From a bacterium (lineage in GTDB: Bacteria > Pseudomonadota > Alphaproteobacteria > Rhizobiales > Aestuariivirgaceae): a DNA stretch of 64,000 nt. The DNA is taken from assembly GCA_022842165.1 (NCBI GenBank), contig JALHQC010000006.1, positions 1-64,000 of the forward strand. Reading direction: 5' to 3'. Under the pieces are notes generated by a model. The model saw only the letters and a program-made list of their open reading frames with translations, ran no database searches and had not been told where the DNA came from. The position numbers and the translations under genes are program-made. Shown here piece after piece: positions 1-64,000 of the stretch (position 1 is the first letter of the stretch; each line of letters begins with the position of its first letter).

Positions 1-150
1 TTCGCCAAGATCAAACACCTGCTGCGCAAGGCCAAGCAGCGCACCATCACAACCGTCTGGCAAACCATCGGCCAGCTCCTCAGCGCATTCTCACCAGAGG
101 AATGCCAAAACTACTTCATTAATGCTGGCTGGAGCCGACTAAAATCATGA
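1..150 (+). CDS. IS630-family transposase, C-terminal end only
   Basis: The reading frame is open from the first base and ends at TGA 148-150, giving 49 residues. The pattern FAKIKHLLRKAKQRT, then a tryptophan-containing helix, then FSPEECQNYF and an AGW-type end, matches the tail of IS630/Tc1-like DDE transposases as I know them. The catalytic residues lie outside the window, so it cannot be said whether the element is intact. The next gene is on the opposite strand and faces it. Confidence 0.75.
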   Translation, partial: FAKIKHLLRKAKQRTITTVWQTIGQLLSAFSPEECQNYFINAGWSRLKS

Positions 151-165
151 CGCTCTAGAGCAACC

Positions 166-183
166 GGCGGTCAAATGACCGCC
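166..183. repeat. Perfect hairpin after the transposase
   Basis: GGCGGTCA-AA-TGACCGCC is a perfect 8-bp inverted repeat 15 bp after the transposase stop. The flanks extend the pairing loosely (CAAC to the left, AAGTTG to the right). It could be a terminator, part of the insertion-sequence end, or both. No T-run follows on either strand. Confidence 0.5.
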
Positions 184-257
184 GATAAGTTGCTCGCAAA
201 CTTTGAATCTGGCGCATTTTTCGCTTCGCAAGTGATTCCACTTGCTCGCCCAATGCG

Positions 258-845
258 CTAGCTGTTCAGATACCTGAACAGCCCTTCGATGCTGCCCGTG
301 CGGCTGATCGTGCCGACGAAGGTCGAGCGCAATTGCTGGGCGAGCCAGATGCCGCGCAAGTTGACGTCCTGCACGCGGTAGCCGCCGCCCCGCTTCGAGA
401 GACGGAAGATCACCTTGCCGCCGGTCGAGAGCCGGGTATCGACAAGCACTCCGCCGCCGGACTGCCGGCAGCTCACCACTTCGAGATCGGAGGCACGGAA
501 GCCCTTGCCATTCTTGGCCATGAATTCGCCGATGAAGCGCCGCGTCAGCGCCAGATATTCCGACTCGCGGGCTTTCGGCAGGTCCTTGCGATAGCGGCCC
601 AATGCGAACAGGCTCAGCGACCGGAGATCGGTGTAGCGCGCCGCAGCGCTGGTGAAGGCCGAGGCGCTGCCCGAACGCGCTGCGCGGTCGTAGGCCTCGC
701 CCACCGTCTTCACATAGGTGGCGGCCGCGCAAGCCGGGTTGGCCGCTGCCGGCGCGGGCACGAACGCCAGCAACCAGGCCACTGCAAGTGCCAGCGGCAG
801 GCGGGAAAACGGGTTCTGAAAAGCGGCGGCAAGCGTATTGATCAT
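258..845 (-). CDS. MlaC/Ttg2D-like periplasmic phospholipid-binding protein
   Basis: This 195-residue protein has a signal peptide (about residues 1-35, ending in an Ala-rich stretch). It then has the MlaC layout: an N-terminal helical part with the SLFALGRYRKDLP pattern, a segment like EYLALTRRFIGEFMAK, and a C-terminal beta part with GGYRVQDVNLRGIWLAQQLRS. MlaC proteins shuttle phospholipids across the periplasm between an MlaA-type outer-membrane protein and an MlaFEDB-type ABC transporter. It lies 48 bp behind a lipid acyltransferase gene on the same strand, suggesting a two-gene lipid operon. Two more MlaC-like genes occur at 7722 and 8408. The lipid ligand and partner transporter are unknown, and no mlaFED is present in the window. 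Confidence 0.85.
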   Translation of the reverse strand: MINTLAAAFQNPFSRLPLALAVAWLLAFVPAPAAANPACAAATYVKTVGEAYDRAARSGSASAFTSAAARYTDLRSLSLFALGRYRKDLPKARESEYLALTRRFIGEFMAKNGKGFRASDLEVVSCRQSGGGVLVDTRLSTGGKVIFRLSKRGGGYRVQDVNLRGIWLAQQLRSTFVGTISRTGSIEGLFRYLNS

Positions 846-893
846 GTACCCTCAAAGTTGATAATCAACCAGAAGTTCCGGGAACGCAACGGC

Positions 894-1844
894 TTACTCG
901 TCGCCCTTCGATTTGACGCCCTTGATACGGGCCTCGCGCAGATGCAGATCAAAGCTCGAGCCCTTGATATCCTCGGGCCGCGCCAGCCCGAAGGTGCGTT
1001 TCCGCAATTCCATGACGAGCTGCCCCCGATCCTCGATATGGGCGATCTCGTCGAAAGGGATGGGCTTGCCCACCCGCACCTTGAGGCGGGAACCGATCCG
1101 CCGCGCGGTTTCGCGGAAGACGAGCGACAGCCGCAGCGTCAGGCTCGTGTGGCTCGCCAATTGGAACAGCCGCGAATTCTGGCCGACGAAGAACACCGGA
1201 ACCACCGTTGCCTTCGACATCCGCAGCAGTTTCGCCGTGAACGGCGCCCAGGGCAGGTCGACGGCGGGGCCCTTGAGCGGCTTTTCCGAGGTCGAGACGC
1301 CGCCCCCCGGAAAGATGCCGATGGCGTGCCCGTTCTTCAGCCAGGCCTGGGCCTGAAGCCTTGAATTCACATTGGTCTCGCGGGCCTCGCGGGTCGGCGC
1401 GAAGGCGACGGGGAGGAGGTTCGCCGCGGCCTCCGGCGCCTGGCAGAGAACGTCGTTCGCCAGCACCTTGGTGTCGGGCCTGACCTTGGTTGCAAGCCAG
1501 GTGAGCGTGATCCCGTCCAGCACGCCGTAAGGGTGGTTGGCGATGAAGATGACGGGGCCAGCGGCAGGCGTTGCTGCAAGCGCCTCGACGTCATATTCCA
1601 CCCGCATCCGCAGCAGGCGGATTGCCGCGTCGAAGAAATTCTCGCCGCCCTTCACGCTTTTCTGGTGCTGGACATAAAGCTTCTTCAGCTTCCGCTGGCC
1701 GCCGAATCGTTCGATCGCCTGGATCACGGCGCGCTGCAGCGCCGGCTGGTCCGCCGTCGAATAGCTGAACCGCATTTTCTTGGGAGCCAGAAGGCTTGAG
1801 GGTTTGGGCATGTCCCGGCGGGCAATATCAGTCTCGATCACCAT
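894..1844 (-). CDS. PlsC-like lysophospholipid/ornithine-lipid acyltransferase (hemolysin-type)
   Basis: This 316-residue protein carries acyltransferase block I as NHPYGVLDG (about residues 103-111), with His104 and Asp110. This is the HX5D spacing of the OlsA/'putative hemolysin' branch rather than the classical HX4D. A later GIFPGGGVS block matches the FPEG-type motif that holds the phosphate of the acceptor. It would move an acyl chain to a lyso-lipid at the inner membrane. The MlaC-like gene downstream (48-bp gap) supports a role in membrane-lipid metabolism. ATG at 1844 was kept because it is the longest start; ATG at 1811 is an alternative, and neither has a strong ribosome-binding site. 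The substrate cannot be told. Confidence 0.8.
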   Translation of the reverse strand: MVIETDIARRDMPKPSSLLAPKKMRFSYSTADQPALQRAVIQAIERFGGQRKLKKLYVQHQKSVKGGENFFDAAIRLLRMRVEYDVEALAATPAAGPVIFIANHPYGVLDGITLTWLATKVRPDTKVLANDVLCQAPEAAANLLPVAFAPTREARETNVNSRLQAQAWLKNGHAIGIFPGGGVSTSEKPLKGPAVDLPWAPFTAKLLRMSKATVVPVFFVGQNSRLFQLASHTSLTLRLSLVFRETARRIGSRLKVRVGKPIPFDEIAHIEDRGQLVMELRKRTFGLARPEDIKGSSFDLHLREARIKGVKSKGDE

Positions 1845-1934
1845 GGCATTTCACGTAGCCCCATGCAACGCAAGACACTTCTCAGCGTGTGGCGTGCGGT
1901 TATAGTGCGGCAACACGAGGGGGAGGCTTTCAGC

Positions 1935-2558
1935 ATGTACACGATCTATTGCCGCAAGGGCGCGGGTTCCATGGCCGTCGAGGCGCTGCTCGAGGCTTGC
2001 GGCGCGGCCTACAAGGTCCACGACCTCGACCGGAATCCAGACGGTTCCCTGCCGGAGTACTTCCATCGCATCAATCCAAAAGCTGAGGTGCCAACCCTCA
2101 GGCTGCCCGATGACAGCATCATGACGGAAAGCGCGGCGATGATGATCCATCTGGCCGACCTTCACGGCGAAGCGGGCCTCGCGCCCGCGATTGCGGCACC
2201 CGAACGCGCGGAGTACCTGCGCTGGATGATCTTTCTCGCCACCGCCGTCTACGGCAGCGATCTCCGCATGTTCTACCCCGAACGCTTCACGACAGATGCT
2301 GCAGGCTGCGACGGCATCAAGGCGCATGCGGAGAAGTCGATGGCGCGCGAGTTCGAGATCTATGCCGAGGCGCTGGGCACCAAGCCCTTCACGCTAAGCG
2401 GGAAGATGACGGCGCTCGACATCTACGCCGCCATGCTGGTGAGTTGGGCGCCGGACGTTCCCGCTGTCTTCGCAAAGCACCCGAACCTCAAGGCGATGTA
2501 TGACAAGGTGACCGCGCATCCCGCCATCGCCAAGGTCTGGGCCCGGAACGGGATTTAG
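1935..2558 (+). CDS. Glutathione S-transferase family protein
   Basis: This is a 207-residue protein with the two-domain GST plan. The N-terminal thioredoxin-like fold opens with YTIYCRKGAGSMAVEALLE and contains NPKAEVPTL (cis-proline loop) and the TESAAMMIHLAD segment that binds the glutathione gamma-glutamyl group. An all-helical C-terminal domain has the MTALDIYAAML folding motif. ATG at 1935 was preferred over an upstream ATG at 1863 because GAGGGGGAGG sits just before it and the protein then starts directly with the first strand. The substrate is unknown. It is divergent from the acyltransferase. Confidence 0.85.
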   Translation: MYTIYCRKGAGSMAVEALLEACGAAYKVHDLDRNPDGSLPEYFHRINPKAEVPTLRLPDDSIMTESAAMMIHLADLHGEAGLAPAIAAPERAEYLRWMIFLATAVYGSDLRMFYPERFTTDAAGCDGIKAHAEKSMAREFEIYAEALGTKPFTLSGKMTALDIYAAMLVSWAPDVPAVFAKHPNLKAMYDKVTAHPAIAKVWARNGI

Positions 2559-2648
2559 CCCCAGCGGCCCTTCGCTCCGGAACAATCGCTGCTCCGTGCC
2601 ATTCTGCCTGCATCGCCCTCTGTGTTCACAACCGGACAGGAGAGAAAA

Positions 2649-3104
2649 ATGCAAGGCAGCTACCTCCGCTTCATTGCGATGGTCCTCACCTCGACCGTCA
2701 TCATGTACGGCGTCATGTATCTGAACACCTATGAATGGAGCCACGTCTTCTTCAGCGAGACACGCGTCTACATGGCCGTGCTGATGGGCGCGGTCATGAC
2801 CGTGGTGATGCTCGCCTTCATGCGCGGCATGTACAAGAACACGGCTATGAACATCGGCCTGATCGGGGCAGCGGTCGTCATCTTCGCGGCGGCACTTTAC
2901 CTCGTGCGAAGCCAGGTGACGGTCGAAGACGAGTCCTGGATGCGCGCCATGATCCCGCATCACTCGATCGCCATCCTCACCAGCGAGCGCGCAAACCTCA
3001 AGGACCCGCGCGTCCGCGAACTGGCGCAAGGCATCGTTGAAACCCAGCGCAAGGAAATCGCCGAAATGGAAGACCTGCTCAGGGATCTGGGTGGCCAGCC
3101 GTAG
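2649..3104 (+). CDS. DUF305-domain membrane protein
   Basis: This 151-residue protein starts with three hydrophobic segments (about residues 8-28, 38-58 and 65-85) and ends in a soluble helical part with WMRAMIPHHSIAILTSERA and ETQRKEIAEMEDLL. The PHH histidine pair and following helix are the DUF305 signature (four-helix, ferritin-like fold). The family is often found near metal-handling genes, but its function is not established. ATG at 2649 was chosen over an upstream in-frame start at 2622 because ACAGGAGAG precedes it at good spacing. The gene stands alone between a GST and a repeat-containing gap. Confidence 0.8.
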   Translation: MQGSYLRFIAMVLTSTVIMYGVMYLNTYEWSHVFFSETRVYMAVLMGAVMTVVMLAFMRGMYKNTAMNIGLIGAAVVIFAAALYLVRSQVTVEDESWMRAMIPHHSIAILTSERANLKDPRVRELAQGIVETQRKEIAEMEDLLRDLGGQP

Positions 3105-3115
3105 CGCCTCCTGTG

Positions 3116-3165
3116 CCTTCTCCCTTGCAAGAACGGGAGAAGGCGCATCGCGGCGAGATCGCGCG
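3116..3165. repeat. Dispersed palindromic repeat, copy A (CCTTCTCCC type)
   Basis: CCTTCTCCC (3116-3124) is mirrored by GGGAGAAGG (3135-3143). A GC-rich tail GCATCGCGGCGAGATCGCGC follows. The same module recurs at about 4026, 4110 and 4227. A separate well-known element, CGTCATTCCGGCGAAAGCCGG, sits at about 3183-3203. Confidence 0.75.
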
Positions 3166-3254
3166 TCTTTAACTTACCTGACCGTCATTCCGGCGAAAGC
3201 CGGAACCCGGCTCTTTGCGCTCATGCACGTGTGCCGACACATATGAGCTTCAGA

Positions 3255-3281
3255 TTGGTGCGGCCTGTTCGGCCGCACCAA
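3255..3281. terminator. Perfect 11-bp hairpin after the GNAT gene
   Basis: TTGGTGCGGCC-TGTTC-GGCCGCACCAA is a perfect 11-bp stem with a 5-base loop. It lies 10 bp past the stop codon of the GNAT gene that runs leftward. There is no clean T-tract, so it may be a weak terminator or an mRNA 3'-end stabiliser. Confidence 0.6.
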
Positions 3282-3291
3282 GTGTCATTTG

Positions 3292-3753
3292 CTATCCAAC
3301 CCGTTTCCAGAAAACGATCTTGTCGTCACCTGCTGCCCAGAAATCACGGATGCGCGCCTCTTCGGCATAGCCATTCTTCCGGTAGAACTCGCGTGTCTGT
3401 GCGAACTCATCTTTTCCGGACGTGTCGGCAATGAGCACGCGGCATCCTCGAGCGCGCAATTCGGCCTCAAGAGACTTCACAATGGCGCTGCCATATCCGC
3501 TGCCCTGTCTGGACGAATGCACCGCAATGGCCAGCATATTCCAGGTGTCCTCAGTAAGTTGCTCTGGGGCGGCGTAGCAAAAGCCAACTGCTGCGCCGTC
3601 CGCTTCACAGGTAAGCCAAAGGTCACGGCTGTTTGCATCATTGAGAAAACCGCTCAGCATCCCTGCCAGCATTTCACTGGGGAAGAGCCCGGTCGCATCG
3701 AGCACCCCTTGCAGGCTCAAGATGTCGTTGGACGTTGTAGGTCTGATATTCAT
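3292..3753 (-). CDS. GNAT-family N-acetyltransferase
   Basis: This is a 153-residue protein with the single GNAT fold. It begins MNIRPTTSND, has a central LAIAVHSSRQGSGYGSAIVKSLE block (the QGSGYG pyrophosphate-binding loop, variant of Q/RxxGxG/A for acetyl-CoA), and ends with FYRKNGYAEEARIRDFW, the usual motif B region. It transfers an acetyl group from acetyl-CoA to an amine, but the substrate is unknown. ATG at 3753 was preferred to GTG at 3771 because GNAT proteins usually start right at the first strand. It is flanked on both sides by intergenic repeats. Confidence 0.85.
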   Translation of the reverse strand: MNIRPTTSNDILSLQGVLDATGLFPSEMLAGMLSGFLNDANSRDLWLTCEADGAAVGFCYAAPEQLTEDTWNMLAIAVHSSRQGSGYGSAIVKSLEAELRARGCRVLIADTSGKDEFAQTREFYRKNGYAEEARIRDFWAAGDDKIVFWKRVG

Positions 3754-4426
3754 GATGTTGAAGTCTTTCACATTGGAACGGTGTGGCGCACGTCGCTCAC
3801 TGCACTTGAAAGCGTGAGATTTGACGGGCCAAGCACAAGGGAGAACCGCCTGTTGAAATCAGCGGTCCGCTATCAAGTCGCATTCCCAAAAGGGACTCAG
3901 CGGTTGCCCGCACTCTCCAACATAAAATCTCCGTGTCCGGCATTTGCCGGACAGAAAGCCTCGTAGAGCGTCCAGAGGCTTGGCGCAATCGTTCTCGCTG
4001 GTGTTGCGTAAGTCCCAGGGCAGGCCCTTCTCCCATACAAGCACGAGAGAAGTCGCATCGCGGCGAGTTCGCGCTTCTTCGCCACCCACCAACCCTGTCG
4101 GCTCCTGAGCCTTCTCCCGTGGCAAAGCCAAGGGAGAAGGTGGCCGAAGGCCGGATGAGGGCCTGCCAAAGCAGAACTCTACTGCCAATCGAAACTGCGG
4201 ACAGAGCCCTCATCCCCCTGCCGGGACCTTCTCCCACGAAGACGCGGGAGAAGGCGCATCGCGGCGAGAGCGCGCATCTGTCTGCGTTGACTTCACTCCA
4301 GCAAAAGTTCGAACCAAACGCAGTTACATTGGTACAGAAGTTTGGTAGTCAAATGCATTGTCAGCGTCATTCCGGATTTGGAATACAGCTCCTTTCAATC
4401 GCACCCATCATTCAAGGAGATTCAGA
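3754..4426. other. Gene-free, repeat-rich stretch
   Basis: I see no convincing gene in this roughly 670-bp gap. It holds three copies of the CCTTCTCCC...GGGAGAAGG module (about 4026-4075, 4110-4166 and 4227-4277), GGATGAGGG-like sequences between them, and a CGTCATTCCGGA fragment near 4366. Open frames through it read the repeat in different directions and have no family resemblance. Confidence 0.7.
4026..4277. repeat. Dispersed palindromic repeat, copies B, C and D
   Basis: Copy B (4026-4075) is degenerate: CCTTCTCCC pairs with GAGAGAAG and is followed by CGCATCGCGGCGAGTTCGCGC. Copy C (4110-4140) has perfect arms and a different tail (TGGCCGAAGGCCGGATGAGGG). Copy D (4227-4277) has perfect arms and the GCATCGCGGCGAGAGCGCGC tail shared with copy A at 3116. 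Three copies in 250 bp suggest local duplication or repeated insertion. Confidence 0.75.
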
Positions 4427-4720
4427 TTGCGGGCAATTCCGCCATTCAAGCTTATCCCCACTCCGCTGGACTCAGAGGCTGAAGAGCTGCCGAAATTCCA
4501 ATGGGCTCCTGAAGAAGTTGGGAGCAGGCATCAGTTAGGTGGGAGTCCTCGATTTCTTCAAAGCGATGTTGTTGAGCAATGCAACTGCGGCAAGGACATG
4601 ACCTTCTATGCCCAGCTTGACTCGATTAGTGATGAGTTCATTCTCGCGGACTGCGGAATGATATATGTCTTCGTCTGTTTCGACTGTTTTGAAACCAGGA
4701 GTGTGTTTCAATCCTCTTGA
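4427..4720 (+). CDS. Small DUF1963/YwqG-like protein with a Cys-rich motif
   Basis: This is a 97-residue protein starting at TTG 4427, chosen because AAGGAG (4414-4419) lies seven bases before it and no ATG fits as well. It contains HQLGGSPRFLQ, then CNCGKDMTFYAQLDS, then ADCGMIYVFVCFDC and a QS end. The GG-P-Q...M-F-AQLDS...D-G-YVF-C order is what I know from the C-terminal half of DUF1963 (YwqG-like) proteins, and the CxC and CFDC pairs could hold a metal. It is much shorter than usual DUF1963 proteins, so it may be a minimal form or a fragment. Its base composition is more AT-rich than neighbouring genes, and it sits between repeats and a broken marR, hinting at acquired DNA. Confidence 0.55.
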   Translation: MRAIPPFKLIPTPLDSEAEELPKFQWAPEEVGSRHQLGGSPRFLQSDVVEQCNCGKDMTFYAQLDSISDEFILADCGMIYVFVCFDCFETRSVFQSS

Positions 4721-4771
4721 TGAGTGATCGCGATCCCGCAGATCCAAAGGTGGTGCCTGCCAGCCCCGCAC

Positions 4772-5280
4772 TTACTTCCCACCCGCACCACACAGCAACT
4801 CCGTCACCACCGCCATCGCTTTCCGCAAGCTCTCTTGTTCCTCCGCGCTCAACTCCTCCAACCGCGCTTCCAGCGTCACTTGCTCTGCCCAATTGCTGCG
4901 ATCCACAAGGGCACGGCCGGTGGAGGTCAGACGCAGGGCGGATTTGCGGCGGTCGGGGGCCGGGGCCTTGGACAGCAAGTTCCTGGCGCTCAGCCGCTTG
5001 ACCAGCCGGCTCATTTCGCCGTCGTCGATCGACAGGTTCCTGGCCACCGCCGCCTGCTGTCGCCGCGTTCGGACCGCAGGTCCCTCAAAATGCGCAGTTC
5101 CTTGGGCGTTACGCCCGCCGCACGGCCGATCAGGGGAACGAGACTGTCCCTGCAATGTTGTATGAAAGCGGCGCATTCGGCAACCGGCGGCGGCTTCGGC
5201 GGGAGGTGAGGTGCCGGAACAGGCTCCGGCTTGACCGGAAGGTGCGCGCTGATGCGGAGGATCGCCGGCATCCGGTACAT
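4772..5280 (-). pseudogene. MarR-family regulator, broken by a frameshift
   Basis: Two frames together make one MarR protein. The N-terminal frame starts at ATG 5280 (MYRMPAILRISAHLP...) and carries helix 1 through LRILRDLRSERG. The C-terminal frame supplies AAVARNLSIDDGEMSRLVKRL (recognition helix), KAPAPDRRKSALRLTSTGRALV (wing) and the last dimerisation helix. The switch lies near 5060-5070 and fits loss of one base. The rest shows no stop codons, so this is either a recent mutation or a sequencing error. An intact protein would be a winged-helix dimer of about 165-170 residues. Confidence 0.75.
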
Positions 5281-5390
5281 CCTGGAATTTATACCTATTG
5301 CGTCTGTTGTTGTCAAGAACAGGCCCGAAGCCCGGCTGGGGTTTCGCGGCAACGTCAGGCCGCACATCGATCAGGGGCTGCAATTCCTGC

Positions 5391-5455
5391 TTGCCTGACG
5401 GCGTCAGGTCGATTGCGCCTTTCGTGCTTACCCATAGTTGCCTGACGGCGTCAGG
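5391..5455. promoter_or_regulatory. Two identical 15-bp palindromes between metF and marR
   Basis: CCTGACGGCGTCAGG occurs at 5394-5408 and again at 5441-5455. Both copies are preceded by TTG, so 18 bases are identical, and their starts are 47 bp apart. Each is a perfect 7-bp dyad around a single central base. They lie 114-175 bp upstream of the marR start and past the metF stop. They could be operator pairs for MarR (or another dimeric regulator) or a duplicated 3'-end hairpin of metF; no T-run supports a terminator. Confidence 0.5.
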
Positions 5456-5524
5456 CCACTCCCACTTGAATGAGGCGTCAAAAAGCTCCGATTTCGCGGC
5501 AAAATGCGCGCGAATCCCGGCCGT

Positions 5525-6418
5525 TCACGCCGCTTGCGCCACACTTCCCAGCCCCAGCACGCGGCAGATGGCATAGACGAGGTCGGCGCGGTTCAGCGTG
5601 TAGAAGTGAAAGTGCTGCACCCCCTCGCGGCGCAGCGCGTCCACCTGTTCGGCGGCCACCATGGCGGCCACGAGGTTTCGTGTTTCGGGGTCCTCGTCGA
5701 GGCCCTGGAAGCGCCGGGCAAGTGCGGGGGGAACATGCGCACCGCATTTCGCGGCGAACTCGCTCACCTTCGCAAACGACGTGATCGGCAGGATGCCGGG
5801 GATCAGCTCGATGTCGATGCCGCGCGCGGCGATGCGGTCGCGGAGCCTGAGGAAAAACGCGTTATGGAAGAAGAACTGCGAAATGGCGCGGGTGGCGCCG
5901 TGTTCCGCCTTGTCGGCCATGAAGGCGAGGTCCTCCTCGATCGAGACGGATTCCGGATGGCGCTCGGGGTAGGCGGAAACCGAGATTTCGAAATCGCCCA
6001 GTTCATGCCCCAGCTCGCGGATGCCGCGCACGAGGTCGGCGGCGTTGCGATAGCCTTCCGGGTGCGGCACGAACCTGGTGCCCACGCCGCCCGGCGGGTC
6101 GCCGCGCAGCGCCAGGATGTGGCGCACGCCTGCGGCATGGAAGTCGCGCACCGTGTCGTTCACTTCCTGTTTGCTGGCTCCCACGCAGGTGAGATGCGCC
6201 ACGGGCTTGAGGCTCGTTTCAGAGGCGATGCGGCGCACGGTGTTCAGCGTCCGGTCGCGCGTCGTTCCGCCCGCGCCATAGGTGACGGAGACGAACTGCG
6301 GGGCGACCGTCTCGAGCTTGGCGATGGTGCGCCAGAAGCTTTCGTCTCCATCACCCTTCGGCGGAAAGAACTCGAAAGACACTGTAATTCCGGAGGTATC
6401 TTCGGCGAAGGCGATCAT
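5525..6418 (-). CDS. metF: Methylenetetrahydrofolate reductase
   Basis: This 297-residue protein has the length and landmarks of bacterial MetF: SFEFFPPKG near the start, VSVTYGAGGTTRDRT, HLTCVGA, ILALRGDPP, the SVSAYPERHPES stretch, QFFFHNAFFLRLRDR and a C-terminal HFYTLNRADL. It uses NADH and FAD to reduce methylene-THF to methyl-THF, the methyl donor for methionine synthesis. Its ATG (6418-6416) overlaps the stop of the upstream ArsR-methyltransferase gene as ATGA, so the two are translationally coupled and share the promoter upstream of 7410. No metH is visible in the window. Confidence 0.95.
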   Translation of the reverse strand: MIAFAEDTSGITVSFEFFPPKGDGDESFWRTIAKLETVAPQFVSVTYGAGGTTRDRTLNTVRRIASETSLKPVAHLTCVGASKQEVNDTVRDFHAAGVRHILALRGDPPGGVGTRFVPHPEGYRNAADLVRGIRELGHELGDFEISVSAYPERHPESVSIEEDLAFMADKAEHGATRAISQFFFHNAFFLRLRDRIAARGIDIELIPGILPITSFAKVSEFAAKCGAHVPPALARRFQGLDEDPETRNLVAAMVAAEQVDALRREGVQHFHFYTLNRADLVYAICRVLGLGSVAQAA

Positions 6419-7410
6419 GGGGCGCTTTCCAGTGCTGCGGCGGAGTTCTTTTGCTGTCCGGGCGTTCCGGGCGCGGTCGCGAGCCAGAGCGAGACGGTGA
6501 GGCCGGTGCCGTGGCTGCGCCAGGGCGGCGGCAGCACGTCGTGCTGGGTGAGCATCAGGCCGGCGCGCTGCAGCCATTGCGCCATGTGTTCGGCGGCGAT
6601 GCCGAGCCTGCGGTGGGCGTGATCGGTGCGGAGTTCGTCGACATCATGAGGCGCGAAATCGACGATCAGCAGGCGGCCGCCGGGCTCCAGGATGCGGGCG
6701 GCTTCGAGGAGGGCGCGCGCCGGATCCTCAAGGAAGTGCAGCACCTGGTGAATGGTCACGAAGTCGCTGAAGCCGTCGGGGAAGGGAAGCGCATAGATCT
6801 CGCCGTGGCGGACCTGCGCATTGCGGATGCCGGCTGATTCGAGGTTCACGCGGGCCATCGCCAGCATGTCGCGGCTCGAATCGATGCCGATCGACTGGGC
6901 AGCGCGGGATGCGAAGCGGCGGAGGACCGCGCCGGTTCCGGTGCCGAGGTCGACGTGGAGGCGAATGGGCTGGCTGCCCGCCAGCTTCACCATGGCGTGC
7001 TCGACGTCCTCCTCGCGCACGTGGAGCGAGCGGAGCTGCTCCCAGCGGGCGGCATTGTCGCGGAAATAGATGGCGGCGGCCTCGGCGCGGCGGTTGCGGA
7101 TGTCCTCGAGGCGGGCCAGGTCTCCGGCAAGGACCGGGTCGCCGCCGGGCAGCAGGTCGACGATCGCCCGGGCCAGCGCGCCGCCCATGTCTTCCTCGCG
7201 CAGGCGGAACAGCACCCAGTTTCCCTCCTTGTGGCGGCTGATCAGGCCTGCCTCCGCCATCAGCTTCAGGTGGCGGCTGACGCGCGGCTGGCTCTGGCCC
7301 AAAATCTGCGTCAGCTCGCTGACATTGGCCTCGCCATGCGACAGCACAAACAGGATCCGCACCCGGGTAACTTCCCCAGCCGCGCGCAATCCTGCCAAAA
7401 TTTCATCCAT
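6415..7410 (-). CDS. ArsR-family regulator fused to a SAM-dependent methyltransferase domain (SahR-like)
   Basis: This 331-residue protein has an N-terminal ArsR winged helix (about residues 1-90: RILFVLSHGEANVSELTQIL, then QPRVSRHLKLMAEAGLI). A class I methyltransferase domain follows, with motif I VDLGTGTGAVL, an acidic loop IGIDSSRDML, and LEPGGRLLIVDF. The ArsR segment lacks the CVC metal site of arsenic sensors. In alphaproteobacteria such fusions sit next to metF/metH and are thought to sense S-adenosylhomocysteine. The four-base overlap with metF and the ATAAAGATATCTTTAT-like boxes upstream support autoregulated control of the SAM cycle. Whether the methyltransferase domain is catalytic or only a ligand sensor cannot be seen. 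Confidence 0.9.
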   Translation of the reverse strand: MDEILAGLRAAGEVTRVRILFVLSHGEANVSELTQILGQSQPRVSRHLKLMAEAGLISRHKEGNWVLFRLREEDMGGALARAIVDLLPGGDPVLAGDLARLEDIRNRRAEAAAIYFRDNAARWEQLRSLHVREEDVEHAMVKLAGSQPIRLHVDLGTGTGAVLRRFASRAAQSIGIDSSRDMLAMARVNLESAGIRNAQVRHGEIYALPFPDGFSDFVTIHQVLHFLEDPARALLEAARILEPGGRLLIVDFAPHDVDELRTDHAHRRLGIAAEHMAQWLQRAGLMLTQHDVLPPPWRSHGTGLTVSLWLATAPGTPGQQKNSAAALESAP

Positions 7411-7721
7411 AGGTTGAATTTTCCAGTGTCTGCATCATCATACCTTTATGTCCGGCCAAACCCTTGTGCCTAGCCAAACGAACGTGACCAACCAAACCTA
7501 TGTGTACGGCCAAAATCTCATCCACAGGTTGAAGCTCCGAAAAACAATATAAACATATCTTTATGTTTCGATCAATAGATTGGTTGCGTCATGCGTCTTC
7601 CCATGCGCCCAATTCAAATCTTGGTGCAATTTCTGGCTGACGCCTTGCTTTCTTCAAAGTTTCGCGGCGTACTGGAAGGTGGATTTCCAGCAGGGTCAGC
7701 TCGGGCAAATCAGGAGGATAT
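7411..7721. promoter_or_regulatory. Divergent promoter region built of repeats and SahR-type boxes
   Basis: This 311-bp gap separates the leftward regulator-metF pair from the rightward MlaC-RuBisCO-like run. It contains ATAAACATATCTTTAT at 7549-7564, one mismatch from the palindrome ATAAAGATATCTTTAT. A weaker copy (12 of 16 bases) lies at 7434-7449. Exactly 115 bp separates the two, and the same 115-bp offset separates GCCAAAATTTCATCCATAGG (7394) from its near copy at 7509, so the start region of the regulator was duplicated in tandem. Between the copies are four 18-bp tandem repeats (7447-7518). Confidence 0.65.
7447..7518. repeat. Four degenerate 18-bp tandem repeats
   Basis: The units are TATGTCCGGCCAAACCCT (7447), TGTGCCTAGCCAAACGAA (7465), CGTGACCAACCAAACCTA (7483) and TGTGTACGGCCAAAATCT (7501). 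The shared core is TGTG followed four to five bases later by (G/A)CCAAA. The period is exactly 18 with no gaps. They sit inside the 115-bp duplicated interval upstream of the regulator, a likely place for regulatory protein binding, though no known factor is assigned. Confidence 0.7.
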
Positions 7722-8333
7722 ATGACCGATCCGTTCTCGCGCCGCATCCGCCGGCGCGACCTCGCAGGGCTTGCCGTTGCCCTGATGTTCGGCACTTCGG
7801 CTGCGGCACAGGCCGCGGTGTCGCCGGAAGATTATGTCGACTCGATCGCCAAAGAGGTCATGCGGCTTGCGAACACCGGGCAAAAGGGCCCGGGCCTCAA
7901 GTCGAAGTTTGCGGCACTGATGAACCGCTACATCAACATCAAGGGCATCGCGGACTACGCGCTGGGGCCTTACGCCAAGAAATTGCCGGGATCGAAGAAG
8001 GCAGAATTCTACAATCTTGTGAGCAATTATGCTGCGGCGCTCTTCGTCTATTATGTAGAGGATTTCCGCGGCAACGGCCTCGAAATCGCTTCGACTTCCA
8101 AGCAAGGGAAATTCACGGTGATCCAGAGCGCCATCATGCTCAAGGGTGGTGGCCGCGAGCAGGTGCGCTGGCGGCTGCTTCCGACAGGTGGAAGTTTCCG
8201 GGTGAATGACGTGAACATCAAGGGCGTGTGGCTGACGATTTCGATGAAGGACCGGTTCAGCAAGGTTCTGAAGAACTCGAAGGGCGATTTCGAACCCTTG
8301 TTTGCCGAACTTCGCGAAGCTGAAACCTGGTAA
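7722..8333 (+). CDS. MlaC/Ttg2D-like periplasmic phospholipid-binding protein
   Basis: This 203-residue protein has a signal peptide with an RRIRRRDLAGLAVAL start (twin-arginine-like) and cleavage after AQA near residue 32. The MlaC core follows: YINIKGIADYALGPYAKKLPGSKKAEFYNLV, then beta strands ending in GSFRVNDVNIKGVWLTISMKDRF. CAGGAGG precedes the ATG. It would bind a phospholipid tail or isoprenoid lipid in the periplasm and pass it to a transporter. The next gene (74-bp gap) is a second MlaC-like protein, followed by a RuBisCO-like protein and a cupin on the same strand. HpnM of hopanoid pathways is also an MlaC relative, so the ligand may not be a phospholipid. Confidence 0.85.
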   Translation: MTDPFSRRIRRRDLAGLAVALMFGTSAAAQAAVSPEDYVDSIAKEVMRLANTGQKGPGLKSKFAALMNRYINIKGIADYALGPYAKKLPGSKKAEFYNLVSNYAAALFVYYVEDFRGNGLEIASTSKQGKFTVIQSAIMLKGGGREQVRWRLLPTGGSFRVNDVNIKGVWLTISMKDRFSKVLKNSKGDFEPLFAELREAETW

Positions 8334-8407
8334 TGCTGGACGCGTTGTTGACGGGTGGCGAATCCCTCAACTAAAGCTCAGCGATGCCCCCGACTGGAAA
8401 GCGAATC

Positions 8408-8998
8408 ATGGTGGAACGTTCATCGCCCAAAACCGGCGGGTTGACGCGGCGAGCGTTGTTCAACAGCCTTGCCATGGCGTTCGTGACGCCGGCCTTCGCC
8501 GCCGAGCATCCTTCCGTTGCCTATATGAAGAAGGTGGCGAAAGACATGCTCAACGCCCACCGTCAGGGAACGGTTGCGAGCTTCAAGCGCGCTATCCAGC
8601 GCCATGCGGATGTGGCGTCAATCGCGGACTATTCGCTGGGTCAATACCGCTCGAAGCTGCCCGCCGGCCAGAAGGAGCGGTATTATGGCGGCGTCGCTAC
8701 CTTCATGGCACGCTACTTTGCCGATCAGTCGCGCGAGTATCCGATCGCCAAATATGAGATCGGCGAGGCCAAGGCGACCGAGGGCAAGGACGTTCAGATC
8801 AACACCAAGGTGTTCCTGCTGAACGGCCAGACCTATACGGTGGTGTTCAATCTCGGATGGAGCGGCGGACGCTACAAGGTGACGGACGTGAAAGTGCTCG
8901 GCTTCTCGCTCGTCTACCTCCAGCGCGGCATTTTCACCTCGTTCGTTTCGAAGCGTAACGGCAATGTCGGCGAACTGGTCGCTGCACTGAACCGTTGA
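8408..8998 (+). CDS. Second MlaC-like periplasmic lipid-binding protein of the tandem pair
   Basis: This is a 196-residue protein with a short signal (LTRRALFNSLAMAF up to FAA) and the MlaC pattern: HADVASIADYSLGQYRSKLPAGQKERYYGG, TYTVVFNLGWSGGRYKVTDVKVLGFSLVYLQR, SFVSKRNGNVGELV. ATG at 8408 has TGGAAAG ten bases before it and was preferred over ATG at 8384, which has no ribosome-binding site. It is clearly diverged from the copy at 7722, so this is an old duplication rather than a recent one. It lies 43 bp before the RuBisCO-like gene and is probably co-transcribed with it. Confidence 0.85.
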   Translation: MVERSSPKTGGLTRRALFNSLAMAFVTPAFAAEHPSVAYMKKVAKDMLNAHRQGTVASFKRAIQRHADVASIADYSLGQYRSKLPAGQKERYYGGVATFMARYFADQSREYPIAKYEIGEAKATEGKDVQINTKVFLLNGQTYTVVFNLGWSGGRYKVTDVKVLGFSLVYLQRGIFTSFVSKRNGNVGELVAALNR

Positions 8999-9041
8999 AG
9001 CCCGCTTGACGGCATCGGCGGCATGATGTTCATGTCCGTTC

Positions 9042-10190
9042 ATGACCAGTCCCCGTTTTCACGTCACGTACCGCATAACTCCCGATGATTCCCGTCCGAT
9101 CGAGGCGCATGCCAAGGACATCTGCATCGAGGAGACGGTGGAGATCCCTGAAGATTGCGTTCCTGCAGGCCATTGGAAGGCAGGAATCGTCGGCATCGTG
9201 GAGAACATTGCCGAGCGGCCCGGCACTCCCACCGATTATGATGTCCGCATCAGCTACCGCACCGACATTGCCAATGACGCGATCCCCAATCTGCTGAATG
9301 TTCTGTTCGGCAATATCTCGATCCGGCGGGGCATCAAGATCGTCGACCTGCAATTGACGGAAGCGCAACTGAAGGCATTTGGTGGCCCACGCTTCGGTAT
9401 CGATGGCTTGCGGCGCGATCTCAATGTCCATGGCCGCCCACTTGCCACCACCGCCATCAAGCCGCTGGGCCTGTCTTCAAAAGAACTGGCCAGGCTCTGC
9501 GGCGGCTATGCGCGGGGCGGCCTGGACGTCATCAAGGACGACCACGGCCTCATCGACCAGCATTTCCATCCCTTCGAGGAGCGCGTCTCGCGCATCCAGG
9601 AGGAAATCCGCGCCGCCAATGCGAAGACCGGTGGCATCACGCATTACTACCCGATGATTGCCGGCCGCTTCGACCAGGTCGAGGCCCATGTGGCCTACGC
9701 GAAATCTGCAGGCTGTTACGGCGTGCTGGTGCCGCCCATGCTGATCGGACCGGATACGGGCTTCCATCTGGCGCGCAAGTACGATCTCGCGGTGATGACG
9801 CACCCGACCTTCACGGGGACGCATTTCCACGATCCGCGCCATGGCATGACGCCGGCCATATTGCTCGGCAGGCTGTTCCGCATCTTTGGTGCCGATATCT
9901 CGGTTTTCCCGAACTCGGGTGGCCGATTCACCTTCAGCCACGAGGAATGCCAGGATCTCGCCAGTGCGTTGCGCGAGCCCCTCGGCGGCCTCAAGGGCTG
10001 CTTCCCGTCGCCTGCCGGCGGCATGACGATCGAGAAGGTCGGCGCCATGGTCGATGCTTTCGGCACCGACACCGCACTGCTCATCGGCGGTGCCTTGCTG
10101 CGGTATTCGCCAGACCCGGAAGTGAGCGCCCGCGCTTTCCGAACCGCACTCGAGGCCGCCGTGGCAGCACGCAAGGAAACCGTGCAATGA
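9042..10190 (+). CDS. RuBisCO-like protein (form IV)
   Basis: This 382-residue protein follows the RuBisCO large-subunit fold. Lys140 in TTAIKPLGLS matches the catalytic base Lys175 of true RuBisCO. GGLDVIKDDH matches the carbamate-lysine loop with Lys165 and Asp167 kept, but Glu204 is replaced by His168. The Lys177 and loop-6 Lys334 equivalents are missing (IKPL; FPNSGGRF). Phosphate-loop glycines remain (SPAGGM; LIGGALL). It cannot be a carboxylase. Form IV relatives act as enolases or isomerases in methylthioribulose metabolism, or on oxo-isoapionate phosphate. The overlapping cupin gene recalls the R. rubrum methylthioxylulose-phosphate route, so a methylthio-sugar phosphate is my favoured substrate, by inference only. 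Confidence 0.85.
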   Translation: MTSPRFHVTYRITPDDSRPIEAHAKDICIEETVEIPEDCVPAGHWKAGIVGIVENIAERPGTPTDYDVRISYRTDIANDAIPNLLNVLFGNISIRRGIKIVDLQLTEAQLKAFGGPRFGIDGLRRDLNVHGRPLATTAIKPLGLSSKELARLCGGYARGGLDVIKDDHGLIDQHFHPFEERVSRIQEEIRAANAKTGGITHYYPMIAGRFDQVEAHVAYAKSAGCYGVLVPPMLIGPDTGFHLARKYDLAVMTHPTFTGTHFHDPRHGMTPAILLGRLFRIFGADISVFPNSGGRFTFSHEECQDLASALREPLGGLKGCFPSPAGGMTIEKVGAMVDAFGTDTALLIGGALLRYSPDPEVSARAFRTALEAAVAARKETVQ

Positions 10191-10624
10191 GTACGGTTCG
10201 CAAGTTCCGGGACTTTGGGTGGGAGGATGTTCCTGTCCTCGCCTACAAGGAAGGTGGTCCCTACAAGGGCGTCACGCGGCAGGTGTTGTTCGAGGGCGAG
10301 GAGAGCCTTCCCGCACAGTGGCGCTATTTCGAGGTGGAACCCGGCGGGCACTCGACGCTCGAGCGTCACGCGCATATTCACTATGTGCTGATCCTCCGGG
10401 GCAGGGGGCGCTGCCTTGTGGGCGAGGACATCTCGGATATCGCCGAGCATGACCTGATCGAGGTGCCGAGCCTCAAATGGCATCAGTTCCGTGCGGCCGA
10501 GGATGCGCCGCTCGGCTTCCTCTGCCTCGTCTCCGCCACCCGCGACCGGCCGCAACTGCCAGCGGCGGAAGACCTTGCGGAGTTGAGCAGGAGCAGGGCA
10601 GTAGCTGATTTCGTGAGACCTTAG
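10187..10624 (+). CDS. Cupin-domain protein paired with the RuBisCO-like gene
   Basis: This 145-residue single-domain cupin has motif 1 GGHSTLERHAHIHYVLILRG (His55, Glu59, His61 and His63 as candidate metal ligands) and motif 2 HDLIEVPSLKWHQFRA (His99). Its ATG (10187) overlaps the RuBisCO-like stop as ATGA, so both are made together. In Rhodospirillum rubrum a cupin encoded near the RuBisCO-like gene removes methanethiol from methylthioxylulose-5-phosphate. This protein resembles that one in length and in the QWRYFEV-PGG-STLERH segment as I remember it. A 6-bp hairpin (GAGACC-TTA-GGTCTC, 10615-10629) covers its stop codon. Confidence 0.8.
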   Translation: MSTVRKFRDFGWEDVPVLAYKEGGPYKGVTRQVLFEGEESLPAQWRYFEVEPGGHSTLERHAHIHYVLILRGRGRCLVGEDISDIAEHDLIEVPSLKWHQFRAAEDAPLGFLCLVSATRDRPQLPAAEDLAELSRSRAVADFVRP

Positions 10625-10695
10625 GTCTCGGTTGTTGAAGGCCGATGCTGTAGTTTTCCTCGCAAGATGGATGGGCACATCGGAGCAAGAGCCCT

Positions 10696-11154
10696 TCATT
10701 TTTCCTGCAGCGTCTCGATATAGCTCACCAGCGCATTGATCCGTTCACTGACGATTGTCTCGCGTGCCGCGACGTCTGTGTCGGGACTTACCGCCTCGGC
10801 ATCGAACCAGTCGCCCCAGACCGGCATGTCGCGGCCGCCATGGACCTTCACGTCGATACGGCCATCGATCACGTGGACGACACGTTCGCGCGGAAAGATG
10901 CCCGAATTCAGCTTCGTGAGTTTGGTCAGGTCTGCCGCGGCGATGGTCATGAATTCCGCGATGGTGCCGTCGCCTCGGCCGCTTACGCCGTGACAAGCCG
11001 CACAATACTGGCGGAAATCCTCGCGACCGAGTTCGACGGCGATCACGGGCGCCGACGTGGCGCCGGTTCCGGCGGTGGAACTTGCCAGCGCCTCTGCCGA
11101 CATGAGTATCACGCTGCCCGCGAGAATGCCCAGCAACAGATAACGGTGCTTCAT
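10696..11154 (-). CDS. Class I c-type cytochrome, periplasmic
   Basis: This is a 152-residue protein with a signal peptide (MKHRYLLLGILAGSVILM...) and one haem site YCAACHGVSGRGDG (Cys51, Cys54, His55). RDMPVWGDW supplies the probable axial methionine. It would carry electrons in the periplasm. ATG at 11154 was chosen over the longer frame starting at 11223 because CAGGAG precedes it and the signal peptide then begins directly. A perfect TTGAC-N4-GTCAA box lies 56-69 bp upstream, so low oxygen probably induces it through a FixK/FNR-type regulator. Confidence 0.88.
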   Translation of the reverse strand: MKHRYLLLGILAGSVILMSAEALASSTAGTGATSAPVIAVELGREDFRQYCAACHGVSGRGDGTIAEFMTIAAADLTKLTKLNSGIFPRERVVHVIDGRIDVKVHGGRDMPVWGDWFDAEAVSPDTDVAARETIVSERINALVSYIETLQEK

Positions 11155-11209
11155 CTCATTCACTCCTGCTGTCGTTCCCGAAGTGTCCGCCATCCGCCGG
11201 CGAGCGTCA

Positions 11210-11223
11210 TTGACCTCGGTCAA
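11210..11223 (-). promoter_or_regulatory. FixK/FNR-type box upstream of the cytochrome c gene
   Basis: TTGACCTCGGTCAA is a perfect dyad (TTGAC-N4-GTCAA) and fits the TTGA(T/C)-N4-(A/G)TCAA consensus of FixK/FnrL/Anr regulators. Its centre is about 62 bp upstream of the cytochrome start, a plausible activator position. The divergent extensin-like gene begins 76 bp away on the other side. Confidence 0.6.
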
Positions 11224-11298
11224 GAGAACACTTTCTTAATCTTGTGGCCGCAGGCTTGGGGGACCTCGCCCTCCCGATGCGGTCAGTTGAGTAACCGG

Positions 11299-11946
11299 AT
11301 GTTCCATTTGCGCAACGTGCTTGCGGCTGCCGCCGTGTCGGGCTTGCTTGCCGCCTGCGGCGGTTCTTCCGACCGGAATTATTTCGAAACCGAGGGCCTT
11401 CGTGCGCCCGAGGGCTCCTGCGACGTCAAACCCTCGCGCATCGGCCTCGCCGAGAAGATCCGCAGCATCGATGAAGGCAATGGCTGCGAGGTCAGCAATG
11501 CCTGGCGCATCCAGTCGGTGGGTTCGGTGTCCTTCAGCCAGCCGGCAACGCTTCGCTGCGGCATGGCCGAGCCCTTGCGCGAATGGATCGAGGATACGGT
11601 TCAGCCCATGGCGCAACGCACCTATGGCGAAAGCGTCGTCAGCGTCGATGTGGCGGCGTCCTATTCCTGCCGCCCGCGCAACAACCAGCGCGGCGCCAAG
11701 ATGAGCGAACATGGCTATGGCAATGCCATCGACATCGCCGCCTTCACACTCGAAAGCGGGCGCAAGGTGACGGTTGCCGACGGCTGGCGTGGCGCCTCCA
11801 GGGATCGCAACTTCTTGAAACAAGTGCATGGCGATGCCTGTGGCGACTTCAACACCGTGCTGGGCCCCAACTCCGATTCCGCCCACCGCGACCATTTTCA
11901 CCTCGATTTGCAGAACCGCCGCAGTGGCAGCAAATATTGCAGGTGA
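11299..11946 (+). CDS. Extensin-like lipoprotein
   Basis: This is a 215-residue protein with a lipoprotein signal: MFHLRNVLAAAAVSG then LLAAC, lipid cysteine about residue 20. The body matches the bacterial extensin-like C-terminal family, which has a zinc-peptidase-like layout: SEHGYGNAIDIAAF with a His and Asp, and AHRDHFHLDL near the end with three histidines, as in D-Ala-D-Ala or VanY-type folds. It probably acts on peptidoglycan in the periplasm. No activity is proven for the family. No strong ribosome-binding site is seen before ATG 11299. Confidence 0.8.
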   Translation: MFHLRNVLAAAAVSGLLAACGGSSDRNYFETEGLRAPEGSCDVKPSRIGLAEKIRSIDEGNGCEVSNAWRIQSVGSVSFSQPATLRCGMAEPLREWIEDTVQPMAQRTYGESVVSVDVAASYSCRPRNNQRGAKMSEHGYGNAIDIAAFTLESGRKVTVADGWRGASRDRNFLKQVHGDACGDFNTVLGPNSDSAHRDHFHLDLQNRRSGSKYCR

Positions 11947-12040
11947 AACAGCCTGTTAGTACCACAGAATAAATCAGCGCCGGAAGCAAAGGTGGTTGGA
12001 GCAGTTGCAATTTCAGCCTCCATGACGCATATCAGCACGC

Positions 12041-12373
12041 ATGGAACAGGAAATCATCAAGCCGGATACGCAGCCCAGGGCCTCATCGCAGGCCTTCAGC
12101 CCCGTTGGCTGTTTCATTGCGGCGGCCGGTGCCACGCTCATGATCTTCTCGATGACGGGTGCTGCCATGCTTGCCACCGTCTGGGCGTTTTCGAAGCTTT
12201 TCGGATTTCCGGATATCGTGATGTATGGCTTCATGGTTCTGGGCGCCATTCCGGTGCTGTGGGGCACGGTGTGGACCGCTGGCCGCGCCTGGCACGTCGA
12301 ACAGCTTCTGGCGACCGGCAAGGACGTGGACGTGCCGGTGTTCGACCTCATGCATTATCATCGCAAGGGATAG
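12041..12373 (+). CDS. Small two-TM inner-membrane protein
   Basis: This 110-residue protein has a soluble N-terminus and two clear transmembrane helices (about residues 22-52 and 57-80). A C-terminal amphipathic part, AWHVEQLLATGKDVDVPVFDLMHYHRKG, follows. I do not recognise a family with certainty. It lies 40 bp before the DjlA-like gene in the same direction and may be co-expressed. Confidence 0.65.
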   Translation: MEQEIIKPDTQPRASSQAFSPVGCFIAAAGATLMIFSMTGAAMLATVWAFSKLFGFPDIVMYGFMVLGAIPVLWGTVWTAGRAWHVEQLLATGKDVDVPVFDLMHYHRKG

Positions 12374-12413
12374 GGCTTTCCACCCCTCGCATTGGCCGCT
12401 AACCTGACACCCC

Positions 12414-13100
12414 ATGTCGATCTGGACCCGCATCGCCGAGAGCCTGTCCGCCATCGGTGAGTCCGTCGGGGCGTTCCTGCAGGCGGTGGCTCGCACGAAG
12501 CCTGCGCCGCCCGAAAAATCGGTTGCCTTCACCATCGGCATGATCGCGCTCGGCGCCAAGATGGCGAAGGCCGATGGCGTCGTCACCGAGGACGAGATTG
12601 CCGCCTTCAAGCAGGTGTTCCATGTGCCCGACCACGAATTGTCGGGTGTGGCGCGGGTCTTCAATCTCGCGAAGAAAGATACCGCCGGCTTCGACAGCTA
12701 TGCGCGGCAGATGGCAAAGCTGTTCGAGCCGCATTCCGTCATCCTCGAGGACGTGCTCGACGGATTGTTCCACATCGCCAAGGCGGATAACGCCTATCAT
12801 CCGGGCGAGCATGGTTTCCTGCGCGAGGTGGCGGAGATTTTTGGCTTCTCGCATGCGGAATTCGCCCGCATCCGCGCACGGCACGTGGCGGAGGCCGATG
12901 ATCCCTATATCATTCTCGGCCTCGCACATGATGCCTCGCCTGAAGAGATCAAGCGCCGCTATCGCCAGCTGGTGCGCGAATACCATCCGGACCGGCACAT
13001 CGCGGCAGGCGTTCCCGAAGAGATGATTGAAATCGCCACGGCGCGCCTGAGCCAAGTGAACGAGGCCTATGACAAGATCATGCGGGAGAAGGCGGCGTGA
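12414..13100 (+). CDS. TerB and J-domain protein (DjlA-like co-chaperone)
   Basis: This is a 228-residue protein with a TerB-like all-helical domain (about residues 35-155, with the acidic KMAKADGVVTEDEIAAF start). A C-terminal J domain follows (DDPYIILGLAHDASPEEIKRRYRQLVREYHPDRH, with the HPD triad that stimulates DnaK ATPase). DjlA of E. coli has the same order but also an N-terminal membrane helix, which is lacking here. Its stop overlaps the start of the amidase gene as GTGA. In related genomes this pair precedes rnpB and mraZ. Confidence 0.9.
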   Translation: MSIWTRIAESLSAIGESVGAFLQAVARTKPAPPEKSVAFTIGMIALGAKMAKADGVVTEDEIAAFKQVFHVPDHELSGVARVFNLAKKDTAGFDSYARQMAKLFEPHSVILEDVLDGLFHIAKADNAYHPGEHGFLREVAEIFGFSHAEFARIRARHVAEADDPYIILGLAHDASPEEIKRRYRQLVREYHPDRHIAAGVPEEMIEIATARLSQVNEAYDKIMREKAA

Positions 13101-13843
13101 TCCTTTCGGGGCTTGCCCATCGCTTCATAGCCTCTCCCAACATCGAGCCCCGCCGCAATGCCCGCAGCATCGACATGCTGATCGTTCACTACACCGGAAT
13201 GCCGTCAGCCGAGGCGGCATGCGCGTGGCTGTGCAATCCGCAATCGGGCGTCTCGTGCCACTATATGGTCTGCCGCGATGGCCTGATTACCCAGATGGTG
13301 GGCGAGGAGATGCGCGCCTGGCATGCCGGTGCGTCGTTCTGGGCGGGCGAGACCGACACCAACTCGCGCTCGATCGGCATCGAGGTCGACAATCCCGGCC
13401 ATGCCTGGGGCTATGTGGATTTTCCCGAGGCGCAGATGGCCGCCGTCATCAGCCTGATGCGCGACATTCTCTCGCGGCATGACATTGCCCAGCAGTGCGT
13501 GCTGGCCCATTCCGATGTGGCGCCGGGCCGCAAGATCGATCCCGGTGAACGCTTCGACTGGAAACGTCTGAGCGAGGAGGGGATTGGCCACTGGGTGCCG
13601 CCCGCAGCGCCCGACGGTTCACTGCTCGATGGCGGGGAGACCGCGGAGCTGCAGCAGCTTCTCCAAGACTATGGCTACGGCATCGAGGTGACGGGCCAGC
13701 AGGACGAGCAGACTCGCAAGGTGCTCGATGCCTTCCAGCGCCATTTCCGGCAGGCGAAGGTCGATGGCTTGGCCGATCGCTCCACGCTGGAAACGGCGCG
13801 CTGCCTCGTTCACTCCTTGCGGCAGAGGTCCAGCAGGCCTTGA
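13097..13843 (+). CDS. N-acetylmuramoyl-L-alanine amidase (AmpD type) with peptidoglycan-binding domain
   Basis: This 248-residue protein has an amidase_2 domain: LIVHYTGM (zinc His) and AHSDVAPGRKIDPGERFDW (zinc His and Asp). A C-terminal peptidoglycan_binding_1 repeat follows (LQQLLQDYGYGIEVTGQQDEQTRKVLDAFQRHF). It splits the bond between MurNAc and L-Ala, recycling cell-wall fragments. There is no signal peptide, fitting a cytoplasmic AmpD role. GTG at 13097 gives the GTGA overlap with the DjlA-like gene. Its last 34 bases overlap the convergent gene that ends at 13810. Confidence 0.9.
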   Translation: MILSGLAHRFIASPNIEPRRNARSIDMLIVHYTGMPSAEAACAWLCNPQSGVSCHYMVCRDGLITQMVGEEMRAWHAGASFWAGETDTNSRSIGIEVDNPGHAWGYVDFPEAQMAAVISLMRDILSRHDIAQQCVLAHSDVAPGRKIDPGERFDWKRLSEEGIGHWVPPAAPDGSLLDGGETAELQQLLQDYGYGIEVTGQQDEQTRKVLDAFQRHFRQAKVDGLADRSTLETARCLVHSLRQRSSRP

Positions 13844-14271
13844 ACATCGGCCTCCATCAGCGGCAGGATGATCTCCTGCGCTCCGACGTTCACGTAGAAG
13901 CGGTCGGCCTTGGTCATTGCCTCGAAGATCGGATGATCGGCGGCAACCTGGCCTTCGGCGCTGGCAACGCCCGCGTCGAGATTCTCCTCGGTCTTGCCCT
14001 TGATCTCGACCGTCTCGTCGCCCGCCTTCAGGGTGATGGGGATGGTCTTGCCGGAACCGAGGCGTTCGCCGGTTTCCGGCACGAAAACATTGACCATTCC
14101 CTTACGGATGGGACACCACAGGCTGAGCCCAAGATCGTCCGACTCCGGCACGCCGAAGACCAGATATGCGTCCTGGTCGCTTGCATCAAGCGTCCATTGG
14201 CGCTCCTGTGCAAGGGCCGTTCCCGCGAGGAGGCAGAGGGACAGGTGCAAAGACAACAGTCGGAACGGCAT
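13810..14271 (-). CDS. Periplasmic protein of unknown function
   Basis: This is a 153-residue protein with a signal peptide (MPFRLLSLHLSLCLLAGTALAQ) and a beta-rich body: WTLDASDQDAYLVFGVPESDD, LWCPIRKGMVNVFVPET, a C-terminal cysteine. I do not recognise the family; short secreted proteins of this kind are common in Hyphomicrobiales. ATG at 14271 begins the signal peptide. Longer in-frame starts up to 14427 would add a non-secretory N-terminus. It overlaps the convergent amidase by 34 bp. Confidence 0.6.
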   Translation of the reverse strand: MPFRLLSLHLSLCLLAGTALAQERQWTLDASDQDAYLVFGVPESDDLGLSLWCPIRKGMVNVFVPETGERLGSGKTIPITLKAGDETVEIKGKTEENLDAGVASAEGQVAADHPIFEAMTKADRFYVNVGAQEIILPLMEADVQGLLDLCRKE

Positions 14272-14447
14272 GAAGGGAAGACCTGAAAGATTTCGAGCCT
14301 CTCTATAGGCTCCGCCGTGATCGGGGAAGTGGCATTCTGGCAAAGGCCGCACTTGCCCGCTAGACTGGCGCGGTCTTCCGCCGTCTTCGAAGGCGCACAG
14401 TACGATCCTCCTTCCACAACCCTCCACAACCAGAACGGACCCATCGA

Positions 14448-16109
14448 ATGACCGCCGACATCATCATTACCAATGCCGCCGTTCTCACCATGGACAAGGC
14501 CACTCCACGGGCAGAGGCGCTTGCCATTTCGGCGAATCGGATCAGTGCCTTGGGAACGATTGCCGAGGTGATGCGTGAGAAGGGCCCCGCGACCCGGGTG
14601 ATCGACGCGCAGGGCGGCAGCGTCATCCCCGGTTTCGTCGAAGGCCACATGCATCTGTTCGCAGGCGCTGCCGAACTCGAGCATCTGCAGCTTTACGGCA
14701 CGCGCGGCTTCGATGAGATGAAGGCCCGCACGGATGCTTATATCAAGGCCAACCCCGGCAACGACCTCATCATCGGCGAACAGGCCGATTACATCATCCT
14801 GGGCGACAGCGAGCCGCTCACCCGCCACCATCTCGACCGCATCGTGAAAGACCGTCCGGTGCTGTTCTTCTCGCCAGACCATCACACCGCCTGGGCCAAC
14901 ACCATTGCGCTCGAAATGGCGGGCCTTCTCAAGGGCCGGAAGCTCGGCCCCGGCAATGAGGTGGTGATGGGCGAGGACGGGCTGGCAACGGGCGAGTTGC
15001 GCGAGGGCGAAGCCTTCTATCCCGTCCGCGAGCTCTCGCAGAAGGGCATGCGCGACCGGCTGGGGCTGACGACCGGCGGCGAGCCCGAGCCCTATCCGAC
15101 GAAAGACCAGTTCGAGAGCGACCTGAACGTGATGAAGACCGGGCTGGCGCATGCCGCGCGGCACGGCATCACCTTCATCCAGAACATGGACGGAAATCTC
15201 TATACCCTTGAACTATTGGAAGAATTACACCGGCGGGGCGAACTCACCGCGCGTGTGAAGGTGCCCTTCCATTTCAAGAACTTCATGGACCTGCCCATTC
15301 TGGAAAAGGCCGCGCAGATGGCGATGCGCTATAATTCCGACATGCTGTCCTCGGGCTTCGTCAAGCTCTTCGTCGATGGCGTGATCGATAGCGGCACCGG
15401 CGTGATGGTCGAGGACTATTCCGACAATCCAGGCTGGAAGGGCGATCCGCTGTTCACGCCGGAGCGGTTCAGGGAGATCGCGATCGAGGCCGACCGGCGC
15501 GGACTGCAAATCGCCGTTCATGCGATCGGCGACGGCGCGGTGAGGATCGTGCTCGATGGCTACGAGGCCGCACAGAAGGCCAACGGCCGGCGGGACTCGC
15601 GCCACCGGGTGGAGCATGTGGAGGTGATCCACCCCGACGACATACCCCGCTTTGCCGAACTCGGCGTCATCGCCTCGATGCAGCCGCCGCACCCGCCCGG
15701 CAATCACGGTCTGCCGCTCGAACCCTATCTCAGCCGCATCGGCGAGGCGCGCTGGCAATATGCCTTCGCGTGGAAAGCGCTGCGCGAGGCGGGCGCACGC
15801 CTCGTGTTCGGCACCGACTGGCCGGTTTCCGACATTGACCCGCTGTGGTCCGCCCAGTCCGCCATGACGCGCATGCGCTGGAACGACGAGATGCCCGACA
15901 ACCGCCAGAGCCTCGACCAGACGATCCGCTCCTACACCGAAGACGGCGCCTATGCCGGCTTCATGGAGGACAAGACGGGTGTTCTGAAGGAAGGCATGCT
16001 GGCCGATATCTGCGTGCTGCCGGTCGATCTCGAAAAAACCGATCCCGCCAGCTACAAGGGCATCATGCCCACGATGACGATCTGCGACGGCAAAGTGGTT
16101 TTTGGTTAA
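14448..16109 (+). CDS. Amidohydrolase family 3 protein (YtcJ-like)
   Basis: This 553-residue metal-dependent hydrolase has the family order. A beta-sandwich start (TADIIITNAAVLTMD) and the HxH metal motif GFVEGHMHLF (His67, His69) come first. IAVHAIGDGA and RHRVEHVEVIHPDD lie in the barrel, FGTDWPVSDIDPL carries the late Asp, and MLADICVLPVDLEK closes the sandwich. Members hydrolyse amide or ester bonds in N-formyl or ring substrates; the substrate is unknown. There is no signal peptide. It is divergent from the 13810 gene. Confidence 0.88.
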   Translation: MTADIIITNAAVLTMDKATPRAEALAISANRISALGTIAEVMREKGPATRVIDAQGGSVIPGFVEGHMHLFAGAAELEHLQLYGTRGFDEMKARTDAYIKANPGNDLIIGEQADYIILGDSEPLTRHHLDRIVKDRPVLFFSPDHHTAWANTIALEMAGLLKGRKLGPGNEVVMGEDGLATGELREGEAFYPVRELSQKGMRDRLGLTTGGEPEPYPTKDQFESDLNVMKTGLAHAARHGITFIQNMDGNLYTLELLEELHRRGELTARVKVPFHFKNFMDLPILEKAAQMAMRYNSDMLSSGFVKLFVDGVIDSGTGVMVEDYSDNPGWKGDPLFTPERFREIAIEADRRGLQIAVHAIGDGAVRIVLDGYEAAQKANGRRDSRHRVEHVEVIHPDDIPRFAELGVIASMQPPHPPGNHGLPLEPYLSRIGEARWQYAFAWKALREAGARLVFGTDWPVSDIDPLWSAQSAMTRMRWNDEMPDNRQSLDQTIRSYTEDGAYAGFMEDKTGVLKEGMLADICVLPVDLEKTDPASYKGIMPTMTICDGKVVFG

Positions 16110-16170
16110 ACTGAATGTTACTTCAGTGTGTCGATTGTACATCGGTGTCGATGAGGTCTGGAAGACATAA

Positions 16171-16710
16171 ATGCGAAGCGTAGGTGACCCGGAGTACTCC
16201 ACTCCTCACTTTATCCCACCAGCAGCGTTCTATTTCCTTTCTGCTCTTGTTTTGGCGCTTTTGCCCCGAGCGCTATTCCGCAGTCCTGCCATCTTTGAAG
16301 TAGCAACACATTTCTCGCCGTTTGAGAGAGATTATAGAATTTTGCAGAAAGTGGATGCCGGTCTCGCTGGAAAATTTGTTCTGTGGTCGATCATTGCAAC
16401 TTTAGCCTTCTTCGTTTTCACGATAAGATTTAGATCAACACTGATCAGGGATCTTGACTCACTGGATGATCGATCTGGCTTAAAAACATTTGTCGAGAAG
16501 TCCAACTCAGCCAATTGGAAAATCGCGGGTGTCGCAGCTCTCGTTATGATGCCCTTGTTGATCTTCGCTCTTCCCGTGGATTTGAAAACCAGAGGAAGTA
16601 GCGAGTTTGCCCTAGTCAACTCAGTGGTAATTTGGTTGCTTGCGCAGCTGCTGACATTTGGATTTTTGTGGAGACTTTATGTCGAGCGATATGCTCGTAA
16701 AAAGATTTAA
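16171..16710 (+). CDS. AT-rich multi-TM membrane protein, unknown
   Basis: This is a 179-residue protein with four hydrophobic stretches (about residues 15-37, 68-85, 115-135 and 145-168) separated by charged loops. I recognise no family. Codons end in A or T much more often than in neighbouring genes, so it may be acquired DNA. It stands alone, between the amidohydrolase and YbjQ, with no obvious operon partner. Confidence 0.55.
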   Translation: MRSVGDPEYSTPHFIPPAAFYFLSALVLALLPRALFRSPAIFEVATHFSPFERDYRILQKVDAGLAGKFVLWSIIATLAFFVFTIRFRSTLIRDLDSLDDRSGLKTFVEKSNSANWKIAGVAALVMMPLLIFALPVDLKTRGSSEFALVNSVVIWLLAQLLTFGFLWRLYVERYARKKI

Positions 16711-16832
16711 CTTGATGCCGCAAATGTTACAGGTCTGACTCGCTAAGCCAGAAATCCGGTGCATTCCATGCGCATGATCTCGCCATGATACCCAGTTAGG
16801 TGTACGGTATAGTCCAATTTTAGGAGACACCC

Positions 16833-17153
16833 ATGCTGGTGACGACGACGAACAATGTCGAAGGACACAAGGTTCTTGAATACAAGGGGCTGGTGGCGGG
16901 CGAGGCGATCCTCGGCGCCAACATGTTCCGCGATCTTTTCGCGTCCATTCGCGATATCGTGGGCGGTCGCTCCGGCGCCTATGAGAAGGTGCTGAACGAT
17001 GCCCGCGAAACCGCCATCGGCGACATGACGGAGCAGGCGAGGCGCCTAGGGGCCAACGCCGTCATCGGCGTCGACATCGACTACGAGACGATCGGCAGCA
17101 ACGGCAGCATGCTGATGGTCTCGGCGTCAGGCACGGCGGTGAAGATCGAATAG
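16833..17153 (+). CDS. ybjQ: YbjQ/UPF0145 family protein
   Basis: This 106-residue protein has the YbjQ pattern: [87 protein letters not shown]. The family forms pentameric rings and is sometimes annotated as heavy-metal binding, but its role is unknown. TTTTAGGAGACACCC precedes the ATG. Confidence 0.92.
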
Positions 17154-17181
17154 GGCGTACTTTTCGGCCGCTGCAGATCAT

Positions 17182-18003
17182 TCATCGGCTTCCGCTTTCA
17201 TCGCGGCTCAGCAATTCCCGTCGCAGCGATGCGATTTCCTCGCGCAGGGCGGCGAGTTCCGGGGCGCCGGCGACTGTTCCATCATTCGCTTGCGCCTCCT
17301 GGCCGATGAAGAAGGTGGCGAGGCTTGCGGTCAGGTAGCCGAAGACGGCGAAGCCGTAGATTGACAATAGCAGGCAGATCAACCGTCCTTCGGGCGTTTC
17401 GGGCCAGTACTGAGACCCCATGGTGGCGATGATCATTGCCGTCCACCACAGTGCATCGGCGAAATTGGCGAAGCCGCCTTCGACTTCGGTTGCGGGTTCG
17501 AAGTTCAGCATGGCCGCAGCGCCCAGCAGGGTGACGATTGCCGTCGCGGCCGCAACGTAACCAAGCCCGCGCCTGGCGAAACTGATGCGCAGCGCGTTGA
17601 GACCGCGATTGGCCGTGCCCACCACGCGCACGAGGCGCAATCCGCGCGCCAGCCTGAAGAAGCGCAGTACAGAAAGGAAGCGGAAGGCCGGCGCGATCAG
17701 CGCAATAATGGTGATCGGGTTGCGCTTCAGGAAACGCAGCTTGTTAGGCGCCAGCACGAAACGCAGCGCGAACTCGGCGATGAACACGATCCAGATGACG
17801 GTGCCGAGAAGCTCGAAGAGGCCCGAGGTCGTCCAGATCAACTCTGCCAGCACGAGCAGCAGCCAAATGAAGGCCAGAACGGCCATCGGTGTCTCCACCC
17901 AGGCTTCGAGCTGGTGGAGCACCTTCCATCTCTCGCCGGTTTCGGTGCCGGTATCTTCCGGTTCGTCCTGTGGCAAGTCTGGTTTTTCTTCGCTGTCGTT
18001 CAT
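17182..18003 (-). CDS. Voltage-gated-type 6-TM ion channel with unusual pore motif
   Basis: This 273-residue protein is built like a Kv channel: S1 about 39-58, S2 about 63-85, S3, then an S4-like helix with Arg at regular spacing (FRFLSVLRFFRLARGLRLVR). S5, a pore loop and S6 follow. The pore reads WWTAMIIATMGSQYWPETPEGR, so the selectivity filter is TMGSQYWP instead of TVGYGD(x)YP. The C-terminus has a heptad-like helix (LAALREEIASLRREL) that could form a tetramer coil. Ion selectivity is therefore uncertain. Its ATG overlaps the DUF421 stop as ATGA, so the two membrane proteins are coupled. Confidence 0.8.
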   Translation of the reverse strand: MNDSEEKPDLPQDEPEDTGTETGERWKVLHQLEAWVETPMAVLAFIWLLLVLAELIWTTSGLFELLGTVIWIVFIAEFALRFVLAPNKLRFLKRNPITIIALIAPAFRFLSVLRFFRLARGLRLVRVVGTANRGLNALRISFARRGLGYVAAATAIVTLLGAAAMLNFEPATEVEGGFANFADALWWTAMIIATMGSQYWPETPEGRLICLLLSIYGFAVFGYLTASLATFFIGQEAQANDGTVAGAPELAALREEIASLRRELLSRDESGSR

Positions 18004-18485
18004 GCCTTTTGCTGCCTGATCACGCTCAGCGAGCCATCCGTCTCGAGTACCACGCAGGCCACGGACGACCTGTCCGAAGCGCCGCTTTCGCGGATCGCAG
18101 CATCGATTTCCGCCGCCGTGACGCGCTCGCGGCGCATGGCGTCATGAAGCAAAGTTCCGTCGCGTAGAAGAAGTGACGGCTCACTCTTCACGATGCGTTT
18201 CACGCGGTCGGAGCGGACCGAGAAAAAAGTGATGACGAATTGCAACGCAATCAGCAGGGCAAGCCCCGTCACGCCCTCAAGCAGCGGCACTTGCTTGCTC
18301 AGCAGGACAGTGGCGAGCGTCGATCCCAGCGCCACCGTCACCACAAGATCGAAGGCGTTCATCTTGCTCAATGTGCGCTTGCCGGAAACGCGCAGCATGA
18401 CCACCAGCGCGGCATAGGCAGCCGTCCCGACCATGAGAACACGCAGGATGCCGGTCCAACTTTCGAACAGGATCGGTTCTGTCAT
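18000..18485 (-). CDS. YetF-like DUF421 membrane protein
   Basis: This is a 161-residue protein with three N-terminal TM helices including RVSGKRTLSKMNAFDLVVTVALGSTLAT, the DUF421 signature, and a small cytosolic beta domain (SEPSLLLRDGTLLHDAMRRERVT, SVACVVLETDGSLSVI). The family is widespread, and its role (spore membrane in Bacillus, otherwise unknown) is not settled. It is the first gene of a coupled pair with the ion channel. Confidence 0.88.
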   Translation of the reverse strand: MTEPILFESWTGILRVLMVGTAAYAALVVMLRVSGKRTLSKMNAFDLVVTVALGSTLATVLLSKQVPLLEGVTGLALLIALQFVITFFSVRSDRVKRIVKSEPSLLLRDGTLLHDAMRRERVTAAEIDAAIRESGASDRSSVACVVLETDGSLSVIRQQKA

Positions 18486-18759
18486 TGCCAGCAGCTACTC
18501 CACATCACTGTTGTCCTTCTTTTCCAAAAAGCCCGCGAACCCAGAGGCTCAAAAGGTTGAACACGCAGAGGCGCACGGCAATGTTGGTTCGTCCGAAGGC
18601 GATGGCCAATCCGATCGCTCCGACGTTCGACGCCGATATCCGGCAATATCGCCGCCTCCTTGTCAGAACAGGTGGCGGCCTCTGGTTCGAGGCCAACCGG
18701 TTAACCGCCCCGCAAAACCATTGTTCCGTGGAGTCACTGCCGCTGATTGCCCAATTCCT
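18486..18759. other. Gap without a clear gene upstream of rnpB
   Basis: This stretch has open frames on both strands but none with a start and family match. On the minus strand a hydrophobic run (VGAIGLAIAFGRTNIAVRLCVFN, ending near 18505) looks like a membrane helix but has no start or ribosome-binding site. mraZ, often found between rnpB and rsmH, is not in this gap either. Confidence 0.5.
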
Positions 18760-18788
18760 TTGACTTCCCCCCGTGCCAAGCCTACCTC
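18760..18788 (+). promoter_or_regulatory. Probable sigma-70 promoter of rnpB
   Basis: TTGACT (18760-18765), 17-bp spacer, TACCTC (18783-18788). Initiation six to seven bases further on would begin the transcript at TGCCAGC, exactly the first strand of helix P1 of RNase P RNA. Confidence 0.5.
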
Positions 18789-18794
18789 CACCCC

Positions 18795-19197
18795 TGCCAG
18801 CTGGCTGGATGACCGCTGCCGCTAGGCCCGAAAGGGTGCGGGGGAGGAAAGTCCGGGCTCCATGGAAATACGGTGCCGGGTAACGCCCGGCGGGGGCGAC
18901 CCCAGGGACAGTGCCACAGAAAATTACCGCGAACCGGGCTCGTCCTGGCGCAAGGTTGAAAAGGTGCGGTAAGAGCGCACCGCGCTTCCGGCAACGGCGG
19001 CGGCCAAGGCAAACCCCACCGGGAGCAAGACCGAATAGGGATGACGCGAGAGTTCCGCAAGGAGGTTTCAGGGCTGTTTCCGGTCCAGTCATCCGGGTAG
19101 GTTGCGTGAAGCGTCCGGCGACGGGCGTTCCAGATGAATGGTCATCCAGTGGCGGGAAACTGCCATGGACAGAACCCGGCTTACAGGCCGGCTGGCA
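18795..19197 (+). ncRNA. rnpB: RNase P RNA, bacterial type A
   Basis: The conserved core GAGGAAAGTCCGGGCTCC (about 18845-18862) and the late CAGAACCCGGCTTACAGGCC (about 19170-19189) are the universal CR-I and CR-V elements. The 5' end TGCCAGC (18795-18801) pairs with the 3' end GCTGGCA (19191-19197) as helix P1. Length about 403 nt is normal. The RNA is the catalytic part of RNase P, which trims tRNA 5' leaders. It precedes rsmH by 120 bp. Confidence 0.95.
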
Positions 19198-19317
19198 TTT
19201 CAATTTTGTCCACAGCGGGTCTCCGCCTGAGTCAAATTCGAAACCATTTGTTAAGGGAGCCATGGTCAATGTCAGGGTGAATCTTAACGCCTTGTTCACC
19301 CTGATTTTTGAAGCCCC

Positions 19318-20334
19318 ATGGCCGCCGAATTGCCCATATCCGCCGCACCGCATGTGCCCGTCATGCTGGCCGAAGTGCTGGGAGCACTGAAGCCCGCCGC
19401 TGGCGAAACGCATGTCGACGGCACCTTCGGCGCGGGCGGCTATACACGCGCCATTCTCGATGCCGCGAACTGCCGTCTGATCGCCATCGACCGCGATCCT
19501 TCCGCCATCCGCGCCGGCCAGGCGCTGGCTGAACACTATGAAGGCCGGCTCGCGCTGATCGAAGGCCGTTTCGGCGATTTGCAGGATCTGCTTGAAGGGG
19601 CAGGGGTTGCCGCAGTCGATGGGGTTGTCCTCGATATCGGCGTTTCCTCCATGCAGCTTGACCAGGCGGATCGCGGCTTCTCCTTCATGCGCGACGGGCC
19701 GCTCGACATGCGGATGGCGCAATCCGGTCCATCAGCCGCCGACATTGTCAACACGCTGCCGCCCGAGACGCTCGCCAACATCATCTATATCTTTGGCGAG
19801 GAACCGCGTTCGCGCGCCATCGCCAAGGCCATCGCAAATGCGCGCGCGGAAGCGCCGATCACCACCACCTTCGAACTGGTGAAGGCCGTGGAACGCGCCA
19901 CGGGCCGCCAGCGCCCGCAGGACCGCACCCATCCCGCCACCCGCACGTTCCAGGCGCTGCGCATCCATGTGAACGGCGAACTCGATGAGCTGGTAGCGGC
20001 ACTCCACGCGGCGGAGCGCGTGCTGAAGCCCGGCGGGCGTCTTGTCGTCGTCACTTTTCATTCGCTGGAAGACCGCATCGTGAAGCGCTTCTTCGCGTCC
20101 CGCGGCGGCAAGCTTCCATCCTCCTCGCGCCATGTGCCCGATGTGGCGCAGGGGCCGCAGCCCAGTTTCGCGCTTCCCTTCAAGGGCCATATTGGCGCCA
20201 GCGATGAGGAAGCCTCGCGAAATCCCCGCGCTCGTTCGGCGAAGCTTCGCTGCGGCATCCGCACGGCAGCACCGCCCATGCCCTCGATTGCGGACGAGAT
20301 TGGCGTTGCCAGCCCTAGAGGGACCCGCCACTGA
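19318..20334 (+). CDS. rsmH: 16S rRNA (cytosine1402-N4)-methyltransferase
   Basis: This 338-residue protein begins with [28 protein letters not shown] (SAM motif I), [38 protein letters not shown] and [13 protein letters not shown]: all RsmH hallmarks. It methylates C1402 of 16S rRNA with RsmI. It is the first gene of the dcw cluster. Two GANTC sites (19229-19233 and 19279-19283) lie in its upstream region, which could make it sensitive to CcrM methylation. The usual upstream mraZ is missing. Its TGA overlaps the ftsL ATG by one base. Confidence 0.97.
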
Positions 20335-20684
20335 TGCACAAGTTCCTGAATGCCATCCTCGTCATGACGGTGCTAATCTCCGGCTTCGTGCTCTATTCGC
20401 TGGAACACACGACGCGCGATCTCGAACGCCGCGTGGCGAAATTCGAGCGCGGCATCGACGAGGAAATCGAGAGCATGAAATTCCTCAATGCCGAGTGGAG
20501 CAGCCTGACGCGGCCCGACCGGCTGAAGCGACTGGCCGAACAGCACCTGGGCCTCACCACGCTGCAAGCCAAACAGATCGTCAGGATCGAGGAGATCGGC
20601 CAGAAAGTTCCGGCCGAGCCGCTGATCAAGCTTGAAGCCGATGGTTCGGACCCCATCGGCGCCATCATAGACAAGATGCAATGA
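20334..20684 (+). CDS. ftsL: Cell-division protein FtsL
   Basis: This 116-residue bitopic protein has a TM helix at about residues 5-24 (AILVMTVLISGFVLYSLEH) and a periplasmic leucine-zipper-like coiled coil (RDLERRVAKFERGIDEEIESM). RLKRLAEQHLGL follows, the conserved FtsL end segment. It links FtsQ-FtsB to FtsWI in the divisome. Start and stop both overlap the neighbours. Confidence 0.9.
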   Translation: MHKFLNAILVMTVLISGFVLYSLEHTTRDLERRVAKFERGIDEEIESMKFLNAEWSSLTRPDRLKRLAEQHLGLTTLQAKQIVRIEEIGQKVPAEPLIKLEADGSDPIGAIIDKMQ

Positions 20685-22390
20685 CCATGAGCGAGTTTGC
20701 CGCCAACCCTGCCGAAGCCGAAGTTCAAGCGCCGCGCAAGCTGGCCGGGCAGAACCGCATCCGGCTGATCGGGCTGTGCTTCGGCGCGGCGTTCCTGGCG
20801 ATCGGCGGCCAGCTCACCAATCTCACGCTGTTCCCCGCGCCCGACACGCGCGACCGCATCGTCCATGAGGACCGGTTGCCGCGCCCCGACATCATCGACC
20901 GCAATGGCGTGCTGCTGGCAACGGACGTGGCCGTTGCCTCGCTCTATGCCGATCCGTCCAAGATCATCGACATCGACGAGGCGATCGAGCTCCTCACCGC
21001 CACGGTCCCCGATCTCGATGCGAAGGAGCTTCGCCGCAAGCTGACGACGTCGAAGCGTTTCGCCTGGCTGAAGCGGCAAGTGGCGCCGGAAGAGCGCGAC
21101 GCCGTCTATAACCTCGGCATCCCCGGCGTCGGCTATGTGAACGAGCGCCGCCGTGTCTATCCGCAGGGGCGGCTCGGCTCGCATGTTGTCGGCTATGTCG
21201 ATCTCGACACCAAGGGCATCGCCGGCATCGAGAAATATCTCGACGACCAGGGCGCGCTCTACACAGCCTCGCTGGCGGAACCTTCCGAGCACAAGACGCA
21301 GCCAGCGCAGATGTCGATCGACATCCGCGTGCAGGCCGCGCTGATCGACGAGGTCACCAAGGCGATCGAGAAATTCCGCGCCATCGCCGGCGGTGGCATC
21401 GTCATGGATATCGACACCGGCGAAGTGCTGGCGCTGATCTCGCTTCCCGACTTCAACCCGAACCAGGAAAAGAAGAGCTTCACCAAGGACCAGCAGAACA
21501 AGATGACGAGCGGCGTCTATGAGCTGGGCTCGGTCATCAAGGCGGTCACCTTCGCCATGGCGCTGGACTATGGCGTCGCCACCCTGACGAAGAGCTATGA
21601 TGCGCGCTTTCCGCTGGTGATCGGTTCGGCCCGCATCAATGATTTTCACGCCCAGCGCCGCGTGCTCACCGTGCCGGAGGTGTTCACCAATTCCTCGAAC
21701 ATCGGCACCGCCAAAATGGCGCTTGAGGTCGGCATCGAGGGGCACCAGGAGTTCCTCCGCCGTGTGGGCCTGTTCGAGCGTTTGCAGACGGAACTGCCCG
21801 AAAGCGCCAAGCCGCTGCTGCCGCGGCGCTGGAGCAAGCTTGCCACCGCCACCGCCGCATTCGGCCATGGTTTTGCCGTGCAGCCGCTGCAGGGTGCCGC
21901 CGTGGTAGCGGGATTGCTCAATGGCGGGCACTTGATGACGCCCACGTTCCTGAAGCGGAACGCGGACGATGCCATGGCCATGGCGCAAACCGTGGTGAAG
22001 CCCTCGACCAGCGAGACGCTGCGCTATCTCTTCCGCCTCAACGCCACGGAAGGCTCCGCCTCCAAGGCGAACGTCATCGGCTACCGCGTCGGTGGCAAGA
22101 CCGGCACCGCCGAAAAAGTGGTGAACGGGCGCTATTCGAAGGACAAGCGGCTCGCCTCATTCATCGGGGCTTTCCCGATGGACAAGCCCAAGTATCTGCT
22201 GCTCGTCATGCTGGACGAGCCGAAGCCGACGCCCGAAACCTATGGCTTCGCGACGTCCGGCTGGAACGCGGTTCCGACCGCCGGCAAGATCATCGAGCGC
22301 ATCGCTCCCATGCTGGGCGTCGAGCCCGTCTTCACGCCCGAGGATCTCGAGAAGCTTGCGAAGCTCGAGAAGACCAAGAAGAAGGATTGA
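20681..22390 (+). CDS. ftsI: Septal peptidoglycan transpeptidase FtsI (PBP3)
   Basis: This 569-residue class B penicillin-binding protein has a short cytoplasmic part, a TM helix (about 29-48) and a dimer domain starting RPDIIDRNGVLLAT. The transpeptidase domain has the active serine in YELGSVIKAVTF, NSSNIGTAKMA (SSN motif) and GGKTGTAEK. It cross-links septal peptidoglycan in the periplasm with FtsW. It ends in a lysine-rich tail. Its ATG overlaps ftsL by four bases. Confidence 0.96.
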   Translation: MTMSEFAANPAEAEVQAPRKLAGQNRIRLIGLCFGAAFLAIGGQLTNLTLFPAPDTRDRIVHEDRLPRPDIIDRNGVLLATDVAVASLYADPSKIIDIDEAIELLTATVPDLDAKELRRKLTTSKRFAWLKRQVAPEERDAVYNLGIPGVGYVNERRRVYPQGRLGSHVVGYVDLDTKGIAGIEKYLDDQGALYTASLAEPSEHKTQPAQMSIDIRVQAALIDEVTKAIEKFRAIAGGGIVMDIDTGEVLALISLPDFNPNQEKKSFTKDQQNKMTSGVYELGSVIKAVTFAMALDYGVATLTKSYDARFPLVIGSARINDFHAQRRVLTVPEVFTNSSNIGTAKMALEVGIEGHQEFLRRVGLFERLQTELPESAKPLLPRRWSKLATATAAFGHGFAVQPLQGAAVVAGLLNGGHLMTPTFLKRNADDAMAMAQTVVKPSTSETLRYLFRLNATEGSASKANVIGYRVGGKTGTAEKVVNGRYSKDKRLASFIGAFPMDKPKYLLLVMLDEPKPTPETYGFATSGWNAVPTAGKIIERIAPMLGVEPVFTPEDLEKLAKLEKTKKKD

Positions 22391-22394
22391 GCGC

Positions 22395-23855
22395 GTGGCG
22401 ATCCGGCTTGGATATCTCATTGCTGGAGAAGTTCCGCTGCCCCAGGGCGCGGAAGCGGTCACCGTGCGGGATCTCACTTCGGACAGCCGTGCGGTAAAAC
22501 CGGGCAGCGTCTTCGCGGCACTCCCGGGATCATCCGTCGACGGAGCAAAGTTCATTCCGCACGCCATCGCCGCCGGCGCGGTTGCAATCGTCGCGGGCGA
22601 GAATGCCGAAGCCTATGGCGCGCCGCTGATCCGGGCTCCCAATCCCCGCCAGCTTTTCGCGCATATGGCGGCGCGCTTCTATGGCCGCCAGCCCGATCTC
22701 ATCGTCGCCGTCACCGGTACCAGCGGCAAGACGTCGGTTGCCACTTTCGTGCGCGAGATCTGGTCGTCGATGGGGTTTCGCGCCGCAAGCCTCGGCACGG
22801 TCGGCGTCGTCTCGCCGTCAGGCACGATCGAGCTTGAACACACCACGCCCGATTCGATGAGACTACAGGCGATCGCCGCCCAGCTTGCCGCCGACCATGT
22901 CGAGCATCTGGCCTTCGAGGCGTCGAGCCATGGCCTCGATCAATACAGGCTCGACGGGCTGCGCATTGCCGCCGGCGCCTTCACCAATCTGTCGCACGAT
23001 CATCTCGACTATCATCCGAGCGTTGAGCACTACTTCAACGCCAAGATGCGGCTGTTCGAGGAACTGATCCCGGTGGGCGGATGTGCGGTCATCAATGTCG
23101 ATACGCCGCGCGGCCTTGAAGCAGCCGAACGCTGCCGCGCCCGCGGGCTCGACCTGTGGACGGTGGGGCGGTCGGGCGAGGACATCCGCATTCTCGAAGT
23201 CGAGCGTGGCACCGGGGGCCAGCGCATTGCCGTCGAGGTGAAGGGCCGTGGCCACATCATCGACCTGCCGCTCGTCGGGGATTTTCAGGTTTCGAACGCG
23301 CTCGTCGCGGCGGGTCTCGTGCTCGGCACGGGCGGCGAGGAAAGTCTTGTATTGCACGCGCTGGAGTCGCTGAAAGGCGCGAAGGGCCGGCTCGAACTGG
23401 TCGGGCGCTCGAAGGCGGGAGCGCCGGTATTCGTGGATTATGCGCACAAGCCCGATGCGCTGGAGAACGCGCTTTCTTCGCTTCGGCCCTACACCAAAAA
23501 CCTGCTCCACGTGGTGTTCGGATGCGGCGGCGATCGCGACCGTGCCAAGCGCCCGGTCATGGGCGAGATCGCGACACGGCTGGCCGACAGGGTCTACGTC
23601 ACGGACGATAATCCGCGTACGGAGGACCCCTCCGCCATCCGCGCCGCGATCGTGGCGGCGGCGCCGGGCGCCATCGAAATCGGCAGCAGGGCCGATGCGA
23701 TCCGCACCGCCGTCGATGCGCTCGAAGCGGGCGACGTGCTGGTGGTGGCCGGCAAGGGCCATGAGGAAGGCCAGAAGACGGGCAAGACCATCCTTCCCTT
23801 CAGCGATCATGACGCGGTCAAGGCCGCCATTGCGGGTGTTGACTATCATGGCTGA
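22395..23855 (+). CDS. murE: UDP-MurNAc-tripeptide synthetase (meso-DAP adding)
   Basis: This is a 486-residue Mur ligase with ATP loop VAVTGTSGKTSVATFV, FEASSHGLDQYR, FTNLSHDHLDYH and the DNPR motif (VYVTDDNPRTEDP) that marks meso-diaminopimelate specificity. It adds the third residue of the stem peptide in the cytoplasm. GTG at 22395 was chosen because AAGGA precedes it and the product then has the normal length; the frame runs further upstream but inside ftsI. Its end overlaps murF by eight bases. Confidence 0.95.
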   Translation: MAIRLGYLIAGEVPLPQGAEAVTVRDLTSDSRAVKPGSVFAALPGSSVDGAKFIPHAIAAGAVAIVAGENAEAYGAPLIRAPNPRQLFAHMAARFYGRQPDLIVAVTGTSGKTSVATFVREIWSSMGFRAASLGTVGVVSPSGTIELEHTTPDSMRLQAIAAQLAADHVEHLAFEASSHGLDQYRLDGLRIAAGAFTNLSHDHLDYHPSVEHYFNAKMRLFEELIPVGGCAVINVDTPRGLEAAERCRARGLDLWTVGRSGEDIRILEVERGTGGQRIAVEVKGRGHIIDLPLVGDFQVSNALVAAGLVLGTGGEESLVLHALESLKGAKGRLELVGRSKAGAPVFVDYAHKPDALENALSSLRPYTKNLLHVVFGCGGDRDRAKRPVMGEIATRLADRVYVTDDNPRTEDPSAIRAAIVAAAPGAIEIGSRADAIRTAVDALEAGDVLVVAGKGHEEGQKTGKTILPFSDHDAVKAAIAGVDYHG

Positions 23856-25275
23856 ACAGGCCCTCTGGACGGCGGATGAAGTTGTGGCGGCAACCGGCGG
23901 CACCCTGCACGGCCGCGTGAGCCAGCCGCTCAACGCGGTATCGATCGACTCCCGCAGCATTTCGCCGGGCGACATCTTCGTCGCCATCAGGGGCGACGTG
24001 CATGACGGGCACAAATTCGTGGTCAGTGCGCTGAAGGCGGGGGCAGGGCTCGCCGTCGTCTCGCGCGCCACCGACGAGATGAAGGCTGCGGGACCGTTGC
24101 TCGAAGTCGCCGAAGACCCGCTGCGGGGGCTTGAGAACATGGGCCGTGCATCTCGTGCGCGCTGCCACGGACGCATCATCGGCGTAACGGGAAGCGTGGG
24201 CAAGACCAGCACCAAGGAAATGCTGCGGGTGGCGCTGTCGGCCTCGGGCCAGACGCACGCCTCCGCATCCTCCTTCAACAATCACTGGGGCGTACCGCTG
24301 ACGCTCGCCCGCATGCCGCGTGAAACGGCCTTCGGCGTCTTCGAGATCGGCATGAACCACGCGGGCGAGATCATTCCGCTCGTCGGCATGGTGCGCCCCC
24401 ATGTGGCGATCATCACGACGATTGCCGCCAGCCACCTCGGGCACTTCGCTTCGCTCGACGGGATCGCCGATGCCAAGGCCGAGATATTCACCGGCGTCGT
24501 GCCGGGCGGCCATGCCGTCATCAGCCGCGATACGCCGTATTTCGAGCGGCTCGCGACGGCCGCCAGGGCCGCTGGCGTCAGCAATATCGTGTCCTTCGGC
24601 AAGTCGGCGGAAGCCGATGTGCGGATCGAGCGGGTGGCGCTTCACCCCGATTGCTGCTGCGTGACAGCGGACGTGATGGGCGAGAAACTCATCTACAAGC
24701 TCGGCGTCCCGGGTGAGCACATGGCAGTCAATTCTCTTGCCGTTCTCGCCGCCTTGAAGCTTTCGGGCGCCGATCTGGCGCGCGGGGCGTTGGCGCTTGC
24801 CACCGCACAGCCGGCAAAGGGCCGCGGCGTGCGCGAGCATCTGGCCATTGCCGGCGGAGAGCTTCTGCTCATCGATGAAAGCTACAACGCCAATCCGGCG
24901 TCGGTCCGAGCGGCTCTGGCGCTACTCGCTACGGCAAAGGTCGGGGCGGTGGGGCGGCGGATCGCGGTTCTGGGGGACATGCTGGAACTGGGAGACCACG
25001 GACCCGTCCTTCACGCCGAACTGCTTGAAGCGATGGACGCCGCCAAGGTTGATGTCCTATACGCCGCCGGGCCTCTCATGGCGAATCTTTGGGCAAGGGT
25101 CCCCGCGGTCAAGCGCGGGGCGCACGCCGCGACTTCCGATGGCATCCGCGATGCGCTTCTGGCCGGTCTCCGGGCGGGAGACGCCGTGATGGTGAAGGGC
25201 TCGCTTGGCAGCCGCATGGGTCCGCTGGTCGAGGCGATCAGGGCAGCGCATCCGCCGCTCGTTAAGGAGACCTAA
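23848..25275 (+). CDS. murF: UDP-MurNAc-pentapeptide synthetase (D-Ala-D-Ala adding)
   Basis: This 475-residue Mur ligase has [15 protein letters not shown] (UDP-binding), [15 protein letters not shown] (P-loop), [38 protein letters not shown] and [11 protein letters not shown], all MurF signatures. It adds D-Ala-D-Ala to the tripeptide. The frame is open far upstream inside murE; ATG 23848 gives the family's N-terminus. Its TAA overlaps the mraY ATG by one base. Confidence 0.96.
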
Positions 25276-26363
25276 TGCTCTATCTCTTGCTGACGAGCCT
25301 CACCGACGAGTTCTCGCCATTCAACGTCTTCCGCTACCAGACGACGCGCACCGGCGCGGCCGTGCTCACCGCGTTGCTGTTCATCTTCCTGTTCGGGCCG
25401 CGCATCATTTCGCTGCTGAAGGTGAAGCAGGGGCGCGGCCAGCCGATCCGCTCGGACGGACCGCAGCGTCATATCGTCGAGAAGCAGGGAACGCCCACCA
25501 TGGGCGGGCTGATGATCCTGTCCGGCATCTTCGTCGCCACGCTGCTGTGGGCCGATCTCCGCAGCCTTTATGTGTGGGCGGTGCTGTTCGTCACGCTGGG
25601 ATTCGGCGCCATCGGTTTTTATGACGACTTCCTCAAGGTCACGAAATCCTCCACCAAGGGCTTCTCCGGCAAGATCAGGCTGCTCGCGGAATTCGTGATT
25701 GCGGGGATTGCGGTCGCGATCTTCATGCGGATCGGGGAGACGGAGCTGTCGACGTCGCTCGCCGTGCCCTTCTTCAAGGACGTGCTCATTCCCTTCGGAT
25801 TGTTCTTCATCTTCGTCGGCATGTTCGTCGTCGTCGGCGCGGGCAATGCTGTCAACATGACGGACGGCCTCGACGGCCTTGCCATCGTGCCGGTGATGAT
25901 CGCGGCGGCGAGCCTCGGGCTCATCGTCTATCTCGTCGGCAATTTCAATTTCTCGAATTATCTCGAACTTCATTTCGTGCGCGGCTCGGGCGAACTCGCC
26001 ATCATCTGCGGGGCGATCGTCGGCGCGGGCCTTGGCTTCCTGTGGTTCAACGCGCCACCCGCCATGATCTTCATGGGCGATACGGGTTCGCTCTCGCTCG
26101 GCGGCGCGCTCGGCGCCATTGCGGTTGCCGCGAAGCATGAGATCGTGCTCGCCATCATCGGCGGGTTGTTCGTTCTCGAAACGGCCTCCGTCATCATCCA
26201 GGTGGCCTCCTTCAAGATGACGGGAAAGCGCGTCTTCGCCATGGCGCCGCTGCATCATCATTTCGAGCAGAAAGGCTGGAAGGAGCCGACCATCGTCATT
26301 CGCTTCTGGATCATCGCCATCGTGCTGGCGCTGATCGGCCTGTCGACATTGAAGCTGAGGTAG
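25275..26363 (+). CDS. mraY: Phospho-MurNAc-pentapeptide transferase
   Basis: This is a 362-residue integral membrane protein with about ten TM helices. Catalytic motifs are [16 protein letters not shown] (the DD pair), [10 protein letters not shown] and the late [11 protein letters not shown] histidine motif. It moves phospho-MurNAc-pentapeptide onto undecaprenyl phosphate, making lipid I. It is coupled to murF by TAATG. Confidence 0.97.
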
Positions 26364-26367
26364 CCCC

Positions 26368-27789
26368 GTGTTTCCGGCGCAGACATTCAAGGGCAAACGG
26401 GTTGCGGTGTTTGGACTGGCGCGTTCGGGCACGGCCTGCATCGAAGCCCTGCGGCTTGGCGGCGCCGAAGTTCACGCCTGGGATGATTCCGCGCCCGCCG
26501 TCGAGAAAGCGAAGGCCGCGGGGCTTCCCATCACCAATCTGCATGAACTCGATTTTTCGGGCCTCGATGCGCTGGTCCTGAGCCCCGGCGTGCCGCTCAC
26601 CCATCCGGAACCGCACTGGACGGTGCTGAAGGCCCGCCACGCGGCGATCGAGGTCATCGGCGATACCGAGATCTTCGCGCGGGAAGCGGCTGCCGCGGGT
26701 TCGCGCATCGTCGGCATCACCGGCACCAATGGCAAGTCGACCACCACGGCGCTGATCGGCCATGTGCTGACCGCCGCGGGGCTGGACGTCGATGTCGGCG
26801 GCAATATCGGCAAGGCCGTGTTCCTGCTGCGCCAACCGGTGAAGGGCCGCATCCATGTGCTGGAACTGTCATCCTTCCAGATCGATCTCATGCCGGGCCT
26901 CAAGCCTGATGTCGGCATTCTCACCAACCTGACGCCCGATCATCTCGATCGTCATGGCACGATGGAAAACTACGCCGCCGTGAAGGCGCGCATGTTTGCA
27001 AGGCAGGGCAAGGGCGACACCGCACTCTGCGGCGTCGATGACGGGTGGTCGGCCTCGATTGCCGACAAGGCGCGGAAAACCGGAGCGGATGTTCGCAAGG
27101 TTTCGGTCATCGAAGGGCTGCCCGACGGGATCACCGCCTTCGATGGTATCCTGCGTGACCGGCGCAACGGCATTTCGCATGCCGAGATCGACCTTCGCAA
27201 CATGCCGGCCCTCAAGGGCCGTCACAACTGGCAGAACGCGTGCATGGCCTATGGCGCGGCACGGGCGTTCGGCGTCGAAACGCGGGTGATCGCCGAAGCC
27301 ATGAAGACGTTCCCCGGCCTCGCGCATCGCATGCAGCAGGTGGCTCGCGCAGGCAGCATCGCCTTCATCAATGACTCGAAGGCCACGAATGCTGATGCCG
27401 CCGAAAAGGCGCTGTCATCTTTCGATAATATCTACTGGATCGCCGGCGGCATCGCCAAGTCTGGCGGCATCGAACCGTTGCGGCCCTTGTTCGGCCGCAT
27501 CGCGCGGAGCTATCTGATCGGCCAGGCGAGCGAGCCGTTCGCCACCGCACTCGGCAATGCGATGCCCGTCGAAAAGAGCGGTACGCTCGAGGTGGCGGTC
27601 GCTTCCGCGCTGCGGGATGCGAAGGCGGATGGCAAGGCGGATGCCGTCATCCTGCTGTCGCCTGCCTGCGCCTCGTTCGACCAGTATCCCAATTTCGAAG
27701 TGCGGGGCGATGCCTTCGTCAAGGCGGTTGCCGCACTTCCCGGCGTTCAGATGACCATCGGAGGAGACAGCCATGCTGCTCGGACGTAG
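26368..27789 (+). CDS. murD: UDP-MurNAc-L-alanine:D-glutamate ligase
   Basis: This 473-residue Mur ligase has a Rossmann start (KRVAVFGLARSGTACIEAL), the P-loop GITGTNGKSTTTALIGH, LELSSFQIDLM, NLTPDHLDRHGTMENYA, FINDSKATNADAA and LLSPACASFDQYPNF. It adds D-Glu to UDP-MurNAc-L-Ala. It starts at GTG 26368 with GAGGT upstream, four bases after mraY, and overlaps ftsW by 17 bp. Confidence 0.96.
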   Translation: MFPAQTFKGKRVAVFGLARSGTACIEALRLGGAEVHAWDDSAPAVEKAKAAGLPITNLHELDFSGLDALVLSPGVPLTHPEPHWTVLKARHAAIEVIGDTEIFAREAAAAGSRIVGITGTNGKSTTTALIGHVLTAAGLDVDVGGNIGKAVFLLRQPVKGRIHVLELSSFQIDLMPGLKPDVGILTNLTPDHLDRHGTMENYAAVKARMFARQGKGDTALCGVDDGWSASIADKARKTGADVRKVSVIEGLPDGITAFDGILRDRRNGISHAEIDLRNMPALKGRHNWQNACMAYGAARAFGVETRVIAEAMKTFPGLAHRMQQVARAGSIAFINDSKATNADAAEKALSSFDNIYWIAGGIAKSGGIEPLRPLFGRIARSYLIGQASEPFATALGNAMPVEKSGTLEVAVASALRDAKADGKADAVILLSPACASFDQYPNFEVRGDAFVKAVAALPGVQMTIGGDSHAART

Positions 27790-28918
27790 CGACCGCGGAC
27801 TTCTTGCGCAGTGGTGGTTCACGGTGGACCGGGGGTTGATGTCCGCCGTGCTGCTGCTCATGGCATCGGGTGTCTTGATCAGCATGGCGGCGAGCCCGCC
27901 GGTCGCGGAGCGCATCGGCATCGACACGTTCCACTTCTTCAGAAGCCAACTCTTCTATCTGGTGCCTGCCGTCTGCGTGCTGGTGACGCTTTCCTTCTTC
28001 ACGCCGCGCCTTGCCCGCCGGACGGGGCTTCTGGTCTTCTTCGGCTCGCTTGCCCTCATGGTCGCCGCGCTGTTCTTCGGGCCGGAGATCAAGGGCGCGC
28101 ATCGCTGGATCAACTTCGGCCCCATCAATCTCCAGCCTTCGGAACTGGCAAAGCCCAGCTTCGTCATCGTTGCTGCATGGTTCCTGTCCGAGAATACGAA
28201 GCGGCCCGAGCTTCCGGGTCAGTGGATCGCGGGGCTGATGGCCATCATCTTCGTCGGACTGCTCATCATGCAGCCCGACTTCGGACAAACGGCACTCGTC
28301 ATCCTCACCTTCGGCTCCATGCTGCTGATCTACGGCATCTCGTGGATCACCGTCGTGGGGCTGGGCGGCCTCGCGGCGGCGGGCGTGTTGGCGACCTATG
28401 CGCTGGTGCCGCATGTGAAATCCCGCGTCGACCGCTTCCTCAGCCCCGACAAGGGCGACACCTTCCAGGTCGATACCGCGATCCAGGCCTTCAACAATGG
28501 CGGGCTGATGGGCACCGGGCCGGGCGGCGGCGAGGCGAAGCTGGTGCTGCCCGACGCGCATACCGATTTCACCTTCGCCGTCGTCGGCGAGGAATTCGGT
28601 CTCATCGCCTGCCTGCTGCTGATGGCGCTCTTCGCCTTCGTCGTGCTGCGCATCCTGGTGCGTGCGAAAACCGAAGCCGATCCGTTTCCGGCGCTTGCCA
28701 TGAGCGGGCTGGCCCTCGTCTTCGGCTTCCAGGCCATCATCAACATGGGTGTCAACGTGGCGCTTCTACCCGCCAAGGGCATGACGCTGCCGTTTATCTC
28801 CTATGGCGGGTCCTCGCTCATCGGCATGGCCTTCGCCATGGGGCTGGTGCTGGCGCTGGGCCGCAGGCGCCCCGGTGTTCAGTCAAGCATATCCGCCTTC
28901 ACGCCGGCCTTCGCGTAG
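27773..28918 (+). CDS. ftsW: Septal peptidoglycan glycosyltransferase FtsW (SEDS)
   Basis: This is a 381-residue SEDS protein with about ten TM helices. Conserved parts are HRWINFGPINLQPSELAK, MQPDFGQTALV, the large loop DTFQVDTAIQAFNNGGLMGTGPG..., and PFISYGGSSLI near the end. It polymerises lipid II at the septum together with FtsI. GGAGGAGACAGCC lies before the ATG, inside the end of murD. Confidence 0.96.
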   Translation: MLLGRSDRGLLAQWWFTVDRGLMSAVLLLMASGVLISMAASPPVAERIGIDTFHFFRSQLFYLVPAVCVLVTLSFFTPRLARRTGLLVFFGSLALMVAALFFGPEIKGAHRWINFGPINLQPSELAKPSFVIVAAWFLSENTKRPELPGQWIAGLMAIIFVGLLIMQPDFGQTALVILTFGSMLLIYGISWITVVGLGGLAAAGVLATYALVPHVKSRVDRFLSPDKGDTFQVDTAIQAFNNGGLMGTGPGGGEAKLVLPDAHTDFTFAVVGEEFGLIACLLLMALFAFVVLRILVRAKTEADPFPALAMSGLALVFGFQAIINMGVNVALLPAKGMTLPFISYGGSSLIGMAFAMGLVLALGRRRPGVQSSISAFTPAFA

Positions 28919-28924
28919 GGCCTG

Positions 28925-30025
28925 ATGACGTCACGTGGCACCATCGTCCTTGCGGCGGGCGGCACCGGCGGGCATCTGTTTCCCGCCCAGGCGCTGGCCG
29001 AGGAACTGAACCGGCGCGGCTACACCGTTCATCTGATGACGGATGAACGCGTGCGCGACTATGGCAAGTCCTTCCCCGCTGCCGAAACCCATATCGTTCA
29101 TGCCGCCACCATCACGCCGTCAAAGCCATTCAAAGTGCCGGGGCAGATGCTCCGTCTCTATGGCGGCTACCGCGCGGCGCGGGCGATCCTTGCGCGGGTG
29201 AAGCCGCTCGCCGTCGTGGGCTTCGGCGGCTATCCGTCCTTCCCGCCGATCCTTGCGGCCTCGCGGCTCAAAATTCCATCCTGCGTGCATGACCAGAACG
29301 CTGTGATGGGCCGCGCCAACCGTGTGCTGGCGAAATGGGCCGATGCGGTTGCCTCGTCCTTTCCCGATCTCATCGGCCTGCCGCCTGAGGCCGCATCGAA
29401 ACTCACCTTCACCGGAAACCCGGTGCGTGATGTGGCACTGAAGCAGCAGGGCGCACCCTATCCCGGTTCCGGGATCTTCAATCTCCTCGTCTTTGGCGGC
29501 AGCCAGGGCGCGCAATTCTTTGGCGAGTTCATGCCGAAAGTGTTTGCCGCCATGACTGCGGAGGACCGCAAATCCCTTCGCGTCACCCAGCAGGTGCGGG
29601 CGGAGAACATGGAGGCCGTGACAGCCGCCTATGCCGCCTTGGGTCTCGATTGCGAGTTGAATCCGTTCTTCATGGATATGCCGGCGCGCATCGCCAGTTC
29701 GCATCTCGTCGTCTGCCGTTCCGGCGCATCGACCATTGCGGAACTTGGCGTCATCGGGCGCCCGGCCGTCATGGTGCCGCTGCCGCATGCCCTCGACAAT
29801 GACCAGCTGAAAAATGCCGAAAGCTTCGCCGCCGCTGGTGCCGGATGGGTCCATCCGCAGGCTTCGCTGGAGCCCAGGTCCTTTGCCGCATTTCTGACAA
29901 AGCTACGCTCTCAACACGCAGAACTTCAACAGGCGGCGGCGGCAGCACTTGGCCACGGGAAACCCGATGCGGCCCAGCGGCTTGCCGACCTCACCGAAAA
30001 GATTGCAGGGAAAAAGACGATATGA
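28925..30025 (+). CDS. murG: Lipid II synthase (UDP-GlcNAc transferase)
   Basis: This 366-residue GT28 glycosyltransferase has the N-terminal glycine loop [45 protein letters not shown], the C-terminal [10 protein letters not shown] loop, and [31 protein letters not shown] that holds UDP-GlcNAc. It turns lipid I into lipid II on the inner face of the membrane. Its stop overlaps murC as ATGA. Confidence 0.96.
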
Positions 30026-31437
30026 AGCTGCCGCGCGACGTAGGCCCCATTCATTTCATCGGCATCGGCGGCATCGGCATGAGCGGCATCGCCGAAGTCA
30101 TGGCGACGCTTGGCTACAAGGTGCAGGGCTCCGACCTCACCGACAATTACAACGTCACGCGGTTGCGCAAGGCGGGGATCGAGGTCTTCATCGGCCACAA
30201 GGCCGAGAATGTCGGCGAGGCGCAGGTGGTTGTCGTATCGTCGGCGGTGAAGGACGACAATCCGGAACTGATCGAGGCCCGCAACCGCTATCTCCCCATC
30301 GTGCGCCGTGCCGAGATGCTCGCCGAACTCATGCGCTTCAAGTCCTGCGTGGCAGTGGGTGGCACGCATGGCAAGACGACGACGACCTCGCTCGTCGCGG
30401 CACTGCTCGATGCCGGCGGGCTCGATCCCACCGTCATCAACGGCGGCATCATCAATGCCTATGGCACCAATGCGCGTCTCGGCAAGGGCGAGTGGATGGT
30501 GGTGGAATCGGATGAATCCGATGGCACCTTCGTCAAGCTTCCCGCCGATATCGTCATCGTCACCAACATCGACCCAGAGCATCTCGATCACTACGGCACC
30601 TTCGAGAAGGCCAAGGAAGCCTTCCTCGCCTTCGTCGAGAACATTCCCTTCTATGGCTTCGCCGTCATGTGCATCGATCATCCCGTCGTACAGGAGATGA
30701 TCGGCCAGGTGCGGGACCGCCGCGTCATCACCTATGGCCGCAGCCCGCAGGCCGATGTGCGGTTGATGGATGTCAACTACATCGATGGCGAGACGCACTT
30801 TTCCGTGCGCCTCACCAATCGCCGCACCGGCGCCACGCATGACATTGAAAACTTGAGTCTTGCCATTCCGGGCGATCACAATGCCATGAATTCCACGGCG
30901 GCGCTTGCCGTCGCCAATGAACTCGGCCTGACGGACGAAGCGATCCGCAAGGGTTTCAAGAGCTTCACCGGCGTCAAGCGCCGCTTCACCCGCACCGGCG
31001 CGCATAATGGCGTGACGGTCTACGATGACTACGGCCATCACCCCGTCGAGATTTCGGCCGTGCTGCATGCCGCGCGCCGCGTCACACAAGGCAAGGTGGT
31101 CGCCGTCATGCAGCCGCATCGCTACACGCGGCTGTCCTCGCTGTTCAACGAATTCTGCACCTGCTTCAATGATGCGGATACGGTGATCGTCGCTCCCGTC
31201 TATGCAGCGGGCGAAGCGCCGATCGATGGCGCTAGCCACATGTCGCTGGTCGATGGATTGAAGGCGCGCGGCCACCGCTCGGTCATGAGCATCGACGGGC
31301 CGGAGCAGCTCGCTCCCATGGTCCGCAACATCGTGAAGCCGGGCGACATTGTCATGTGTCTCGGCGCCGGCACCATCACGCAATGGGCCTATGCGCTGCC
31401 GGGCCAGCTCGAAGCTTTCGACAAGGCGGCCCATTGA
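30022..31437 (+). CDS. murC: UDP-MurNAc:L-alanine ligase
   Basis: This is a 471-residue Mur ligase. [17 protein letters not shown] starts the Rossmann domain; [14 protein letters not shown] is the P-loop; [45 protein letters not shown] and QPHRYTR are MurC-specific. It commits UDP-MurNAc to the peptide pathway by adding L-Ala. ATG 30022 overlaps the murG stop; its own TGA shares a base with the murB ATG. Confidence 0.97.
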
Positions 31438-32366
31438 TGGCGAAGCTCGATGGCGAAGCGCTGCTGAAGCGCCTGCCGCAGGTTCGTGGAAGGCTGGAGG
31501 CCAACGCGCCGCTGGCCGACCTCACCTGGTTTCGCGCCGGGGGGGCCGCTGAAGTGCTGTTCACGCCGGCGGACGAATCCGATCTCGCCGCCTTCCTCAA
31601 GGCCACGCCGAAGGAAATCTCCGTCTATGTGATCGGCGTGGGCTCGAACCTTCTCGTCCGCGATGGCGGGGTGCCGGGCGTCGTCATCAGGCTGGGGCGC
31701 GGCTTTGCCGAGGTGAAGCTCGAGGAAAATCACCGCGTCCGGGTCGGAACGGCGGCGCTCGACGTACGCGTTGCCCGTTTCGCGCAGGAAAAAAGTATCG
31801 AAGCATTAACCTTTCTGAGAGGTATACCGGGCACGATCGGCGGCGCACTGCGCATGAACGCCGGCGCCTATGGTGGAGAAACCAGGGACGTTCTGGTCGA
31901 GGCGCGGGCAGTCGACCGGTCGGGGAATGTCCACGTGCTGTCCAATGCGGATATGAAATACAGCTATCGCCACAGCGGCGCGCCGGAAGACCTCATCTTC
32001 ACGGAGGCACTGCTGCAGGGCCGCGCGGGCGATCCCGCCGCGATCGCCGCCGCCATGGACAAGATCACCGAAAGCCGCGAGGCCACCCAGCCGATCAAGA
32101 GCCGCACCGGCGGTTCCACATTCAAGAACCCGCCGGGCAACAAGTCGTGGCAGTTGATCGATAAGGCCGGCATGCGCGGCTTCGCCATTGGGCCTGCAAA
32201 AGTCTCCGAGCTTCACTGCAATTTCCTCATCAACGAGGGCGGCGCCACCGCGGCCCAGATCGAAGAGCTGGGCGAGACGGTGCGGGCCAGGGTGAAAGCC
32301 AATTCGGGAATCGATCTCGACTGGGAGATCAAGCGTATCGGCCTCAAGCCGGAGGCCAGCCCATGA
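31437..32366 (+). CDS. murB: UDP-N-acetylenolpyruvoylglucosamine reductase
   Basis: This 309-residue FAD enzyme has [33 protein letters not shown] (FAD loop), [32 protein letters not shown], a GGSTFKNP motif with the proton-donor serine, and a late NEGGATA. The Tyr loop of type I MurB is lacking, fitting type II. It makes UDP-MurNAc with NADPH. The frame continues upstream inside murC; ATG 31437 fits family length. Confidence 0.95.
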
Positions 32367-33310
32367 TGCAGAAGCGCGTGCCGGAAGATACGACGGTTGC
32401 CGTCCTGATGGGCGGCTGGTCAGCCGAGCGCCCGGTCAGCCTGTCGTCGGGCGAGGGCTGCGCGCATGCCCTGCAGCGCGCCAAATTCAAGGTGGTGCCG
32501 ATCGACGTGACGCGCGAGCGGATCGTCTCGATCCTGCAGGATCTCCGCCCCGACGTTGCCTTCAACGCGCTGCACGGCAAGTGGGGCGAGGACGGCTGCT
32601 GTGCGGCGATGCTTGAAACGCTGCAGATTCCCTATACGCATTCCGGCGTGCTGGCCTCGTCGCTCGCCATGCACAAGGAAAAGTCGAAGATCATTTTCCG
32701 CGACGCCGGGATCCCGGTGGCGGAGAGCAAGCTTGTCGAGCTTGAGCAGGTCGCCGAGTCGCATCCGATGAGCTTCCCCTATGTCGTGAAACCCGTCTCG
32801 GAAGGCTCGAGCGTCGGCGTTCACATCGTCACCAGCAACGCCAACGGCCCGCTGGCTATCGTTCTGGAACAGCGCGACGTGTTCGGCACCCATGCCATGG
32901 TCGAGCGGTTCATTCCCGGCCGCGAACTCACCTGCGCGGTAATGGGCGATGTCGCCCTGGGTGTCATCGACATCGTGTCGAAAAGTTCGTCGTGGTACGA
33001 TTACACCGCGAAATACGCGCCGGGCGGTTCGCAGCATATCCTGCCCGCCGATATTCCCAACGACATCTACCGCAAGTGCCAGCAGTATTCGCTGATGGCG
33101 CATCAGGCGATGGGGTGCCGCGGCGTCTCGCGCTGCGATTTCCGCTACAATGATACGCCCGGAAGCGACGGCGAACTCATCCTGCTCGAGATCAACACCC
33201 AGCCCGGCATGACGTCGACCTCGCTCGTCCCCGAACTTGCGGCCCACGCGGGCCACAGCTTCGAGGACCTCGTCACCTGGATGGTCAACGACGCATCGCT
33301 CGACAGATGA
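32363..33310 (+). CDS. ddl: D-alanine:D-alanine ligase
   Basis: This 315-residue ATP-grasp enzyme has [79 protein letters not shown] and [17 protein letters not shown]. It joins two D-Ala for MurF. Start and stop overlap murB and ftsQ as ATGA. Confidence 0.96.
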
Positions 33311-34164
33311 CATCGCAACAGCCCCATGTCTATGAACGCCGCCGCGCCGCCACCTGGCTCGACAATGGCAATGCGCTGCGCGTCCGCATGGCGTCCAGGG
33401 CTACGGCCCTCTTGTTGCTTGGCATGGTCATCGCCAAGGGGCTCGTTCAGGGTGGCTATCTCGACTACGAAGGCAGCAAGTGGCACATGCTGCCCGGCAA
33501 GGCCGCCAGCGTCGTCGGCATGGCGGCTGAAGACATCACCATCACCGGCCTGTCGCATCACGAGCCGGAACATCTGCTCTCGGCGATCGGCGTGGCGCCG
33601 GGCGGCTCGCTGATCGGCTTCGATGCCGTCATCGCCAAGCGCATTCTCGAAAACCTCGACTGGATCGAGAATGCCAAGGTGCAGCGGCGCTTTCCCAACA
33701 AGCTGGCGATTTCGGTGAAGGAGCGCGAGCCCTTCGCCATCTGGCAGCGCGGCCAGTCCTATTATGTGATCGACAAGGCAGGCGCCGCCATGAGCGGGCT
33801 TGCGGCTTCGCAGCTGGTCAAGCTGCCGCTGGTCACCGGCGAGGGCGCCAATGCGGCGGCCGCCGAACTCATTAACCATCTTGAAGCCTATCCCGAACTA
33901 TTGTTGCAGGTGAAGGCGGCGGCACGTGTGGGCGGCCGGCGCTGGACGCTTTATCTCGACAGCGGCATCACCGTGCAGTTGCCCGAGAAGAACTGGGTGC
34001 AGGCCGTGAAGGCGGTTGACGATCTCAACCGCACGCAGCAGCTCCTGTCGAAGGGAATCAAGTCCGTCGATATGCGGCTTGACGGCAGGGTGGTTGTCGA
34101 AGTGGCCGAGGTGGCGCTCGAGAAGGACGTGAACGGAAAGAAGGCCGCGGCCACAAGCCAGTGA
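33307..34164 (+). CDS. ftsQ: Cell-division protein FtsQ
   Basis: This is a 285-residue bitopic protein. A cytoplasmic basic tail and one TM helix (about 29-48) come first. A periplasmic POTRA domain follows (ITITGLSHHEPEHLLSAIGV), then the FtsQ beta domain with WIENAKVQRRFPNKLAISVKEREPFAIW and VDMRLDGRVVVEV. It scaffolds FtsL/FtsB and the septal synthase. It is the last tightly coupled gene; 37 bp separate it from ftsA. Confidence 0.94.
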   Translation: MTSQQPHVYERRRAATWLDNGNALRVRMASRATALLLLGMVIAKGLVQGGYLDYEGSKWHMLPGKAASVVGMAAEDITITGLSHHEPEHLLSAIGVAPGGSLIGFDAVIAKRILENLDWIENAKVQRRFPNKLAISVKEREPFAIWQRGQSYYVIDKAGAAMSGLAASQLVKLPLVTGEGANAAAAELINHLEAYPELLLQVKAAARVGGRRWTLYLDSGITVQLPEKNWVQAVKAVDDLNRTQQLLSKGIKSVDMRLDGRVVVEVAEVALEKDVNGKKAAATSQ

Positions 34165-34201
34165 TCTTTCCGCAGTGTGTGGGTAAGGGGTGGTTGAGTA
34201 G

Positions 34202-35527
34202 ATGACCGTGGTACAGTTTCAGGGCAAGGGCGGCGCGCGCGGCCCCGCGGCGGCAAAGGGCGGCATGATCGCCGCACTCGATATCGGGTCGACCAAGATC
34301 AGCTGCCTCATCGCCGAGGCCGTTCCCGCCAAGCACCGCTCGGCTGACAGCGAAGACCGCAACAGCCTGAAGGTCCTGGGTGTCGGGCACCAGCTGTCGC
34401 GCGGCGTGCGGGCAGGGGCCATCGTCAATGTCGATGAGGCCGAACGCGCCATCAGGCTGGCGGTCGACGCGGCGGAGCGCATGGCGCAGCGCTCGATCAG
34501 CGAGGTCTATGTCAATGTCTCGGGCGGGCGCCCGCAATCGCGCCTGTTCTCGGGCACCGAGAAAACCCAGACGGGGCAGGTGAGCCCGCGTGATATCGAC
34601 ACGGCATTGAACAGTGTTCTGGGGCAGGTCGATCCCGGCCGCCGTTCGATCCTTCATCTCGCGCCGGTGCAATATCACCTCGACGATGCCAAGGGCGTCA
34701 AGGAACCGCTCGGCATGTTCGGCGAGACGCTGGGCCTCGACCTCGGCGTCGTCACTGTCGAAGCGCCGCATCTCCGCAACCTCACGCTTGCCGTCGAACG
34801 CGCGCATCTTGCCGTGGCGGGCTTCGTCATGGCGCCTTATGCCTGCGCGAAGTCAGTGCTTGCCGATGATGAGCGCACGCTCGGCATTACGGTTGTCGAC
34901 ATGGGCGGCGCCACGACGAGCTTCGCGATCTTCCACGAGAACCATCTGGTCTTCGCCGATATCGTGCCGCTGGGCGGCCAGCACATCACCAACGACATCG
35001 CCCGCGGCCTGTCGACCACCATCGCCCATGCCGAACGCATGAAGACGCTGTGGGGCTCGGCGCTCGCCTCGCAGATCGACGAGCGCGAGATGATTTCGGT
35101 GCCGCTTCTGGGCGAGCGCGGGGTCGACACCGTGCAGCAGGTGCCGAAGTCGATGCTCACCGGCATCATCCGCCCGCGGCTTGAGGAAATCTTCGAGATG
35201 CTGCGCGACCGGATCGAGGCATCCTGTGTCGCGCATCTCGGAGGACGTCGCCTGGTCATCACCGGTGGCGCCAGCCAGCTCAACGGGGTTCGCGAGGTGG
35301 CGGGCCAGTGGCTCGACCGGCAGGTGCGCATGGGCTCGCCCGCGCATGTGCAGGGCATGCCGGAGTCGGCGCATTCGCCGGGCTTCGCGGTGTGCGCTGG
35401 ACTGCTCAACTATGCGCTGAAGCCGGACCAGCAATATGCGCTGCCCAAGGCCAAGGCCAGCGAAGTCGCCCGCGCCCAGCACGGCTATGTGCGCCGCATG
35501 GGCCGCTGGATCGCCGAAAGCTTCTGA
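34202..35527 (+). CDS. ftsA: Cell-division protein FtsA
   Basis: This 441-residue actin-like ATPase has phosphate 1 MIAALDIGSTKISCLIAE, a 1C domain, VVDMGGATTSFAIF (phosphate 2) and VITGGASQLNGVREVA (adenosine motif). The C-terminal amphipathic helix (YVRRMGRWIAESF) is the membrane-targeting sequence. It tethers FtsZ to the membrane. Its N-terminus has a Lys/Gly-rich lead before the domain. Confidence 0.96.
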   Translation: MTVVQFQGKGGARGPAAAKGGMIAALDIGSTKISCLIAEAVPAKHRSADSEDRNSLKVLGVGHQLSRGVRAGAIVNVDEAERAIRLAVDAAERMAQRSISEVYVNVSGGRPQSRLFSGTEKTQTGQVSPRDIDTALNSVLGQVDPGRRSILHLAPVQYHLDDAKGVKEPLGMFGETLGLDLGVVTVEAPHLRNLTLAVERAHLAVAGFVMAPYACAKSVLADDERTLGITVVDMGGATTSFAIFHENHLVFADIVPLGGQHITNDIARGLSTTIAHAERMKTLWGSALASQIDEREMISVPLLGERGVDTVQQVPKSMLTGIIRPRLEEIFEMLRDRIEASCVAHLGGRRLVITGGASQLNGVREVAGQWLDRQVRMGSPAHVQGMPESAHSPGFAVCAGLLNYALKPDQQYALPKAKASEVARAQHGYVRRMGRWIAESF

Positions 35528-35752
35528 TCGCCGCGACAGTTTAGACAGCCTCGCAGTCAAGGTCTGCCGTTCCGTAACGGCAGCCTTCGCTTGCGTATGG
35601 GTTCCATCTCATGTTCTGAAGCGAAGCTTAGCGGACCTGGTCAATTCGCGTCACTTTGATTCGCTTTTTCGGGGATTGGTTAGCGCGCGTTAACCATTTG
35701 TTATGGATTGGGTAAGAAATATGATGATCGGCAAATCAATCCGGGCGCCATC
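35528..35752 (+). promoter_or_regulatory. ftsA-ftsZ gap with candidate cell-cycle promoter elements
   Basis: This 225-bp gap is the only long one between ftsI and ftsZ. It holds a GANTC site (GATTC, 35658-35662) and a near-perfect dyad GGTTAGCGCGCGTTAACC (35678-35695). The TTAG-N6-TTAAC arrangement resembles the CtrA box (TTAA-N7-TTAAC) but with one base less spacing. This fits a separate ftsZ promoter under CtrA/CcrM-type control, as in Caulobacter, by inference. Confidence 0.45.
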
Positions 35753-37318
35753 ATGACAATCAATCTCACTGTTCCAAATCTTTCCGATCTGAAACCCAGA
35801 ATTACCGTGTTCGGGGTGGGTGGCGCAGGCGGCAATGCCGTCAACAACATGATCGAGAGCAGGCTGGAAGGTGTGGAATTCGTCGTCGCCAACACCGACG
35901 CGCAGGCCTTGATGCAGAGTGCCGCGCAACGCAGAGTTCAAATGGGCACGGCCCTGACGCAGGGGTTGGGCGCCGGATCGCAACCACAGATCGGTGCCGC
36001 TGCCGCCGAGGAGGCATTGCCTGAAATCCTCGACCATCTCGCAGGCTCCCACATGGCCTTCATCACAGCCGGCATGGGCGGCGGAACCGGCACCGGAGCC
36101 GCGCCCGTCATCGCCCGCGCCGCGAAGGAACAGGGGATCCTCACCGTCGGCGTGGTGACGAAGCCATTCCACTTCGAAGGCGTGCGCCGCCAGCAGACGG
36201 CCGAACGTGGCATCGAGCAGCTTGCCAAGCATGTCGATACGCTGATCGTCATTCCGAACCAGAACCTCTTCCGCGTCGCCAACGAGAAGACCACTTTCGC
36301 CGCCGCCTTCGCGATGGCCGACCAGGTGCTCTATTCGGGCGTTGCCTCGATCACCGAACTGATGACCAAGGAAGGCCTGATCAACCTCGACTTCGCCGAC
36401 GTCCGGGCGATCATGAGCGAGATGGGCCGCGCCATGATGGGCACCGGCGAAGCCTCGGGCGACAAGCGCGCCATCGAAGCCGCCGAAGCCGCGATCTCGA
36501 ACCCGCTGCTCGACGATGTCTCGATGCGCGGTGCTCGTGGGCTCCTCATCTCGATCACTGGCGGACCCGACCTCACCCTATACGAAGTCGACGAAGCCGC
36601 CACCCGCATCCGCGAGGAGGTCGATCCCGAAGCCAACATCATCCTCGGCGCCACCTTCGATGAATCGCTCGAAGGCATCATGCGCGTCTCGGTCGTTGCC
36701 ACCGGCCTTGCGGCCGAAGCCCTCAAGGGCGGCAAGGGTGAGGACGAGGAAGTCCAGGAACGCCCCGAGCAGCCCTCGGTGTTCGGCTTCCACGGCAAGC
36801 AGCCGGCCACCGCCAAGAAGCTGGTGCAGCCCGCACCCATGGCGGCGCGCGTTGCCGCTCCGGCGCAGCCCGTCATGCACCAGCCCGTCCAGCAGGCTCC
36901 GGCCCAGGCTTACGAGCATGATGCGTTCGAGCCCGAAATCCAGCCGGAAGCCCCGCGCCAGCAGCCCGCCGCCGCCTATCATGGACGCCAGGTGCGGATG
37001 CCCGCCATCGAAGAGTTTCCGCCGCAGGTGAAGAAGCAGATCGAAGCGCAGCAGAGCCGCATCGAATCGATCGCCGACCATGCTTCGCGCAAGAAGCCCG
37101 GCCTGTTCCAGCGCCTCGCCTCCGTCGGCCTTGGCCGCAAGGACGATCCGCCCCTCACGCAGCACGAGCCATCGATCAGCGCGCAGCCCGTGGCGCGTCC
37201 CAATGCGCAGGCCCGTCCGCAGCCGCAACCGCAGCCGCATGCGCCGGCCGTTCCCGAGCAGGCGATGGACGACGACCAGCTGGAGATTCCCGCATTCTTG
37301 CGGCGTCAAGCCAACTAA
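35753..37318 (+). CDS. ftsZ: Cell-division GTPase FtsZ
   Basis: This is a 521-residue tubulin-like GTPase: [18 protein letters not shown], the tubulin signature [24 protein letters not shown], and a long proline/glutamine-rich linker (about residues 320-505). The conserved C-terminal peptide [10 protein letters not shown], which binds FtsA, closes it. The long linker is typical of Hyphomicrobiales. ATG 35753 was preferred over TTG 35708 because the protein then starts with the usual MTINL leader. A hairpin terminator follows. Confidence 0.97.
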
Positions 37319-37340
37319 TTGATTTCATGAAGAAAGTTTC

Positions 37341-37370
37341 AAACCCGGTGGTCACACTTCCGCCGGGTTT
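37341..37370 (+). terminator. Hairpin after ftsZ
   Basis: AAACCCGGTG pairs with CGCCGGGTTT around a 10-base loop (one G-T wobble). No long T-run follows, so termination may be partial, leaving some transcript for bamD. Confidence 0.6.
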
Positions 37371-37496
37371 GACGCATTTATGGTGCCTTGTGGCTCGTTG
37401 GCTTTTCAGCCGCCGGAGGTTAAGACAACAAGCCTGATGACGCTGCTTGTTGCGAGTCGCGCGTCCGTTTCACGTCGTTGCTTTTGGGGTTTCTGG

Positions 37497-38393
37497 GTGC
37501 CGGTCATTCGCAAGTCTGCTCATGTTGTCGCGGCAATCCTCATTGGCCTGTCGCTCTCAGGCTGTGCCTCTTCGCTGATGGATGGGATATGGGGCGACAG
37601 CACTTCGACGCAGGCCGCCGCCGCCGGCAATGGCGTTTCGCCGGATCTTGCCAGCGCCAACGATGGCGCGGCTGTCGCCAAGCTCTACAATCAGGGCCTC
37701 GAGGATCTGAAGGACGGCTCGCACAAGAGCGCGGTCAAGAGCTTTGCCGAAGTCGAGCGCCAGTATCCCTATTCGAGCTGGGCTACCAAGGCCATTCTCA
37801 TGCAGGCCTATTCGAACTACGTTCAGGGCAAATACGATGACGCGATCGTCGCCGCGAACCGCTTCACCACGCTGCATCCGGGCCACAAGGATGCGGGCTA
37901 TGCCTATTACCTGATCGCCATTTCCAACTATAACCGGATCAGCGACACCAAGCGCGACCAGAGCGCCACGCGGGCCGCGCTGGAAGCACTGGAAGAAGTG
38001 TCCCAGCGCTATCCCGGCACGGCTTACGCCGAAGATGCCAGGCAGAAGGTGATCGTGGCGCGCGACCATCTGGCGGGCAAGGAAATGGAAGTCGGCCGCT
38101 ATTACTACAAGCAGGGCAGCTACCTCGCCGGCATCAACCGCTTCAAGCGCGTGGTCACCGATTTCCAGAACACCACGCAGACGCCGGAAGCCCTCTACCG
38201 GCTGACCGAGGGCTATATGGCTCTCGGTGTCGTCTCGGAAGCGCAGACGGCAGCAGCCGTGCTGGGCCACAACTACCCCAATACGGACTGGTACAAGGAC
38301 GCTTACCAGCTCGTCGCGAGCGATGGGCAGGCCCCGGTCGAGAACCGCCAGTCCTGGATATCCAAGGCCTTCAGTTCGCTCAATCCGCTCTGA
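37497..38393 (+). CDS. bamD: Outer-membrane assembly lipoprotein BamD
   Basis: This is a 298-residue lipoprotein (LSLSGC lipobox, about residues 17-22) with TPR helices: LYNQGLEDLKDGSHKSAVKSFAEVERQYPYSSWATKA, AYYLIAISNYNRISD, ALEEVSQRYPGTAYAEDAR. It helps BamA insert beta-barrel proteins. GTG at 37497 puts the signal peptide at the N-terminus; ATG at 37437 is possible but would add 20 residues. lpxC, which commonly separates ftsZ and bamD in related genomes, is absent. Confidence 0.92.
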   Translation: MPVIRKSAHVVAAILIGLSLSGCASSLMDGIWGDSTSTQAAAAGNGVSPDLASANDGAAVAKLYNQGLEDLKDGSHKSAVKSFAEVERQYPYSSWATKAILMQAYSNYVQGKYDDAIVAANRFTTLHPGHKDAGYAYYLIAISNYNRISDTKRDQSATRAALEALEEVSQRYPGTAYAEDARQKVIVARDHLAGKEMEVGRYYYKQGSYLAGINRFKRVVTDFQNTTQTPEALYRLTEGYMALGVVSEAQTAAAVLGHNYPNTDWYKDAYQLVASDGQAPVENRQSWISKAFSSLNPL

Positions 38394-38438
38394 TCTGACC
38401 TCTCGCGCCCGGCTGCAACTCCGCTATAAAGTGGAATC

Positions 38439-40109
38439 ATGCTCACCGCTCTGTCCATCCGCGATATCGTCCTCATCGAGAAGCTCGACATCTCGCTCGA
38501 GCGCGGCCTCACCGTTCTCACTGGCGAGACGGGGGCCGGAAAGTCGATCCTGCTCGACGCGCTCGGCCTCGCCCTTGGCGCGCGGGGCGACTCGAGCCTG
38601 GTGCGGAACGGCGCCGAGCGCGGCGTCGTCACCGCGGCCTTCGCGCTGCCGAAGGCCCATGCCGCCTTTGCGATCCTGAAAGAGCAGGGGATCGATGCCG
38701 AGGGCGAACTCGTCATCCGCCGCATCCAGAATGCCGATGGCCCCAGCCGTGCCGCCATCAACGACCAGCCCGTCAGCCTCAACCTGCTGCGGCAGATCGC
38801 AGTGGCACTGGCTGAAATTCACGGCCAGCACGCCGACCGTGCCCTGGTCGACGTTGGCGCCCACCGCCGCCTGCTCGACGCCTTCGGCGGCCTCGATCAG
38901 GAGGTGCAGGAGGTTGGCGCGCTGTGGGCCAGGGCGTCTGCCGCCGAAACCGCCCTCAACGACCACCGCAAGCTGATGGACCGGGCCGAAGCCGAGCGTG
39001 AATACCTGGAACATGCCACCGAGGAATTGCGCCTTCTGAACCCCATCGAGGGCGAGGAAGCAAAGCTTGCGGAAGCGCGGCAGTTGATGATGTCGTCAGA
39101 GCAATATGCCGATGCCCTGAGCGAGGCGGAGGATGCGCTGGCGGGCGATGGCACGGCGGTTGCGCGCCTCAACGCCGCCCTCCGCAAGCTTGAACGGCGG
39201 CGGGACACGGCGGGCGGCCGCCTCGATCATGTCTGTTCGGCGCTCGACCGGGTGCTGGCGGAAGTGACGGAGGCCGAACGCGCCATCGCCGAGGCGCAGC
39301 GGACCTTCATCTTCGATCCCAAGGAACTCGAGAAATCCGAGGAGCGCCTCTTCGCGTTGCGGGCGGCGGCGCGGAAGTTCAAATGCACAGTCGATACGCT
39401 GGCCAATGTGCGTGAGCGGTTCGATACGGAACTCAAAGCCATCACCGATGGCGGCGGGCGGCTCAAAAAGCTCGAGCAGGAATTCAAGATCGCGCGTGAA
39501 GCTTATGATATTGCAGCTGAAAAACTCTCCGACAAGCGGCGGAAAACGGCGAAGGCCCTGGACAAGGCGGTGATGGCCGAACTGCCGCCCCTGAAGCTCG
39601 AGCGTGCGCGGTTCGAAACCCATATCGAAACCGATGCCGGAAAGCCCGGCTCGCAGGGCATCGACCGCATCGAATTCATGGTGGCCGCCAACCCCGGAAC
39701 GCCGCTCGCCCCCTTGATGAAGGTGGCCTCGGGCGGCGAACTGGCGCGCTTCATGCTGGCGCTCAAGGTGATCCTCGCCTCCAAGGGTTCTGCGCCGACA
39801 TTGATCTTTGACGAGATCGACACCGGCGTTGGCGGCGCGGTGGCGGATGCGATCGGCGCCCGGCTGGCGCGGCTTGCTGAAAACCTTCAGGTGCTTGCCG
39901 TCACCCACAGCCCGCAGGTCGCCGCCAGCGCGCGGCAGCACATGCTGATATCGAAGATGGAAGAAGTTGCCGGCAAGCGCATGGTCACCCGCGTCCAGCC
40001 CCTGTCCACCACCAGCCGGCGCGAGGAGGTGGCCCGCATGCTGTCCGGCGCGCAGGTGACGGAAGCCGCGCGTGCGCAGGCGGATGAGCTCTTGCGGGGC
40101 AGGGGTTGA
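38439..40109 (+). CDS. recN: DNA repair protein RecN
   Basis: This 556-residue SMC-like ATPase starts with LTALSIRDIVLIEKLDI and the Walker A GETGAGKSILLDALGLALG. It continues with a coiled-coil middle, the signature KVASGGELARFMLALKVIL, Walker B TLIFDEIDTGVGG and VTHSPQVAASA. It works in double-strand break repair with RecA. It lies 45 bp after bamD. Confidence 0.96.
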   Translation: MLTALSIRDIVLIEKLDISLERGLTVLTGETGAGKSILLDALGLALGARGDSSLVRNGAERGVVTAAFALPKAHAAFAILKEQGIDAEGELVIRRIQNADGPSRAAINDQPVSLNLLRQIAVALAEIHGQHADRALVDVGAHRRLLDAFGGLDQEVQEVGALWARASAAETALNDHRKLMDRAEAEREYLEHATEELRLLNPIEGEEAKLAEARQLMMSSEQYADALSEAEDALAGDGTAVARLNAALRKLERRRDTAGGRLDHVCSALDRVLAEVTEAERAIAEAQRTFIFDPKELEKSEERLFALRAAARKFKCTVDTLANVRERFDTELKAITDGGGRLKKLEQEFKIAREAYDIAAEKLSDKRRKTAKALDKAVMAELPPLKLERARFETHIETDAGKPGSQGIDRIEFMVAANPGTPLAPLMKVASGGELARFMLALKVILASKGSAPTLIFDEIDTGVGGAVADAIGARLARLAENLQVLAVTHSPQVAASARQHMLISKMEEVAGKRMVTRVQPLSTTSRREEVARMLSGAQVTEAARAQADELLRGRG

Positions 40110-40112
40110 TGA

Positions 40113-42472
<2,360 letters not shown>

Positions 42473-42480
42473 ACATTATC

Positions 42481-44274
42481 TCACCCCGCGATCGGCTCAC
42501 ACGCCTTCGTCAACCACGCAAGCTCGTCGCCCTCGAGAAAATCGCCGACTTCCTTCAGCACGCGGGCGTGATAGGCATCGAGCCAGCGCATTTCACCGTC
42601 GTCCATGATGCGCAGGTCGATCAGCCGCCGCTCGATGGGGCACAGCGTCAGAGTCTCGAAGCCCAGCATCCTGCGGTCGCCGCCGGCAATTTCGTGGGCT
42701 TCCTGCACCATCAGAAGGTTCTCGATACGGATGCCGTATTCGCCCTGCTTGTAGAAGCCGGGCTCGTTCGAAAGGATCATGCCGGGTTCCAGCGGCGTAC
42801 GGTCGGCCTTGTTGATGCGGGCGGGGCCTTCATGCACGGAAAGATATGATCCCACGCCATGGCCCGTGCCATGGTCGAAGTCGAGGCCCGCCATCCACAG
42901 CGCCTGCCGCGCCAGCACGTCAAGCTGCGAGCCGCAGGTGCCCTTGGGAAAACGGATGCGCGAGAGGTTGATCATGCCCTTCAGCACGCGGGTGAAGCGG
43001 TCTCTCATTTCATCTGTCGGCTGACCGACGATCACCGTGCGGGTGATGTCGGTCGTGCCGTCGGGATATTGCCCGCCTGAATCGATCAGGAAAATCTCGT
43101 TCATTCCCAACTCGCGGTTCGAGCCTTCATCGGCGTGATAGTGCGGGATCGCGGCATGGGGGCCTGCCGCCGGAATGGTCTCGAAGGACAGATCCTTCAA
43201 CTCGCCGGTCTGTTCGCGGAACCACCTGAGCTTTGCTGCCACGTCGAGTTCCGTCACCCCGCCCCTTGGCGCTTCCATCTCCAGCCAGCGGATGAAGCGC
43301 GTCATCGCCACGCCGTCGCGACGCTGGGCGGCGCGGGCACCTTCCTGCTCGATGCGGTTCTTGCGCGCCTTGGGCAAGGTGCAGGGGTCGCTGCCGGTAG
43401 TAATGCTGGCCTTGGCCTTCGTCAGCACCGCGCGGATGCGCTCCGGCGTCCAGGCGGCATCGATCAGCACACTCGCCTTCTTCTTTCCCAGCGCCTTCAG
43501 CGAGGCTTCGATCTCGCTGGGTTTCCGGGTCACCGCGATTTTCTTCAGATGCGACTTCACATCCTCGGTGAGTTTTTCGGGCGCGATGAAAATCTCGGCC
43601 TTGCCCTTCGCGTGGAGGATCGCATAGGCCGGCACCACCGGCGTAAACGGCACGTCGAAACCGCGGAGGTTGAAGATCCAGGCAACGGAGTCAGGCTGCG
43701 TCAGCACCACGGCATCGTTGGGGCTGATCGCCTTCTGGATATCCTTCAGCTTGTCGGCGGCGGAGCGGCCGGCAAGCTGCGTGGGGTGCGTTGCAATCGC
43801 CGCCATGGGCCGCGCCGGCTGGTCCTTCCAGATCGCATCGATGAGGTTTCCGTCCACCGCCACAAGGCGCGCGCCCACCTTCTCGCAAGCCTCTGCAAAG
43901 CGCTTCGCCTGGTCGGCGGTGACGAGCCAGGGATCGAAGCCCAGCCTGTCGCCCTGCTTCAGGTTCCTGGCGATCCACGCCGTGGGGGGCTCGTCCACGA
44001 GATGCTGAGGAGTGATGAGCTTGGTATCGACCTGTTCCTGCACCTGTATCGTATAGCGCCCGTCGATGAAGATCGCGGCCTTCCTCAGCGTTATGATCGC
44101 CAGTCCCCATGAGCCGGAGAATCCCGTCAGCCAGCGCAGGCGCTCGGCATAGGTCGGCACATATTCGCCCTGGAATTCGTCCTGCCGGGGCACGAGGTAG
44201 CCCGCCAGCTTGCGCGACTTCAGTTCGTTGCGGAGGAGGGTGAAGCGGGCGCGGGAGGCGGAGGCATGTGTCAT
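42481..44274 (-). CDS. Xaa-Pro aminopeptidase (aminopeptidase P, M24B)
   Basis: This 597-residue protein has two N-terminal creatinase-like domains and a C-terminal pita-bread domain. Metal ligands are FLIDSGGQYPDGTTDITRTV (two Asp), GHGVGSYLSVHEGPA (His), LSNEPGFYKQGEYGIRIENL (two Glu). It removes the residue before proline from peptides in the cytoplasm. ATG 44274 gives the usual start; the upstream extension to 44346 is not conserved. Length matches the eukaryote-like long form. Confidence 0.93.
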   Translation of the reverse strand: MTHASASRARFTLLRNELKSRKLAGYLVPRQDEFQGEYVPTYAERLRWLTGFSGSWGLAIITLRKAAIFIDGRYTIQVQEQVDTKLITPQHLVDEPPTAWIARNLKQGDRLGFDPWLVTADQAKRFAEACEKVGARLVAVDGNLIDAIWKDQPARPMAAIATHPTQLAGRSAADKLKDIQKAISPNDAVVLTQPDSVAWIFNLRGFDVPFTPVVPAYAILHAKGKAEIFIAPEKLTEDVKSHLKKIAVTRKPSEIEASLKALGKKKASVLIDAAWTPERIRAVLTKAKASITTGSDPCTLPKARKNRIEQEGARAAQRRDGVAMTRFIRWLEMEAPRGGVTELDVAAKLRWFREQTGELKDLSFETIPAAGPHAAIPHYHADEGSNRELGMNEIFLIDSGGQYPDGTTDITRTVIVGQPTDEMRDRFTRVLKGMINLSRIRFPKGTCGSQLDVLARQALWMAGLDFDHGTGHGVGSYLSVHEGPARINKADRTPLEPGMILSNEPGFYKQGEYGIRIENLLMVQEAHEIAGGDRRMLGFETLTLCPIERRLIDLRIMDDGEMRWLDAYHARVLKEVGDFLEGDELAWLTKACEPIAG

Positions 44275-44455
44275 GTGCCATGACTTAGCTCGCCCTGCGG
44301 AAGCTGTGAAGGCCGCTCTTACGTGCCCGGTGCTTTGCTGGTTCACTCACGTTTCATCACGAAGGATTGCCCGCGCGTCCTGCATCCCGAAGGCGCATCC
44401 GCGCCGTTGTCTTTGCATCCCGTCTGGGGATCATATGACAACAGGAGATGACGTC

Positions 44456-45022
44456 ATGACACTTCGCAACACCCTTCTTTCCGCCGCCGCCGCTTTCGCC
44501 CTCGGCGTATCGGCACTGGCCGCCCCCGTCCTCGCGCAGGACACCAAGATGGTCGGCGGCGCTGAGATGTTCCCTGACAAGAACATCGTCGAGAACGCCG
44601 TCAACTCGAAGGACCACACCACGCTGGTTGCAGCGGTGAAGGCCGCGGGCCTCGTCGAAACGCTGTCGGGCGCTGGTCCCTTCACCGTTCTCGCTCCCAC
44701 CAACGATGCCTTCGCAAAGCTTCCCGCCGGCACGGTGGACAATCTGCTGAAGCCCGAGAACAAGGAGATGCTGACGAAGGTTCTCACCTCGCATGTGATC
44801 GCGACGTCGGCGATGAGCGATGCGATCAACAAGATGGTCATGGATGACGGCGGCAAGCACAATGTCACCACGGTGAGCGGCGATGCCCTGACCTTCATGG
44901 CGAAGGACGGCAAGATCATGATCATGGACGAGAGCGGCCAGACCGCGACCGTGACCATCGCCGACGTCAAGCAGTCGAACGGCGTCATTCACGTCATCGA
45001 TACGGTCCTGCTGCCGAAGTAA
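44456..45022 (+). CDS. Secreted fasciclin-domain protein
   Basis: This 188-residue protein has a signal peptide (MTLRNTLLSAAAAFALG... to AQ). A single FAS1 domain follows: TLVAAVKAAGLVETLSGAGPFTVLAPTNDAFAKLP (H1 box) and GVIHVIDTVLLP (H2 box). Such proteins mediate surface adhesion. AGGAG sits eight bases before ATG 44456. The next gene is convergent, with a shared hairpin between. Confidence 0.93.
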   Translation: MTLRNTLLSAAAAFALGVSALAAPVLAQDTKMVGGAEMFPDKNIVENAVNSKDHTTLVAAVKAAGLVETLSGAGPFTVLAPTNDAFAKLPAGTVDNLLKPENKEMLTKVLTSHVIATSAMSDAINKMVMDDGGKHNVTTVSGDALTFMAKDGKIMIMDESGQTATVTIADVKQSNGVIHVIDTVLLPK

Positions 45023-45081
45023 GGCAATCGCTGCTGCCCCGTAAACGTATCTCCCCCTTCACGGGCTCGGGGCGGCGAAAG

Positions 45082-45111
45082 GGGCCCGGCATTCGCAAGA
45101 GTGCCGGGTCC
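45082..45111. terminator. Hairpin between convergent genes
   Basis: GGGCCCGGCA pairs with TGCCGGGTCC around a 10-base loop, with one wobble. It lies between the fasciclin gene and the leftward DUF1194 gene and could serve both. There is no strong T-run. Confidence 0.65.
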
Positions 45112-45116
45112 TTACC

Positions 45117-45839
45117 TTATTTGGCGGCGGCGCCGAGGCGTTGCGGCCCCGATGCGATTTCGAGGACGAGCTTTCTCTTCACCGCGGTCGAGAATTGCTG
45201 CATGTCGTCCGCCGTGATCACGAAGGCATCCGGCCCGCCGATGATCGTCTCCTCGAAGGCCTTCTCCAGATCATAGCCGACTGGCCGGCCGCTGCAGGCA
45301 CGGCAGAGGATGGCGAGGCCGTTGATGGTGATGCCGGCCGCGACGACCTGTTCGCGCGCGGTGGCGAGCGGCACGCCGTTCCAGCTGTTGGCACTGTCAG
45401 CAGAGAGGTCGATCACCTTGCGGTAGCCTTCGTGCTCATTGCCCTCGATCAGGGACTTTCCGAACAGCAGCGCCTGGCCGATGGCGTTCCGCCCGCGCGC
45501 CCGTCGCGGCGGTGCCAACAGTTCCGCTGCGAAGGCCTCCGCGGAGGCCTGATCGCTGAGAATGCGCCAGCCCACCACCACGTCCTGCGAGGTGAAGTCT
45601 CCCCACTCGACATAGGTGACGGCGATCTTCTGGTGAGCACCGCTCTGGATCGCGTCCAGCACATCCGCACTGGTCAGCGCATCGGCGTAGCCCCGGCGCT
45701 GGAAGATGATCTCCTGGGTGTCGATCGAGCCCGTCGCATCCGCCAGCAGCACGAGTTCGAGGTCAACCTCTTCGGCCGCCGCCATGCCGGCCCAGAGCAG
45801 GGCCGCCACGGCGATGATCAGTCCACGGAGGGCCCTCAT
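45117..45839 (-). CDS. DUF1194 periplasmic VWA-like protein
   Basis: This 240-residue protein has a signal peptide (about 1-22). A VWA-like start follows: LELVLLADATGSIDTQEIIFQRRGYADAL, with a DxTGS metal motif in place of DxSxS. AVTYVEWGD, KVIDLSADSANSWNG and NGLAILC are DUF1194 landmarks. Function is unknown. The ATG at 45839 overlaps the stop of the 5'-nucleotidase-like gene (TGATG); a GTG one codon earlier is possible. Both are made from one message. Confidence 0.85.
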   Translation of the reverse strand: MRALRGLIIAVAALLWAGMAAAEEVDLELVLLADATGSIDTQEIIFQRRGYADALTSADVLDAIQSGAHQKIAVTYVEWGDFTSQDVVVGWRILSDQASAEAFAAELLAPPRRARGRNAIGQALLFGKSLIEGNEHEGYRKVIDLSADSANSWNGVPLATAREQVVAAGITINGLAILCRACSGRPVGYDLEKAFEETIIGGPDAFVITADDMQQFSTAVKRKLVLEIASGPQRLGAAAK

Positions 45840-47347
45840 CACATCTTCAGCTTGATGCGGCCTTCGACTTTCGGCGTGATCGATTTCTTCGCGGTCACAT
45901 AGGCCATCACGTCGTTCGCCATCAGCTTGGCGTCGCGCACGCCGAGGAGCGGCCTGGCGGATTTCAGCACGCTATAGCCATCGCCGCCGCCGAACATGTA
46001 ATCGTTCGTCGCCAGCGTATAGGTGGCCGCCTTGTCGATGGGCTTGTCGCCCACCATCACCGAGACAACGCGCTCGCCCTTGGGCTTCGTCAGGTCGGCC
46101 TCGACCGTTAGCCCCGAAACCTGCGGGAAGCGGCCTGCGGAATTCTCGACGTCGCTCAAGCCGCTCTCCAATGCAGCCCACACCATGTCGCCCGTCACCT
46201 CGAGCTTCACGGTGCGGTTGCCGAAGGGCAGCTCGGTCAGGATATCGCGGCGCGTCAGCTGCGTGCCCGCCGCATATTCCTTGTTGCCGCGAATGCCGCC
46301 GCCATTGGTGATGGCAATATCGGCCTGAACCGCCTCGCGCGTCGCATCGGCGATAAGGTTGCCGATCGCGGACTCGGCTGTGCGCACGGTGGCCTTGCGG
46401 CTGTCGAGCGGTTCCGTCGTGGTGCCGACTGCGACATCGAGTTCCTTCGAGAGCAGCGCGTTGTATTCGTCGGCCTTCGCCTGCGTCTCGGCATCGGGTG
46501 TTACGCCTGCGGTGTCGATGAAGCGGAAGTTGGGATACCACTTCACGCTGCGCTTGCCGTCCTTCTCCTCGATATCGAGTTTCACATCGACGGCGGTCAC
46601 GAATTCGGCTTCCTCCTTCGATTCCACCATCACCGTGCGGCCATCGAAGAACAGGGCGAGGTCGTGATCGTCACCCGTCAGGATGATGTCGATGGCGCGC
46701 GTGTCGAACAGCGCGCGATCAACCTCGCGGTTGGCATGGACGACGGCCACCACGATATCGGCGCCGGCCTCGCGCAGTTGCTTTGCCTGCGCCACTGCGG
46801 TTTCAACCGTCGGCAGGAATTTCAGCGTGTCGCCGGGGCTGGACTTCACCGGGCTGTCCTCGGCGGTCAGGCCGACGATGCCAACCTTGGCGCCGCCGAA
46901 TTCGAGGATCGCGTTGTCCTTGAAGCCTTCGATCATCTTGCCGTCGGCCGTGCGGAGGTTCGCGGCATAAAGCGGAAACTTCGCTTCCTTCATGCGCTTC
47001 ATGAACACGTCAGCCCCGAAGTCGTATTCATGGTTGCCGGGGGTGAACACGTCAGGCGGCACGATGTTGGTCAGCACGATCGTGTGCTCGCCCTGGTCGA
47101 AGCTCGAGAACAGGGAAGGCGAGATCAGGTCGCCCGCGTGGGCATAGACGACGTTGCCGCCTTTGGCGCGTTCGGCTTTCACCACAGCGTTCAGCCGCGC
47201 GAAGCCGCCGCGCTCGGAAGCGTTGTCGACCTTGTAGATGTCGTTGGTGAGCAGGAAGGTGATGTTCACGGCTTCTGCAAGTGCCGGCGAGATCAGGCTG
47301 GCGCCGGAGAGGAGCGCGGCGATCAGTGTGTTGCGGATCATGTGCAT
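45839..47347 (-). CDS. 5'-nucleotidase/2',3'-cyclic phosphodiesterase-like protein, secreted
   Basis: This 502-residue protein has a signal peptide, an N-terminal metallophosphatase domain and a C-terminal 5'-nucleotidase domain (ITNGGGIRGNKEYAAGTQLTRRDILTELPFGN...LATNDYMFGGGDGY). GNHEYDFG keeps the central motif. The first motif reads TNDIYKV where TNDxHG is usual, and the third ILTGDDHD where GGHxH is usual. Two metal ligands therefore differ. AGGAGG lies before ATG 47347. It is coupled with DUF1194. The substrate is uncertain. Confidence 0.88.
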   Translation of the reverse strand: MHMIRNTLIAALLSGASLISPALAEAVNITFLLTNDIYKVDNASERGGFARLNAVVKAERAKGGNVVYAHAGDLISPSLFSSFDQGEHTIVLTNIVPPDVFTPGNHEYDFGADVFMKRMKEAKFPLYAANLRTADGKMIEGFKDNAILEFGGAKVGIVGLTAEDSPVKSSPGDTLKFLPTVETAVAQAKQLREAGADIVVAVVHANREVDRALFDTRAIDIILTGDDHDLALFFDGRTVMVESKEEAEFVTAVDVKLDIEEKDGKRSVKWYPNFRFIDTAGVTPDAETQAKADEYNALLSKELDVAVGTTTEPLDSRKATVRTAESAIGNLIADATREAVQADIAITNGGGIRGNKEYAAGTQLTRRDILTELPFGNRTVKLEVTGDMVWAALESGLSDVENSAGRFPQVSGLTVEADLTKPKGERVVSVMVGDKPIDKAATYTLATNDYMFGGGDGYSVLKSARPLLGVRDAKLMANDVMAYVTAKKSITPKVEGRIKLKM

Positions 47348-47614
47348 GGGTGGCCTCCTATGTCTGAACCAGGCCTGACAGTGAAAGCCATTGTAACCGC
47401 CGATGCAACAGGGCAGTGACGCAGGGAAATCAAATCGCCTTGCAAGAAAGTCCCAACTGCGACATAATTGCACCATCGATACTTGGGCCGGACGATTGGC
47501 CGCTTCGCTACCCTTGAGGGCCGCGCACGCAAGACTCCTCCAAATTTCGACCATGGTCTTGACGTGGAAGAAACGCGGCAGGGCTAGCGACCCAACCAAA
47601 CTTAAGGGATTCCC

Positions 47615-47824
47615 ATGAATACGGGTACAGTGAAGTGGTTCAACGAGCAGAAGGGCTATGGCTTCATCCAGCCCGACAACGGCCAGAAGGACATCTTCGT
47701 CCATATCTCCGCTGTCGAGCGCGCCGGTCTGCGCACCCTCAAGGAAGGCCAGAAGGTCCAGTTTGAGGTTGTGACGGACAAGCGCACGGGCCGCTCTTCG
47801 GCTGGCAACCTGACGGCTGCCTGA
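47615..47824 (+). CDS. Cold-shock protein (CspA family)
   Basis: This 69-residue single cold-shock domain has TVKWFNEQKGYGFIQPD (RNP1 KGYGFI), DIFVHISAVERAGL (RNP2) and a normal end. It binds single-stranded RNA/DNA as a chaperone or antiterminator. A typical Rho-independent terminator follows. About 265 bp lie between it and the divergent 5'-nucleotidase-like gene, leaving space for a long leader. Confidence 0.96.
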   Translation: MNTGTVKWFNEQKGYGFIQPDNGQKDIFVHISAVERAGLRTLKEGQKVQFEVVTDKRTGRSSAGNLTAA

Positions 47825-47852
47825 TCCGCTCAGTGCTTCTTTCACGGCGTGA

Positions 47853-47882
47853 TGCCCGGCCTTCTGGCCGGGTATTTTGTTT
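47853..47882 (+). terminator. Rho-independent terminator of the cold-shock gene
   Basis: GCCCGGCC-TTCT-GGCCGGGT followed by ATTTTGTTT: an 8-base stem with UUCU tetraloop and T-rich tail. Confidence 0.85.
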
Positions 47883-48267
47883 GGGGGTGTTATATTGCAT
47901 TGCGAAACAGATTTCTGTGCGGTCCATGCATTTTACGTATGACGATGAGGCAGAACTTGCCAATTTGACGCCAAGCCAAAGGTTAACGGCGATTAATTTC
48001 TAAGGCCGAAATAAGGCCCCTGCCGTTATAATGCTGTCGTATTCAAAGGCTAATTCCATCGCCCAGGGTGATCGTGGAGAGGGTATTCAATGCGACTCAG
48101 TCGATATGCATAAAACACATGACTGAAGCGCAAAGCTGCTGCTGGCTTTGTTAATAATTGCTCACTATATGGGCGCTGACAGAGTGCAGTGCACAATAAT
48201 AACCCTCGAGAGGTCGCCGATCGCCCAAGCTGGGCCGGGATTTTGAGAGATGAACAGGAGAATGAAC
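47883..48267. other. Long AT-richer leader region before the DUF1127 gene
   Basis: This 385-bp stretch has no gene I can support. It holds a TTAACGGCGATTAA element near 47985 (two TTAA six bases apart), a perfect TATAAT at 48027-48032 without a good -35, and then a 230-bp leader before the DUF1127 start. An sRNA or long 5'-UTR is possible; no known riboswitch fold was recognised. Confidence 0.45.
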
Positions 48268-48462
48268 ATGTCAACGATCACTTATGGCCGCGAGGCCGTC
48301 CGCAACCAGGGTTACTCGATGGGCACCGGCCTTGTTGGCCGCGTGAAGACCTATCTGGCCCGCAGCCGCGCCGAGCGTCAGCTCGCCCAGCTCGATGACC
48401 GGCTGCTTGCCGACATCGGCCTGAAGCGGTCGGAAATCTCCACCATGGTGTGGGGCAACTGA
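48268..48462 (+). CDS. DUF1127 small protein (YjiS-like)
   Basis: This 64-residue protein ends in RQLAQLDDRLLADIGLKRSEI, the DUF1127 signature helix pair. Family members in alphaproteobacteria act in RNA turnover and phosphate/carbon metabolism. ATG 48268 is chosen over ATGs at 48250 and 48262 because AGGAG (48256-48260) is seven bases before it. A strong terminator follows that lies within the end of the convergent prmA. Confidence 0.9.
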   Translation: MSTITYGREAVRNQGYSMGTGLVGRVKTYLARSRAERQLAQLDDRLLADIGLKRSEISTMVWGN

Positions 48463-48474
48463 AACGACGATCTT

Positions 48475-49422
48475 CTACAGGTCGGTTTCCCAGCCAGCTC
48501 CTGTCGAGCTGGCTCCAAGGCGTCCGGGTGTCCTCCCTCCCGGGCGCTTTTTCTTTTGGCGCTTGCTGAACACCAGCGCCGCCCAGTTTCCGCGCGTGAT
48601 GCGCCGGGAAAGAACCAGCCCCCGGTTCACATAAGTGGCCTCGATCCAGCGCATCTGCTCAAGCGTCAGTCCTGACAGGATGAGATCGCCGCCCGCTGCC
48701 AGCGCCTGAGTCAGGTTCTGCGCCAGCGCCACCAGTGGCCGCGCCAGGATATTGGCGAAGATCAGATCATACGGGGCATGCGCCACGATCGCCGGATGCT
48801 TCAGCCCCGCCGCTGTAATGCCCTTGATGAGCGGTGCGGTGCCATTCAGCGCGGCATTCGACAGGGTTACGCGCACGGCTTCCGCGTCGATATCGCTGGC
48901 AACGGCCACGCGGCCCGCGGCCTTGGCCGCGGCAATCGCCAGAACGCCGGTGCCGCAGCCCACATCCAGGATGTGCGACGGCTTGCGCCGCTTCAGGATT
49001 TCATCCAGTGCCAGAAGGCAGCCTTCGGTGGTGCCGTGGTGCCCGGTGCCGAAGGCCGTTCCGGCATCGATTTCGAGCGATACGCCGCCGCTCCGCCGCC
49101 GGTGCCGGTCATGCGAACCATGCAGGAAAAACCGGCCCGCCACCACGGGCGCCAGGCCTTCGAGCGATTGGCGTACCCAGTCCTGCTGCGGCATCGGCGC
49201 AATCCTGGCATCAGCGAAGCCGATCAGGCGCGAAGCGTCCTGTGCCTCGACCTCATCCGCAAAATAGAGCGAGACGTCCCACAACCCCTTCGCCTCGTCG
49301 GTCTCATTGATGGTAATCGCCAGGGGGTCGAGACGGAAATCCTCATCGAGAGACGAGGCCAGTTCATTGGCCTTGTCATGGCTGAGGCCGGAAATGGTGA
49401 GCGTGAAGCGGGCTTCGGTCAT
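48475..49422 (-). CDS. prmA: Ribosomal protein L11 methyltransferase
   Basis: This 315-residue protein has the PrmA layout: a substrate-binding N-terminal domain, GGVSLEIDAGTAFGTGHHGTTEGCL, HILDVGCGTGVLAIAAA (SAM motif I), DLIFANILARPLVALA (NPPY-like loop) and RGNWAALVFSKR. It trimethylates L11. The normal end is near that last motif. The extra 27 residues (from QKKKRPGG on) are translated from the antisense of the DUF1127 terminator and hairpin. Confidence 0.93.
   Translation of the reverse strand: MTEARFTLTISGLSHDKANELASSLDEDFRLDPLAITINETDEAKGLWDVSLYFADEVEAQDASRLIGFADARIAPMPQQDWVRQSLEGLAPVVAGRFFLHGSHDRHRRRSGGVSLEIDAGTAFGTGHHGTTEGCLLALDEILKRRKPSHILDVGCGTGVLAIAAAKAAGRVAVASDIDAEAVRVTLSNAALNGTAPLIKGITAAGLKHPAIVAHAPYDLIFANILARPLVALAQNLTQALAAGGDLILSGLTLEQMRWIEATYVNRGLVLSRRITRGNWAALVFSKRQKKKRPGGRTPGRLGASSTGAGWETDL
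48520..48556 (+). terminator. Rho-independent terminator of the DUF1127 gene
   Basis: GCGTCCGGG pairs with CCCGGGCGC (one wobble) around a 10-base loop, followed by TTTTTCTTTT. A second perfect hairpin, AGCCAGCTC-CTGTC-GAGCTGGCT, is at 48492-48514. Both lie inside the antisense prmA reading frame. Confidence 0.85.
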
Positions 49423-49460
49423 CAGGGACCGCGTTTAGCGGCCCCGTTCTCCTTCGTCCA

Positions 49461-50120
49461 TCAGGTAAGAGGAACGATCTCGATTTCCACGCGCCGGTTC
49501 TGGGCCTTGCCGCCAGCCGAGGCATTGGTTGCCACCGGCCGCGTTTCGCCCAAGCCCAGCACCTGGAAGCGCTGCGGGTTGTTGCCCTGCGTCACGAGAT
49601 ATTCGGCCACCGCGCCAGCCCGGCGTTCCGAAAGGTCGCGGTTGTAGCCGTCGGAACCATCGGAGTCGGTGTGGCCGGTCACGTCGACCAGCGTCTTGTT
49701 GAATTCGGCGAGCACGATCGCCACCGAGTTCAGCACGTCATAGAACTGCGGCTTCACTTCCGCGCGGTCGGTGTCGAAGGTGATCGAGGAGGGCATGTTG
49801 AGGATGATACGGTCGCCTGCGCGCGTCACCGAAACGCCGGTGCCTTCCAGCCGCTGGCGAAGCTTCGCTTCCTGATTGTCCATGTAGAGGCCCACGCCGC
49901 CACCCGCCAGGGCGCCGATGCCCGCACCGATCAGCATCGATTTCCGCGAATTGGCGTTGGTGGTCTTGCCGATGACGAGGCCAGCGGCCGTGCCCAGCAA
50001 TGCGCCGGTTCCGGCACCGATCGCGGTGTTGGAAAGCTTCTGCTCGCCAGTATAGGGGTCGGTCGAGCAGCCGGCGAGAAAAGCGGCCGAAGCCATGACC
50101 AATATCAACTTGCGGAACAT
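49461..50120 (-). CDS. OmpA-family lipoprotein with glycine-zipper segment (YiaD-like)
   Basis: This 219-residue protein has a lipobox (AAFLAGC). Glycine-zipper helices (AIGAGTGALLGTAAGLVIG, GAGIGALAGGGVGLYM) follow, then a C-terminal OmpA domain with VTGHTDSDGSDGYNRDLSERRAGAVAEYL that grips peptidoglycan. It anchors the outer membrane to the wall. ATG 50120 was chosen over the adjacent ATG 50123 because GGGGGAAA is then better spaced. Confidence 0.92.
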   Translation of the reverse strand: MFRKLILVMASAAFLAGCSTDPYTGEQKLSNTAIGAGTGALLGTAAGLVIGKTTNANSRKSMLIGAGIGALAGGGVGLYMDNQEAKLRQRLEGTGVSVTRAGDRIILNMPSSITFDTDRAEVKPQFYDVLNSVAIVLAEFNKTLVDVTGHTDSDGSDGYNRDLSERRAGAVAEYLVTQGNNPQRFQVLGLGETRPVATNASAGGKAQNRRVEIEIVPLT

Positions 50121-50187
50121 CATTTCCCCCCAACGTCGTTGCGGCTCATTCGCCCTCCGTTGTGACGGGAATGTGGTTAAGATTGGG

Positions 50188-52062
50188 TTATTCGGCGGCT
50201 TCGAGCTCGCCATCGACCAGAAACCCGCCCGACTGGCGCTGCCAGAGCGAGGCATAGAGCCCGCCCTTCCTCAGCAGCTCCTGATGGGTTCCTTCCTCGA
50301 CGATGCGGCCCTTGTCCATGATGACGAGGCGGTCCATTGCGGCGATGGTGGACAGGCGATGCGCCACGGCGATGACGGTCTTTCCCTCCATCAGCGTGTA
50401 GAGGTTTTCCTGGATCGCCTGCTCGACTTCCGAGTCGAGCGCGCTCGTCGCCTCGTCCAGCACCAAAATCGGCGCGTTCTTCAACAGCACGCGGGCAATG
50501 GCAATGCGCTGGCGCTGGCCGCCCGACAGCTTCACGCCACGCTCGCCCACATGCGCGTCATAACCCTTGCGCCCCTTGGGGTCGACGAGGCCCGCGATGA
50601 ACTCGTCCGCATGGGCTTTCCGCGCGGCGGCTTCGACCGCCGCCATCGGCGCATCGGGGTTGCCATAGCGGATGTTGTCGATCACCGAGCGGTGGAGGAG
50701 GGAGGTATCCTGCGTCACGACGCCGATCGCCGCGCGCAGCGAATCCTGCGTGGTCCGCGAGATATCCTGCCCATCGATGAGCACTTGGCCCTGCTCGACA
50801 TCATAGAAGCGCAGCAGGAGATTGGTCAGCGTCGACTTGCCCGCACCGGACCGGCCGACAAGGCCAACCTTCTCGCCCGGCGCGATTGCGAGGTTCAGCT
50901 TGTCCAAAACCTGCCGCGTACCGGCGACCGCCGGTTTGCCATAGTTGAAAGACACGTTCTCGAAGACGATGGCGCCGTCCTTCACGGCCAGCGGCCTCGC
51001 ATCGGCGGCGTCCCTGATGGCGCGTTCGCGGGCAATCGTCACGATGCCATCCTGGATGACGCCGATATTCTCGAACAGGCCGGCCACTTCCCAGATGATC
51101 CATTGCGACATGGCCTTGAGGCGCAGCGTAAGGCCGATCGCGAAGGCGATGGCGCCGGTGGTAATGGCGCCCGTGTACCACAGCCACACCGACATGGCCG
51201 ACATGGTGAAGATCAGCACGCCGGACAGAATCTGGAGCGTCGTCGTCATCAATGTCGACAGCCGCATCGAGCGGTTCACGGCATCGAGCATCCACTCCAT
51301 GCCTTCCCTCGCGTAAGAGTCCTCGCGGTCGGCATGGGCGAAAAGCTTCACTGTCGGAATATTGGTGTAGCTGTCGACGACGCGGCCCGTCACCAGCGAG
51401 CGCATGTCGGCCTGCTCGGCCGATATCTTGCCGAGCTTCGGCACGAAGTACCAGCAGGCGGCGGCATAGCCTGCCAGCCATATCGCCAGCGGCAGCATCA
51501 GCCAGGTGTCGCTCGTCGCCACCAGGATCAGCGCGCCAGCGAAATAGACCGCCACATAGACCACGACTTCGGTGAACTTCATTACCGCATCGCGGATGCC
51601 GAGTGCGGTTTGCATCACCTTGGTTGCCACACGGCCGGCAAAGTCGTTGGTGAAGAAGTCGATCGACTGGCGCAGCACATAGCGGTGCGCCACCCAGCGG
51701 ATGCGCATGGCATAGTTGCCGCGCAGTCCCTGATGCGAGATCGATTCCGAAATGAAGTTCAGGATCGGAAGTACCAGCAGGACGATGACGCCCATCACCA
51801 CCAGCTTGGTGCCGTGCAGCTCCCAGAAATTGGCGCGGTCGGCCTCGGCCAGAATGTCCACAAGGTCGCCAAGGAAGGCGAAGAGATAGACTTCAAGAAA
51901 GGCGATGACCGCCGAAAACACCACCGATGCCAGCAATAGCGGCCAGAAGGGCTTGGTATAGTGCCATGAGAATGCGAACAGGCCCTCCGGCGGCATCTGG
52001 GGCCGTTCGGGCGGAAATGGGTCCACGCGGCTTTCCAGCCACTTGAAAAATCGGTTGATCAC
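50188..52062 (-). CDS. ABC exporter, fused permease and ATPase (MsbA/multidrug type)
   Basis: This 624-residue protein has six N-terminal TM helices and a C-terminal nucleotide-binding domain: Walker A GLVGRSGAGKSTLTNLLLR, signature VKLSGGQRQRIAIARVLLK, Walker B ILVLDEATSALD, switch VAHRLST. It exports lipids or drugs as a homodimer. GTG 52062 with GGAGCG before it was preferred to the ATG at 52119. It lies 117 bp downstream of the HD-GYP gene on the same strand. Confidence 0.93.
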   Translation of the reverse strand: MINRFFKWLESRVDPFPPERPQMPPEGLFAFSWHYTKPFWPLLLASVVFSAVIAFLEVYLFAFLGDLVDILAEADRANFWELHGTKLVVMGVIVLLVLPILNFISESISHQGLRGNYAMRIRWVAHRYVLRQSIDFFTNDFAGRVATKVMQTALGIRDAVMKFTEVVVYVAVYFAGALILVATSDTWLMLPLAIWLAGYAAACWYFVPKLGKISAEQADMRSLVTGRVVDSYTNIPTVKLFAHADREDSYAREGMEWMLDAVNRSMRLSTLMTTTLQILSGVLIFTMSAMSVWLWYTGAITTGAIAFAIGLTLRLKAMSQWIIWEVAGLFENIGVIQDGIVTIARERAIRDAADARPLAVKDGAIVFENVSFNYGKPAVAGTRQVLDKLNLAIAPGEKVGLVGRSGAGKSTLTNLLLRFYDVEQGQVLIDGQDISRTTQDSLRAAIGVVTQDTSLLHRSVIDNIRYGNPDAPMAAVEAAARKAHADEFIAGLVDPKGRKGYDAHVGERGVKLSGGQRQRIAIARVLLKNAPILVLDEATSALDSEVEQAIQENLYTLMEGKTVIAVAHRLSTIAAMDRLVIMDKGRIVEEGTHQELLRKGGLYASLWQRQSGGFLVDGELEAAE

Positions 52063-52179
52063 GGGATCGCTCCAGACGCAGGGCCTCCACATCTGGGGTG
52101 CCGCGGGCCAAAATTCCATTGCTTCGAAGGCTTCACGCCAGCTTATAGACCGTTGCGCAGTACCGCGAAAGGGCGGGCC

Positions 52180-53538
52180 TCACGCCGCTGCGGCTTCGGC
52201 TCGCGCCAGCGCCGCCTGCAGGGCTTTGAAACACTCTCCGTCGATGGCGGTTCCAACCTCCCTTGCCATGATCTCGTAGGCCTTTGAGACCTGCATCGCG
52301 GGGCGGTAGGGGCGGTCGGCGGTCAGCGCGTCGAAGATGTCGGCGGCGGTAACGATCCGGGTTTCCAGACTGATGTCGGCTCCCGCCAGTCCGCGCGGAT
52401 AGCCCTTGCCGTTGAGCTTTTCGTGATGGCCGCCAGCGACGGGCGCCAAATCCGAAAAGACCGAAATTGACCGGAGGATGTTTTCCGAATGCACGGGATG
52501 GCTGCGGATTGCGGCAAATTCCTCGTCCGTAAGCTTTCCCGGCTTGTCGAGGATGGAATTCGAGATCGCCAGCTTGCCGATGTCGTGGAGCAGGGCAGCG
52601 CGGTTCAACCAGCGGCGGCGCTCCGGGGAAAATCCCAGTTCCTCGGCAATCATGTCGGTGAAGACCGCTACCCTTTCGCTATGGCCTCGGGTGAAGGAAC
52701 TCTTGGCATCGATCACCTGCGCGAAGGCGATGGCGATCTCGTCCAGATAGTCATCATCGACCCAGCGTTCGGCCTGCGCCGGCTCGAGGTCGAGGACACG
52801 CTCGGCCAGGCGTTCTTCCGCCAGGGCGCTCCAGAAACCAGGCTCCGCCTGAAGCCCGGCGAAAGCCTCGACCAAGTCAGGGTCGAACCAGGTTCCGGCC
52901 CGGTTGCGAATCTCCGCCAGCGCGGACTGAGGCCCATTCGAGACATTGAAGACATCGGCCACCTGCGCCAGAAGTGCAATTTGCGAGAACAGTGGAATGG
53001 CCTGGTCCTTCAGGCCCTGGGGCTTGCCGCTTCCGTCCCAATGCTCGTCAAGGTTCTGGATGCCGTCGCACACCGCTGGCGAGAACCGCATGCGCGCGGC
53101 GATTTCAGCGCCACGGTGGCAGCGCGCCTCGATCAGCTCACGGGCGATTTCGCCGCCGTTCTTCAGGATGTTGATAATGGCGCGGAACCGCTCGGCGAGG
53201 CCTTTTTCGAGCCCGGTGTGGCCCAGCACGAAGCGCAACGCCTGCGGCAGGCTGCCATCGATCAGCTTGAAGTCGCGCTTGAAGCCGATGTCGTCGGCCA
53301 GATAGAGCTGGCAGATGCGGGCGGCGTTGCTGGAGCAGCCGAGGTCCTTCAGCAGCAGTGTGTAGTAGAGGTCGGAAAGCGCGCCGGGCGTCAGGTTCAG
53401 ATGCGTGCCCAGCCGGGTCCCGATCCAGCAGCAGCGGATGCAGTGTCCCTTCGGCTGGCCCTCGGTCAGGTCGAGGGCGTGGCTCAACGCTCCGAGCAGT
53501 TCGGCGAGGCGGAGCTGGTGTTGGGAGGTTGCGGTCAT
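52180..53538 (-). CDS. Tandem HD-GYP-type phosphohydrolase
   Basis: This 452-residue protein has a second, complete HD-GYP domain (about residues 265-440: RGHSERVAVFT, LLHDIGKLAISNSILDKPGKL, HHEKLNGKGYPRGL, IVTAADIFDALTADRPYR). The first half repeats the fold in degenerate form (CHRGAEIAARM, NLDEHWDGSGKPQGL, QVADVFN) without the HD pair. HD-GYP enzymes hydrolyse cyclic di-GMP or cGAMP. There is no TM or sensor domain, so the first half may regulate. ATG 53538 starts the conserved part. Confidence 0.88.
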   Translation of the reverse strand: MTATSQHQLRLAELLGALSHALDLTEGQPKGHCIRCCWIGTRLGTHLNLTPGALSDLYYTLLLKDLGCSSNAARICQLYLADDIGFKRDFKLIDGSLPQALRFVLGHTGLEKGLAERFRAIINILKNGGEIARELIEARCHRGAEIAARMRFSPAVCDGIQNLDEHWDGSGKPQGLKDQAIPLFSQIALLAQVADVFNVSNGPQSALAEIRNRAGTWFDPDLVEAFAGLQAEPGFWSALAEERLAERVLDLEPAQAERWVDDDYLDEIAIAFAQVIDAKSSFTRGHSERVAVFTDMIAEELGFSPERRRWLNRAALLHDIGKLAISNSILDKPGKLTDEEFAAIRSHPVHSENILRSISVFSDLAPVAGGHHEKLNGKGYPRGLAGADISLETRIVTAADIFDALTADRPYRPAMQVSKAYEIMAREVGTAIDGECFKALQAALARAEAAAA

Positions 53539-53644
53539 CGCGGCATTGAAGCCGTGCAAACTTAAACTGCGGTGAATTTCGCCCCTCACATCTCCGTTAT
53601 TTGCATGATTGCGCCTTGTTTCGCGTGCTATCCAGCGAGCCCTG

Positions 53645-55072
53645 ATGCCGCCGCCGTCACGCCTCATACCGCTCATCATCGCATCGGCCCTGTTCATGGA
53701 GAACATGGACCAGACGATCATCGCGACGTCGCTTCCCGCGATCTCCAGGGACCTCGGCACCGATCCGATCGTGCTGAAGCTGGCATTTACCACCTATCTC
53801 CTGAGCCTCACGGTGTTCATTCCCATCAGCGGCTGGCTGGCGGATCGTTTCGGTGCGCGCCATGTGTTCCGCGCCGCGATCGCCATCTTCACGCTCGGCT
53901 CGATCGCCTGCGGAATGGCGTCCTCGCTCGGCGGCCTCGTGGGCGCCCGTGCCATGCAGGGCATCGGCGGCGCCATGATGGTGCCCGTCGGCCGCATCAT
54001 CCTGCTGCGCTCGATCCCGAAATCCGAACTGGTCGACGCGCTGGCCTGGCTCACCATTCCCGCCCTCATGGGGCCGCTGGTCGGCCCGCCCATCGGCGGC
54101 TTTATTACCGACAATTTCGGCTGGCGCTGGATCTTCTGGATGAACGTGCCCTTCGGCGCAATCGCGATCGGGCTTGCCACCGCGCTCATGCCGGAAACCG
54201 GGGTCGATGAGGTGCCGCCGCTCGACTTCAAGGGTTTCCTGCTGTCGGGCTTCGGGCTGTCGTCGCTGATCTTCGGCCTCACGGTGCTGGGGCGAGACTT
54301 GCTTCCGGGCTACATGCCCTCGGCGTTGATCGGCTTCGGCATCGTCATGGTCATCCTCTACGTGCTTCATGCGCGAAAGACCGCTGCCCCGATCCTCGAC
54401 CTGCGCCTCCTGAAGATCGAAACCTTCAGGGCAGGGGTCGTCGGCGGCAGCCTGTTCCGCGTCGGCGTCGGCGCCGTGCCTTTCCTGCTGCCGCTGATGT
54501 TCCAGTTCGCCTATGGCATGAGCGCCTTCCAATCCGGCCTCATCACCTTCATCGCGGCGGCCGGCGCCATTTCCATGAAATTCGGCGCCGCACGGCTGAT
54601 CCGCCGCTTCGGCTTCCGCCGCCTGCTGCTGGTCAACGGCGTGCTGGCCAGCGTGTCGATCTCGGTGATGGGGCTGCTCTCCGACACCACGCCCTATGTC
54701 ATCGCGCTGTCGCTGCTGTTCATCGGCGGTTTCCTGCGCTCGCTGCAATTCACGGCCATGAACGCCATGTCATATTCAGACGTCGACAATCAGCAGGCGA
54801 GTTACGCCACGACGCTCTACACCGTGTCGCAGCAGCTATCCCTGTCCATGGGCGTGGTGCTCGCCGCCTTCGTGCTCGAAGCCGCGCAATGGTGGCGGGC
54901 GGAAGCCACGTTGACGCCGATGGACTTCACCATCGCCTTCGCGGTCGTCGCCACCTGTTCGCTGATGGCCCAGTTCCAGTTCGCTGCACTTTCGCCCGGT
55001 GCAGGCGAAAGCGTCAGCGGCAAGGGTGCCCCGTCTCACGCAGACGTGAGAAAAAACGAAGCAGACGTGTGA
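53645..55072 (+). CDS. MFS drug-efflux transporter (DHA2/EmrB type)
   Basis: This 475-residue protein has about 14 TM helices. MENMDQTIIATSLPAISRDLG near the start, WLADRFGARHVFRAAI (motif A) and GWRWIFWMNVPFG (motif C-like) are EmrB/QacA features. It pumps hydrophobic compounds out with protons. ATG 53645 starts just before helix 1; the longer start at 53609 adds 12 residues. No regulator or membrane-fusion partner is adjacent. Confidence 0.9.
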   Translation: MPPPSRLIPLIIASALFMENMDQTIIATSLPAISRDLGTDPIVLKLAFTTYLLSLTVFIPISGWLADRFGARHVFRAAIAIFTLGSIACGMASSLGGLVGARAMQGIGGAMMVPVGRIILLRSIPKSELVDALAWLTIPALMGPLVGPPIGGFITDNFGWRWIFWMNVPFGAIAIGLATALMPETGVDEVPPLDFKGFLLSGFGLSSLIFGLTVLGRDLLPGYMPSALIGFGIVMVILYVLHARKTAAPILDLRLLKIETFRAGVVGGSLFRVGVGAVPFLLPLMFQFAYGMSAFQSGLITFIAAAGAISMKFGAARLIRRFGFRRLLLVNGVLASVSISVMGLLSDTTPYVIALSLLFIGGFLRSLQFTAMNAMSYSDVDNQQASYATTLYTVSQQLSLSMGVVLAAFVLEAAQWWRAEATLTPMDFTIAFAVVATCSLMAQFQFAALSPGAGESVSGKGAPSHADVRKNEADV

Positions 55073-55123
55073 CACGTTTTACCGCGCCGCGGCGTATCTC
55101 TTTCATCAAAGGGAGTATCACAC

Positions 55124-55600
55124 ATGAACCGCCGCAACCTGATGCGAACCGCTACGCTATCCACCCTGTTCCTGGCCGCCGGTGGCCTGAAGCTCCGCGC
55201 CGAGAGCTTCGAGATCACCAGGACGCCGGAGGAGTGGAAGGCGATCCTCACCCCTGAACAATATGCCGTGCTGCGCGAGGAAGATACCGAGCGCCCCTTT
55301 ACCTCCGCCCTGCTGGAAGAAAAGCGCAAGGGCACCTACAATTGTGCCGCCTGCGACCTGCCGGTCTATGCGTCCGAGACGAAGTATGAAAGCGGCACCG
55401 GCTGGCCAAGCTTCTTCGACGTGCTGCCGAACGCCGTGGGCAAGAAGGAAGACAACACGCTCTTCACCACCCGCACCGAAATCCACTGCCGCCGCTGCGG
55501 CGGGCATCTGGGCCACGTCTTCGACGATGGCCCCAAGCCCACGGGCCTCCGCTACTGCATGAACGGCGTGGCGATGAAGTTCGTGCCGGCAGTGGCTTGA
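55124..55600 (+). CDS. msrB: Peptide-methionine (R)-S-oxide reductase, exported
   Basis: This 158-residue MsrB has zinc sites CAAC and CRRC, GTGWPSFFD, and catalytic Cys in GLRYCMNGVAMKF. It repairs R-methionine sulfoxide. The N-terminus MNRRNLMRTATLSTLFLAAGGLKLRA looks like an exported (twin-arginine-like) signal, so it probably works in the periplasm. Confidence 0.94.
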   Translation: MNRRNLMRTATLSTLFLAAGGLKLRAESFEITRTPEEWKAILTPEQYAVLREEDTERPFTSALLEEKRKGTYNCAACDLPVYASETKYESGTGWPSFFDVLPNAVGKKEDNTLFTTRTEIHCRRCGGHLGHVFDDGPKPTGLRYCMNGVAMKFVPAVA

Positions 55601-55612
55601 TTGGCTTCCCTT

Positions 55613-55744
55613 GCCCTTCGAGGCTCGCTTTGCTCGCACCTCAGGGTGAGGGACAATTGATCTGCCTTTGTGCGGTGGCCGGACTAATTGGATGTGTACC
55701 ATCTTCCTCACCCTGAGGAGTCCACGCAGTGGGCCTCGAAGGGC
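55613..55744. repeat. Inverted repeat pair between msrB and uvrD
   Basis: GCCCTTCGAGGC...CTCAGGGTGAGG (55613-55652) and its inverse CCTCACCCTGAG...GCCTCGAAGGGC (55706-55744) face each other across 53 bp. Only the outer 12 bases of each arm match well. The CTTCGAGG/CTCAGGGTGAGG modules are common in intergenic regions of rhizobial relatives. Confidence 0.75.
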
Positions 55745-55771
55745 CCGGCCGCGAGTCCGCTAAACGAGCGA

Positions 55772-58120
55772 TCAACCCCGGCTGACGAAGCTGTCGATCA
55801 CCCGCTTCTCGCCGGCCTTGTCGAAGTCGATGGTCAGCTTGTTGCCGTCGACGGCGCGCACCGTACCGTTGCCGAATTTCTCGTGGAAGACGCGTTCGCC
55901 CAGCTCGTATTTCACGGCATCGGATTCCCGCGCCACCATCTCGCCTTCGATGAAGCGGGGGGTGGAGCGCGCACTGCCGCCCTTCGACCAGCGGTCCTGT
56001 GCCCGCTGCCAGCCCGGTGTCGAGTAGGTGTTGCCGAAGGGCTGGGTCTGGTCGTCGAAGCGGCTCTTGCCGTAGGCGCCGAGGCCATAGCCGCCATAGC
56101 TGTTGGCCATGGGTGCCACTTCCACATGGGCCTCCGGCAATTCGTCGATGAAGCGCGAGGGCAGCGCGTTCTGCCAAGTCTGGTTCTGCATGCGGCGGTT
56201 CTGGGCGAACGAGATATAGGCGTGGCGCTTGGCCCTAGTGATGCCGACATAGGCCAGCCGGCGCTCTTCCTCGAGGCCCGCACGGCCCTTGTCGTCCAAT
56301 GAGCGCTGGTGCGGGAACAGCCCTTCTTCCCAGCCCGGCAGAAACACCGTGCCGAATTCCAGCCCCTTGGCGGAATGCAGCGTCATGATATTCACCTTGT
56401 CGTCGTCGGGCGATTGCTCGACATCCATCACCAGCGCGATGTGTTCGAGGAAACCTGCAAGATTCTCGAATTCGCCCATGGAGCGCACGAGTTCCTTGAG
56501 GTTTTCCAGCCGCCCCTGAGCTTCCGGGCTCTTGTCGTTCTGCCACATCTCGGTATAGCCCGACTCGTCCAGCACGATCTCGGCAAGCTCCGTGTGCGGA
56601 ATACCCGTCATCACCTGCCGCCAGCGCGAGAAGCTTTCCATCAGCTTCCTGAGCGCGGTGCGGGTTTTTGCCGGCAATTCATCGGTCAATGAAATCGCTT
56701 CCGCCGCGCGGTAAAGCGAAACGCCCTGCGCGCGGGCCAGCCCATACATCCGCTTCACCGAAGTATCGCCGATGCCGCGCTTCGGCGTGTTGATGATGCG
56801 CTCGAAGGCCAGGTCGTTGTCGGGCGAGGCAACGATCTTCAAGTATGCCAGCGCATCGCGGATTTCGGCGCGCTCATAAAAGCGCGGGCCGCCCACCACG
56901 CGATAGGGCACGCCCAGCGTGATGAAACGGTCTTCGAAGGATCGCATCTGGAACGAGGCGCGCACCAGGATCGCCATGTCGTTCAGCTTCTCGCCCTTCT
57001 TCTGCAGGTTCTCGATATCATCGCCGATGGTGCGGGCTTCCTCGTCGCCATCCCAGTGCGAGCGCACGATCACCGTGTCGCCATCATCCTTGTCGGTGCG
57101 GAGCGTTTTCCCCAGCCGGCTTTCGTTCTTGGCGATCAGCCCCGAGGCGGCACCCAATATCTGCGGCGTCGAGCGGTAGTTGCGCTCCAGCTTGATGATC
57201 TTCGCGCCCGGAAAATCCTTTTCGAAGCGCAGGATGTTGTCCACCTCCGCGCCGCGCCAGCCATAGATCGACTGGTCGTCATCGCCCACGCAGCAGATGT
57301 TCCTGTGCCCCTGTGCCAGCAGCCTGAGCCACAGGTATTGCGCCACGTTGGTGTCCTGATACTCGTCCACCAGCATGTATTTGAAGCGGCGCTGATACTC
57401 CTTCAGCACGTCCGGATGCTCCTGGAAGATGCGCAAGGGCTCCAGCAGCAGGTCGCCGAAATCACACGCGTTCACCACCTTCAGGCGCTGCTGGTATTCG
57501 GCATAGAGCTGGCGGCCCTTGCCGTCGAAATCATGGGCCTCGCCCGCGGGCACACGGTCCGGCGTCAGCCCGCGGTTCTTCCAGCCGTCGATGAGGTTCG
57601 CAAGCTGGCGGGCCGGCCAGCGCTTCTCGTCGATGTTGTGGGCTTCCATCAGCTGCTTCATCAGCCGGATCTGGTCGTCGGTATCGAGGATCGAGAAGCC
57701 GGATTTCAGCCCCGCCAGTTCGGCATGGTTCCTCAGGATCTTGACGCCGATCGCATGGAAGGTGCCGAGCCAGGCCATCCCTTCGACCACGCCGCCGATC
57801 AGCGCGCCGATCCGGTCCTTCATCTCGCGCGCCGCCTTGTTGGTGAAAGTGACGGCCAGAAGCTGGCCCGGCCAGGCCTTGCCGGTCGCCAGGATATGGG
57901 CAAGCCTCGTCGTCAGAACCCGCGTCTTGCCAGTGCCGGCACCCGCCAGCACGAGGAGCGGGCCATCGGTCGTCTCCACCGCCGCACGCTGCTCGGGGTT
58001 CAGGCCCTTGAAATAAGGCGGCTCCGATTGCGCCATGGCGCGCGCGGAAAGGCTGCCGGGCTTCGCGGGCGAAACCGGTTCCTCGTCGCCAAAGTCATTC
58101 AGGTCGAAATTCTTGCTCAT
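55772..58120 (-). CDS. uvrD: ATP-dependent DNA helicase UvrD/PcrA
   Basis: This 782-residue SF1A helicase has Q motif GLNPEQRAAVETTDG, Walker A LVLAGAGTGKTRVLTTR, MLVDEYQDTNVAQY (motif II), VGDDDQSIYGWRGA (III), LERNYRSTPQIL (IV), VNIMTLHSAKGLEFGTVFLPGWEEGLFPHQRS (V) and YVGITRAKRHAYISFA (VI). A C-terminal Tudor-like end (GERVFHEKFGNGTVRAVDGNKLTIDF) binds RNA polymerase in homologues. It acts in nucleotide-excision and mismatch repair. Confidence 0.95.
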   Translation of the reverse strand: MSKNFDLNDFGDEEPVSPAKPGSLSARAMAQSEPPYFKGLNPEQRAAVETTDGPLLVLAGAGTGKTRVLTTRLAHILATGKAWPGQLLAVTFTNKAAREMKDRIGALIGGVVEGMAWLGTFHAIGVKILRNHAELAGLKSGFSILDTDDQIRLMKQLMEAHNIDEKRWPARQLANLIDGWKNRGLTPDRVPAGEAHDFDGKGRQLYAEYQQRLKVVNACDFGDLLLEPLRIFQEHPDVLKEYQRRFKYMLVDEYQDTNVAQYLWLRLLAQGHRNICCVGDDDQSIYGWRGAEVDNILRFEKDFPGAKIIKLERNYRSTPQILGAASGLIAKNESRLGKTLRTDKDDGDTVIVRSHWDGDEEARTIGDDIENLQKKGEKLNDMAILVRASFQMRSFEDRFITLGVPYRVVGGPRFYERAEIRDALAYLKIVASPDNDLAFERIINTPKRGIGDTSVKRMYGLARAQGVSLYRAAEAISLTDELPAKTRTALRKLMESFSRWRQVMTGIPHTELAEIVLDESGYTEMWQNDKSPEAQGRLENLKELVRSMGEFENLAGFLEHIALVMDVEQSPDDDKVNIMTLHSAKGLEFGTVFLPGWEEGLFPHQRSLDDKGRAGLEEERRLAYVGITRAKRHAYISFAQNRRMQNQTWQNALPSRFIDELPEAHVEVAPMANSYGGYGLGAYGKSRFDDQTQPFGNTYSTPGWQRAQDRWSKGGSARSTPRFIEGEMVARESDAVKYELGERVFHEKFGNGTVRAVDGNKLTIDFDKAGEKRVIDSFVSRG

Positions 58121-58162
58121 GGTGCTCCGGATTCGCCGGACTCATATAGCAACACCCCGATG

Positions 58163-58552
58163 CTATATCACGTCAATCGACGTATGTTCCGCAACGGCAC
58201 GGCGCAATCGCACATCGCGGGTGAGAAGCGGAATGTGCATCGAACGAGCCAAAGTCACATAGGCAGCATCATAGGCGCTGAAGTTGTGGCGAAATGCCCA
58301 GATCGCGCGCCGCAGCTCGGATGACGGAAATCTCTCGATCCGGAGGGCCTCGAACTGCGAGAGTGCCGCCTGTGCGACCGAAGCTCGAATACGGCCCGAA
58401 ACCTCCAGCCGCCGCAGGGCACTCAGGCATTCAACATCGATAAGCTCAGGCGCGGCCAGTGCATCTGCTTCGCATATCGCTGATGCCAGGCTTTCATCGT
58501 CATGCGGCGACAGCAGAAATGAGACAATCGCCGAACAGTCGATGACGATCAC
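58163..58552 (-). CDS. vapC: VapC-type PIN-domain toxin
   Basis: This 129-residue PIN ribonuclease has the acidic set: VIDCSAIVSFLL (Asp5), APELIDVECLSALRR (Glu), FSAYDAAYVTLARSMHIPLLTRDVRLRRA (Asp pair). It would cut tRNA or rRNA when free of VapB. It starts at GTG 58552, overlapping the vapB stop as GTGA. Confidence 0.92.
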   Translation of the reverse strand: MIVIDCSAIVSFLLSPHDDESLASAICEADALAAPELIDVECLSALRRLEVSGRIRASVAQAALSQFEALRIERFPSSELRRAIWAFRHNFSAYDAAYVTLARSMHIPLLTRDVRLRRAVAEHTSIDVI

Positions 58553-58821
58553 TTTGCCGGCAGCCCGTCCCGGCCTTCGAATTTCCTGTCGTTCTCTTCA
58601 CGGCCCTCGCGGATGGCCTCGACTACTTCTTCAGCCGACACATCAAGAGGTGGCTGGCGCCTTGCCATCTGGATCCATTCCTGAAGAGTGGGAAGCATTG
58701 CGATCCGCTCAAGTTCTTCCCGCAAGTAGTCAGACAAGGTCTGGGATCGCGCCAGGGCACGCTGCTTCAGCCGCTGGTGAAGGTCTGGAGGAAGGTTCCT
58801 GATCTGAACGTGCTTGTTCAT
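58549..58821 (-). CDS. vapB: VapB-type antitoxin (FitA-like RHH)
   Basis: This 90-residue protein starts VQIRNLPPDLHQRLKQRALARSQTLSDYL, a ribbon-helix-helix DNA-binding domain of the FitA type. An acidic/amphipathic tail that blocks VapC follows. It represses its own promoter. A 34-bp palindrome begins at the start codon, leaving no room for a normal ribosome-binding site, so translation may be leaderless. Confidence 0.92.
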   Translation of the reverse strand: MNKHVQIRNLPPDLHQRLKQRALARSQTLSDYLREELERIAMLPTLQEWIQMARRQPPLDVSAEEVVEAIREGREENDRKFEGRDGLPAK

Positions 58822-58852
58822 GTGCCAAACATGATTTCATGTGCGGCACATG
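58819..58852. promoter_or_regulatory. Long palindrome at the vapBC start, probable operator
   Basis: CATGTGCC (58819-58826) is mirrored by GGCACATG (58845-58852), and inside it ACATGA-TT-TCATGT (58829-58842) is another dyad. Only two base pairs in each half mismatch. Nested dyads fit two RHH dimers from VapBC. The left end is the vapB start codon. Confidence 0.7.
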
Positions 58853-58863
58853 TCAAGGCAGGG

Positions 58864-59061
58864 TTAGGCAGCCTTGCGGTTGTAGCAATCGCTTTTGGCG
58901 CGAAACTCGCGGACCGACGCCTGAAGCTTCCGCCACGTCTCGGCGGTTTCGGTGTCGCCGGATTTCTCGCACAGGGCCGCATGCAGGGCAGCTTCCGATT
59001 CGGCGCGCGTTCCATGAACGAATACAAGCGCTTCCGCGAACAGGTTGAAACCTTGGTTCAT
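58864..59061 (-). CDS. Small hypothetical protein
   Basis: This is a 65-residue helical protein with two cysteines (Cys31 and Cys59 approximately) and a basic end. I do not recognise the family. GGAGG precedes ATG 59061 at good spacing, which supports translation. It lies just upstream of vapB on the same strand. Confidence 0.6.
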   Translation of the reverse strand: MNQGFNLFAEALVFVHGTRAESEAALHAALCEKSGDTETAETWRKLQASVREFRAKSDCYNRKAA

Positions 59062-59242
59062 CAATTCCGCCTCCTTCGTTGATTGGTTGAATCAGTCTAT
59101 GGAGCCCGAATGCGCCCTCATTGTTGCACAAGTGTGACAATGACAGGTCAACGCCGCTGAAATTTGCATTTCAAATGATCTGTTTCCCTCAATTCGGCAA
59201 CTTATGTCCAAGGCCCAGGCAAATGCTGCAGATTGGGGGCTG

Positions 59243-59728
59243 CTAGCCCTTCCGCGGTATCCCGATCCTGTGCCCCACCTGCGGCGGCACCGGCAAAGCC
59301 TTGTGGGCCTCGAACATGCCTTCGATCTTCTCCATCACATCCGGCGGGAAGGAAGCAGATTTCTTTATCCCCATGTCCACATGCATCACGATGATCTCGG
59401 TCACGCAGGAGAGCCAGCCCTCGGTGGCGTGATACATCTGCTGCACGTAATGCACGCGCTTCTGGTCGCAATCCAGCACCTGCGTCGCGATCCGCACCGA
59501 ATCGCCCGCATGAAGCTCGCGCACATAGGTGTTGTGGCTTTCCAGCGTGAAGAAGGAGGCGTTGCGCTCCTTCACATAGTCCGGCCCCAGCCCCACGGCG
59601 GCAAAGGCTTCGTCGCCCGCCCGGTCGAAGAGGACGTTGTAATAGGCCATGTTGAAGTGGCCGTTATAGTCTGTCCACTGGTCTTCCACCTTCTGGATTT
59701 GCCCAACGAAGGGTGCCGGATAAGCCAT
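59243..59728 (-). CDS. Hot-dog-fold acyl-CoA thioesterase
   Basis: This is a 161-residue 4HBT-type thioesterase. VEDQWTDYNGHFNMAYYNVLFDRA gives the active-site Asp/Asn region, followed by HNTYVRELHAGDSVRIATQVLDCDQKRVHYVQQMYH. It hydrolyses an acyl-CoA of unknown kind. Relatives occur with carnitine or betaine catabolism. ATG 59728 with CGGAG before it was preferred over ATG 59764. It diverges from the FAD oxidoreductase across 34 bp. Confidence 0.88.
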   Translation of the reverse strand: MAYPAPFVGQIQKVEDQWTDYNGHFNMAYYNVLFDRAGDEAFAAVGLGPDYVKERNASFFTLESHNTYVRELHAGDSVRIATQVLDCDQKRVHYVQQMYHATEGWLSCVTEIIVMHVDMGIKKSASFPPDVMEKIEGMFEAHKALPVPPQVGHRIGIPRKG

Positions 59729-59762
59729 CGCAAATTCTCCGAATTCTGCTATTTTCGCTCCC

Positions 59763-61154
59763 ATGGATAACCCGAGCCTGAAGAACAGCACAACCCATGC
59801 CGTGGCCGAGATCCGCGAGGCGCTGGGCGACCGTCTTTCAACCGCCCAGGCCGTGCGCGACCAGCACGGGAAAGACCAGACCTGGAACCCCGGCGCGCCG
59901 CCCGATGCCGTGGCCTTCGTCCACAATACGGATGAGGTTCAGAAGGTCGTGGCGATCTGCGCGAAGTATGGCACGCCCGTCATTCCCTATGGCACCGGCA
60001 CCTCGCTCGAAGGCCATTTCACAGCACCCTTCGGCGGCGTTTCCATCGATCTCTCGGCGATGAACAATATCCTCGAAGTCAACGCCGCCGATCTCGATGC
60101 CAGAGTGCAGGCAGGCGTCACGCGGAAGCAGCTCAACTCGCATTTGCGCGACCAGGGCCTGTTCTTCCCCGTCGATCCCGGTGCTGATGCCAGCCTCGGC
60201 GGCATGGCGGCGACCAGGGCTTCCGGCACCAATGCGGTGCGCTACGGCACGATGCGGGAAAACGTGCTGAACGTCACCGCCGTGATGGCCAACGGCGAGA
60301 TCATCCGCACCGGTTCGCGCGCCAAGAAATCTTCCGCGGGCTACGACCTCACGCGGCTGCTGGTCGGCTCCGAGGGAACGCTCGGCGTCATCACCGAAGT
60401 GGCGCTCAAGCTCTACGGCATTCCGGAATCGATCGTCTCCGCCGTCTGCCCTTTCCCGAGTGTCGAGGCCTGCTGCAACGCCACCATCACGGCGATCCAG
60501 ATGGGCCTTCCCATCGCCCGCATCGAACTCGTCGATGAAGAGCATGTGAAGGCCTTCAACGCCTATTCTAAGATCGACTTGCAGGTGAAGCCCACGCTGT
60601 TCCTCGAGTTCCACGGCACCACGGCTTCCGCACAGGAACAGGCCGAGACCTTTGCGGCCATCGCGGAGGATCTGGACGGCGGCCCCTATCGCTGGGCCAC
60701 CAAGGAAGAGGACCGCCAGAAGCTCTGGCAGGCGCGGCACGATGCCTTCTGGGCGACGAAATCGCTGGTGCCGGGCAAGGATGCCTTCGCGACGGACGTT
60801 TGCGTGCCGATCTCGCGGCTGGCGGAATGCGTCACCGAAACCCAGGCCGATCTTGCCGCAAACAATCTCTACGGCCCCATCGTCGGCCATGTGGGCGACG
60901 GCAATTTTCATGTCGTCATGTTCTGCGACCGCGCCGATCCGGCGGAGGTCAGGCGCGTGAAGGAGGTCTACGGCCGCATGATCGACCGGGCCATCGCCAT
61001 GGGCGGCACCTGCACGGGCGAGCATGGCATCGGTTCCGGCAAGGTGGCCTATCTCGAGAAAGAGCACGGACCCGCGCTCGCCTTCATGCGCGACATCAAG
61101 CGCGCGCTGGACCCCAGGAACATCATGAACCCCGGCAAGAACGCCGCCATTTGA
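59763..61154 (+). CDS. FAD-linked 2-hydroxy-acid oxidoreductase (GlcD/D-lactate dehydrogenase type)
   Basis: This 463-residue protein has an FAD_binding_4 domain (PYGTGTSLEGHFTAPFGG, DPGADASLGGMAATRASGTNAVRYG, YDLTRLLVGSEGTLGVIT). A C-terminal FAD-linked oxidase domain follows (GHVGDGNFHVVMF, TCTGEHGIGSGK with the metal/substrate histidines). It oxidises D-lactate or glycolate, passing electrons to quinone or cytochrome. The substrate is not distinguishable by eye. It is 31 bp ahead of the AsmA-like gene. Confidence 0.92.
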   Translation: MDNPSLKNSTTHAVAEIREALGDRLSTAQAVRDQHGKDQTWNPGAPPDAVAFVHNTDEVQKVVAICAKYGTPVIPYGTGTSLEGHFTAPFGGVSIDLSAMNNILEVNAADLDARVQAGVTRKQLNSHLRDQGLFFPVDPGADASLGGMAATRASGTNAVRYGTMRENVLNVTAVMANGEIIRTGSRAKKSSAGYDLTRLLVGSEGTLGVITEVALKLYGIPESIVSAVCPFPSVEACCNATITAIQMGLPIARIELVDEEHVKAFNAYSKIDLQVKPTLFLEFHGTTASAQEQAETFAAIAEDLDGGPYRWATKEEDRQKLWQARHDAFWATKSLVPGKDAFATDVCVPISRLAECVTETQADLAANNLYGPIVGHVGDGNFHVVMFCDRADPAEVRRVKEVYGRMIDRAIAMGGTCTGEHGIGSGKVAYLEKEHGPALAFMRDIKRALDPRNIMNPGKNAAI

Positions 61155-61185
61155 TTGACGCAATGCGACTCCAACACGAGCCCCC

Positions 61186-64000
61186 ATGAAGGTCTGGAAA
61201 TCGCCCGTATTCTATTTCGGCATCCTGCTGGTGATCGCCGTCGCCGGCCTCCTTGCCGCGCCCTTTGTGGTAAACTGGAACAGCTACCGCGCCGATCTCG
61301 AGGCCTATGGCAAGAAGCTCACGGGGCGCACGGTGAAGATCGAGGGGCCGATCTCGGCACGCCTGTTCCCATGGCCGCGCCTTACCGCCGACAATGTGAC
61401 GATCGCCAATCCGCCGGGCCTCGACACGCCGGAATTCGCGCGCGCCGAGCGTATCGTGGTGCGGATGACGCTGGCGGGCCTTGCCAATGGCGGCATTGAT
61501 GTCGAGGCAATCGAGATCGAGGGTCCCACGGTGCGCTTCCAGCGCCTGGCCACGGGCGAGGGCAACTGGCTGTTCAAGCCCGCCGCGGACCTCATCGACA
61601 GCGACATTCTCTCGCGCGTCAGCCTCGACCAGATCACGCTCAGCGGCGGCACCCTGCAGTTCACCGACCGGCGGCGCGGCGAAACCGTGACGCTCGACGA
61701 CTTCAACGCCACCATCTCGTCTCCCGCCGTGCGCGGGCCGTGGCGCATGCGCTCGGTGTCGCTTCACGACGACAAGGCCTACACGATCTCGCTGGCCACC
61801 GGCACCTGGGTTGCCGACGAGCCGTTCCGCTTTGGCGCCACCATAGCGGCAGCCGATGGTTCGGGTCTTGTCTTCAGCCTCGATGGCACGCAGACCGGCA
61901 ACAGTCTTGAAGGCGGCGTGCGGATCGAGCCTGCCACCACGGGCGAGGGGAAGTCGGACGCCGAAGGCGCGGTGCGCCCGCTGGTCTTCACCTCGAAGGT
62001 CAAGGCCACCTTCGATGCCGTCGACTTCGACGATATCGCAATCGCCCCCAGCGATCCGCGGCAGGGCGGCGCCATCACCACGGGATCGGCCCGCCTCACC
62101 CTCGGGCGGCACATCGATGCGCGCGTCGATCTCAGGTCCTCGACGCTCGATCTCGACGAACTCGCAGGTGCCGAATCGCGCAACCTGCTGCGGCAGGCAG
62201 GCAGCCTCGCGCTGGCCGACAGCTTCCTGAAACTGCTGCCCGCCGACATGAGCCTCGCGGGGTCGATGAAGGTCACAGCCCTCAAGACCGGGGGCGAAAC
62301 GCTCGACAATTTCGCGCTCTCCCTCGAGGCGGATCGCAATGCCCTGCGGATCGGCGAATTGTCGACTGGCCTGCCCGGGCGTTCGCAGGTTTTGTTCAAG
62401 GGCGTCTACTTCCCCGGCGATGCCGCCGAACTGGCGGGCGATCTGGCGCTCGAATCGAACGATCTCCGGGCGCTCGCCATGTGGGGCTGGCACGAGGGCA
62501 GCGACAGTCTCGCCAGCCTGTGGACCGGCAGCCGGGGCCGCTTCAAGATGCAGACCGATCTCAGCATCACCGCCTCGCGCTTCCGGCTCTCCAAGGCGCA
62601 GTACGAACTCGACGGCGAGCGCGGCAATGCCGAACTTTCCGTCACCTCCGCCGGGCGCGGCGCCATCGATCTCCGCATCGACGGCAACCGCATCGATATC
62701 GACAGTTTCGTGCCGCAGGGCGTGTCAGCGCTGTCTTCCGGGGCAGACAAGGGTGTCACCGGTCTCGCCGCCGCGCTGTTGCCGGATGGCGATGTGCCGG
62801 ATCTGCGGCTGACGCTGCAGGCGGCCCAACTCCTGCTCAATGGCGTCACCGCGTCTGACGTCGCCATCGATCTGGCGTCGGGGTCCAACGGGCTCGATCT
62901 CCGCACCCTGTCGATCGGTGCGGTTGGCGGTGCGCGGCTCGAGGCCAACGGCCTCATTCTCGATGCGGGGCAGGGAGCGGATGGTTCGATCGGCCTCGAC
63001 ATCACGGCGGAGGATCCGCGCGAACTGCTGCGGCTGCTCGGCATGGTGCGGGGGAAGGATGATCCCTCCTGGGCCAGAAATCTTGGTCCCACGGCGCTGC
63101 GCGGAGACTTGAGCGTCAAGCCCTCGGCGGAAGGCTCCAACGTTTCGTTCGGCCTCAATGGCACGGCAGGCGAACTGACGCTCGCCGCCAATGGAACGGT
63201 AAGCGCAAAGATGGATATCGGCATCGAGGCCTCGGTTGCCGCCACGCAGTCGGCCCGGCTGATGGCGCTGCTGGGGCTCGAACCGGCGGCTGAGGATAGC
63301 GTGCCGGGGCGGATCGAGATCAAGGCCGCTGGCACGCCGAAGGATGGCTTCATGGCCAATGCCTCGCTCCAGGCCTATGGCGCGCGGTTCGACTATCAGG
63401 GCAGCGCCAATCCGCTGGCCCAGGGCCTCGGGCTCGATGGCAAGCTCACGGCACGCTCCACCAGCCTGCGCGATCTTGGCCTGGCGACCGGCCTGCCGCT
63501 GGCAACGGCGCCCGATGGCGTGATGTCGCTCGACGCCGGGATTGCCAGCGATGGCGCAACATGGAAGCTCACCGGCCTTTCGGGCCGCTTCGGAGACAAC
63601 CGGATCGAGGGCAGCGCCGAGGTCGATGCTGCGCGGAAGCTCTCGGCGCAGATCACGTTTGGCCGCATCGCGCTCATCGATGTCCTCGCAACCGCATTCC
63701 TCAACTGGACGGGTGCGGCCCCCGATATCGAGACAGCCTTCGCGCCGGGCTTTCCCTTCGGGTTGACGGGCGAAGTCTGGCTCAGGCCGGAGACCCTGCA
63801 GGTTCACCAGCATTTCGAGGCGAAGGGTGCGGAGATCGGCGTCATCGCCGCGCCGGGCGAGATCACGCTGGCGATGTTCGCGAAAGATGACACGGGCCGC
63901 GACGCCGCCGTGGAGATCAGTTCGCGCGGCAGCGATTCGAGCCGCAAGCTCGAAGGCCGCGTCAAGATCCCGGTCGATCTTGCCCGGCAGCTTTCCCTGG
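61186..64000 (+). CDS. AsmA-family protein, truncated by the window edge
   Basis: The first 938 residues are present and the frame runs off the right edge. A TM helix (about 9-30: YFGILLVIAVAGLLAAPF) anchors the protein. The AsmA N-terminal domain follows (SYRADLEAYGKKLTGRTVKIEGPISARLFPWPRLTADNVTIANPPG), then long repeated beta strands of the bridge-like lipid-transfer type. Such proteins move phospholipid between membranes or shape outer-membrane assembly. ATG 61186 was chosen as it starts just before the TM helix. Confidence 0.9.
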   Translation, partial: MKVWKSPVFYFGILLVIAVAGLLAAPFVVNWNSYRADLEAYGKKLTGRTVKIEGPISARLFPWPRLTADNVTIANPPGLDTPEFARAERIVVRMTLAGLANGGIDVEAIEIEGPTVRFQRLATGEGNWLFKPAADLIDSDILSRVSLDQITLSGGTLQFTDRRRGETVTLDDFNATISSPAVRGPWRMRSVSLHDDKAYTISLATGTWVADEPFRFGATIAAADGSGLVFSLDGTQTGNSLEGGVRIEPATTGEGKSDAEGAVRPLVFTSKVKATFDAVDFDDIAIAPSDPRQGGAITTGSARLTLGRHIDARVDLRSSTLDLDELAGAESRNLLRQAGSLALADSFLKLLPADMSLAGSMKVTALKTGGETLDNFALSLEADRNALRIGELSTGLPGRSQVLFKGVYFPGDAAELAGDLALESNDLRALAMWGWHEGSDSLASLWTGSRGRFKMQTDLSITASRFRLSKAQYELDGERGNAELSVTSAGRGAIDLRIDGNRIDIDSFVPQGVSALSSGADKGVTGLAAALLPDGDVPDLRLTLQAAQLLLNGVTASDVAIDLASGSNGLDLRTLSIGAVGGARLEANGLILDAGQGADGSIGLDITAEDPRELLRLLGMVRGKDDPSWARNLGPTALRGDLSVKPSAEGSNVSFGLNGTAGELTLAANGTVSAKMDIGIEASVAATQSARLMALLGLEPAAEDSVPGRIEIKAAGTPKDGFMANASLQAYGARFDYQGSANPLAQGLGLDGKLTARSTSLRDLGLATGLPLATAPDGVMSLDAGIASDGATWKLTGLSGRFGDNRIEGSAEVDAARKLSAQITFGRIALIDVLATAFLNWTGAAPDIETAFAPGFPFGLTGEVWLRPETLQVHQHFEAKGAEIGVIAAPGEITLAMFAKDDTGRDAAVEISSRGSDSSRKLEGRVKIPVDLARQLSL

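Follow-up and report, generated by a model that had tools for sequence, protein, structure and literature searches.

A RuBisCO-like protein–cupin pair, probably of the MTA-isoprenoid shunt kind, behind two MlaC-family genes in an Aestuariivirgaceae genome

Introduction

Two genes for MlaC-family exported proteins, a gene for a RuBisCO-like protein (RLP), and a cupin gene follow one another on the same strand in the window (the whole 64,000-nucleotide stretch analysed, from contig JALHQC010000006.1 of assembly GCA_022842165.1; the genome is designated G000 below). Does this order represent one lipid-related operon, or did an RLP-cupin pair with a task of its own come to lie behind unrelated MlaC genes? 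No description of the order MlaC–MlaC–RLP–cupin was found in a literature search on MlaC with RuBisCO-like protein, in which the sources were available in part.

Results

Layout of the locus

The coordinates and open reading frames agreed with the earlier note: four same-strand genes were separated by gaps of 74 and 43 bases (with the MlaC_B start at 8408; a longer alternative start was possible at 8384), and the RLP and cupin genes overlapped by four bases (Table 1). The 3' flank of the RLP-cupin pair was a convergent cytochrome c gene. The gene order recurred in one further genome, that of a second species (G034), in which all four open reading frames were intact; the dN/dS values against G034 (Nei-Gojobori) were 0.125 for MlaC_A, 0.190 for MlaC_B, 0.092 for the RLP, and 0.075 for the cupin. 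The spacer between MlaC_B and the RLP was 43 bases here and 47 bases in G034, and a consensus scan called no promoter or terminator within it (8999-9041). A block containing TTGACG was common to both genomes at equal distance to the RLP start codon, and it had no good second hexamer. A foreign origin judged by base composition was considered and rejected, the RLP (62.0% G+C) and cupin (63.4% G+C) genes being not outstanding.

Table 1. Features of the locus (window positions) and transketolase-linked RLP loci (locus positions)
Feature	Position	Strand	Evidence
MlaC_A, MlaC-family exported protein, 203 aa	7722..8333	+	Pfam MlaC 73.5 bits; HpnM model 32 bits
MlaC_B, second MlaC-family exported protein	8408..8998	+	Pfam MlaC 70.6 bits; HpnM model 42.6 bits
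RLP, likely 5-methylthioribulose-1-phosphate isomerase, 382 aa	9042..10190	+	Pfam, 3qfw identity, residues, tree
Cupin, likely 1-methylthioxylulose-5-phosphate methylsulfurylase, 145 aa	10187..10624	+	57% identity to 3jzv (Rru_A2000, the assayed R. rubrum enzyme) and to 3kgz; tree
TTGACG, -35-like hexamer in spacer, weak candidate RLP promoter	9006..9011	+	Block common to G034
Transketolase-linked RLP loci	L114:1638-7116, L132:49-4894, L156:921-6264, L040:7936-17478		
Transketolase-linked RLP loci	L108:4036-7915, L112:4033-7034, L127:3684-7110		

Identity of the RLP and the cupin

The RLP passed the Pfam model RuBisCO_large (PF00016; 96.3 bits, cut-off 30.1), and its best match among solved structures was 3qfw (E 2e-77), to the matched part of which it was 42.5% identical; this part of 3qfw was in turn 78, 70, and 69% identical to the RLPs of three Rhodopseudomonas genomes. 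Comparison with seven RuBisCO large subunits confirmed the active-site reading of the earlier note, namely Lys140, Lys165, Asp167, and His168 with the loop-6 Lys missing: the RLP carried KDDH instead of RuBisCO's KDDE, and this motif together with the absent loop-6 Lys was displayed by nine of nine further RLPs of this group and by none of the seven RuBisCO large subunits, while the genome's own OiaX carried KDDE. The odd His and the missing Lys are thus traits common to the whole RLP group and not peculiar here, and the Glu-to-His replacement, shared by all nine compared RLPs, was dropped as a special feature. Judged from its sequence, the RLP has the catalytic domain of a RuBisCO large subunit but lacks part of the RuBisCO active site. 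Catalytic-site residues conserved at 95% or more, both among the 22 RLPs of the window clade and among 45 further cupin-linked ones (counts that omit the four outlying cupin-linked rows L109, L110, L116, and L152), included K140, K165, D166, D167, H168, H254, R280, and R295.

The cupin passed Pfam Cupin_2 (39.7 bits, cut-off 27.2), and its residues E59, H61, H63, H65, and H99 were at least 90% conserved both in the window clade and in the other group; the mark of the methylsulfurylase, a conserved-motif cupin encoded beside the RLP, was therefore found at this locus. The NCBIfam search gave no equivalog for either the window RLP or the cupin.

Predicted pathway

According to the consulted part of PMC5893883, Rhodopseudomonas palustris RLP1 isomerises 5-methylthioribulose-1-phosphate and its cupin acts as methylsulfurylase, and Rhodospirillum rubrum Rru_A1998 and Rru_A2000 carry out the same two steps, isomerase and methylsulfurylase, according to that of PMC4958253. 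The window pair shared with R. palustris RPA2169/RPA2170 and R. rubrum Rru_A1998/Rru_A2000 (i) the order RLP then cupin, (ii) KDDH without the loop-6 Lys, (iii) the cupin motif residues, and (iv) mtnP plus mtnA in the genome, but it differed from them in several respects: the RLP was about 40% identical to this assayed group and the cupin 57%, a separate 22-row clade was formed, a six-residue stretch near 260-265, absent from the canonical cupin-linked clade, was kept in the window RLP, and the unit sat behind an MlaC pair. The matches to 3qfw and Rru_A2000 bear out the likeness, drawn in the earlier note, to the pair that turns methylthioribulose phosphate into an isoprenoid precursor.

MtnP (296.8 bits), MtnA (415.1 bits), O-acetylhomoserine sulfhydrylase (627.4 bits), and mtnK were all found over their cut-offs in the window genome, with mtnK and a sugar-type ABC transporter located next to mtnA. 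In the predicted pathway, 5-methylthioribulose-1-phosphate would arise from methylthioadenosine via MtnP and MtnA, or from methylthioribose via MtnK and MtnA; the RLP would convert it to 1-methylthioxylulose-5-phosphate, from which the cupin would release methanethiol, leaving 1-deoxyxylulose-5-phosphate (DXP); and O-acetylhomoserine sulfhydrylase would turn the methanethiol into methionine. The RLP and cupin thus appear to belong to a known enzyme kind, the MTA-isoprenoid shunt pair, as new members of it. Very probably they make up a two-gene methionine-salvage unit of this kind that has landed behind neighbouring MlaC genes.

Clade and distribution of the pair

A contig scan gave 137 RLP relatives, the best 80 of which were kept. 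A cupin gene lay directly behind the RLP gene in 70 of these best 80 of 137 loci, with estimated gaps of -7 to 162 bases; among the 10 loci without a following cupin, L136, L156, and L159 ended at most 311 bases past the RLP. Two quick trees, one of RLPs and one of cupins, recovered the window clade as the same group of 22 rows (SH-aLRT 100 and 99), L136, which is cut by a contig end, being excluded from the RLP tree. This clade stood beside the Rhodopseudomonas-containing clade, with the R. rubrum RLP outside the tree set; the deep order of the RLP tree was unsure because the outgroup branches were very long (RuBisCO and OiaX rows, with one RuBisCO row among the RLPs), and root and deep order were not used. 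The window clade would fall within DeepYkr, a name that comes from PMC5893883 (consulted in part). The neighbours of the pair varied between host groups at the loci looked at, so the pair behaves as a portable two-gene unit, which would move as a pair between unrelated genome sites.

The well separated clade and its extra stretch near the active site would also fit an action on a related substrate, for example a ribulose phosphate that is 5-deoxy or otherwise substituted at C5, rather than mainly on the methylthio compound. This is improbable: the conserved residues compared, cupin motif included, were identical in both clades, and mtnA, mtnP, and mtnK were all present in the window genome.

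The MlaC genes and their genus context

Both upstream proteins passed Pfam MlaC (PF05494, cut-off 26), and neither reached the HpnM equivalog cut-off of 160.1 (scores in Table 1). Among solved structures, they gave weak matches with MlaC and Toluene-tolerance chains. The Pfam search found three MlaC-family genes in the window genome and no more. The third, at 258-845 on the minus strand, was separated from the MlaC pair by some 7 kb and was adjoined by an acyltransferase-like gene (894-1844, minus strand) with weak, below-cut-off OlsF and GlsA matches; several genus genomes likewise had a third MlaC-family gene a few kb from the pair.

MlaC_B was matched in all 37 genus genomes (G000-G036). 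Among the 30 genus loci read, MlaC_A adjoined MlaC_B in every one, and a divergent ArsR-methyltransferase gene was present in 29. RLP and cupin followed the MlaC pair in two of the 30 (window genome and G034), the other 28 had the pair without RLP-cupin, and in 10 MlaC_B was directly followed by the cytochrome c gene that borders the unit in the window genome. A close RLP (79% identity or more) was present in three of the 37 genus genomes, namely the window genome, G034, and G004; in G004, whose RLP locus is L088, the RLP-cupin pair and the MlaC pair were located on different contigs (C14 and C15, respectively). When a genus-MlaC profile was applied to the best 80 of the 137 RLP loci, MlaC was found near the RLP at one of them (L086, the G034 locus) and not at L039 or L041, and MlaC was absent from the flanks of all 78 of these loci outside G034 and G004; the search reached no further than 6 kb to either side, and less far where contigs were small.

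The RLP-cupin unit most likely landed behind genus-core MlaC genes. The insertion site common to the window genome and G034 supports a single entry, which would have occurred before these two genomes parted, although the genus tree does not settle whether they are sisters; gain of the unit is preferred to repeated loss. With the unit set down between the genus-core MlaC pair and the convergent cytochrome c gene, the MlaC genes are best regarded as its neighbours and not its partners, and they would have no part in the salvage unit.

The earlier note had suggested instead that the four genes form one functional operon whose DXP feeds an isoprenoid lipid carried by the MlaC proteins. The common strand, the short gaps, the order kept in a second species, and the lack of a called terminator between MlaC_B and the RLP all fit that proposal. 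It is nonetheless highly improbable, given that the MlaC pair lacked RLP-cupin at 28 of the 30 genus loci read and that RLP-cupin occurred away from MlaC in G004 and, within the flanks searched, at the 78 other loci. Isoprenoids of every kind, thiamine, and vitamin B6 are all made from DXP, and this broad use gives it no special tie to one lipid carrier.

Other RuBisCO-like families

Hardly any credence attaches to the RLP being an enzyme of apiose breakdown or, in universal methionine salvage, an MtnW-type enolase (2,3-diketo-5-methylthiopentyl-1-phosphate enolase): it shared with MtnW the form IV RLP fold, a link to methionine salvage, and its best NCBIfam score (196.8 bits), but this score and the 144.7 bits on the second MtnW model were below the cut-offs (409 and 513.6, respectively), the OiaX model gave 77.6 bits against a cut-off of 700, the KDDH motif has His for the metal-binding Glu, a cupin partner was present, and a true OiaX was encoded elsewhere in the genome. 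The model score and the separate OiaX speak against an apiose enzyme, the identity that the earlier note had named as grounds for doubt. The true OiaX (776.2 bits, over cut-off) was located at L004:6665-9270 on contig C15 of the window genome; beside it was an OiaK-like kinase gene below cut-off, and a trimethylamine monooxygenase gene was near.

RLPs linked to a transketolase pair

A split transketolase pair preceded the RLP in seven of the 84 RLP loci scanned (Table 1), L039 and L088 among the 84 being the same place. The two partners did not co-occur: the seven transketolase-linked loci were all without a cupin match, and the 70 cupin-bearing loci were all without a transketolase pair. The hosts of the seven belonged to Pseudomonadota, Deinococcota, Chloroflexota, and Myxococcota; mtnK plus mtnA were found in four of these loci and mtnP in one. 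1-Methylthioxylulose-5-phosphate differs from xylulose-5-phosphate by the methylthio group on its C1, so its cleavage by a transketolase-type enzyme, with expulsion of methanethiol, is conceivable. The transketolase-linked RLPs perhaps represent a variant of methionine salvage, so far undescribed, that has a transketolase-type enzyme in the cupin's place; the literature searched, including PMC7895386 and consulted in part, yielded no description of a transketolase-based methionine-salvage route, and the word transketolase is absent from PMC6302742.

The source of DXP

The three genus genomes with the unit (G000, G034, and G004) contained low-scoring relatives only of dxs, the gene for the enzyme that usually supplies DXP (TIGR00204; cut-off 466 bits, highest score 89, E up to 0.001), and the window genome was 99% complete. 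Across the genus, dxs was found in 23 of the 37 genomes and not found in 14 (G007 being counted as dxs-less despite a 183-bit partial match), while standard dxr (TIGR00243) and HMG-CoA reductase were each found in none of the 37. In the close relatives G001, G011, G018, and G026, dxs had tRNA-Asn and tRNA-Cys on its two sides and PCM and TolC genes in its vicinity, and G029 had dxs in the same tRNA setting, followed up to the contig end. G034 had tRNA-Asn and tRNA-Cys without dxs between them; in the window genome, the part with tRNA-Cys, PCM, and TolC was present and dxs was absent there. G010 and G005 were also without dxs at the tRNA site; G005 has dxs elsewhere, so an empty site alone is no proof of dxs loss. 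A decayed dxs remnant lay between tRNA-Asn and tRNA-Cys in G031 (L194:4187-4623), a genome without RLP-cupin.

Eleven dxs-less genus genomes were without RLP-cupin (their completeness ranged from 66 to 100% and was at least 96% in four), and the tree relatives of G004, i.e., G007, G012, and G032, were all dxs-less. Outside the genus, dxs was present in all 19 genomes with a window-clade RLP (as pieces on two contigs in G062, G066, and G069, those of G062 being singly below cut-off) and in 20 of 21 genomes with other RLPs (20 cupin-linked, plus the transketolase-linked L114). L115 (Caldilineaceae), an RLP-cupin genome, gave a dxs match of 166 bits only. The idea that RLP-cupin accounts for the loss of dxs within the genus was rejected: dxs was lacking in three of three genomes with the unit and in 11 of 34 without it (hypergeometric p 0.047, kinship ignored), and the genus tree offers too few independent pairs for a kinship-aware test.

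The consulted part of PMC10663253 raises the possibility that in five species the shunt takes the place of Dxs. For the present genomes it is unlikely that RLP-cupin replaces a lost DXP synthase and thereby ties the supply of isoprenoids, or at any rate that of thiamine and vitamin B6, to methylthioadenosine recycling or methylthioribose import.

Discussion

The unusual gene order of this locus most likely marks a landing site rather than a new lipid operon. The window clade is a second RLP-cupin clade, and the shunt literature consulted (in part) yielded no assay of its members. The genomes named here would allow a direct test of whether the shunt substitutes for DXP synthase, the question raised in the part of PMC10663253 that was consulted.
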